The position numbers and the translations under genes were made by a program. Shown piece by piece: positions 1 through 39,739 of a DNA stretch of 39,739 bases. Position 1 is the stretch's first letter; every line of letters starts with the position of its first letter. This stretch comes from Cyanobium sp. NIES-981 (GTDB lineage: Bacteria; Cyanobacteriota; Cyanobacteriia; PCC-6307; Cyanobiaceae). The notes under the pieces were generated by a model. That model had not been told where the DNA came from and ran no database searches. It saw only the letters and a program-made list of their open reading frames with translations. The stretch is taken from positions 1-39,739 of the forward strand of contig CAMDLO010000001.1 in NCBI GenBank assembly GCA_945901765.1, given 5' to 3'.

Positions 1-2354
1 TGCAGCTCGGCAATGGCACCGCCCAGGTCTCCTCCGATCTGGCCGCCCTGGTGCAGAGCTCCCTGCAGGCAGCGGCCGGGATCGTGCTGCGCAACGTGAG
101 CGTGGATGCCGCCACAGGCCTGATCCGTGCCATTGCTTCGGCCAGCCGGAATTTCAGCCCAGCGGCCACCATCGCCACCCTGGCGTTGCCGGTCTCGGTG
201 GATCTGCAGACCGAACCGGATGAAACCTTCTCGCTCACCCTCAGCGACTTCGTGCAGGCGCAGACGGTCACCACCACCATCAGCAATCAGGATCCGCTGG
301 CCATTCGCCTCACCGGCCCCGGCTCCGTACTGGAAGGCGCCACCGCCACCCCCTACACCGTCTCCCTGGATGGCGTTGGCCTCGGCGCTGGTGCCAGCGT
401 TTCCTTCTCCCTCGATTCCGCCTCCGGCTCCGCCACTGAAGGTCTCGATTTCAACGCTCTGGTCGCCGCCGGACTCACCGCCGCAACGGGCATCACCCTC
501 AGCGGCATCACCACCGCTGCCGACGGGTCGATCGCCGTCACCGCAACCAACACCAGCGGAGTCGATCTGATCGCTGATGCAGCGCTCCTGACGCTCAAGC
601 TCAAGACTGCCAACGATGCCGTCGTGGAAGGAGACGAATCCTTCGATCTCCGCCTCTCCAGCAGCTCCACCGCTGTCAACCCGCCCACCCTCTCCACCAC
701 CATCACCGATGACGATGGCCCAGCCCTGAAGCTGACCGGCTCGGCCTCCATCGCAGAAGGGGCCACCACCACCTACGCACTCGCTCTCGATGGCGTCGGC
801 CTCGGCGCAGGGCGGGCAGTGTCCTTCACGCTCGATTCCACCTCCGGCTCCGCCGCGGAAGGGAACGATTTCAGCAAACTTGTCTTTGCTGATCTCAAGC
901 CAGCTGCAGGCGTGAAACTGAAGCGCCTCAGCACCGATCCGCTCACCAAAGCGGTCACCATCAGCGCCACCAACATCAGCGGCACCGATCTGGCCACCGG
1001 TGCAGAGCTGCTCCGCGTTCCGATCAAAACCACCAACGACCAGACGGCGGAAGGCGCTGAAACCTATGCGGTGACTCTGAGCAGCAACACAGCCTCCGTG
1101 GCGGCACCTGCGCTCACCACCAGAATCAAGGATGACGATCAGGTTGCGATTCGTCTCAAAAGCAAGACCAGAGTCCGTGAAGGGGATGCCGCCAGTTATG
1201 CCATCGGCCTCGATGGGGTCGGCCTGGGCTGGGGCCGCAGCATCAGCCTGAGCGTGAATACGGCTGGCGAGAGTGCCAGGCAGCCGACCGATTTTGCCCC
1301 GCTGCTGCCGGGCTCCTTCAGCGCTGAAGCGGGCGTGAGCCTGGGCAGCATCAGCACAGATCCTGTAACCGGGGCGCTGACACTGACCGTGACCAACAGC
1401 AGTGGTGAAGATCTGGCAACCAATGCGCAGCTGCTCAACTTTGCCGTCGGCACCAGCAACGACGCGGTGGTGGAAGGCAACGAAACCTATGCCGTGAAAC
1501 TCAGCAGGAGCACAGCAGCAGTGAGTACCCCCACGATCAACACCACCATCACCGATGACGATGCCGCCGTGATCACACTCAGCGGTTCCGCCAGCGTTCA
1601 GGAAGGGAATACAGCCGCTTATGCGGTGTCTCTTGATGGGGTTTCGCTCGGTGCAGGCCAGAGTGTGAAGCTGGTACTGGATACGATCAGTGGCAGTGCC
1701 ACCGAAGGCAGCGATTTCGCGGCATTGGTTGCCGCTGGGCTTAAAGCTGCTCCGGGATTGAAACTGAGCGACATCAGCATCCAGGCCAGCACGAAGGCGG
1801 TGAGGCTGACCGTCACAAACAGGAGCAACGCGGATCTGGCCGTTGGAGCACCGCTGCTGAGTTTCACGCTGAACACAATCGATGACAGCACCGTGGAGGT
1901 CACGGAGGCGTATCGGGTGACCTTGACCAGCAGCACAGCCGATGTCAGCAGCGGGTCTTTGACGACCACCATCACCGACAACGACATCGCCACGCCAGTC
2001 GAGCCACCAAGCGGAGGGGGTGGCAGCAACCCTGTATCCCCAGGCAATCCGTTCCTGAACGGGGGTAAGCCGGAAGACATTCTTGACACCATTTTCGGCA
2101 AAGGCCGCCCCCGCGTCCGTCGTAAGGCTGCTGCTGATCCGATCGTGGAGTCCCGGCAACGGCTGATCGACACCAGATCCCGACGCAGCGCCGACCGCAT
2201 CCAGAACGGGGCCGCGATGGAGGACTCCCTAGCCATCTCCTCCATCGGCAGCGACGTCACGGTTGCCACTCGCCCATGGCAGGACCCACGCCTGGACGGA
2301 AGCACGGCGCTGCCACTGAGCAGAACAGACAACGGCACACTCCCATGGCTGTGA
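1..2354 (+). CDS. Calx-beta-like repeat protein, 5' truncated by window edge
   Basis: The reading frame is open from base 3 of the window, so the true start lies upstream. It encodes the tail of a modular, probably secreted or surface protein. Four full repeats of about 140 residues follow a partial one (DNA about 297-716, 717-1136, 1137-1553, 1554-1982). Each has a GSxxEG opening, a central SLDGVGLGAG-like segment, an acidic ExxEGxExY/F block and an ITDDD end, as in Calx-beta domains that bind calcium in extracellular proteins. After the last repeat come a Gly-Ser linker, a short basic segment (RPRVRRK) and about 100 residues of low complexity. The repeats are also similar at DNA level, which suggests recent duplication. 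No catalytic domain is visible. Adhesion or exoprotein function is inference from the domain family. Confidence 0.8.
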   Translation, partial: QLGNGTAQVSSDLAALVQSSLQAAAGIVLRNVSVDAATGLIRAIASASRNFSPAATIATLALPVSVDLQTEPDETFSLTLSDFVQAQTVTTTISNQDPLAIRLTGPGSVLEGATATPYTVSLDGVGLGAGASVSFSLDSASGSATEGLDFNALVAAGLTAATGITLSGITTAADGSIAVTATNTSGVDLIADAALLTLKLKTANDAVVEGDESFDLRLSSSSTAVNPPTLSTTITDDDGPALKLTGSASIAEGATTTYALALDGVGLGAGRAVSFTLDSTSGSAAEGNDFSKLVFADLKPAAGVKLKRLSTDPLTKAVTISATNISGTDLATGAELLRVPIKTTNDQTAEGAETYAVTLSSNTASVAAPALTTRIKDDDQVAIRLKSKTRVREGDAASYAIGLDGVGLGWGRSISLSVNTAGESARQPTDFAPLLPGSFSAEAGVSLGSISTDPVTGALTLTVTNSSGEDLATNAQLLNFAVGTSNDAVVEGNETYAVKLSRSTAAVSTPTINTTITDDDAAVITLSGSASVQEGNTAAYAVSLDGVSLGAGQSVKLVLDTISGSATEGSDFAALVAAGLKAAPGLKLSDISIQASTKAVRLTVTNRSNADLAVGAPLLSFTLNTIDDSTVEVTEAYRVTLTSSTADVSSGSLTTTITDNDIATPVEPPSGGGGSNPVSPGNPFLNGGKPEDILDTIFGKGRPRVRRKAAADPIVESRQRLIDTRSRRSADRIQNGAAMEDSLAISSIGSDVTVATRPWQDPRLDGSTALPLSRTDNGTLPWL
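297..1982 (+). repeat. Four tandem ~420-bp coding repeats (Calx-beta modules)
   Basis: Tandem in-frame units of about 417-430 bp lie inside the partial gene at the left end. Boundaries fall at the gatgacgat (DDD) codons near 711, 1132 and 1555. Shared blocks include a ctcgatggcgtcggcctcgg-like segment in each unit. The similarity at both protein and DNA level points to expansion by duplication or recombination between units. Confidence 0.75.
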
Positions 2355-2448
2355 GGCAATCCCACAGCGCAGCGGGGCTAACCGGCAACTTTGCCTATGG
2401 AACCGGCCGATCGACTCGATACGGTGCCTGCCAACAGGAGTACGGATC

Positions 2449-2703
2449 ATGCAGGCCCAGTTCATGCAGACACGAGTCAAGTCGGGCAGGACTCCGTCTA
2501 ACCGTGCAATCCGTGACCGCCTGGCAGGACGGAATCCAGGCCTTTCCCTGAAATCAGCAGGCATCGGCGAGGTGCTTGCCTGTCTCCGCACCCTGGCCTT
2601 GCTCAGCAGCCTGATGCTGCTCTGCGGTTGGCAGATCGAGCAGCTCCGGCTCAGCGACGCCGCCGTGCCGGTGGTGGCCGATCCGGTGCACCCCTACCCC
2701 TGA
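2449..2703 (+). CDS. Small putative membrane protein (84 aa)
   Basis: I do not recognise the family. The protein has a basic N-terminal third and one hydrophobic stretch (residues about 46-62, LRTLALLSSLMLLCGW), then a short polar tail, so it would be a single-pass membrane protein. An AGGAG element sits 8-13 nt before the ATG and supports this start. It ends 8 nt before the next gene on the same strand and may be cotranscribed with it. Weak points are its short length and the lack of a recognised domain. It could be a chance frame in GC-rich DNA, but the ribosome binding site and spacing favour a gene. Confidence 0.5.
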   Translation: MQAQFMQTRVKSGRTPSNRAIRDRLAGRNPGLSLKSAGIGEVLACLRTLALLSSLMLLCGWQIEQLRLSDAAVPVVADPVHPYP

Positions 2704-2711
2704 ACCGCCCC

Positions 2712-3023
2712 ATGCCCTGGTACGTGAAGCTGGAAGAGGGGCTGGTCGACAAGCAGCGCTTTGATGCGGTGGTGCCGGATCATCGGCGCTGGCTGGAGCA
2801 ACTGGAGCGCGACGGTCACCAACCCCGCAGCGGGTACTGGGCTGACCGGGTGGGCCAGCCTGGTGCCGGCGGCATGTTGCTGTTCCACGCAGCCGACTGG
2901 GCAGAAGCCGAGGCGCTGGTGCGGCGTGATCCACTGGTGCGCGCGGGATGCGTGCGCTGGTGGCTGCACGAATGGCGCCAGGTGCCGCTCAGGAATGAAA
3001 CAACAGCACCAGGCCCGAATTGA
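2712..3023 (+). CDS. YciI-like protein (103 aa)
   Basis: This is a small YciI / dimeric alpha-beta barrel type protein. It starts MPWYVKLEEGLV, has the family's His-Arg segment (PDHRRWLEQL), a G(A)GGMLLF strand and a downstream RRDPLVRAG motif, where YciI proteins have a D-P-[FL]-V active-site region. The biochemical role of YciI proteins in cyanobacteria is largely unknown. The longer frame from 2628 was rejected because it would overlap the preceding gene and lie outside the conserved domain. Its last 35 bases overlap the 3' end of the convergent gene at 2989-3231. Confidence 0.75.
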   Translation: MPWYVKLEEGLVDKQRFDAVVPDHRRWLEQLERDGHQPRSGYWADRVGQPGAGGMLLFHAADWAEAEALVRRDPLVRAGCVRWWLHEWRQVPLRNETTAPGPN

Positions 3024-3231
3024 GCTGGTGAAACTCGCGCTCCTCCCGGCTCAGATCCAGCCCCACCTGCAGCCCTTCCTGCAGGGCCGCCTCAAACGGA
3101 GGGGATGTGGGTGCCACCCCGGCGCTCCACAGGGCTGCAATTCCGACCGGGGTGGCATGCCAGCGAAACTGCGGCGTTGTGCCGATCTCCGGCTCGGTCA
3201 GGGCTTCCTCCAGCAGGTCGCGAATCGGCAT
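2989..3231 (-). CDS. Conserved small protein of unknown function (80 aa)
   Basis: It starts MPIRDLLEEAL, with a GGGGAG ribosome binding element directly upstream of the ATG at 3229-3231. The protein is acidic and soluble, with no membrane segment or signal peptide. I recognise no domain. It lies 49 nt after cobD on the same strand and probably belongs to that transcript. Its 3' end overlaps the convergent YciI-like gene by 35 bp. The longer frame to 3330 would run into cobD and is Cys/Arg-rich out-of-family sequence, so the shorter start was chosen. Confidence 0.6.
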   Translation of the reverse strand: MPIRDLLEEALTEPEIGTTPQFRWHATPVGIAALWSAGVAPTSPPFEAALQEGLQVGLDLSREEREFHQLNSGLVLLFHS

Positions 3232-3280
3232 GGCTCCCCAGACGTGCCCGCAGCATCGGCATGACCCGCGGCGGGGGCAA

Positions 3281-4351
3281 TCAGCTGAGAGTTTTCGTGA
3301 TGAAGCGCACCGCAGCAGGCCCGGCCGCAAACAGCAGCCAGAGCCAGCTCAACCGGCCCGTGAGCGCCAGCATTCGCCTGACGGCGGCTGCATCCGGTGC
3401 CGGCTGCCCCGCCGCCAGCACTGGTTTGGCACGCTGCTCGCCGCCGTAGCTGTTCACACCGCCAAGCTGCACTCCCACCACCCAGGCGTAGGCGGCCTGG
3501 GAGACGCCGGCGTTGGGCGAGGGGTCGGCGCGGCCATCGCGAAGCGCCAGCCGCAGCACTGCAGGCGCTCGCCAAGGCCTGGCGCTCACCAGCGCCAGGC
3601 TGGCAGCCGTGCACCGGCAGGGCAGCCACACCAGCAGGTCATCGAGCCGGGCACCGGCCGTTCCCAGCCAGCGCAGGCGACCGTGTCGGTACCCCAGCAT
3701 CGAATCGAGAGTGCTCGCCGCCTTGAACGCCCAGGCCCAGGCCAACGGACCAGGCAGGGCAGCGCTCCCCCGACAGGCCCAGGAACCACTCCACAGCATC
3801 GCCCCCACCAGCATCCAGAACAGGGGCGCGAACAGCCCATCCACGGCGTTTTCACTGGCGGTTTCGGCGGCGGCCCGCAGCAGCTGCGGGCCGTCGAGAG
3901 CGGCCGTGTCGCGGCCGACGATCCAGGCCAGCGCCCGGCGCGCCGGCTGCAGGGGGCTCTCGCCCCCAGCGCCGACCGGGGTCTGGGCCACGGGGCTGGC
4001 CTCCGGCAGGGCTTCCAGCACCCGCCCAACTGCCTGCGCCAGGCTGCGGCCGGCCAGGGCGCTGGCCAGGGCCAGCACCAGCAGCACTACCGCTGTCCAG
4101 GCCCACCAGCCACCCCGGCCCAGGCCAGCCAGGGCCAGCTGCTCAACCCCCCAGCCGACCAGGGCGCTGCCGCCCACCAGCAGCAGGGTGATGGCGAAAC
4201 CGGCCAGGCGCAGGGCCCAGGGACGTTCGCCAGCCCAGGACTCGGCCAGGCCCCGCAGCCGGGTGATGCACCAACCCATGCACACCACCGGGTGCGGCCA
4301 GGCCCGCGGATCGCCCACCAGCCGATCCAGGCCGCAGGCCAGGGCCACCAA
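3281..4351 (-). CDS. cobD: Adenosylcobinamide-phosphate synthase CobD/CbiB
   Basis: This is an integral membrane enzyme of cobalamin synthesis that attaches the aminopropanol (phosphate) arm to adenosylcobyric acid. The family pattern is clear: an N-terminal LDRLVGDPRAWPHPV motif, several hydrophobic segments, AETASENAVDGLFAPLFW in the middle, and a C-terminal LDSMLGYRHGRL with ARLDDLL. At about 356 residues it is a little longer than usual. The start is uncertain. No ATG is available, and the frame opens with a TTG (4349-4351) followed by GTG. Upstream in-frame codons run into the end of ilvC, so it may be translationally coupled to ilvC, whose stop is at 4378-4380. Picocyanobacteria make pseudocobalamin, so the true substrate may be the related precursor. 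Confidence 0.88.
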   Translation of the reverse strand: MVALACGLDRLVGDPRAWPHPVVCMGWCITRLRGLAESWAGERPWALRLAGFAITLLLVGGSALVGWGVEQLALAGLGRGGWWAWTAVVLLVLALASALAGRSLAQAVGRVLEALPEASPVAQTPVGAGGESPLQPARRALAWIVGRDTAALDGPQLLRAAAETASENAVDGLFAPLFWMLVGAMLWSGSWACRGSAALPGPLAWAWAFKAASTLDSMLGYRHGRLRWLGTAGARLDDLLVWLPCRCTAASLALVSARPWRAPAVLRLALRDGRADPSPNAGVSQAAYAWVVGVQLGGVNSYGGEQRAKPVLAAGQPAPDAAAVRRMLALTGRLSWLWLLFAAGPAAVRFITKTLS

Positions 4352-4377
4352 CAGCAGCGGCTGGAGCGCCAGCGGGA

Positions 4378-5409
<1,032 letters not shown>

Positions 5410-5463
5410 TTACGCAAGCGTGTTGCTCGTCCCCCGGAACACCGCCGGCAACCGCCCCTGAAC

Positions 5464-6066
5464 TCAGGCCTCGCTGGGATGGGCGATCACCCGGTCGATC
5501 AGGCCGTAGTCCCTGGCTTCGGCGGCACTGAGGAAATAATCCCGGTCGGTGTCCTTCTCGATCTTCTCGAACGGTTGGCCGGTCATGTCGGCCATCGAAT
5601 GGTTGAGCATGTCCTTGATCCGCAGGATCTCCTTCGCCTCGATCTCGATGTCGCTGGCCTGGCGCTGGCTGGTGCCGCCCAGGGGCTGGTGGATCATGAT
5701 CCGGCTGTGGGGCAGCGCCAGCCGTTTGCCCTTGGTGCCGGCACCCAGCAGGAAGGCGCCCATCGAAGCGGCCAGACCGACGCAGATCGTCACCACGTCG
5801 GATTTGACGTACTGCATGGTGTCGTAGATCGCCAGACCGGCGGTCACCGATCCCCCCGGTGAATTGATGTAGAGATAAATCGGCTTGGTGCTGTCCTCGG
5901 AATCGAGGTAGAGCATCTGGGCCACCAGGGCATTGGCCACGGCGTCATTCACCTCCGAGCCGAGAAACAGGATCCGCTCCACCCCCAGGCGGGTGTAGAT
6001 GTCGACCCAGCGCTCGTACTGGCTGCCGGGCAGGCGGTAGGGAACGCTGGGGGTGCCGATGGGCAT
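5464..6066 (-). CDS. clpP: ATP-dependent Clp protease proteolytic subunit (ClpP3-type)
   Basis: This is a serine peptidase subunit of the Clp barrel. The catalytic triad is intact: Ser101 in [11 protein letters not shown], His126 in [10 protein letters not shown] and Asp176 in [11 protein letters not shown]. The length of 200 residues is typical, and there is no obvious propeptide. It lies 97 bp downstream of clpR on the same strand. In Synechococcus elongatus the clpR-clpP3 operon encodes the mixed ClpP3/ClpR core, and this gene order supports the ClpP3 assignment. That core partners with ClpC chaperones, which are not in this window. Confidence 0.95.
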
Positions 6067-6163
6067 GGCTCAGGGGAACGGGGTGGTGGAGAGGTGAGCG
6101 GAACGAACGGGGGAAGGGACTGACACCGGAGCCATATGCTTCGGCGCTCTGCCTGGGCGGTGA

Positions 6164-6874
6164 TCAGCCGATGCCTGCCGGACTGCGGTCGGCGCTGGGC
6201 AGCTCGGCCCCGGCACCGCCGCCGGGCAGGTCCTTGCGGCTGCTCAGCACCCGATCGATCAGCCCGTAGTCCAGTGCCTCCTGGGCGGTGAGGTAGGTCA
6301 TGCGATCGGAATCGCGTGACAGCTGCTCCACGCTCTTGCCGGTGTTGTCCGCCAGCATCTCCAGCATGGTGCGCTTGTTGTGCAGCACTTCCTGGGCACG
6401 GATCTGAATGTCGCTGGCCTGGCCGCGGGCGCCGCTGCGGGGCTGGTGCAGCACGATCGAGGCATGGGGCAGAGCGGCCCGCTGCCCCTTGGTGCCAGCG
6501 CTGAGGATCATCGCTGCGGTGCCCATCGCCTGGCCGATGCAGATCGTGTGCACCGGCGGCTTCACATAACGGATCGTGTCGGCGATGGCGAAGGCCTCGG
6601 TCTCGAAGCCGATGGCATCGCCGGTGAACCAGGAGGTGCCGGTGGAGTTGATGTAGAAGAAAATCGGCTTTTCCGGATTGTCGAATTCCAGATAGAGGAG
6701 CTGGGCGATGATCAGCTCGGTCACGTCGATGCCCATCTGACGCTTGGCGTCATCGTCGCTGAACAGGGGCAGACCCAGGTACACGATCCGCTCCTTGAGC
6801 AGCAGGGAGGGCAGATCGGGCGGCGGCGTGCGCATCACGGCGGAATCGCCGTAATAGGGGGCTGACACCGACAT
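6164..6874 (-). CDS. clpR: ClpR, inactive ClpP-like subunit of the Clp core
   Basis: The fold is that of ClpP, but the nucleophile region reads IGQAMGTAAMIL, so the catalytic Ser of the GxAASMG motif is replaced by Gly. His remains in IVLHQPRSG. This is the hallmark of cyanobacterial and plastid ClpR, a non-catalytic partner in mixed heptameric rings. There is also the ClpR-specific insertion STGTSWFTGDAIGFETEA in place of the usual NSPGG segment. The start MSVSAPYYGDSAVM gives 236 residues. The upstream frame is Pro/Arg-rich and was left out. It is followed by clpP on the same strand. Confidence 0.93.
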   Translation of the reverse strand: MSVSAPYYGDSAVMRTPPPDLPSLLLKERIVYLGLPLFSDDDAKRQMGIDVTELIIAQLLYLEFDNPEKPIFFYINSTGTSWFTGDAIGFETEAFAIADTIRYVKPPVHTICIGQAMGTAAMILSAGTKGQRAALPHASIVLHQPRSGARGQASDIQIRAQEVLHNKRTMLEMLADNTGKSVEQLSRDSDRMTYLTAQEALDYGLIDRVLSSRKDLPGGGAGAELPSADRSPAGIG

Positions 6875-6905
6875 CCGCTGACCTTTGGCTGGCACTGGCC
6901 TGAGC

Positions 6906-8030
6906 CTAGCGGGGGGGCCTGGCCCGACGCCGGGCCGGCGGGGGATCGCCACTGCCCTCCACGGGCGCCGCGGCGCTGCGGGCGAACACGATGCGGCCGG
7001 TGGGGTTCTGGAGTGCGCCGGTCACCACCACGGCGAGCCGCTCACCGATGCGACCACGCCCCCCCTCGACCACCACCATCGTGCCGTCGTCGAGATACCC
7101 CACCCCCTGGTCGGCCTCCTTGCCATCGCGCACGATCTTGAGCTGCAGCTCATCACCAGGCTGAACCTCCGGCCGCAGGGCGATCACCAGCTCGCTCAGG
7201 TTGAGCACCTTCAGGTCTTTCACCTCGGCCACCTTGGCCAGGTTGTAGTCAGCGGTGAGCAGGGTGCCGCCCGTATCGGCGGTGAGGGCCTGCAGCTTGT
7301 CGTCGACACCATTGCCCTCGTAGCGGGTGCTGTTCACCACAAGCCGGCGGCCATAGGTCTCCCGCAGCTCGCTCAGCAGTTTCAGACCACGCCGGCCGCG
7401 GCCGCGCTTATCGGCGTTGGCGGAGTCAGCCAGCGCCTGAAGCTCATCAATCACGCACTGGGCCACGATCACCTGGCCCTCGAGCAGGCCCGAATCCAGC
7501 AGGCCGCGGATGCGGCCGTCGATGATCACGCTGGTGTCGAGAATCTTGGCGCTGGCGGGCTGCAGCACCCCCTCGGCCACCAGCAGGGCCTCGGCATTGC
7601 CGGGGGAGAACAGGCGCAGCAGGGTGCGGCCGTGCACCTCCGCCAGGTTGTAGCCCGACACCCCGAAGAACACGTTGCTGAGCACCGCCGCCAGCGGCTT
7701 GACGAACACCACCTCCCAGGGCAGCGGCAGCAGCAGGATCGGGGCCAGCAGCAGGTTCGCCACCAGCAGCCCCAGGATCAGTCCCACCGCCCGGCTGATC
7801 AGCAGGTCGGTGGGCATCGAGCGCACCTGGGCCATCAGGCGCCGGCGCAGCTGACCGAAAAAGAAGCCCGCCAGCAGCCCGAAGAAGGCGCCGAAGCCCG
7901 CCAGCACCGTCCGCAGCCCCTCCGGATTGTCGACCTGCTCCAGCAGCTGGCCCGGCAGCAGATCCACGCCCAGCCAGCCGGCGGCCGCGCCCGAGACCAG
8001 GAACAGCACCAGAATGAGGGAGTCGACCAT
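6906..8030 (-). CDS. Membrane PIN-TRAM domain protein (YacL-like)
   Basis: Four N-terminal membrane segments (residues about 4-25, 41-60, 75-103, 108-130) are followed by a PIN domain (from ILDTSVIIDGRI; acidic residues D165, D171 and E196, with further ones near TADYN) and a C-terminal TRAM-like RNA-binding region (about 300-350). This architecture matches the YacL family of putative membrane-anchored ribonucleases found in Firmicutes and cyanobacteria. The substrate is not known. The start MVDSLILVLFLV was chosen because it begins the first membrane helix, and the upstream extension is Arg/Cys-rich. It lies 31 bp upstream of clpR on the same strand, so they may share a transcript. It is divergent from hemW. 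Confidence 0.9.
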   Translation of the reverse strand: MVDSLILVLFLVSGAAAGWLGVDLLPGQLLEQVDNPEGLRTVLAGFGAFFGLLAGFFFGQLRRRLMAQVRSMPTDLLISRAVGLILGLLVANLLLAPILLLPLPWEVVFVKPLAAVLSNVFFGVSGYNLAEVHGRTLLRLFSPGNAEALLVAEGVLQPASAKILDTSVIIDGRIRGLLDSGLLEGQVIVAQCVIDELQALADSANADKRGRGRRGLKLLSELRETYGRRLVVNSTRYEGNGVDDKLQALTADTGGTLLTADYNLAKVAEVKDLKVLNLSELVIALRPEVQPGDELQLKIVRDGKEADQGVGYLDDGTMVVVEGGRGRIGERLAVVVTGALQNPTGRIVFARSAAAPVEGSGDPPPARRRARPPR

Positions 8031-9288
8031 GGCCCTGGTTCCGGCTGTGACCGCACTCAGCCAGGCAGCATGCCTGAAACTGCGGCATCTGGCCTGCCTG
8101 GGTAACCGCACTTGATCCCACCGCCGCCCCACGCACCGGCATCGCGTCCTGCCAGCCCGGTGCCTCCAGCACCCCGCAGCGCCTACCTGCACATCCCCTT
8201 CTGCCACCGCCGCTGCTTTTACTGCGACTTTCCGGTGGTGCCCCTGGGGGACCGGGCCGGGGGCGAGGCGGGAGCGACAGGGTCCGGTTCGATTGCCGTC
8301 TACCTGAGTCTGCTGCAGCGGGAGATCGCCGCCTCACCACCGGGCCCCGCACTCAGCACGGTGTATCTGGGCGGCGGCACCCCCTCCCTGCTCACCCCGG
8401 CCCAGGTGGCCGCCCTGCTGACCAGCCTGCGCCAGCGATTCGGCCTGGCCTCCGGGGCGGAGATCAGCCTGGAACTGGATCCGGCCAGCTTCGATCAGCG
8501 CCGCCTCGCCGGCTATCTCGCCGCGGGGGTCAACCGGGTGAGCCTGGGGGGCCAGAGCTTCGACGATGGCGTGCTCCAGGCCCTGGGGCGCCGCCACAGC
8601 GCGGAGGCGCTGCATGATGCCACCGGCTGGCTGGCGCAGGCTCATCGCGAAGGGGCCCTGTCCAGCTGGAGTCTCGATCTGATCCAGGCCGTGCCGGGGG
8701 AACACATCGAGAGCTGGCGGCAGCAACTGCACCTGGCCGTCGCCAGCGGTGCACCCCACCTCTCGGTCTACGACCTGACGATCGAACCCGGCACGGTGTT
8801 TGCCCGCCGGCTGGAGCAGAACCGGCTGGAGCTGCCGGATGCCGATCTCGCCGCCGATCTGATGGACCTCACCTGCAGCGAGCTGCGGGCGGCCGGCTTC
8901 GGGCGCTACGAGATCTCCAACTACGCCCGGCCTGGCCATGCCTCACGCCACAACCGGGTGTACTGGAGCGGAGCGGGCTGGTGGGGCTTCGGCATGGGGG
9001 CCACCGCCGCCCCCTGGGGCGAGCGGCAGGCCCGGCCGCGCACCCGGGACGCCTACGCCGCCTGGCTGGAGCAGCCGGCCGCCCAGCCGCCAGGGGCAGC
9101 GCCCCCGCCGCTGGATGAGTGGTTGATGGTGGGGCTGCGCCGGCGGGAAGGGGTGTCCATGCCCCGGCTGCTGGCCGCCGCCGGCGTGCGGGGGCCGGCC
9201 CTGGGGGCGGTGCTGGCGGAGCTTCGCGCGGAGCTGGCTCCCTGGCTGGAGCGAGGGCTGGTGCTGGTGGAGGGTCCTCGCTGGCGGC

Positions 9289-10140
<852 letters not shown>

Positions 10141-10177
10141 GGCGCGGGAGCGGTGAAGGGCATTGCTAGCATCGCTC

Positions 10178-10278
10178 TCGACTCGGACCCATGCGGCCCG
10201 GACGCCTAAATCTGGTCAGGACCGGAAGGGAGCAGCCACACGGGATGCTCCAGGCAGGCGTGGACTCCGGGTCACCCC
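10178..10278 (+). ncRNA. ffs: Small signal recognition particle RNA (4.5S-type)
   Basis: The diagnostic apical hairpin of bacterial SRP RNA is present: GGTCAGGACC-GGAA-GGGAGCAGCC around 10213-10236, where GGAA is the GNRA-type tetraloop and AGCAGCC belongs to the Ffh-binding internal loop. The flanks pair to form the long stem: GACCC (10186-10190) with GGGTC (10269-10273), and ACGCCT (10202-10207) with AGGCGT (10256-10261). The ends are estimated from pairing and are good to about 5 nt. It is divergent from panB. A TAGCAT element at 10167-10172 could be the -10 box. Confidence 0.9.
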
Positions 10279-10320
10279 CTTGCATCGGCTCCAGCCCCTT
10301 CAGCTGGGCTGTTGTTTGCC

Positions 10321-10360
10321 CTGCGACCCAGGCTTTAGCCCTGCGACCCAGGCTTCAGCC
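10321..10360. repeat. Two 20-bp tandem repeats
   Basis: Two adjacent units of CTGCGACCCAGGCTTYAGCC differ at one base, and a third partial copy (CTGC) follows at 10361. They lie just after the SRP RNA, in a stretch without a supported gene. Confidence 0.85.
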
Positions 10361-10411
10361 CTGCCTCATCTCCCCCGCAGGTACGGGAGCGCCGCTTTGG
10401 TTTCCAACCCT

Positions 10412-10445
10412 TGATACGGGGCTCGCGGTGATACGGGGCTCGCGC
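10412..10445. repeat. Two 17-bp tandem repeats
   Basis: Two adjacent copies of TGATACGGGGCTCGCGG occur, the second ending in C. They lie in the same gene-free interval as the 20-bp and 19-bp arrays but share no sequence with them. Confidence 0.85.
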
Positions 10446-10565
10446 CGCTGCTCTCTCAGGGTGAGAGTTCCGGCATGGCTCCCGGCCAGATCCTGAAGGT
10501 TGCGCACAAGCAACAGAAGGGTTCAACACCTCAATCGTGAACTGGGTTGCAAGACTCGGAGACAT

Positions 10566-10641
10566 CAGAGCCGACCATGACGGTCAGAGCCGGTCATGAC
10601 GGTCAGAGCCGGTCACCACGATCTGAGCCGGTCATCACGCT
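10566..10641. repeat. Four 19-bp tandem repeats downstream of ftsZ
   Basis: The units are at 10566-10584, 10585-10603, 10604-10622 and 10623-10641, with consensus CAGAGCCGGTCATGACGGT. Units 1-3 differ at few positions and unit 4 is the most diverged. The best-conserved core contains the palindrome GTCATGAC. The array ends 31 bp before the ftsZ stop codon. There is no spacer between units, so this is not a CRISPR. Confidence 0.85.
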
Positions 10642-10672
10642 TCAAATTGGCCGGACCAGGCATCCCGCTGAT

Positions 10673-11851
10673 TCAGTTGTCGCTGTCGCCGCCACGGGAC
10701 TGACGGTTGAGCAGGAACGGAGGAATCTTGGCACCACGCTCGTCGCCGGCGGGCGGCGTTGGCGTGGGCATGGAACCGTTGAAGGGGCTGGCAGCGAAGC
10801 TCGCGGCAGGCCGCTCATGGCGGTACGGAGCACCGCTGTCGAAGCCGGTGGCGATCACCGTGACGTGGATCTCACCTTCAAGTTTCTCGTCGACGACAGC
10901 GCCGACAATGATGTTCGCATCAGGATCAACCACGTCGTAGATCAACTCAGAGGCAGTGGTCATGTCCTCCAGGGTCATGTCCTTACCACCGCTGATATTG
11001 ATCACCACTCCCTTAGCCCCGTCGATGCGGGCCGACTCCAGCAGGGGGCTGGTCATGGCGGCCTGGGCAGCTTCGCTGGCCCGGCTGCGGCCCGAGCCCA
11101 CGCCAATCCCCAGCAGGGCGGTGCCGGCATCGGCCATCACCGACCGCACATCCGCGAAGTCGACGTTCACCAGGCCAGGCCTGGTGATGATGTCGGTGAT
11201 CCCTTTCACACCCATCCGCAGCACATCGTCGGCGGTCCGGAAGGCCTCGTTGAGCGGGGCACCGGCGATCGCGTCACGCAGCCGGTCGTTGGGAATGACG
11301 ATCAATGTGTCGACATGCTCGGCGAGGCGGGCGATGCCCTCCTCGGCCTGACGCATGCGCTTGCGCCCTTCGAACCCGAAGGGCTTGGTGACAATGCCCA
11401 CGGTGAGTGCGCCGACCTCCTTGGCCACCTCCGCCAGGATCGGGGCCGCACCCGTTCCGGTGCCACCACCCATACCGGCGGCAATGAAGACCAGATCGGA
11501 GCCCTGCAGGGTCTCCAGCAGTTCGTTGCGGGACTCCTCAGCCGCCTTCTGACCGATCACCGGGTTACCGCCGGCGCCAAGGCCGCGGGTGAGCTTCTGA
11601 CCAAGCTGGGTGCGGTTGGCAGCAGCCGACTGGATCAGGGCCTGGGCATCGGTGTTCAGGACCCGGTAGCCCACGCCCTGCAGGTCGGAGGCAATCATCC
11701 GGTTGACGGCATTGCTGCCGCCGCCACCAACACCGATCACCTCGATCCGGGCCGTCTGACTGGGAACGATGCCGGTGGAGGGGATCGAAATCTGGCTCAT
11801 GGATGGGGAATTCGGTGAGGCACCGTTGGCGATCGGGCCGTCAGTGCCCAT
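10673..11851 (-). CDS. ftsZ: Cell division protein FtsZ
   Basis: This tubulin-like GTPase forms the division ring. Numbered from the ATG at 11851, the nucleotide-binding glycine-rich loop [13 protein letters not shown] starts at about residue 40, the tubulin signature GGGTGTG is at 128-134, and the T7 synergy loop (NVDFADVR, D231) completes the active site of the next subunit. After a variable linker of about 40 residues, the C-terminal peptide IPPFLLNR for partner binding is intact. The start is uncertain: ATG 11851 gives 392 residues and ATG 11800 ([10 protein letters not shown]) gives 375. It is the last gene of the miaB-ddl-ftsQ run and is followed by a 19-bp repeat array. Confidence 0.97.
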
Positions 11852-11951
11852 GGTGCGTACTCGGCTCACATGCGGAGCATTATGTGGGGTAAGGCCCCCG
11901 TAGACCGTCCGAGTCTCACACGTTTGCGGGTTTGAGCACAGCGGGTGGGCC

Positions 11952-12791
11952 TCATGGCCTGCGCGCATCGACCGCCAGGGCTGGTGCGGCTCGGCCCGGC
12001 AGGGTCAGTTCCGGCTGCTCCGGATCACCCAGATCGATGCTCTGAGGCCGTCGCCCCCCCAGCTGAGCCGGCAGGGTGGCCACCAGATGACGCAGCACCT
12101 GCAGCCGCCGGCCCAGCTGGGCATCATTCGGGCCAAGCCGCACCGGGCCAAGACTGACGCTGTCCACCCACAGGCTTCCGGCCGGATCGATGCGGATGCG
12201 CTGCACATCGCTGCCGAGACTGCGGCTGGTCTGAACCGCCTGGGCAACGGCGGCCCGATGGCGGGGCTGCCAGCCCTGTACCAGCAGTGCATCGGCACCG
12301 GAGGCCCGTAAGGCCTGGCCCTGATGCCCGCCCATCCAGTTGCCCAGCCGATCGACATACCCCTGCTCCGGGCCGCGGGAGCCGCGGCGCTCAGCCCGGG
12401 CCACCGCCTCCCGATCCACCAGCGCCACCCGCAGCCGAGGGGGAGCCATCAACCGACTGACCTGCACATCCTCTACCGGCAGCGCCTCAGCCAGCTCTGC
12501 GGCGACGCGCCTGGGATCAAGACCGAGCAGCGGCTGGGGGAAGCGGATGCCCGCAGCCTTGATCACCTCCGCAGCCGTCACCAGCCGGCTGCCCTCCACC
12601 TCCACCTGGTCAGGGTCCTGCAGGGTCCAGCCCTGGCGCAACAGGCCATAACCCAGCCCACTGGCCAGGGCCAGCAGCACCAGCACCCGCCAGCCGTTGC
12701 GCAGCCTTTCCTGACGCTGCTGCTGGCGCAGCAGCCTGCGGCGTTCGGCCCCAGGCGGGAGAGGGCGTGCCGGCTCGCTCACAGCTCGCAT
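11952..12791 (-). CDS. ftsQ: Cell division protein FtsQ (POTRA domain)
   Basis: A bitopic membrane protein of the divisome that links early and late components. An Arg/Gln-rich cytoplasmic N-terminus is followed by one membrane helix (residues about 34-51), then a POTRA domain starting at [23 protein letters not shown] and a FtsQ-type beta domain ([17 protein letters not shown]). The length of 279 residues is typical for cyanobacteria. Its start overlaps the end of the preceding small membrane gene by 13 bp, which suggests coupling. ftsZ follows about 100 bp downstream. Confidence 0.9.
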
Positions 12792-13189
12792 CGGGAGCGG
12801 GCCATCAATTCGCCGATCCAGCGGCGCGCACGCTCCGCATCCGCGAAGGGGAGATCCTTCTGGAGCCCCCCACCAACCAGGCGCAGCCGGCAGGCTCCCT
12901 GAGACTCCTGGGTGAGCGGGGCCTCGCCGGAGCGCAGGGCCAACAGTTCCACCAGCTCCAGCTGTTTGATCACGAACTCGCCCTGGGGCTTGAGCGCACC
13001 CGCTTCAAAGGTGGCCCAGCTGAGCACGCCATCGCTGAGCCGGGCAGCCCCGCAGCTGTCGAGCTTGGCCAACTCGGCTCCATCCGCCCAGTCGCGGAAC
13101 AGGCGCTGACGCCGCCGCTCCAGCCAACCAAGGGAGGTGAGCAGCACAAACACCAGCAGCAGCGGCAACCAGGCGAGGCCGTGACTCAT
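12779..13189 (-). CDS. Conserved membrane-anchored protein between ddl and ftsQ (136 aa)
   Basis: I recognise the position (ddl - this gene - ftsQ) as one seen in picocyanobacteria, but not a domain. One N-terminal membrane segment (residues about 5-22) is followed by a soluble domain of about 105 residues with strand-like segments ([27 protein letters not shown]). Its ATG overlaps the ddl stop codon (ATGA) and its end overlaps the ftsQ start by 13 bp, so it is very likely translated with both. A role in division or the cell envelope is inference from context only. Confidence 0.75.
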
Positions 13190-14328
13190 GCCGTTGGCTC
13201 TCCGTCAGGGAGGTTCTGCCATTCTCCCGCCCCGCTGACCAGTTCGTGAACCAGTGCTTCGAGATCCACGCCGGAGGCAGCCCAGAGCATCGGATACATG
13301 CTCTGGCTGGTGAAACCCGGCAGCGTGTTGATCTCGTTGAGCCAGAGATCACCGCTGGCCTCGGAATAGAAGAAATCCACCCGGGCCAACCCCTGGGCGT
13401 GCACAGCCCGGCAGGCCGCGATGGCCATGGCCCGCGCCCGCTCGCTGATCGGGGCCGGCACCTGGGCCGGGATCACGGTGTGGCTTCTGCCCTCGCTGTA
13501 TTTGGTCTCGTAGTCGTACCAGTCGGCGTCGAAGCAGATCTCCCCCAGCACCGAAGCCTGCAGCGGGGCAGCACCACCGCCCTTCACCGCGCATTCCAGC
13601 TCACGGGCCGTGACTCCCTGCTCCACCACGATGCGGGGATCCAGGGCCGCAGCGGCTCTGAGCCCGGCCTCCAGCTCCGCGCGGCTGCGCGCCTTGCTGA
13701 TCCCCACCGAGGAACCCAGGTTGGCGGGCTTGACGAAGCAGGGGTAGCCGAGCTGCTGCTCCAGCCGCTCCAGCAGGGGCCCGGGATCGCTGCGGAGCTC
13801 GGCCGCATTCACACAGGCGTATGGCACCTGGGGCAGGCCGGCGGCGGCAAAGGCGGCCTTCATCGCCTGCTTGTCCATGCCAACGGCGGAACCGAGCACA
13901 CCGGAACCCACGAAAGGCACCTGCATCAGGGTGAACAGCCCCTGGATCGTGCCGTCCTCGCCATTGGGGCCATGCAGCACCGGGAACCACACCGCCACCT
14001 CCCGGGCGCCTGCCGGAAAGCCGCTCAGACCGCGGCTGCCGCAGGACAGCCCAGCCTGCTGGAGGGCGGCGGCAAGCTGCTCGGGGCTGGCCGGTGTGGC
14101 CTGGCTGAGCACCGCATCGGCCAGCGCAGGGCCCCACCAGCGGCCCTCGGTGTCGATGTAGAAACAGGTGGTGGTGTAGCGACTGGCATTGGCACCGCTG
14201 CGCAGGCCCCGCAGCACCGTGGCGGCCGAGCGAATCGAGACCGCATGCTCACCGGAGGCCCCGCCGAAGACCAGGCCGACGCGAACGGGACCAGGGTTGG
14301 CGGGGGCGGTGGGGGAAACCTCAGGCAT
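13186..14328 (-). CDS. ddl: D-alanine--D-alanine ligase Ddl
   Basis: An ATP-grasp enzyme that makes the D-Ala-D-Ala dipeptide of peptidoglycan. Family motifs are [49 protein letters not shown], the ATP-binding [14 protein letters not shown] and the C-terminal Mg site [18 protein letters not shown]. At 380 residues it is at the long end of the family because of an insert (about 75-110, [16 protein letters not shown]) also seen in other cyanobacterial Ddl. The product is used by MurF, which is not in the window. MurE, encoded at 34609, acts just before. Confidence 0.96.
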
Positions 14329-14369
14329 CGGGCCGCTGGCAGACCGCCGGTGAACGGTCCGGGCAAAAC

Positions 14370-15800
14370 TCAGGCCAGTTTGCCGCTCAGGGAGAAGGCG
14401 CGCACCTCCTCGATCCGCACGTTCACATGATCCCCCGGCTGGATGGGCGTACCGTCGGGCCGCTCGCCAGGAAAAAACGTGAGCCGGTTGGTGCGGGTGC
14501 GCCCCATCACCTGGGCGGGGTCCCTGGGGTTGGTGCCCTCCACCAGCACCTGTTCCGTGCGGCCGGCGTAGCGGGCGCTGCGCTCCCTGGCGACCCGCTC
14601 CACCAGGGCGTTGAGCTCACGCAGGCGCTCCACCTTCACGTCCTCCGGCAACTGGTCCGGCCAGTCGGCGGCAGGGGTGTTGGGCCGGGGCGAGTAGGCG
14701 GCGGTGTTCACCTGGTCGAAGCCGATCTCCTCGATCAACGCCAGGGTGCGGCGGTACTGGGCGTCGGTTTCCCCCGGGAAGGCCACGATCACATCGGCGC
14801 TGATCGCCGCGTCGGGCATGCGCTCACGGATGCGATCCATGATGCGGCGGTAGCGGTCCACCGTGTAACCGCGGGCCATCGCCTTGAGCACGGCGTCGTC
14901 GCCGCTCTGGAAGGGGATGTGGAAGTGCTCACACAGCTTGGGCAGATCGGCGCAGGTATCGATCAGGCGCTCGGTGAAGTAGCGGGGGTGGCTGGTGGCG
15001 AAGCGGATCCGCTCGATGCCCGCCACGTCGTGGACGAACTGCAGCAGGTCGGTCAGGGTATGGGCACGGCGGCCCTCCGGGGTAATGCCGGGCAGGTCGC
15101 GGCCGTAGGCGTCGATGTTCTGGCCCAGCAGGGTGATTTCCTTGAACCCCTGCGCAGCGAGCCCCTCCATTTCGAGCTTGATGGCTTCGGGCAGACGGGA
15201 TTGCTCCTTGCCGCGCACCGAGGGCACCACGCAGTAGGTGCAGCGCTCATTGCAGCCGTAGATCACATTCACCCAGGCGCACACCTGGGAATCCCGGCGG
15301 GCGGTGGTGATGTCCTCAAGGATGTGGTGCTCCTCGGTGGCCACCACCTGCTGCCCCTGCTCCACCCTGGCCAGCAGCAGATCCAGGCGGTTGGCGTGCT
15401 GGGGGCCCATCACCAGATCCAGCTCGGGCACCCGCCGCAGCAGGGATTCGCCCTCCTGCTGGGCGACGCAGCCGGCCACCACCAGGGTGAGATGGGGGTT
15501 GGTGCGCTTGCGCTGGGCCTGGCGGCCCAGGTAGCTGTACACCTTCTGTTCGGCGTTATCGCGGATCGTGCAGGTGTTGTAGAGCACCAGATCAGCGCTG
15601 TGCTCGTCCTCGCCGGGTCGATAGCCCATGGCCTCCAGAATTCCGGCCATGCGCTCGGAATCCGCCTTGTTCATCTGGCAGCCGAAGGTGGTGATCCAGT
15701 AGCTGCCACGCCCGTTCTCCGCCCGAGGGGCGTTGGGAGCGGGGCTGGCCGTGCTGCAGGCCTGGGAAAGGGTCGCCGTCATCCCTTCAGTTTCGGCCAT
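14370..15800 (-). CDS. miaB: tRNA-2-methylthio-N6-dimethylallyladenosine synthase MiaB
   Basis: A radical SAM methylthiotransferase that acts on i6A37 of tRNAs reading UNN codons, including tRNA-Leu(CAA), whose gene is in this window. Domains in order are the N-terminal UPF0004 domain ([38 protein letters not shown], three Cys for one cluster), the radical SAM motif ([12 protein letters not shown], CxxxCxxC) and a C-terminal TRAM domain (from about QVLVEGTNP). The start is chosen at the ATG at 15800 ([11 protein letters not shown]); ATG 15782 is also possible. The frame continues further upstream, but that part would reach toward the divergent epimerase. It is the first gene of the ddl-ftsZ run. 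Confidence 0.95.
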
Positions 15801-15898
15801 GGCCAGACCCGGCTGTTGCCTGGCCAATGCCTGCTCCCTGGCCAGACGCTGACGCTGGCACGAAGCCATGCCAGTTTGAGTGCAGCGCCCCCGCTTCG

Positions 15899-17023
15899 AT
15901 GCGCCTGCGCCTGCGCCGCTTCCCGCTCACCAAGGCCGTGCCCCTGGCCATCAGCCGCGGCACCACCGGCGCTGTGGAGCATCTGCAGGTGAGCATCGAG
16001 CACGGCGGCGTCACAGGTCATGGCGAAACCGGCGGCTTCGACACCGGCCATCGCACCTACGCCACCGACGCCATCGCCGCCGAGCTGCAGGCCCTGGTCC
16101 CGCCGCTGGAGCCCCTGGCGCCGGAACCCCTCCAGGCCATCGAACCTCTGCTGGCCGAACTCAGCCCACCGGCGCGCTGCGGCCTGGATCTGGCGCTGCA
16201 CGACTGGTGGGGCCAGCGGTTAGGGGAGCCCCTGCATCGGCTCTGGGGGCTGGATCCGGGGGCCTGTGCCGCCACCAGCGTCACCCTCGGGCTGGGGGAG
16301 CCCGCGGCGGTGCTGGCGCGGCTCGAGCGCTGGTGGCAGCAGCTGCCCGCCACCCGCATCAAGCTCAAGCTCGGCAGTCCCGACGGCCTCGCCCACGACC
16401 TGGCCCTGCTGGAGGTGGTGGCCGCCGCCCTCGAGCAGCGCCGCCAGGCCACCGGCGCGGCCTGCGAGCTGCAGGTGGATGCCAACGGCGGCTGGGATCT
16501 CGATGCCGCCCAGGCGATGCTGGAGCCGCTGGCCCGCGCCGGGGTGGTGCTGCTGGAGCAGCCCCTGGCGCCCCAGGCCGATGCCGCCGCGGACACGGCC
16601 GGATTCGCCACCCTCCATCCCCACTGCCCCATCCCCTTGGTGGCTGACGAAAGCTGCTGGGATCTGGCCGATCTGCTGCGGCTCGCCCCCCACGTGGATG
16701 GCATCAACATCAAGCTGCTCAAGAGCGGCGGCCTCGGCGAGGCCCTGTTGATGGCGCGCACAGCCCGGCGCCTGGGGCTGGGGGTGATGCTGGGCTGCTA
16801 CTCCGATGGCGCCCTGCTCAACGGTGCCGCGGCCCAGCTGCTGCCGCTGGTGCGCTGGCCCGATCTCGACAGCCATCTCAATCTGATCGACGACCCCTTT
16901 GTGGGGCTGGAGCGGCGCGGCGACGTGGTGCAACCGCCGGCGGCGGCGGGGATCGGCGTGCGGCCAGGACCGGACTGGGCAGCTGAAACGCGTTCAACAG
17001 CGCTGGAGGTGAACGGATGCTGA
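15899..17023 (+). CDS. dgcA: Enolase-superfamily racemase/epimerase, DgcA-like (N-acetyl-D-glutamate racemase or L-Ala-D/L-Glu epimerase)
   Basis: A member of the mandelate racemase / muconate lactonising group, dipeptide epimerase branch. The catalytic Lys pair is visible: RIKLKLG (K155, K157) and [10 protein letters not shown] (K272). The Mg ligands are D194 (QVDANGGWD), E220 (LLEQPL) and D250 (VADES). Length (374) is normal. It overlaps the downstream DUF1611 gene by 7 bp. Alone it would be called an Ala-Glu epimerase. Coupled to a DUF1611 protein it matches the DgcA-DgcN pair, in which DgcN N-acetylates D-glutamate and DgcA racemises the product. Which activity applies cannot be settled from sequence. 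The start [13 protein letters not shown] at 15899 is the usual one for the family. Confidence 0.85.
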
Positions 17024-18069
17024 AACCCGAACACCGGGTGGTGCTGCTCCAGCACGGCGGTCTGGCCGACCTCTCCGGCAAGACCGGCCTCACCCTGCTG
17101 CGCTACCGGCGCGGGCCGGTGGTGGCGGTGGTGGATCCAACCCAGGCCGGCCGCAGCCTGCGGGCGGTGTGCGGCATCGAGCGGGACGTGCCGGTGGTGG
17201 GCTCGCTGGCCGAAGCTCTGGCCTACGGGCCCGAGGTGGCGGTGGTGGGGCTGGCCCCTTCCGGCGGCCGGCTGCCCGAGCCCGTACGTGCCGATCTGGC
17301 GGCGGCGCTGCGGGCAGGCCTGAGCGTGGCCAGCGGCCTGCACAGCCGCATCGGCGACGACCCCGAGCTGGCGCCCCTGCGCCGGGATCCCGCCTGGATC
17401 TGGGACCTGCGCCGCGAGCCTGAGGGGCTGGTGGTGGCGGCGGCGCGGGCGGCGGCCCTGCCCTGCCGGCGGCTGCTGGCGGTGGGCTCCGACATGGCCG
17501 TGGGCAAGATGAGCGCCTGTCTGGAGCTGGCGGCGGCAGCGGGGCGCCAGGGCCTCGCCGCCCGCTTCGTGGGCACGGGCCAGGCCGGCATCCTGATCAG
17601 CGGCCAGGGGGTGGCTCTCGATGCGGTGCGGGTGGATTACGCCGCCGGCGCCGTGGAGGCGGCGGTGCTGGCGGCTGGCGCCGATCTGGGAGCCGATGGC
17701 CTGCTGCTGGTGGAGGGCCAGGGATCGCTGGCCCATCCCGGCTCCACCGCCACCCTGCCCCTGATCCGCGGCAGCCAGCCCACCGCGCTGCTGCTGGTGC
17801 ACCGGGCCGGCCAACGGCACATCAAGGGACTGCCGGAGCTGCCGATCCCCCCCCTGCCCGAACTGATCACGGCGGTGGAGGCCGTGGCGGCCCTGGGCAG
17901 GCCCGATGGGCTGCGGCCGCGGGTCAAGGCGGTGGCACTGAACACCGGCCATCTGGACGAAACAGCCGCGAGCGCCGCCATCGCCGGCGTGGCCGCAGAC
18001 ACCGGCCTGCCCTGCACCGATGTGGTGCGGGGCGGGGCGGAGTCCCTGCTGGCAGCCCTGATTCCCTGA
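17017..18069 (+). CDS. dgcN: DUF1611 protein, DgcN-like (putative D-glutamate N-acetyltransferase)
   Basis: A DUF1611 family protein of 350 residues. The N-terminal Rossmann-like domain (residues 1-150) carries VVAVVDPTQAG and VVGLAPSGGRLP. The C-terminal P-loop-like domain has GSDMAVGKMSACLEL (from residue 157), then DGLLLVEGQGSLAHPG and GLRPRVKAVALNTGHLDE. DUF1611 proteins paired with a dipeptide-epimerase homologue are known as DgcN, an acetyl-CoA-dependent D-glutamate N-acetyltransferase. The transfer of that function here rests on the gene pair and has not been tested. The start overlaps the epimerase stop by 7 bp, so the two are translationally coupled. Confidence 0.85.
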   Translation: MLKPEHRVVLLQHGGLADLSGKTGLTLLRYRRGPVVAVVDPTQAGRSLRAVCGIERDVPVVGSLAEALAYGPEVAVVGLAPSGGRLPEPVRADLAAALRAGLSVASGLHSRIGDDPELAPLRRDPAWIWDLRREPEGLVVAAARAAALPCRRLLAVGSDMAVGKMSACLELAAAAGRQGLAARFVGTGQAGILISGQGVALDAVRVDYAAGAVEAAVLAAGADLGADGLLLVEGQGSLAHPGSTATLPLIRGSQPTALLLVHRAGQRHIKGLPELPIPPLPELITAVEAVAALGRPDGLRPRVKAVALNTGHLDETAASAAIAGVAADTGLPCTDVVRGGAESLLAALIP

Positions 18070-18174
18070 TCCCCTGCCCGGCTCAGGGAGACCGCTGACC
18101 CGAGCCAGCCACGGTTCTGGACCGCACCCCCCCTGCAGCGATGCCTGCCGCCAGCCAGGGTCTTCTGCAAAAGA

Positions 18175-19383
18175 ATGGCGCCGCCCATGGACATAGCCAA
18201 GGCAGCAAGGACATCCAGCCCCCAGGAGGTGGTTGTTCTGGACTGGAAAACAGCCACAAAAACTGTGCTCAACGGCAGGGGCGCCTGGTTCAACGGAGGA
18301 CGGCCCACCCAGCTGGTGATTCAATCCACATTCAGCAAAGGGGAATGGAAACGCCCCCGAAACTTCACGTTCAAGAACTGGAAACTCAACGGTTCAATCC
18401 GGATTCTCGGTGTCGGCTCAAGCGCCTCCAATGCCGTCAAGCAATCGTCCTTCCGGCTGGGCCACAGCGAGCGACTGCAGGCAGCCGCCCCCACAGGCAT
18501 CACCCTCGCCAACCTGACGATCAAGGCCGAGGGGAAAATCCCCTTGATCGTTGGGCCAGGCGCAACCAAGGTGAGCCTGCGTGACTCAACGATCTCCGGC
18601 TACAGCCAGAGCGTGGCTGTCTATCTCGATGCTGAAAGCGCCGAAAATGCGATCGAAAACAACATCTTCACCATCAAAGCCGACCGCGAACTGATCGCCG
18701 TTGACGGCTCCAGCGGCAATCTGATCAGCGGCAACACTTTCACAACCCTCCCCTGGGGAGGCGTGTACGTGTACAGGAATTGTGGGGAACGCGGAGTCGT
18801 GCGCCATCAGAAACCAACCAACAACACCATCAGCGACAACATCTTCAACCTCAACAGCCTGAAAAGCTACTGGGAGAAAAACCCAAAAAACGGCCGCCAG
18901 CTCGAGTATCGATACGGAATCTGGCTCGGCTCAAGAGAAGGTTCACGAGCCCCGAATTACTGCAATGAAGACAAAGGCTACCCATTCGGCAGCAGCAAAT
19001 CCAATCGAGATTTTGCCAATGACAACATCATCAGCGGCAACCGCCGCATTGGATCAAGCAAGGGCTTCCTGCTCGAGATCAACGAGGACCTCGGAATCGG
19101 CGGTTACAACAAATTTATCAAAAATAATGGCAAAAACAATCAAATCAAGGCGAATCAGTCCCTGAACAGCAGCGATTTTGCCTCTGCCAACAAACGCCTG
19201 CCAGCACTGCAGCAAGCCCCAACCGACCCACCTCAGCTGACGCCCCGAGGCGCATCGATCACGGCGATCAATCCTGGCGCCTTGGCACCGAGCTGCGACT
19301 GCAGCCTGGGGGCCGGCAACGGCCTGATGATGCCAGGAAGAATGGTGCCTGGGCCCACGGGGGCAACGGAACCGCAGCTATAA
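18175..19383 (+). CDS. Right-handed parallel beta-helix protein, no signal peptide seen
   Basis: Asn-rich repeating strands such as NAIENNIFTIK, NLISGNTFTT, NTISDNIFNLN and NDNIISGN (residues about 158-290) are typical of a parallel beta-helix of the pectate-lyase or surface-protein kind. The N-terminal part (VVVLDWKTA, GRGAWFNGG) and the segment YRNCGERGVVRHQ look like a conserved family core. No signal peptide precedes it. The ATG at 18175 follows an in-frame region open back to the dgcN stop at 18069, also without an export signal. Base composition is visibly AT-richer than its neighbours (for example 19110-19150). No catalytic residues are identified. It may be a 5'-truncated copy of a secreted protein. 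Confidence 0.8.
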   Translation: MAPPMDIAKAARTSSPQEVVVLDWKTATKTVLNGRGAWFNGGRPTQLVIQSTFSKGEWKRPRNFTFKNWKLNGSIRILGVGSSASNAVKQSSFRLGHSERLQAAAPTGITLANLTIKAEGKIPLIVGPGATKVSLRDSTISGYSQSVAVYLDAESAENAIENNIFTIKADRELIAVDGSSGNLISGNTFTTLPWGGVYVYRNCGERGVVRHQKPTNNTISDNIFNLNSLKSYWEKNPKNGRQLEYRYGIWLGSREGSRAPNYCNEDKGYPFGSSKSNRDFANDNIISGNRRIGSSKGFLLEINEDLGIGGYNKFIKNNGKNNQIKANQSLNSSDFASANKRLPALQQAPTDPPQLTPRGASITAINPGALAPSCDCSLGAGNGLMMPGRMVPGPTGATEPQL

Positions 19384-19415
19384 AAATTCCCCCGGAAACG
19401 AAGGCTCCCGAGGGG
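19382..19415 (-). terminator. Probable rho-independent terminator of tRNA-His
   Basis: Read on the minus strand after the tRNA, CCCCTCGGGA pairs imperfectly with TTTCCGGGGG across a short loop, followed by AATTTTTA. The T run corresponds to 19382-19386. The hairpin covers the last bases and stop codon of the convergent beta-helix gene. One mismatch and several G-T pairs make it moderate in quality. Confidence 0.5.
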
Positions 19416-19423
19416 TTTCTCAG

Positions 19424-19497
19424 GGCGAGCGAGGGGACTTGAACCCCCGAATGGCGGCGCCACAAGCCGCTGCCTTAACCACTTGGCTACGCCCGCC
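19424..19497 (-). tRNA. tRNA-His (GTG)
   Basis: A cloverleaf can be drawn fully. The acceptor GCGGGCG pairs with CGCTCGC. The D arm is GCC...GGC. The anticodon stem GCGGC/GCCGC encloses loop TTGTGGC with anticodon GTG. The T arm is GGGGG-TTCAAGT-CCCCT. The extra G at -1 and C at 73, specific to tRNA-His, are both present. CCA is not encoded. It is a single-copy-type housekeeping tRNA, with its 3' end 41 bp from the end of the beta-helix gene. Confidence 0.96.
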
Positions 19498-19539
19498 GTG
19501 GTGCGGTGCCAATGTACCAACGCACGATCCCCACCAGGC

Positions 19540-19974
19540 GTGGCCGCCGCATTCCAGCCCAGATCAGGCGGCACCGCCCTACGCGTCCTGCTGGCAGCCG
19601 GGCTGATGGGAACGGCGCTGATGTTCAGCAATCCCGGACCCGCTGAATTCGAGGGCTTCGCCGCCGAGCGGCTGGTGGACGTGCTGGAAACGGAGCTGTG
19701 CCGGGGAGACGCACTGCCGGGACTGGTGCGCATGGCGCTCGGCGACTGTGCCCGTCTGGTGCAGGACCAACGCCTGCCGATCGCCCGCCTGGTGGGGCGC
19801 CACAGCCGTCGGATCGATCTCGGGGTGGCCAGCCTCTATCGCAGTGAATTCGGCGGCGGCACGCTCCTGGGTTGGCCGGTGCCCCGCTTCCGGGCCACGG
19901 TGCTGGCGATGGCCGGCCACTTCCTGATACTTCAGGCCGGCAGCAACCCATCTGAGGTCAGGAGGCAGCCTTGA
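19540..19974 (+). CDS. DUF4359-like exported protein (about 144 aa)
   Basis: A short protein with an N-terminal hydrophobic segment (LRVLLAAGLMGTALMF), then NPGPAEFEGFAAERLVDVLETELC, a mid segment with CARLVQDQR and a C-terminal SLYRSEFGGG...PRFRATVLAMAGHFLILQA. This resembles the cyanobacterial DUF4359 group of small anchored or exported proteins of unknown role. The start was set at GTG 19540 because the earlier in-frame ATG (19483) lies inside tRNA-His. Two internal ATGs in the hydrophobic segment are less likely. It ends in TTGA, overlapping the start of the amidohydrolase by 4 bp. Confidence 0.65.
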   Translation: MAAAFQPRSGGTALRVLLAAGLMGTALMFSNPGPAEFEGFAAERLVDVLETELCRGDALPGLVRMALGDCARLVQDQRLPIARLVGRHSRRIDLGVASLYRSEFGGGTLLGWPVPRFRATVLAMAGHFLILQAGSNPSEVRRQP

Positions 19975-21248
19975 ACACGCCGGCGCCACTGCAGCTGAAG
20001 CTGCCCCGCTGCCTGCTCGATCCAGGCCTGAGCGGCCTGCCGGTGGATGCGGACGGGCTGGTGGCGCTGGCGGTGGAGCACCGGGACGGGCGGATCACGG
20101 ATCTCAGACCTCTGCCTGAGACGGACATCCCCCTGCCCCTGGCCCTCACCCCCCTGGTGGAGCCCCATGCTCACCTCGACAAGTGCTTCAGCTGGGCCGA
20201 CTTCCCCAACCCCGGCGGCACCATCGCTGGGGCTCTCAGCCAGAACCTGCGCGAGGCGGAGCAGCGGCATGGCGAGCTGGTGCTGGCGCGCGGTGAAGCT
20301 GCTCTGGAGAGGGCCTGGCGCCATGGGCTCCGCGCTGTCCGCAGCCACATCGACAGCGGCGGAGCCGGGGCCCGTTCGAGCTGGGACGCACTGCTGGAGC
20401 TGCGGAGCCGCTGGGCCGGCCGGGTTGAACTCCAGCTGGTGGCTCTGGTGCCGATCGGCTATTGGGCCACGCCCGCCGGCGCGGAACTGGCCCGTTGGGT
20501 GGCCGCGGCCGGGGGGCTGCTGGGCGGGGTGCTCGGCCCCCCCTACGGCCATGGCCGCCGCGACCGCCAGGCCCTGGCCCGTCTGCTGGATCTGGCGGAA
20601 GCGCTGGGCACGGGGATCGATCTGCACAACGACGAGGCCGACCGGGAGCCGGCCCGGGGCATGCGCCTGCTGCTGAACGTGCTGCGCCAACGCCGGACCT
20701 CGCCGCCGATCACCTGCAGCCATGCCGCCAGCCTCGGCCTGCTCAACCGCAGCCAGCTGGCGCCACTGGCTGAGGCCCTGGCCGCCGCCGGGATTGCGGT
20801 GGTGGCCCTGCCGCTCACCAACCTGTGGCTGCTGGGCCGGCGCACGGGCCAGCAGCCACTGCTGCGGCCCCAGGCTCCCATCCACAGCCTGCAGCGCGCG
20901 GGCGTGACGGTGGCGGTGGGTGGCGACAACGTGCAGGACCCCTGGTACCCCGGCGGCGATTTCGACCCGCTCGAGCTGCTGCGGCTGGCGCCGCTCACCA
21001 GTCACCTCTGGCCGGCCCAGCGCCGCGACCTGGCGGCCTTCACCACAGCGCCGGCTCGCCTGCTGGCTCTGAGCTGGGACGGGGTGCTGAGGCGGGGGGC
21101 CCCGGCCGATCTGGTGCTCACCGGCGCCGGCAACTGGAGCGACCTGCTCGCCCGCAACCCCCAGCGGCGGGTGCTGCGCAACGGCCGCTGGCTGCCGATG
21201 CCCGACGGGGGGCCTGCTGCGGCGCTGCTGAACGCCAGCATGGGGTGA
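19971..21248 (+). CDS. Cytosine-deaminase-type amidohydrolase
   Basis: A metal-dependent amidohydrolase (425 aa) with the active-site order of the cytosine deaminase / CodA branch: H66 and H68 in EPHAHLDKCF, the RSHIDSG segment, H219 and E222 in DLHNDE, H251 in CSHAAS, and D319 in GGDNVQDPWYPGG. The last motif is very close to that of CodA, so deamination or hydrolysis of a cyclic amidine or amide is likely. The real substrate is unknown. The start is TTG at 19971 with a strong AGGAGG 5 nt upstream, overlapping the previous stop (TTGA). It overlaps the next gene by GTGA. Confidence 0.88.
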   Translation: MNTPAPLQLKLPRCLLDPGLSGLPVDADGLVALAVEHRDGRITDLRPLPETDIPLPLALTPLVEPHAHLDKCFSWADFPNPGGTIAGALSQNLREAEQRHGELVLARGEAALERAWRHGLRAVRSHIDSGGAGARSSWDALLELRSRWAGRVELQLVALVPIGYWATPAGAELARWVAAAGGLLGGVLGPPYGHGRRDRQALARLLDLAEALGTGIDLHNDEADREPARGMRLLLNVLRQRRTSPPITCSHAASLGLLNRSQLAPLAEALAAAGIAVVALPLTNLWLLGRRTGQQPLLRPQAPIHSLQRAGVTVAVGGDNVQDPWYPGGDFDPLELLRLAPLTSHLWPAQRRDLAAFTTAPARLLALSWDGVLRRGAPADLVLTGAGNWSDLLARNPQRRVLRNGRWLPMPDGGPAAALLNASMG

Positions 21249-22645
21249 CCCGCCCCTTCCCCGTCTTGGCCGACCTCCCCCCCAGGCCCGCGCAGCCATG
21301 CATCGACCGATTGGCGGCGGAGCTGCGCCAGCGTGATCCAGACCTGGTGCTGGTGGGCGAAGACCAGCCCTCCGAGTTGGGGCGCCTCTCCCGGGACTAC
21401 CACTCCTATTCGCCGGTGCTGGTGCCGCGGTTCGCTGGCCAGCGGGCCCAGCTGGCGGTGTGCGCCAGGCGCCTCGATCAGGTGCAGCTGGTGGCGGGGG
21501 CCTGCGCCCGCGCCGCCGTGCCCCTCACCCTGCGGGGAGCCGGCACTGGCAACTACGGGCAGTGCGTGCCCCTCGCCGGCGGCGTGGTGCTCGACCTGAG
21601 CGGCCTGAACCGGTTGCGCTGCCTTGAGGCGGCGAGCGGTGTGATCGAAGTGGAGGCTGGAGCCCTGATGGCGGCGGTGGAACGGGAGCTGGCTCCCCAT
21701 GGCCGCGCCCTGCGCCTGGCGCCCAGCACCCTGCGCACCGCCAGCATCGGCGGATTCATCGCCGGTGGGTCCGGCGGCATCGGCTCCCCGCGCTGGGGCT
21801 TTCTGCGGGATCCCGGCAATCTGCTGGGCCTGGAGGTGGTGACGGTGGAACCCGAGCCGCGGCTGCTGCGGCTGGATGCGGTCGCCAGCGCACCCCTCAA
21901 CCATGCCTATGGCTGCAATGGCATCCTCACCGCCCTGCGCCTGCCCACCAGCGAAGCGGTCGACTGGCAGCAGCTGGTGGTGGGCTTCAACCACTGGACC
22001 GAGGCGGTGGCAGCGATGACGGGGCTGGGAAGCACCGCCCTGCTGCTGCAGGCCCTGTGTCTGCTGGAGACTCCGATTGCAGCCCGATCCCCATGGCCGG
22101 CGGGCTGTCCAGCCGCTGGCGGCGAGCACCGGCTGCTGCTGCTTGCAGCGCCAGACTGCCTGGAGGTGCTGCCGGACTGGCTCGCGGCCCGTGGCGGCCG
22201 GGTGATCTGGCAGGCGCCGCAGAGCGGCAGCCAGGGGCTGCCGCTCAGGGAGCTCACCTGGAACCACACCACCCTTCACTGGCGCGCCCACTCCCCCGAC
22301 TGGACATACCTGCAGCTGCTGCTGCCCCAGCCCGAGCTGCCGGTGCTGAGCAGCCTGAGCCAGCGGTGGAAGGGCGATCTGCTCTGGCATCTGGAGGCCG
22401 TGCGCCAGCAGGGCAGCGCCCGGCTGGCAGCCCTGCCGCTGCTGCGCTGGCAGGGGGAGGACGCTCTGCAACGGCTGATCGACCAGCTGCGCGAGAGCGG
22501 AGCCCAGATTTTCAACCCCCATGTGATCACGGTCGAAGATGGCGGGATGGGGGTGGTGGACGCCGATCAGGTGACCGCCAAGGCCGCCTACGACCCCGCC
22601 GGGCTATTGAATCCCGGCAAGCTGCGGGGCTGGCTGGAGCGCTGA
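21245..22645 (+). CDS. GlcD-type FAD-binding oxidase/dehydrogenase
   Basis: A flavoprotein of the VAO/GlcD family (466 aa). The FAD-binding domain shows LTLRGAGTGNYGQCVPL, GVVLDLSGLNRL, an ASIGGFIAGGSGGIGSPRWG block and YGCNGILTALRLP. The C-terminus ends in NPGKLRGW, as in GlcD and related D-2-hydroxy-acid dehydrogenases. The substrate is unknown. The start is GTG 21245, which overlaps the amidohydrolase stop as GTGA, so translation is coupled. The earlier open frame (from 20825) lies inside the amidohydrolase gene and was rejected. Fixed pairing with a deaminase suggests the oxidase acts on the same or the next metabolite. Confidence 0.85.
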   Translation: MTRPFPVLADLPPRPAQPCIDRLAAELRQRDPDLVLVGEDQPSELGRLSRDYHSYSPVLVPRFAGQRAQLAVCARRLDQVQLVAGACARAAVPLTLRGAGTGNYGQCVPLAGGVVLDLSGLNRLRCLEAASGVIEVEAGALMAAVERELAPHGRALRLAPSTLRTASIGGFIAGGSGGIGSPRWGFLRDPGNLLGLEVVTVEPEPRLLRLDAVASAPLNHAYGCNGILTALRLPTSEAVDWQQLVVGFNHWTEAVAAMTGLGSTALLLQALCLLETPIAARSPWPAGCPAAGGEHRLLLLAAPDCLEVLPDWLAARGGRVIWQAPQSGSQGLPLRELTWNHTTLHWRAHSPDWTYLQLLLPQPELPVLSSLSQRWKGDLLWHLEAVRQQGSARLAALPLLRWQGEDALQRLIDQLRESGAQIFNPHVITVEDGGMGVVDADQVTAKAAYDPAGLLNPGKLRGWLER

Positions 22646-22698
22646 GAGCGGCAGGGGCCGGCCGGCGCCAGCCAGGGCCGACTGGGGGCAGGCACCAT

Positions 22699-23274
22699 TC
22701 AGCAGCCCAGGCTCAGGCGCGTGTCCACCCCGGTGAGGGGGTTGGTGCCTGTGGCGTCGCGGCAGAGGAGCCGCTGGTCGGCCCGATCCAGCAGCGCATC
22801 GCTGAAATCAGCATCGGTGACCGTGGCACCGCTGAAGCTGCTGCCCGCGGCGATCACGCCACTGAGGTTGGCACCGCTGAAGTCGGCGCCGCTGAAGTCC
22901 ACCTTGTCCATCAGAGCGCCGCTCAGATCAGCGCCCGAGAAATCGGCGTCCGGGAACGCCGCCTGGGTGAGGATGGCCCCATGCAGGTTGGCGCCGGCAA
23001 AGCGCGCCTGGCGCCCGGCCGCGCCGGCAAACGACGTGTTGGCCAGATCCTGACCGGAGAAATCGGCGCCGTTCTGGTTGGTGAGGGTGTAATCCACCCC
23101 GGAGAACTCCGCCCGGGCCGGTGGCACCAGAGCGGGCAGCAGCAACAGCAGCAGGCAGGCCGCCAGCGGCAGCAGCCGGGTGGAGAGGTGCCTGCAGACC
23201 CCGGCAACCGCCGCGATCTGGATCCTGATCTGGGTCGGGAGCGGGTGCCCGGACGGGGTGGCTGCAGGCATCAA
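22699..23274 (-). CDS. Exported pentapeptide-repeat protein
   Basis: The N-terminal signal peptide (residues about 30-55, core LLPLAACLLLLLLPALV, cleavage after PPARA) is followed by about 18 pentapeptide units of A(D/N)(F/L)xx type between residues 70 and 160, which form a right-handed quadrilateral beta-helix. The tail holds two Cys (LLCRDATG and LSLGC), a feature seen in lumenal pentapeptide proteins of cyanobacteria and plants. Location in the periplasm or thylakoid lumen is inferred. The function is unknown. It is the last gene of the murA-argD-folC run, 21 bp after the preceding gene, and converges on the FAD oxidase. Confidence 0.85.
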   Translation of the reverse strand: MMPAATPSGHPLPTQIRIQIAAVAGVCRHLSTRLLPLAACLLLLLLPALVPPARAEFSGVDYTLTNQNGADFSGQDLANTSFAGAAGRQARFAGANLHGAILTQAAFPDADFSGADLSGALMDKVDFSGADFSGANLSGVIAAGSSFSGATVTDADFSDALLDRADQRLLCRDATGTNPLTGVDTRLSLGC

Positions 23275-23295
23275 CGGTTCAGCAGGGCTCAGCCT

Positions 23296-23787
23296 TCACT
23301 GTGCCGCGGCCGCGACCCCGAGGTGCTGGCGGATTCGATCGAGTGCGACCTTCTCTTCTGCCGACACCTTCTCTCCCGAACCGAACAGGCCCTTGCCTGC
23401 CGCTTCTGCCACGGCCACACAGCCATCCACGATCAGCTGGCAGTACTGTTCCACCGCAGCGGCATCCGCCTTGCCGCGAGCCAGGGCCAGGGCCTCATCC
23501 ACCTCTTCGAGGGCCCGGTCCAGCACCCGGCCGTTTCGCACATCGTCCGGGGTGACCTGCAGCTTCTCCGGCCGGATGCCCTGCTTGAGAGCCTCCTCCC
23601 CGAACAGGCCGCCGATCAGCGGATTGTCGCCGTAACGCTTGGCGGCGCCGGCCAGCTCACGGCCGAGGGCGATCGCCTCCTGGGCACTGGAAAACACGCC
23701 CATGTCCACGGTCATCACGGCCAGGGCGGCGGCCAGGGGTGCGCCGACAAGCTTGTTGCGTTCGTCGCTGGTGAGTTCGATGGTCAT
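23296..23787 (-). CDS. Conserved hypothetical protein (163 aa)
   Basis: A soluble, mostly helical protein starting MTIELTSDERNKLVGAPLAAALAVMT, with an acidic middle (LDRALEEVDEALALARG) and a helix ending in QYCQLIVDGCVAVAEAAGKG. There is no signal peptide and I recognise no known domain. The ATG at 23785-23787 was chosen over the one 14 codons upstream, which adds only a His/Pro-rich segment. It lies between folC and the pentapeptide gene on the same strand and is probably cotranscribed. Confidence 0.75.
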   Translation of the reverse strand: MTIELTSDERNKLVGAPLAAALAVMTVDMGVFSSAQEAIALGRELAGAAKRYGDNPLIGGLFGEEALKQGIRPEKLQVTPDDVRNGRVLDRALEEVDEALALARGKADAAAVEQYCQLIVDGCVAVAEAAGKGLFGSGEKVSAEEKVALDRIRQHLGVAAAAQ

Positions 23788-23869
23788 CGGTTCGACAGGC
23801 AGGGAATGGGGATGGGGATGGGACCGCATGGCCCCCCTGCGGCCACTGTGGCCAGCGGCATCGGATCCG

Positions 23870-25138
23870 TCAGTGTCCCGGCGCGAGCTGTCGTTCCTCG
23901 CTCAGGAGCGCACCAATCAGATAAAGGGAGCCCGCCATGATCAGCCGTTGCGTCCCCGTGCCGGCCGCAGCCGCCGTGATCCCTGCGGGCCAATCCGGTG
24001 CCTCCTGGAGTGCATCCGCCAGGCCAGGCAGCGCGGCCACCAGAGCCTGACAACTCCAGCTGGCATGACCTGGCACCGGCACGATCCAGGCCCGGTCACC
24101 GGGCGCCAGCAGGGCCTGCAACAACTCCACCCCCTGCTTGTTCGCCAGGATGCCCAGCACCCAGTGACGCCGGCCAGGGGACAGGCCATGGCGGGCGGGG
24201 TGGCGATCGAGTTCGCAGCGCAGGGCGGCGGCGGCAGGCGGGTTGTGGGCCCCGTCGAGCAGCAGGGGAATGCCGCGCCAGTTGCGCTGCTGGAGGCGCC
24301 CCGGCCAGCGGGCCGCCTCGAAGCCAGCAGCGATGGCGGCAGCATCGATCGGCCAGCCCCGATCGGCCAGGGCCCTCAGCATCCCCAGGGCCACCGCACC
24401 GTTCATCGCCTGCACCGCACCAGAGAGCCCGCAGGCACACCAATGGCCTCCGATCGCCAGGGCACCATCGGCGGCCTGGGGCAGGGGGTCCACCCAGCGC
24501 AGCTCGGCCGCCACGGCCCGGGCCTGACGCTCCAGCACATCCGCCACCTCCGGAGCCTGGGGGGCACTCACGGCGATCGCGTCGGGCTGGAGCACACCGG
24601 CCTTCTCGGCGGCGATGCTGGCCAGATCCGGCCCCAGGAACTCCCGGTGATCCAGCCCCACCGAAGCGAAGCCGATCACGGCCCGATCGGGATGGCAACT
24701 GGTGGCATCGAGCCGGCCCCCCAGTCCCACCTCAAGCACCACCAGCTCGCAACCCGCCGCCGCAAAGGCCAGAAACGCGGCGGCCGTGACCAGCTCGAAC
24801 GGGGTGAGACCACAGCGAGATGCCACATCGCGGGCGGCCAGCAGCTGGCGGCGCAGCTCCGCCGGTGCGATGGGGTCCGCACCGATGCGGACGCGCTCGG
24901 TCCAGCACACCAGATGGGGCGAGGTGTAAAGACCGGCCCGCAGGCCCGCGGCCAGCAGGCTGCCGTGCACCAGCGTGGCGATCGACCCTTTGCCGTTGGT
25001 ACCGGCCACCTGCACCGCCGCGAAGCGGCGCTCGGGATGGCCCAGCTGGGCCAGGGCGGCCCGTAACCGATCCAGGCCGAGATCCACCCCCCGGCGACTG
25101 AAGGGTTCGATCAGGTCGGCAAAGGGATCCGCAGCCAT
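23870..25138 (-). CDS. folC: Folylpolyglutamate synthase / dihydrofolate synthase FolC
   Basis: A Mur-ligase-family enzyme that adds glutamate to dihydropteroate and then to folates, using ATP. The P-loop GTNGKGSIATLV (residues 46-57) is followed by YTSPHLVCWTERVRI, EVGLGGRLDATS and GLDHREFLG, then the C-terminal domain with LLDGAHNPPAA. Length (422) is normal. It lies 10 bp after argD on the same strand and is likely cotranscribed. Confidence 0.95.
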   Translation of the reverse strand: MAADPFADLIEPFSRRGVDLGLDRLRAALAQLGHPERRFAAVQVAGTNGKGSIATLVHGSLLAAGLRAGLYTSPHLVCWTERVRIGADPIAPAELRRQLLAARDVASRCGLTPFELVTAAAFLAFAAAGCELVVLEVGLGGRLDATSCHPDRAVIGFASVGLDHREFLGPDLASIAAEKAGVLQPDAIAVSAPQAPEVADVLERQARAVAAELRWVDPLPQAADGALAIGGHWCACGLSGAVQAMNGAVALGMLRALADRGWPIDAAAIAAGFEAARWPGRLQQRNWRGIPLLLDGAHNPPAAAALRCELDRHPARHGLSPGRRHWVLGILANKQGVELLQALLAPGDRAWIVPVPGHASWSCQALVAALPGLADALQEAPDWPAGITAAAAGTGTQRLIMAGSLYLIGALLSEERQLAPGH

Positions 25139-25148
25139 GCAGGCCCGC

Positions 25149-26336
25149 TCAGACGAGGCTGAGCAGCGCCTGCTCCAACCGCTCCAGGGCCAGCGCCAGC
25201 TCGCGGGGGCGGATCGTCAGAGGAGGAACCAGGCGCACCACCGTCGGCCCTGCCGGCACCACCAGCAACCCTTGCGATAAAGCAGCCTTGACGACGGCGG
25301 GAGCGGAGGGCGCACCGTCGCGCAGCACCAGACCCTGAAGGAGGCCCCAGCCGCGATGGCCTTCCAGCAGCTGGGGGTGCCGGCACACCAGATCGGCCAG
25401 CCCCTGCTCCAGCCGGTCGCCGAGCCGCTGCACATGGGCCAGCAGGCCGCGTCGCTCGATCTCGGCCAGCACAGTGAGCCCGGCCCGGCAGGCGAAAGGA
25501 TTGCCTCCAAAGGTGCTGGCGTGATCGCCGGGGCAGAAATGATCGAACTGTCGTTTCACCGCCAGTGCCCCGATCGGGATGCCGCCGCCCAGCCCCTTGG
25601 CCAGGGTGAAGGCATCCGGTTCCACGCCCAGCCGCTCGTAGCCCCACCAGGCGCCGCTGCGACCCACCCCGATCTGCACCTCATCAAAAATCAGCAGGAT
25701 CCCCCGCTCATCGCAGCACTGGCGAACCCGGTGGAAAAAGGCCTGATCGCCGGGATGCACCCCGCCCTCCCCCTGCAGGGGCTCGAGCAGCACCGCCGCC
25801 ACCCGCGGACCCTGCGCTTCGCAGCGGGCCAGCAGGGCCTCAAAAGCGGCAGCATCGTTGTAAGGGAAATAGCGGAAGCCCTGCACCATCGGCTCGAAGC
25901 CCCGGTGGTATTTCGGCTGACCGGTGGCGGTCACGGCCGCCAGGGTGCGGCCGTGGAAGCTGGCCTCAGCCGTGAGAATCAGGGGGGCGGCGTCACCGCT
26001 GATGCCCCGCACCTGATGGCCGTGCTTGCGGGCCAGCTTGATGGCCGCCTCGTTGGCCTCGGCCCCGGAATTGCAGAAGAACACCCGGTCGAAGCAACTG
26101 CGGGCAGTGATCGCCGCGGCCAGTTGCTGCTGTTCCGGAATCACGTACAGGTTGGAAACGTGCTGGAGCCGGGCGAGCTGGCGGCTGAGGGCTCGACGCA
26201 GTCGGCGATCGCTGTGCCCAAGGGTGCAGACCGCAATGCCGGCGACACAGTCGAGATACCGCCTGCCCTGGCTGTCCCAGAGCCAGACGCCCTGCCCCCG
26301 CACCAGCTCGAGCGGGAATCGGGCATAGGTGTCCAT
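25149..26336 (-). CDS. argD: Acetylornithine aminotransferase ArgD
   Basis: A PLP-dependent class III aminotransferase of arginine (and lysine/DAP) synthesis. Motifs are VAGIAVCTLGH, NSGAEANEAAIKLARK (GAEA at 91-94, binding PLP phosphate), IFDEVQIGVGRSG (D218 to the pyridine N) and TLAKGLGGGIP (Schiff-base Lys247). The start MDTYARFPLELVRG (ATG 26336) gives 395 residues. The longer open frame upstream is translated tRNA-Leu sequence and is not part of the protein. The gene begins 32 nt after the tRNA 3' end, so its mRNA may be released by tRNA processing. Confidence 0.95.
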   Translation of the reverse strand: MDTYARFPLELVRGQGVWLWDSQGRRYLDCVAGIAVCTLGHSDRRLRRALSRQLARLQHVSNLYVIPEQQQLAAAITARSCFDRVFFCNSGAEANEAAIKLARKHGHQVRGISGDAAPLILTAEASFHGRTLAAVTATGQPKYHRGFEPMVQGFRYFPYNDAAAFEALLARCEAQGPRVAAVLLEPLQGEGGVHPGDQAFFHRVRQCCDERGILLIFDEVQIGVGRSGAWWGYERLGVEPDAFTLAKGLGGGIPIGALAVKRQFDHFCPGDHASTFGGNPFACRAGLTVLAEIERRGLLAHVQRLGDRLEQGLADLVCRHPQLLEGHRGWGLLQGLVLRDGAPSAPAVVKAALSQGLLVVPAGPTVVRLVPPLTIRPRELALALERLEQALLSLV

Positions 26337-26368
26337 CACCGGATTGACCGGTTCTGGCTCAGAGGAGA

Positions 26369-26450
26369 TGGGAGCGGTGGGACTCGAACCCACATGCCCG
26401 AAGGCGCTCGATTTTGAGTCGAGTCCGTCTACCAATTCCGGCACGCTCCC
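26369..26450 (-). tRNA. tRNA-Leu (CAA)
   Basis: The acceptor GGGAGCG pairs with CGCTCCC, A73 is present and CCA is not encoded. The anticodon stem CTCGA/TCGAG encloses loop CTCAAAA with anticodon CAA (reads UUG). A long class II variable arm (CGCCTTCGGGCATG) and T arm GTGGG-TTCGAGT-CCCAC fit tRNA-Leu. The A37 and A36 context makes it a MiaA/MiaB substrate. Its 5' end is only 12 bp after the murA stop codon, and argD follows on the same strand. Confidence 0.96.
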
Positions 26451-26462
26451 GATCGAGAGAGC

Positions 26463-27944
26463 TTAAGCGGCGAGGCTCAGCTGGGGGTCGGCCGGATCAG
26501 CGCCATCAGCGACCGGCAGCACCCGTTCCATGCGAGCGCCTACAGCGTTGAGCTTGTGCTCGAGGCCGGCATAGCCGCGGTCGAGGTATTCGAGTCCATA
26601 CACGTCGGTGCAGCCATCAGCGGCAAGGCCCGCCAGCACCATGGCGGCGGAAGCGCGCAGGTCGGTGCCCTTGACCGGGGCGGCGCTGAGTCGGGCCACC
26701 CCCTCCACCACGGCAGTGTTGCCCTGGGTTCGGATCGAGGCCCCCATGCGCTGCAGTTCTGCCACGTGCTGCAAGCGGTTCTCGAAGATCGTTTCACTCA
26801 CCATGCTGGTGCCCTCCGCAGTGGCCAGGAGGGTCATGAATGGGGCTTGAAGATCCGTGGGAAAGCCAGGGAAGGGCATGGTGCGCAGGTCCACGGCCCG
26901 GATGCGGCCAGGGGTGAGGATGAGACCGTCGCCATCGCGCTCGATCACACATCCGGCCTCTTCGAGCTTGGTGAGAACCGCCTCCAGATGCTCGGGAATC
27001 ACCGGGGCGACCCGCAGAGCCGACCGGGTGATGGCCGCGGCAAGCAGAAAGGTGCCAGCCTCGATCCGATCAGGAATCACCGCGTAGTCGGCGCCATGGA
27101 GACGCTCCACACCGGCAATGGTGATGGTGGGGCTGCCGGCGCCCTGGATCCGGGCCCCCATAGCGGTGAGCAGATCGGCCAGATCGACCACCTCAGGCTC
27201 CCGGGCGGCGTTTTCGATCACGGTCTCACCATCGGCCAGGGCCGCCGCCATCATCAGAGTTTCCGTGGCGCCGACGCTGGGGCAATCCAGCAGGATCCGG
27301 GCGCCGCTCAGACGCTTGCCCTGGCCAGGAACCACAGCGGTGACGATCCCGTGCTCGATCGTGACCTGGGCACCCATCGCCTTGAGTCCGCGGACATGCT
27401 CCACCACGGGACGGGTGCCGATCTGGCACCCACCTGGCAGGGGCACCTTGGCCATACCCATGCGGGCCAGCAGGGGGCCGATGCAGAAGAAGCTGGCCCG
27501 CAGGCTGTTCACCAGCTCATAGGGGGCCGTGGAACTGTTGATGCCGGACCCGTCGAGCTCCAGCGTGTCGTGATGCCGCTGCACTTTGCCGCCGAGGCTT
27601 TCCAGCATTCCGGACATCCCGATGATGTCGGTCAGGGGAGGCACATTGCGCAGCCGGATCTGATCGCGGGTAAGCAGACAGGCTGCCATCAGCACCAGTG
27701 CCGAATTCTTGGCGCCGCTGACGCGCAACTCGCCGCTCAGGCGCCGGCCACCGGTGATACGCAGGAATGGACGGCTGGAGTCCCCGGCACGACCGGCGCC
27801 GAGCTCAGGAGCAGACACAAGACCTTGTTGGGACAGGGCCTGAGCAGCCTGAGAATCCTGAACAGGGCTCTGAACAGAGCCGAGGACGGCGTCCTGGACA
27901 GCGTTGATGGTCACGGATGTGCTGCCCCTGTCTTGCGGCTGCAT
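26463..27944 (-). CDS. murA: UDP-N-acetylglucosamine 1-carboxyvinyltransferase MurA
   Basis: The first committed step of peptidoglycan synthesis, transferring enolpyruvyl from PEP. The catalytic Cys is present ([14 protein letters not shown]173), so fosfomycin sensitivity would be expected. Other family blocks are [48 protein letters not shown] and [15 protein letters not shown]. The frame from 27944 has about 55 residues before the conserved RPFLRITGG, longer than usual and repetitive ([12 protein letters not shown]). GTG at 27818 (VSAPELGAG) is a plausible alternative start, and then the two inverted repeats at 27866-27895 would lie in the leader. Confidence 0.93.
27866..27895. repeat. Two adjacent short perfect inverted repeats near the murA start
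   Basis: GGCTCTG-AA-CAGAGCC (27866-27881) is followed directly by AGGACG-G-CGTCCT (27883-27895). Both are perfect. They fall in the non-conserved N-terminal extension of murA or, if the GTG at 27818 is the true start, about 48 nt upstream of it. Confidence 0.8.
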
Positions 27945-28068
27945 GATGACAACAAACGATGAGACCGTCTAGACAGCCGCCGCACGAACTGGCCTCCCGT
28001 GGCCGCCCCTCCAGGGAGCCGGGATGGCGGTGTCGTATGTTTCGAGAGTCGCCGGGGGCGACAGCCAC

Positions 28069-28152
28069 GCGGATGTGGCGGAATTGGTAGACGCGCTAGT
28101 TTCAGGTACTAGTGGCAGCAATGTCGTGGGAGTTCAAGTCTCCCCATCCGCA
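28069..28152 (+). tRNA. tRNA-Leu (CAG)
   Basis: The acceptor GCGGATG pairs with CATCCGC, and A73 is at 28152 with no encoded CCA. The anticodon stem CTAGT/ACTAG encloses loop TTCAGGT with anticodon CAG (reads CUG). A class II variable arm (GGCAGCAATGTCGT region) and T arm GGGAG-TTCAAGT-CTCCC are present. It is one of two tRNA-Leu genes in the window. The ATG of the next protein gene follows only 9 nt after its 3' end. Confidence 0.96.
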
Positions 28153-28161
28153 TTTCAAATC

Positions 28162-28410
28162 ATGATTCTCTTAAAGATCTCCAATTCCTCCGAATTGGTC
28201 GCTTCCAAGATCGGCAAGTTCCTCGAGCGTCTCACGCCGGATGGAATGGATCAATCTGCTGTCGAGGATGCTCTGATCGGCAAGTTGATCGAGAACCTGC
28301 GGGCCGAGGGGCTGGCCGGTGAGGTGGCCGCAGTTCGAGGGTTGGATCTCAAGGACGGCCGCATCGAAATGGAGGCCACCACAAAGGTGCGGCGTCACGA
28401 CCGCTTCTAA
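28162..28410 (+). CDS. Conserved small protein downstream of tRNA-Leu (82 aa)
   Basis: It starts MILLKISNSSELVASKIGKFLERL, then LTPDGMDQSAVEDALIGKLIENL, and ends in TKVRRHDRF. It is soluble, with alternating helices and a terminal strand, and I recognise no named domain. The look is that of a small protein conserved among marine picocyanobacteria. The apparent longer frame from 28024 includes the tRNA and was rejected. No Shine-Dalgarno sequence lies in the 9 nt between the tRNA end and the ATG, so translation initiation on processed RNA would be near-leaderless. Confidence 0.75.
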   Translation: MILLKISNSSELVASKIGKFLERLTPDGMDQSAVEDALIGKLIENLRAEGLAGEVAAVRGLDLKDGRIEMEATTKVRRHDRF

Positions 28411-28442
28411 TCCCGCCGTCTCCCGTCTGACCTGAGGCGCCT

Positions 28443-29300
28443 GTGCCTGAGATCGCTGAGACTTCCCACAACCTGATCCGCAGCAGGCGCAACCCACTGG
28501 TGCGCCGCATCCGTCAGCTTCACGATGCCAAGGGGCGGCGGGAACAGGGCCTGCTGCTCCTGGAAGGAACCCACCTGCTGCAGGAGGTGCTGCGTCTCAA
28601 CCTGCAGCCAGCCGAGGTGGTGGCAACCGAAACCTGGCTGCAGCGCCACCAACCCCTGCTGGAACGGCTGCCCGGGCCCTGGCCTCTGTGCACCGTGTGC
28701 GACACGGTGCTGGCGGCGATGGCCACCACCCAGCATCCAGACGGGGTGTTGCTCACCCTGTCGAACGCAGCGCTGCCCGCCAGCGGCAACAGGCCGCGCT
28801 CCCGTGATGGGCTCTGGCTGTGTCTGGACGCCATTCAGGATCCCGGCAATCTCGGCACCCTGATCCGCACTGGACTGGCGGCGGACGTGTCGGGCCTGTG
28901 GCTGGCTGATGGCGCCGATCCCTTCCAACCCAAGGTGCTGCGGGCCTCCGCGGGGGCGGCGCTGGAGCTGCCGATCTGGCGCGGCCCCCGGGATGCCCTT
29001 GCTGAGCGACTGAGGGAGCTGCAAAGCCGCCCGGGCTTGCAGATCGCGGCCAGCGTCCCCCCCCATCAGGGGGGATCGCCTTACTGGGAACTCGACTGGA
29101 GCAGGCCCACAGCGCTGTTGCTGGGCAGTGAGGGCGCCGGATTGGCTGAACCTCTGCTGGCCCTGGCCGACCGGCGGGTGACCATTCCCCACGCGCCGGC
29201 GGTGGAATCGTTGAACGTGGCGGTGGCCGCGGCGCCGCTGCTGCTCGAGCGGCAGCGGCAGCGCCTCACCCGTCACCCCCAGCCTGCAGCGGCAGGGTGA
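28443..29300 (+). CDS. TrmH/SpoU-family RNA 2'-O-methyltransferase
   Basis: A SPOUT-class RNA methyltransferase (285 aa) with an N-terminal substrate-binding domain (RRNPLVRRIRQLHDAKGRRE, LLEGTHLLQEVL) and a knotted catalytic domain from about residue 120. Motif 1 is DAIQDPGNLGTLIRTG, motif 2 is LLLGSEGAGL and motif 3 is IPHAPAVESLNVAVAA. It uses SAM. The rRNA or tRNA target cannot be told from sequence. The start is GTG 28443. The stop overlaps the next start (GTGA). Confidence 0.9.
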   Translation: MPEIAETSHNLIRSRRNPLVRRIRQLHDAKGRREQGLLLLEGTHLLQEVLRLNLQPAEVVATETWLQRHQPLLERLPGPWPLCTVCDTVLAAMATTQHPDGVLLTLSNAALPASGNRPRSRDGLWLCLDAIQDPGNLGTLIRTGLAADVSGLWLADGADPFQPKVLRASAGAALELPIWRGPRDALAERLRELQSRPGLQIAASVPPHQGGSPYWELDWSRPTALLLGSEGAGLAEPLLALADRRVTIPHAPAVESLNVAVAAAPLLLERQRQRLTRHPQPAAAG

Positions 29301-30829
29301 GGGGAGAGAATGCCCGCCAGCTGAACATTGGCCCGGTGAGCGTCGCCCCCTCCTTCTCCTCCGGCTCCGCATCGGGATCTGATTGGGGCTCGGCCTCGGA
29401 CTTCGATTTCGATGTGATCGTGATCGGCGCCGGCTACGGCGGCTTCGACGCCGCCAAGCACGCGGCGGAGCACGGTCTCAGCGTGGCGATCGTTGAATCG
29501 CGCGAGATGGGCGGCACCTGCGTGAACCGGGGCTGCGTGCCCTCCAAGGCCCTGCTGGCCGCCAGCGGCCGGGTGCGGGAGCTGGCGGACGCCGAGCACC
29601 TGGCCGGCTTCGGCATCCACGCGGCGCCGGTGCGTTTCGAGCGCCAGAAGATCGCTGATCACGCCAACCAGCTGGTGGCCACGATCCGCACCAATCTCAC
29701 CAAGACCCTGGAGCGCGCCGGCGCCACGATCCTGCGGGGGACAGGTCGCCTGGCCGACCACCAGCGGGTGACCGTGCGCGAGAGCGGCAGCGGCGTGGAG
29801 CGCACCATCAGCGCCCGCGACGTGATCATCGCCACCGGCTCGGAGCCGTTCGTGCCCCGCGGCATCGAAACCGACGGCCGCACCGTGTTCACCAGCGACG
29901 AGGCGGTGAGCCTGGAGTGGCTGCCCCGCTGGCTGGCGATCATCGGCAGCGGCTACATCGGCCTGGAGTTCGCCGATGTGTACACGGCCCTGGGCTGCGA
30001 GGTGACGATGATCGAAGCCCTCGACCGGGTGATGCCCACCTTCGATCCCGACATCGCCAAGATCGCCGCCCGCAACCTGATCGACGGCCGTGACATCGAC
30101 GCCCGTGCCGGTGTGCTGGCCCGCAAGGTGACCCCCGGCTGCCCGGTGCAGATCGAGCTGGCCGACATGCAGACCAAGGAGCTGGTGGAAACCCTGGAGG
30201 TGGATGCGGTGCTGGTGGCCACCGGCCGGGTGCCGAGCAGCGCCTCGCTCAATCTGGCGGCGGTGGGGGTGGAGACCGAGCGCGGCTTCATCCCGGTCGA
30301 CGACGCCATGCGCGTGCTGGTGGGCGGCGAGCCCGTGCCGCATCTGTGGGCCGTGGGCGATGTGACCGGCAAGATGATGCTGGCCCACACCGCCGCCGCC
30401 CAGGGCACCGTGGCGGTGGACAACATCCTTGGCCACCCACGCACGATCGATTACCGCTCGATTCCGGCGGCCACCTTCACCCACCCGGAGATCAGCTCGG
30501 TGGGCCTGAGCGAGGCGGATGCCAAGGCACTGGCGGCGAAGGAGGGGTTTGAGCTGGGCAGTGTGCGCAGCTACTTCAAGGCCAACTCCAAGGCCCTGGC
30601 CGAACTGGAGAGCGACGGCCTGATGAAGCTGCTGTTCAACAAGGGCAGCGGTGAGGTGCTCGGCGCCCACATCTACGGCCTGCATGCGGCCGACCTGATC
30701 CAGGAGATCGCCAACGCCGTGGCCCGCCGCCAGAGCGTGACGCAGCTGGTGACGGAGGTGCACACCCATCCCACCCTCAGCGAAGTGGTGGAAGTGGCCT
30801 ACAAGCAGGCCGCTGCGGCGGTGGGATAG
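29297..30829 (+). CDS. lpdA: Dihydrolipoyl dehydrogenase LpdA
   Basis: The E3 subunit, a flavoprotein that reoxidises lipoyl groups of pyruvate dehydrogenase and the glycine cleavage system. The FAD motif VIVIGAGYGGFDAA starts at about residue 40. The redox disulfide is GGTCVNRGCVPSK (C75 and C80). An NAD-binding GSGYIGLEFADVY, an FAD-binding WAVGDVTGKMMLAH and the C-terminal catalytic HTHPTLSE follow. The start is uncertain: GTG 29297 overlaps the previous stop and adds a Ser/Gly-rich leader, and GTG 29336 is an alternative. Otherwise the length (about 480-510) is normal. Confidence 0.95.
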   Translation: MRGENARQLNIGPVSVAPSFSSGSASGSDWGSASDFDFDVIVIGAGYGGFDAAKHAAEHGLSVAIVESREMGGTCVNRGCVPSKALLAASGRVRELADAEHLAGFGIHAAPVRFERQKIADHANQLVATIRTNLTKTLERAGATILRGTGRLADHQRVTVRESGSGVERTISARDVIIATGSEPFVPRGIETDGRTVFTSDEAVSLEWLPRWLAIIGSGYIGLEFADVYTALGCEVTMIEALDRVMPTFDPDIAKIAARNLIDGRDIDARAGVLARKVTPGCPVQIELADMQTKELVETLEVDAVLVATGRVPSSASLNLAAVGVETERGFIPVDDAMRVLVGGEPVPHLWAVGDVTGKMMLAHTAAAQGTVAVDNILGHPRTIDYRSIPAATFTHPEISSVGLSEADAKALAAKEGFELGSVRSYFKANSKALAELESDGLMKLLFNKGSGEVLGAHIYGLHAADLIQEIANAVARRQSVTQLVTEVHTHPTLSEVVEVAYKQAAAAVG

Positions 30830-31025
30830 GCCAAGGCTGTTGTCCGTCAGGGCAGCGGCTGATTGTCGTCGGGGAATCCACCCCGGCTTAAGGCCCGCCG
30901 CGCACGGTCCCCGCCCGGCAGCGGGCACACCGGACAGCCGCCCCTTGAGCGCGCCGGCCACTGCCGCAACCCGCGTTCCTGCCGCTCCTACGATCGGAGT
31001 TTGAGCCCCACCGCCGCGCCACCCG

Positions 31026-31910
31026 TTGGAGATCCGCCGTCGACCGCCCAATCCCTCCGTGAAGGTGGCCCACCTGGAATACGCCATCCCTCACGATGAC
31101 GCTGAACCGCGCCACATCCTCGAGCGGATCGTCTGGGAGAAGGACCGGGAGGTGGCCGCGGCCCGGGATCGGGTCAGCCTCGATCAGCTCAAGCGTCAGG
31201 TGGCCGATCTGCCCGCCACCCGCGACTTCGCCGCCGCTCTGCGGGCCAGCTGCCGCAGGCCGGCCGTGATCGCAGAAGTGAAAAAAGCCAGTCCCAGCAA
31301 GGGCGTGATCCGGTCAGACTTTGACCCTGAAGCGATCGCCCGGGGCTACGCGGCCGGCGGTGCCAGCTGCCTGTCGGTGCTGACAGACCGGCAGTTTTTC
31401 CAGGGTGGTTTCGACGTGCTGGTGCAGGTCCGCCAGACGGTTGAGCTGCCCCTGCTCTGCAAGGACTTCATCCTCAGCCCCTATCAGCTGTATCAGGCCC
31501 GGGCCGCTGGTGCCGATGCGGCTCTGCTGATTGCGGCGATCCTCAGCGACCAGGACCTCGGCTATCTGCTGAAGGTGGCCCGGAGCCTCGGGCTCGCCGC
31601 CCTGGTGGAAGTGCATGACGGCGCCGAAATGCTGCGGGTTCTGGCCATCGAGGGTGTGGAGATGATCGGCATCAACAACCGCAACCTGGCCAGCTTCGAG
31701 ACCGATCTGGCCACCACCGAGCAATTGATGGCCCAGTTCGGGGAACAGGTGAGGGAACGGGGCTGTCTGCTGGTCAGTGAATCCGGTCTGTTCAGCCGGG
31801 ACGACCTCGACCGGGTGCAAGCTGCCGGAGCGGATGCGGTGCTGGTTGGTGAATCCCTGATGCGCCAGGAGGATGTGACCACAGCCCTGGAGACGCTGAT
31901 CGGCGGTTGA
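31026..31910 (+). CDS. trpC: Indole-3-glycerol-phosphate synthase TrpC
   Basis: A TIM-barrel enzyme of tryptophan synthesis that closes CdRP to indole-3-glycerol phosphate. Motifs are [15 protein letters not shown] (catalytic Lys), [57 protein letters not shown] and LVSESGLF. The start is TTG 31026, giving [23 protein letters not shown], a leader of about 40 residues typical of cyanobacterial TrpC. There is no other start codon at this conserved position. It overlaps the next gene by a single base (TGATG). Confidence 0.95.
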
Positions 31911-33175
31911 TGGACGGCCTGGCGAGCCCGGTCAGCCGGTTCGATCTGGTGGTGGTGGGCGGGGGGCCAGCCGGGGCCGTTGCCGCCGCCAGGGCCGCAG
32001 CCGCTGGCCTGCAGGTGGCACTGGTGGAAAAGCGACGGTTGCCGCGGCACAAACCGTGCGGCGGCGGCATGCCAGCACCGGTGCAGGCCGAGCTGCGCCA
32101 CCTGGTGCCGGAGGCCGTGATCGACACCCGCGTGGGCTGGATGCGACACAGCTGGTGCTTCGCCGAGGCGGTGGAGGCGGCGATTGATCCCCCGGGGACA
32201 GCGGACGCTCGGGGGCTGTGGATGGTGCAGCGTCCGCAGTTCGATCAGACGCTGGTGCAGGCGGCAGTGGCGGCCGGAGCCCGGTTGCTGGAGCGCACCG
32301 TGTTCCTCGGTCTGGAGCGCGATGCCACTGGTGCCATCCTGAGACTGCGCCGCATCGGCGCGGTGGATCAGCCCCCCGCAGCGCTGAGCCTCCGCGCCGA
32401 GCACGTGATCGGTGCCGACGGAGCCGCCGGTGCCGTGGCGGCCAGCGTGGGGCTGCGCCCCTCCCCGAGAATCGCCCTGGCGATCGAACAGGAGGTTCCC
32501 CATGGCTGGGATGCCACTGATCCACTGCTGCGGCCCGACCTGCTCCACCTCGACTACGGGGTGCTGAAACGCGGCTACGCCTGGATTTTTCCGAAGAGCG
32601 ACCATCTCAACATCGGCGCCGGTCTGTTTCGTGCCCGTCACCGCGATGTGCGTCGCGATCCCGCCGCCCGAAGCCGGATCCAGAACGCCATCCGGGCCTA
32701 TGCCCAATCGCTCGGCATCGGCCCGGAGCGACTGGCTGGGGTGCGCGCCCATGCCCACCCGCTGCCGATCTGGGATGGGCCGGAGCCGCTGCATACAGCG
32801 GATGGTCGGGTGCTGCTGGTGGGCGACGCCGCCGGGCTGATCAATCCCCTGTTCGGAGATGGGCTGTTCCAGGCGATCCGCAGCGGCCGGCTGGCGGCTG
32901 AGGCGCTGCTGGCCGGCGCGCCCTGCAGCCACACCGGCCAGCTGCATGATCTGGTCGCCGCCGACCTTGAGGCCGCCCGCAGGTTGGCCCGGATCTTCTA
33001 CACCCTGCCAGGCCTCAGCTATCGCCATGGCGTGACCAGGCCCCAGGCCACTCCCCTGGCAGCCCAGCTGCTGGGCGGTGAACTGCCCTACCGGGGGCTG
33101 GGCCGGCGAGCCCTGCGCCGAATCGCCCGCGGCCTGTGGAGAGACCTGGGCTGGGGGGGGCCTGCGCCGGCCTGA
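31910..33175 (+). CDS. Geranylgeranyl-reductase-family FAD-dependent oxidoreductase
   Basis: An FAD monooxygenase-like flavoprotein (about 421 aa). The dinucleotide motif DLVVVGGGPAGAVAAARAAAAG is followed by VEKRRLPRHKPCGGGMP, where the CGGG segment is typical of the geranylgeranyl reductase superfamily. A second FAD motif, VLLVGDAAGLINPLFGDGLFQAI, follows. It is not ChlP, whose N-terminus and length differ. The substrate (an isoprenoid or quinone-like lipid is usual in the family) is not known. The ATG at 31910 overlaps the trpC stop. Confidence 0.85.
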   Translation: MDGLASPVSRFDLVVVGGGPAGAVAAARAAAAGLQVALVEKRRLPRHKPCGGGMPAPVQAELRHLVPEAVIDTRVGWMRHSWCFAEAVEAAIDPPGTADARGLWMVQRPQFDQTLVQAAVAAGARLLERTVFLGLERDATGAILRLRRIGAVDQPPAALSLRAEHVIGADGAAGAVAASVGLRPSPRIALAIEQEVPHGWDATDPLLRPDLLHLDYGVLKRGYAWIFPKSDHLNIGAGLFRARHRDVRRDPAARSRIQNAIRAYAQSLGIGPERLAGVRAHAHPLPIWDGPEPLHTADGRVLLVGDAAGLINPLFGDGLFQAIRSGRLAAEALLAGAPCSHTGQLHDLVAADLEAARRLARIFYTLPGLSYRHGVTRPQATPLAAQLLGGELPYRGLGRRALRRIARGLWRDLGWGGPAPA

Positions 33176-33206
33176 GCGGACAACCCACAAGGGCAGGCCG
33201 CCCATG

Positions 33207-33238
33207 AAAAAACCCCGGCACCGTGATGGTGCCGGGGC
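33207..33238 (-). terminator. Rho-independent terminator of rpsD
   Basis: On the minus strand a perfect 10-bp stem CCCCGGCACC/GGTGCCGGGG with a 5-nt loop is followed by TTTTTT (33207-33212 on the plus strand as A). It lies 20 bp after the rpsD stop. In the plus direction there is no T run, so it serves rpsD rather than the converging flavoprotein gene. Confidence 0.92.
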
Positions 33239-33257
33239 CAGCGGGGATGGCAGGGGA

Positions 33258-33866
33258 TCAGACCTTGCGGGAATAGAACTCCACCACCAGCAGTTCGTTG
33301 ATCTCAAGCGCAACCCACTCCCGTTCGCAGCGACCGGAAACCTTGGCGGTCAGCTTGCTCTTGTCGAACTCCAGGTGGGGCGGAATGTTGGCCAGGCCGG
33401 GGAACTCCATGTTGGTTTCCGCCAGTTTGCGGCTGGCCTTGCGCTCCCGCACAGCGATCACATCCCCAGCCCTGCACTGATAGCTGGGGATATCGACCAC
33501 CCGACCGTTCACGGTGATGTGGCCGTGATTGACGAACTGGCGGGCACCGGGGACGGTGGGGCCGAAACCGAGGCGGAAGCACACATTGTCGAGACGGTTC
33601 TCGAGCAGCTTCAGCAGGTTGGTTCCGGTGGAACCCTCCTGGGCGCGCGCTTTCTTCACGTAGCGCACGAGCTGCCGCTCGGAGATGCCGTAGTTGAAGC
33701 GAAGCTTCTGCTTCTCTTCCAGGCGGATGGCGTATTCGGAGCGCTTGCGACGGGCTTGGCCGTGCTGACCGGGGGGATAAGACCGCTTGGCGGACTTACG
33801 GGTGAGACCGGGAAGGTCTCCCAAGCGCCGCGTGATCCTCAGGCGAGGGCCGCGGTAGCGAGACAT
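33258..33866 (-). CDS. rpsD: 30S ribosomal protein S4
   Basis: A primary 16S rRNA-binding protein needed for early 30S assembly, 202 residues, normal for cyanobacteria. The N-terminal [21 protein letters not shown] and an S4 RNA-binding domain ([25 protein letters not shown]) are clear, and the C-terminus is EFYSRKV. It is monocistronic here with a strong terminator and is divergent from yidD. Confidence 0.98.
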
Positions 33867-34002
33867 GGAGAACGTTCAAAGGACAGCGACGCCACCAGCT
33901 GAGCCATGCTGGGAACATCTCCCCAGTGGTTTCAGGATGCAGCGCCAACCATCCATCCTATCGGTTGGCCCTGAAGCCCTCGGCTTCGCCCCACAACCGG
34001 GT

Positions 34003-34257
34003 ATGGGCGCTGCCGCCAGGGCGGGGGGCCGCCTCAGCAGCGCCGTGGCCTGGCTGCTGCTGCTGGTGATCACCGCCTACCGCCGCTGGTTCTCCCCCCT
34101 GCTGGGGCCCCGCTGCCGCTTCATCCCCAGCTGCAGCGCCTATGGCCTGGAGGCGATCCATCGGCACGGCCCCTGGCGGGGCAGCTGGCTCACCCTGCGC
34201 CGGCTGCTGCGCTGCCACCCCTTCAGCCCCTGCGGCTGCGATCCGGTGCCCGACTGA
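34003..34257 (+). CDS. yidD: Membrane protein insertion efficiency factor YidD
   Basis: A small YidD-family protein (84 aa). A hydrophobic N-terminal segment ([16 protein letters not shown]) is followed by the Cys-containing signature [23 protein letters not shown] and the C-terminal [12 protein letters not shown]. Family members help YidC insert membrane proteins. The ATG at 34003 was chosen as the last one before the conserved region; the longer frame from 33865 covers the rpsD promoter region. The stop overlaps the next start as TGATG. Confidence 0.9.
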
Positions 34258-34520
34258 TGCTGGATCTGGTGCTCTACACCCGTCGCGGCTGCTGCCTGTG
34301 TGAAGGGCTGGAGGAAAAGTTGCGGGCACTGGATCCCACCCCCTGCCTGGAGCTGGTTGATGTGGACGACGATCCCCAGCTGCAGGCCCGCTACGGGCTG
34401 GAGGTGCCGGTGCTGGTCGCCCGCACCGCTGCGGGTCGGGTGCGTCTGCCTCGGGTCTCCCCCCGCCTTGCCGGCACCCAGCTGGCGCAATGGCTGGCCA
34501 GCCAGGACCTGGAGGCCTGA
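34257..34520 (+). CDS. Glutaredoxin-like (DUF836) thiol-redox protein
   Basis: A thioredoxin-fold protein of 87 residues. The active-site motif is C12-C-L-C15 in LYTRRGCCLCEGLEEKL, a CxxC with an extra Cys. The cis-Pro motif EVPVLV follows. Start and end agree with other small DUF836 members. The partner is unknown. It is translationally coupled to yidD by a one-base overlap, as TGATG. Confidence 0.85.
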   Translation: MLDLVLYTRRGCCLCEGLEEKLRALDPTPCLELVDVDDDPQLQARYGLEVPVLVARTAAGRVRLPRVSPRLAGTQLAQWLASQDLEA

Positions 34521-34608
34521 GCAAGGCGCGGCGGATCAGGTTTCGTCCGCCCGGAACAATGGCGGCCGCGATCCCACTTAGAACAGGGCCGATTCGCCCG
34601 ATCCGGAG

Positions 34609-36114
34609 ATGACCTGCCTGCTCCATCCCCTGCTGAACCAGGTGGGGTTACCGGTGACGGCATCGCTGCCCAACACCGACATTCGGTTGGTGAGCTGCGA
34701 CTCGCGGCGACTGGGAGCCGGCAGCCTGTTCGTCGGGCTGCCCGGCTCCCGGGTGGATGGGGGAACCCTGTGGCGGCAGGCGCTGGCGGATGGGGCCGTG
34801 GCAGCCCTGATCGGCCCCGCCGCCGCCGCCGCCGACCCGCCGGCCGAGACCGATCCCGTTCTGGTGGTGGGCGAGCCCGTGGCACCGTGGGCTGGCCTGC
34901 TCGCCGCCGCCCTCTGGTCCCAGCCCAGTCAGCGTCTCGCTCTGATCGGGGTGACCGGCACGAACGGCAAAACCACCACCACCCATCTGATCGAGCACCT
35001 GGCTGCCGCCGCCGGCCGCCCCGCCGCCCTGTTCGGCACCCTGGTGAACCGCTGGCCGGGACACAGCGTCACCGCCCAGCACACCACCGCTTTTGCCGAT
35101 CTGCTGCAGGCCCAGCTGGCCCAGGCCGCTGAAGCAGGGGCAGGCATCGCCGCCATGGAAGTGAGCTCCCATGCCCTCGATCAGCACCGCGTGGCGGGCT
35201 GTCAGTTCGCCGGGGCCGTGTTCACCAACCTCACCCAGGACCACCTCGATTACCACCCGTCGATGGAGGCCTACTTCGAGGCCAAGGCACGCCTGTTCGC
35301 GCCACCGCTGCTGACCGGTGGCGCGGTGGTGAACGTCGACGATCCCTGGGGAGAGCGCCTGGCCGAGCGGCTCGTCAGCGCCGCTGCCGGCCCCTGCTGG
35401 CGGAGTTCGCTGCAGCGGCCGGATGCAGATCTGATGATCACCGATCTGGAGCTGGGCAGCGACGGCGTGCGTGGCCGACTGGTGAGTCCGGCTGGAGCGG
35501 GGATGTTTCGCTCACCGCTGGTGGGCCGCTTCAACCTGATGAACCTGCTGCAGGCGGTGGGGGTGCTGCTGCAGCAGGACGTGCCGCTGGCGCAGCTGCT
35601 GGAGGGTCTGGCCACATTCCGCGGGGTGCCCGGGCGGATGGAGCGGGTGCAGGTGGGCGCTGATTCAGAACTGCCCGCCGTGCTGGTGGACTACGCCCAC
35701 ACCCCCGACGGCCTCGAGAATGCGCTGGCAGCCTGCCGGCCGTTCACCGCTGGCCGGCTGATCTGCGTGTTCGGCTGCGGTGGCGACCGCGACCGCAGCA
35801 AGCGTCCCCAGATGGGAGCGATCGCAGCCCGGCTGGCGGATCAGGTGGTGGTGACCTCCGACAACCCGCGCACGGAAGATCCCAGCCGCATCCTCGAGGA
35901 TGTGGTAGCCGGCATCCCTGCCGGCACGGACCTGCGGGTGGAGGGGGATCGGGCCGGGGCCATCGCCGCGGCCGTGGCAGCGGCCCGGCCCGAGGATCTG
36001 GTGCTGATCGCCGGCAAGGGCCACGAGGACTACCAGATCCTGGGCACCACCAAAATCCATTTCGACGACCGCGAGGAGGCGGAAAAAGCCCTGCGAATCC
36101 GCCTGATGGCCTGA
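34609..36114 (+). CDS. murE: UDP-MurNAc-L-Ala-D-Glu--meso-diaminopimelate ligase MurE
   Basis: An ATP-dependent cytoplasmic Mur ligase that adds the third stem residue of peptidoglycan. The P-loop [11 protein letters not shown] is at 117-127. K226 in YFEAKARLF is the likely carbamylated Lys. [10 protein letters not shown] and [12 protein letters not shown] follow. The DNPR motif (418-421) predicts meso-diaminopimelate as substrate, as expected for cyanobacteria. Length 501 is normal. The ATG at 34609 has a GGAG just upstream. A 31-bp inverted-repeat element lies 35 bp after the stop. Confidence 0.96.
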
Positions 36115-36148
36115 TCCCCAGGACCCGCTGTGTCAATGGCAGAAAGCG

Positions 36149-36179
36149 CGCTCCGATATCGGAGATTGATGTCGGAGCG
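36149..36179. repeat. Overlapping inverted repeats after murE
   Basis: CGCTCCGA (36149-36156) is repeated inverted as TCGGAGCG (36172-36179) around a 15-nt loop. Within it, 36151-36164 is a separate perfect 14-bp palindrome, CTCCGATATCGGAG. The two structures share CTCCGA and cannot form together. No T run follows on either strand, so it is not a standard terminator. It may be a regulator site or an RNA structure. Confidence 0.75.
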
Positions 36180-36230
36180 TGTCAGCAGGAACCCCCGGCA
36201 ATGCGTTGAAGTCCGCCAGGGCGGTTGAAT

Positions 36231-36731
36231 TCAACGCGAGGCGTCGTTGCCCTCTTCACGCCCACGCAGGGCTGCCCAGCTCAGCCCACCCAGCGCGATC
36301 GGCAGCAGCAGCCACCAGCCCCGGGAGCGATCGACAGCCTGACTTTCATCGGCAGCCGTGGCCAGGGAGCGGCTGAAGTCCTTCCCGAAATCCTTGCGGT
36401 CAACTTTTTCGCCGGTGATGCTGCCGAGCTTGCCCAGCACACCCTGCTTGGCGCTGTAGGGGCAGGTCAGGCGAGCGGTGTTGACACCATCTTTGGTGAG
36501 ATCAAACACGATCTCCACTCGATCGGCATCGATCGCCGTGCTGGACACCACCTTGGCAGATTCGGTCTGCCAGCCCTGACTGGCCGCCGTTTCCAGGCAT
36601 GCCGCCTTGGCGGTCTCGAGCATCGCGTCGGCGGAGGCGGCATGCACCGCATCAGCACCACAGCACAGGGCCAGCCCCGTGGCTGCTGCGAGCAGCCCGC
36701 AGCGCAGGCCAGCATGATTCACCTGGTTCAT
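36231..36731 (-). CDS. Exported protein with C-terminal membrane anchor (166 aa)
   Basis: I do not recognise a named family. The start MNQVNHAGLRCG (ATG 36731) leads into a signal peptide (LLAAATGLALCCGADAVHA, cleavage near residue 31). A domain with two Cys (KAACLETAAS and RLTCPYSA, possibly a disulfide) and a strand pattern (DRVEIVFDLTKDGVNTARLTC) follow, then SRGWWLLLPIALGGLSWAALRGREEG near the C-terminus, a membrane helix with a positive tail. It would be anchored with its main domain outside the cytoplasm or in the lumen. It converges with murE across a 116-bp gap. Confidence 0.75.
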   Translation of the reverse strand: MNQVNHAGLRCGLLAAATGLALCCGADAVHAASADAMLETAKAACLETAASQGWQTESAKVVSSTAIDADRVEIVFDLTKDGVNTARLTCPYSAKQGVLGKLGSITGEKVDRKDFGKDFSRSLATAADESQAVDRSRGWWLLLPIALGGLSWAALRGREEGNDASR

Positions 36732-37211
36732 GGTTCGCTCAGTAGGAACGGGAGACAAGGACAGGACTCCTATGCGCCCCGGAAGGGCATGCAGGACGGA
36801 CAGGCCGGACCCGGCAGCCCCGACCCGGCAGACACAACGTATGCATGACTGCGGAAATGGCAACAGAAACAGCCGCAAGATCAGCGCATTCTGTTAACCC
36901 TCACCATGCTGGGCACAGTCCGAGGTGCTGGGCACAGTCCGAGAGCGACCGCCAGCTCCATACCAGCCAGCTCAGCTCCAGCCAGCTGGGGGCAGGCCAG
37001 ATCAGGTCGACCCCGAACAGGGCCAGAGCGGTCCAGCAGGACAAACACCAGCATCAGCGCGCGATTTGTCAAATGCAGCGCGCCGGCCGGAACGATTCAT
37101 CCAAGCTGGCCCTGCGAGCAGAACTTGACGCCCTGGCTGCTTCGATTTGCTCGCAATCGCTGGCCGAAACCGGATCGACTGGCAGCATGAATGTGCTTTC
37201 CACCGATGTGA
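36732..37211. other. Gene-free, repeat-rich region upstream of aqpZ
   Basis: About 480 bp between the divergently placed exported-protein gene and aqpZ. I find no coding sequence with family resemblance. Open frames here are short and repetitive. It contains a 19-bp tandem repeat (36906-36943) and a 9-bp CAGCCAGCT direct repeat (36964-36972 and 36979-36987). It must hold the promoters of both flanking genes, but I cannot identify boxes with confidence. Confidence 0.6.
36906..36943. repeat. Two 19-bp tandem repeats upstream of aqpZ
   Basis: Two adjacent units (36906-36924 and 36925-36943) of RTGCTGGGCACAGTCCGAG match at 18 of 19 positions. There is no relation in sequence to the 19-bp array downstream of ftsZ. 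Confidence 0.85.
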
Positions 37212-37955
37212 ATGGCTACCAGTCCATCCTTGGCCAAGAAATTTCTCGCCGAGCTGTTCGGTACGTTCTGGCTTGTCTTCGGAGGCTGCGGCAGCGCCGT
37301 TCTGGCAGCGGCGTTCCCTTACAGCGAAGCGGCCACCAACCCATTCGGCCTTGGCTTTCTGGGTGTTTCCCTGGCATTCGGCCTCACCCTGCTCACCATG
37401 GCCTACGCGATCGGGCACATCTCCGGTTGCCACATCAACCCGGCTGTGAGCTTCGGCCTGTGGGCCGGCGGCCGGTTTCCAGGCTCCCAGATGGTGACCT
37501 ATGTGGTGGCCCAGGTGCTCGGCGCCATCATCGCCGGCGGCTTCATCTACCTGATCGCCAGTGGCCGCGATGGCTTTGCTCTCACCGGCAGCAACCCTCT
37601 GGCGACCAACGGCTGGGGAGCCCATTCCCCAGGCGGCTACGGCTTCTATGCGGCCCTGGTGATTGAGGTGCTGCTCACCTTCTTCTTCCTGCTGGTGATC
37701 CTGGGCGCCACCGACAGGCTCGCCCCCAGTGGCTTCGCCGGGGTGCCGATCGGACTGGCCCTCACCCTGATCCATCTGATCAGCATCCCGGTCACCAATA
37801 CCTCGGTGAATCCGGCGCGCAGCACAGGTGTTGCCGTGTGGGCCGGCAGCGAGCACGTTGCTCAGCTGTGGTTGTTCTGGGTTGCTCCAATCGCCGGAGC
37901 CCTGTTGGCCGGCTGGGTCTACCGCAACCTGCTGCAGGACCGCCCCGCTGCCTGA
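37212..37955 (+). CDS. aqpZ: Aquaporin Z
   Basis: A six-helix water channel of the MIP family, 247 residues. Both NPA boxes are intact: HINPAVSFG (N76) and SVNPARSTG (N200, with R203 of the selectivity filter). His near LTLIHLIS is the usual AqpZ filter His. The filter residues point to a water channel rather than a glycerol facilitator. The start is ATG 37212 ([22 protein letters not shown]). It lies in an isolated position with long flanks. Confidence 0.95.
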
Positions 37956-38015
37956 TCGATCAGCGGGGAGGGTTTCTGATCGGGCGGGTCGAGCCGGATG
38001 CGAGCAGCGGCCGCT

Positions 38016-39197
38016 TCAGCCTGAGGGTTGTGCTTTGAGGGCAGCCAACAGCTGATCGAGATCCGACGCTGTTGTGACGATGTGGGTGCAGGCCCGCAGA
38101 CAGCTCGGCTCATCCAGGCTGCGCAGCCAGATCGCCTCGCCCCCCAATCGCTCCACCAATCGTGCCGGGCTCTCCAGACCAGAGCCCGGCCGCGCCCGGA
38201 AACTCACCAGTCCGGCCGGAGGCGGCTCACTGAGAAGGCACTCCAGAGCGGAGATGTCCTGCAGTCCATGCCAGAGGCTTGACGCTTGTCTGCGAATGGT
38301 CGCAAGGCGCTCGACGGGGGATCCGGCGCCCTCCAGCAGCTGCAAGGAGCAATCCAGCCCCGCAAACAAGGGGATGCAGGAGGTGGCCACCTCGAAGCGG
38401 CGCCCATCGGCGTGAAAGCCGCCATGGCCATCAGTCTCCTGCTGCAGGCTGCGCCAGCCGATCAGGGTCGGTTGGGCTTCGGCCAGCAGCCGCTCCGAGA
38501 CGGCCACCACCCCCAGGCCCTCCGGGCCGCAGCACCACTTGTGGCCGGTGCAGGCGTAGATGTCCGCCGCTGCGGCCGCCTCCGCCACCGGAATCGAGCC
38601 CAGACTCTGGGCCCCGTCCACCAGCAGCCAGGGGGGAGTGGCCTGCAAGGCGAGCCGCTCGGCCACCCGCCCAATCGGCATCAGCTGGCCGGTGTTCCAG
38701 AGCAGATGGGACAGCACCACCAGACGCGTGCGGGGCTGGAGCTGCTGCTCCAGCCGCTCCAGTAGCCGCGTTTCAGCCTGGTCGACCGAACCTCTCAGAT
38801 CAGCCACCGCCAACCACTGCAACGCAAGCCGGTGGCGGCGGGCCAGCTCCCGGCAGGCCGCCACCACGCCCGGATGCTCACAGTCGCTGAGCAGCAGGAT
38901 GTCGCCCTCCTGCCAGGGCAACCCCCACAGGGGCAGCACACAACCGGAGGTGACGTTCTCAGTGAAGCTGAGCCGAGCTGTGGGCACTCCCAGCCATTGG
39001 GACAGGCGCTGCCGCAGCCTGGCCACCGTGGCCTCCACCGCCGGCCAGACGGCGGTGGTGAATGGACCGAGCTCCTGAATGGTGCGCCAGCAGGCCACGA
39101 TCGCGTCCAGCGATGGAGTCGGCAGAGGCCCCTGGCCGCCGTAGTTGAAATAAACCTTGTTCGCCAGGGCCGGCATCTGGGCCCTCAGCCGCACCAC
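38016..39197 (-). CDS. Class V aminotransferase / cysteine C-S lyase-like PLP enzyme
   Basis: PLP-dependent fold type I, class V. The PLP-binding Asp (LLVDGAQSLGSIPV) and the Schiff-base Lys (ACTGHKWCCGPEGLG) are clear. The N-terminal ALANKVYFNYGGQGPLP is typical of a cyanobacterial group that includes the cysteine/cystine lyase C-DES of Synechocystis (393 aa). Exact activity (lyase, desulfurase or isopenicillin N epimerase-like) is uncertain. The start is uncertain too. GTG 39197 gives about 393 residues and leaves room for divergent promoters. The frame stays open to ATG 39356 or 39428, which adds a Ser-rich tail overlapping the next gene's start. Confidence 0.82.
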   Translation of the reverse strand: MVRLRAQMPALANKVYFNYGGQGPLPTPSLDAIVACWRTIQELGPFTTAVWPAVEATVARLRQRLSQWLGVPTARLSFTENVTSGCVLPLWGLPWQEGDILLLSDCEHPGVVAACRELARRHRLALQWLAVADLRGSVDQAETRLLERLEQQLQPRTRLVVLSHLLWNTGQLMPIGRVAERLALQATPPWLLVDGAQSLGSIPVAEAAAAADIYACTGHKWCCGPEGLGVVAVSERLLAEAQPTLIGWRSLQQETDGHGGFHADGRRFEVATSCIPLFAGLDCSLQLLEGAGSPVERLATIRRQASSLWHGLQDISALECLLSEPPPAGLVSFRARPGSGLESPARLVERLGGEAIWLRSLDEPSCLRACTHIVTTASDLDQLLAALKAQPSG

Positions 39198-39354
39198 ATC
39201 TGCGGCAACGGCCTGCTGCCCCGGTGAGGCCGTTGAGACCTGGATAGGGTGCAGATCACCCAGGCCGGCACCCTGGTCGAGCAGGCTGCTGGTGCTACTG
39301 CTGATGCTGCTGCGGCGGCTCTTGTTAGGGCTGCCGGTATCACTCCTGAAATCC

Positions 39355-39739
39355 ATGAGTCTGCCCATCGATGCCATCATCAGTCCTGGCTGGGCCCGCA
39401 GCCTGAAGCGTTTCGCTGGCGGCACCACGGTGCACTACTGGCTGAACACCAAGGAGCAAAAGCTGGGGAACGGGATCAAGGCCGATCCCATCTCAGCGGC
39501 AGAGGCGGAATTCATCCGAGAGACCTTCAAGCGTGTCGACGCGCTGACGGGCTTGAGCCTGGTGGAAAAACAACGTCGCGGCCCCTCCGAAATCGATTTC
39601 TACAAAGTGCCTCGCTACAAATCGAGGAGCCTGATTGGCCAAACCACCAGGCGCAAAAGCTGGTTTGAGATCACCTGGAAAGACAGGAATGGCAAGGATA
39701 TGAACGGCAGCGAAAAATCCACCATCGTCCACGAGATCG
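39355..39739 (+). CDS. M10-type zinc metalloprotease, N-terminal part, cut by window edge
   Basis: The frame is open to the last base. From ATG 39355 it reads MSLPIDAIISPGWARSLKRF, then a domain typical of the serralysin/matrixin pro-catalytic region, with AEAEFIRETFKRVDALTGLSL. The last residues are STIVHEI, the beginning of an HExxH zinc motif. The rest of the enzyme lies beyond the window. The frame is also open upstream. ATG 39304 or GTG 39292 would add a Leu-rich hydrophobic segment (LLVLLLMLLRRLLLGLP), a possible export signal, so the start is uncertain. Type I secretion, typical of serralysins, would need no signal. Confidence 0.75.
   Translation, partial: MSLPIDAIISPGWARSLKRFAGGTTVHYWLNTKEQKLGNGIKADPISAAEAEFIRETFKRVDALTGLSLVEKQRRGPSEIDFYKVPRYKSRSLIGQTTRRKSWFEITWKDRNGKDMNGSEKSTIVHEI

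Follow-up and report, generated by a model that had tools for sequence, protein, structure and literature searches.

The window, a stretch of 39,739 nucleotides from Cyanobium sp. NIES-981, carries two overlapping genes on the plus strand at 15899-18069. The first (15899..17023, 374 aa, with the stop codon ending at 17023) encodes an enzyme of the enolase (MR/MLE) superfamily which resembles dipeptide epimerases and DgcA. The second (17017..18069, 350 aa) encodes a DUF1611 protein, a DgcN-like N-acetyltransferase candidate. Both open reading frames are present and share the 7 bp at 17017..17023, as the original prediction had it. The epimerase frame has an earlier in-frame ATG at 15827, 24 codons upstream of 15899; the conserved start is 15899, where M1 is kept in at least 98% of 127 distinct cyanobacterial relatives. 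Pfam domains score above the gathering score in both proteins: MR_MLE_N/C (PF02746/PF13378; 31.1 and 91.5 bits) in the epimerase, and DUF1611_N/DUF1611_C (PF07755/PF17396; 218.5 and 87.6 bits) in its partner, which consists of a Rossmann-like N domain and a P-loop C domain. The AlphaFold model of the epimerase is confident (pLDDT 89) and has strands alternating with helices.

The catalytic frameworks are intact. All six catalytic residues attributed to the epimerase beforehand (K155/K157, D194, E220, D250 and K272) were found in place, and they are invariant among 127 distinct cyanobacterial sequences. The acid/base lysines K155/K157 belong to a KLKLG motif (16361..16375, plus strand, as are all motifs given here), and the capping loop carries an ISRG motif with R20 (15950..15961), which is common to YcjG and DgcA. 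Further along, GCYSD (residues 299-303; 16793..16807) is a cyanobacterial pocket signature which replaces the GCM-type motifs. In DLDSHLNL (residues 322-329; 16862..16885) the D-x-D is retained and is followed by a cyanobacterial SH. The DUF1611 protein contains the P-loop GSDMAVGKM (157-165; 17485..17511), TGQAG (187-191; 17575..17589), the TGQ of which is invariant in DgcN and its relatives, and EGQGS (233-237; 17713..17727). The P-loop, TGQ and EGQGS motifs show little or no variation among 131 sequences.

The pair is oriented divergently to miaB, ddl, ftsQ and ftsZ, which are encoded on the minus strand; ddl was identified by reading its sequence. The predicted distance of 98 bp to this cluster (15801..15898) holds if miaB starts at 15800, and the gap is the presumed promoter region of the pair. 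In picocyanobacteria, miaB adjoins the pair at 71 of 80 loci, and several of the exceptions are short contigs; miaB/ddl do so in only one of 16 other cyanobacterial loci. Because this adjacency is picocyanobacterial and rare elsewhere, the cell-wall neighbourhood reflects inherited gene order and has little functional meaning. A wall function had been read from it; as lineage-restricted synteny, the neighbourhood was dropped as functional evidence. argD (25149-26444, minus strand) is 7.1 kb from the pair, in agreement with the 7 kb given before. The link to arginine synthesis that had been based on it is not supported, since argD is unlinked and the argument was one of distance alone. Just 3' of the pair is a gene for a right-handed beta-helix protein (18175-19383, plus strand, 402 aa, marginal Pfam support). 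Further on are a cytosine-deaminase-like amidohydrolase (19971-21248, plus strand, 425 aa; 268 bits, below the equivalog cut-off) and, after it, an FAD-binding oxidase frame (20825-22645).

The epimerase gene is immediately upstream of the DUF1611 gene in about 80 picocyanobacterial loci, some copies being cut by contig ends. The two overlap in 65 of 80 loci, most commonly by 7 bp, and such overlap is what translational coupling would lead one to expect. In family f38, from another class of the phylum, the order is reversed: in L179 (6275-8403), L180 (6618-8746) and L181 (6542-8664) the DUF1611 gene precedes the epimerase gene, with an overlap of about 10 bp. The genes upstream of the pair in L179 (nadC/nadB/nadA-like genes and a GGDEF-HD gene) were considered as operon partners and judged unrelated. 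Across 23 loci from the whole phylum, the epimerase and DUF1611 are the only families present throughout, and no third conserved module gene was found. The next gene clusters beside the pair in these loci were rejected as module members, being antisense shadow frames or lineage-specific synteny. The conserved neighbours of the 23 loci include neither a peptidase nor a DgcR-like LysR gene.

The two genes are also inherited together. In an even set of 292 genomes of the phylum, DUF1611 is found in 83 and the epimerase in 82. The prediction that the pair co-occurs is borne out: 81 genomes have both genes, two DUF1611 only, one the epimerase only and 208 neither. The corresponding Fisher p of ~7e-69 is uncorrected for shared ancestry and is to be taken merely as 'far from chance'. 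Both DUF1611-only genomes are accounted for: G236 has a diverged epimerase immediately downstream of DUF1611, and the sole DUF1611 of G211 is of a divergent second type. The epimerase occurs alone in a single genome, G053, whose contamination is 9%. Among cyanobacteria the pair occurs widely, and the DUF1611 search was positive in S. elongatus; the exception is the small Prochlorococcus-like genomes (1.6-1.9 Mb), which have neither gene. In G266 (L182, 6784-7335), residues 1-128 of the epimerase continue in the same reading frame into the last part of DUF1611, a joint remnant which indicates that a single deletion took out both genes. As they are kept and lost together across cyanobacteria, the epimerase and DUF1611 very probably do one job together, and we place high confidence in their functional coupling. 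It could be argued that they are two housekeeping genes whose adjacency is coincidental, as the entire miaB-ddl-fts neighbourhood is syntenic in picocyanobacteria. However, the pair persists where that neighbourhood is gone and occurs in reversed order in another class; its genes also co-occur when unlinked or on separate contigs (six genomes) and disappear jointly. Stable synteny of genes that share no function is thus largely refuted, and we regard it as highly improbable.

The nearest characterised relatives of the pair are the enzymes of the DgcN-DgcA D-glutamate pathway, which was reportedly described in Pseudoalteromonas sp. CF6-2 by Yu et al. (ISME J, 2023). The best NCBIfam model for the epimerase is that of DgcA (NF042940, N-acetyl-D-Glu racemase), with 156.5 bits against an equivalog cut-off of 400; for DUF1611 it is that of DgcN (NF041892, N-acetyltransferase), with 218 bits against a cut-off of 480. 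Models for Ala-Glu epimerases likewise remain below their cut-offs (PRK15129, 111 bits against 343; NF041118, 55 bits against 500). In the epimerase tree, the cyanobacterial enzymes form their own clade (100/100), apart from a clade of DgcA and E. coli YcjG. A clade of DgcA-named enzymes that leaves out YcjG is rejected (p-AU 0.004), and one that joins the cyanobacterial enzymes to the DgcA/YcjG clade is borderline and not firmly rejected (p-AU 0.053). In the DUF1611 tree, DgcN is set apart on a long branch (100/100) from the cyanobacterial, haloarchaeal, Thermotoga and f38 proteins. On the strength of these scores, clades and tree tests, the cyanobacterial pair appears not to be orthologous to dgcN-dgcA, nor its epimerase to be of the standard Ala-Glu type. 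The pair would rather be a separate, old assembly of the two building blocks of dgcN-dgcA, or a very early branch. DgcN-DgcA is a good working model for the pair, although the two proteins do not appear to belong to those families. The description of the pair as DgcA-DgcN-like is thus upheld for its coupling and its best models; membership is not supported, in view of the sub-cut-off scores, the separate clades and a different pocket signature.

The original prediction looked to pocket residues to separate DgcA from YcjG/YkfB, and these were not decisive. By alignment, R20 and the D-x-D motif (D322/D324) are common to the window epimerase, DgcA and YcjG. In B. subtilis YkfB, D321/D323 hold the ammonium group of the dipeptide and R24 the glutamate side chain; R24 aligns one column off R20. 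As characterised DgcA also keeps the D-x-D, the motif cannot separate DgcA from Ala-Glu epimerase activity. Assignment by pocket residues was tried and fails, the capping-loop Arg and the D-x-D being common to all three; and since YcjG sits inside the DgcA clade, the choice is not decidable from sequence. The epimerase could be read as an L-Ala-D/L-Glu epimerase of muropeptide recycling, with DUF1611 acting later or on another recycling product. Among solved structures, dipeptide epimerases (3iji, 1jpd and 3jva) come closest to it, and the genome encodes one NlpC/P60 protein and an S66 peptidase. The intact D-x-D, which in YkfB binds the dipeptide ammonium, also fits this reading, but it is equally a feature of characterised DgcA. 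The lack of a peptidase among the conserved neighbours argues against recycling, as does the fact that the epimerase and DUF1611 are almost never found apart in the 292 genomes. The recycling epimerases of E. coli and B. subtilis are not known to depend on DUF1611. A role in muropeptide recycling is accordingly considered quite unlikely.

DUF1611 also occurs in cyanobacteria beside a racemase of another kind. The divergent second type is present as an extra copy in six genomes and as the only DUF1611 in G211. It adjoins, and sometimes overlaps, the gene for an Orr-like PLP racemase in all seven genomes examined (G239, G274, G175, G235, G070, G105 and G211). The racemase was assigned by homology in all seven; the NCBIfam scores of the six that were searched are 289-405 bits, below the curated 480. 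These second modules are found at L188 3480-5695, L189 4687-6503, L190 8254-10001, L191 3636-5913, L192 3527-5731, L193 4885-7091 and L194 3986-6213. In G175 the second DUF1611 lay within an apparent open frame of 24,637 codons, which was discarded as an artefact of masked N bases. The annotation of Vibrio europaeus also pairs DUF1611 with an Orr-type PLP racemase. Since DUF1611 is found beside both enolase-type and PLP-type racemases, it is repeatedly a racemase partner in cyanobacteria. PLP racemases require a free amino group, so the order of steps would differ in the PLP pairs. Two plasmid loci contain related genes in other arrangements. On a Sphingobium plasmid (L137 953-6792), a serine hydrolase, a dipeptide epimerase, a TonB receptor and DUF1611 are perhaps a D-peptide uptake cluster. 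On a Streptomyces plasmid (L141 1-5075), a dipeptide epimerase is found with ATP-grasp, DUF364, cysteine-synthase-like and MFS genes, and the cluster probably encodes a small metabolite pathway.

It is most likely that the joint job of the epimerase and DUF1611 is the conversion of a D-amino acid, such as wall-derived D-glutamate, to the L form. We infer that DUF1611 acts first, as an acetyltransferase: with acetyl-CoA as the donor, it would acetylate a D-amino acid at its amino group. The most likely candidate is D-glutamate, which would come from peptidoglycan, either that of the cell itself or foreign. The epimerase would then invert the alpha-carbon of the N-acetyl compound by means of the K157/K272 acid/base pair, assisted by Mg2+ bound by D194, E220 and D250. 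This would yield N-acetyl-L-glutamate, from which deacetylation could give L-Glu, or which could enter arginine synthesis. The evidence for this sequence of events includes the near-perfect co-occurrence, the overlap in 65 of 80 loci, the joint remnant in G266 and the lack of any other conserved neighbour. DgcA and DgcN as best models, the motifs shared with DgcN and the PLP racemase beside seven of seven DUF1611 paralogues point in the same direction.

The genome (2.46 Mb, 129 contigs) is compatible with such a route. It has a glutamate racemase (murI), N-acetylglutamate kinase (argB) and M20 hydrolases, among which there could be a deacetylase. Its ArgJ gene is partial; the gene is complete in close relatives. 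The relatives retrieved are Cyanobium, Synechococcus and Vulcanococcus. The metabolic genes named lend support to the route, and every step of the proposed salvage could exist in the genome; it should be noted that the gene set is not specific to salvage. Against the proposal are scores far below the DgcN/DgcA cut-offs, a pocket unlike that of any compared DgcA, the reversed gene order, and murI, which could in principle already remove D-Glu. A search of the literature for an assay or mutant phenotype of the pair found none. On balance, an acylate-then-racemise pathway of some kind is likely. That D-Glu is its substrate has about an even chance, and the full scheme of acetylation of a D-amino acid (most likely D-Glu) followed by racemisation is favoured by a narrow balance. 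It is doubtful that the pair feeds arginine synthesis. The earlier proposal that wall D-Glu is salvaged into arginine was a reasonable lead, overstated with respect to substrate and neighbourhood.

In the pocket of the cyanobacterial epimerases, strand 7 ends with GCYSD, in place of the GCM or GSM of the compared Ala-Glu epimerases and DgcA; strand 8 is followed by DLDSH, in place of their DLDG, DLDA or DFDA. Among 127 cyanobacterial sequences, Y301, S325 and H326 never vary, and S302 and D303 are at least 97% conserved. Being conserved and unlike the compared enzymes, these residues suggest a single, distinct substrate for the cyanobacterial epimerases. The same two steps might have a substrate other than D-Glu, with another D-amino acid, or a dipeptide peculiar to cyanobacteria, as the compound that is N-acylated. 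The breadth of the DUF1611 family is consistent with this, as is the pairing of its divergent cyanobacterial paralogues with an ornithine-racemase-like enzyme. However, the D-Glu enzyme is still the nearest profile for both proteins, and the R20 and D-x-D of Glu enzymes are kept; a substrate other than D-Glu thus seems rather unlikely. A wider proposal is offered tentatively: cyanobacteria may own a widespread acylate-then-racemise pathway that separated anciently and has a pocket differing from those of DgcA and the Ala-Glu epimerases, perhaps for a different D-amino acid or wall fragment. DUF1611 would in that case be a partner of racemases in general, brought together with those of the enolase type and of the PLP type on separate occasions. 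DUF1611 is still named as of 'unknown function' in Pfam, and its recurrent pairing with two unrelated racemase types is a concrete handle on the function of the whole family. If D-Glu salvage is true, it would be a route by which a phototroph reclaims nitrogen and carbon from wall-derived D-amino acids.

Among known systems, the DgcN-DgcA D-glutamate pathway of Pseudoalteromonas sp. CF6-2 is treated in passages of PMC12363236 and PMC10845958. The characterised CF6-2 locus (NZ_CP091443) has the order dgcR-dgcN-dgcA. Like the cyanobacterial pair, it closely joins the gene of a DUF1611 protein to that of an enolase-superfamily racemase in a two-gene unit. DgcA shares the catalytic Lys/Asp/Glu set and the ISRG and D-x-D motifs; by alignment, DgcN shares the P-loop GxDxxxGK, TGQ and EGQGS. 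Identity is only 25% for the racemase and 32% for DUF1611, which fall in separate clades, and the N-terminal part of DUF1611 and the epimerase pocket signature differ. The cyanobacterial order, epimerase then DUF1611, is the reverse of dgcN then dgcA; the proteobacterial order is matched by L179-L181. The Ala-Glu epimerases YcjG (E. coli, 1jpd), YkfB (B. subtilis, 1jpm/1tkk) and Bacteroides 3iji share the fold family, catalytic residues and D-x-D. YkfB and YcjG are 27-31% identical to the window epimerase. Ala-Glu epimerases carry GCM/GSM and DLDG/DFDA in place of GCYSD and DLDSH, and the cyanobacterial enzyme differs from all three in its near-obligate DUF1611 partner. The solved Anabaena DUF1611 protein (2obn), for which a search found no functional data attached to the structure, is of the same cyanobacterial type, with 55% identity over its whole length. 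Lastly, the DUF1611 and Orr-type pairs (the Vibrio europaeus plasmid and the cyanobacterial second copies) resemble the present pair in that DUF1611 adjoins an amino-acid racemase; they differ in that this racemase is unrelated, PLP-dependent and acts on free amino acids, and in that their DUF1611 is divergent (28-36% identity).
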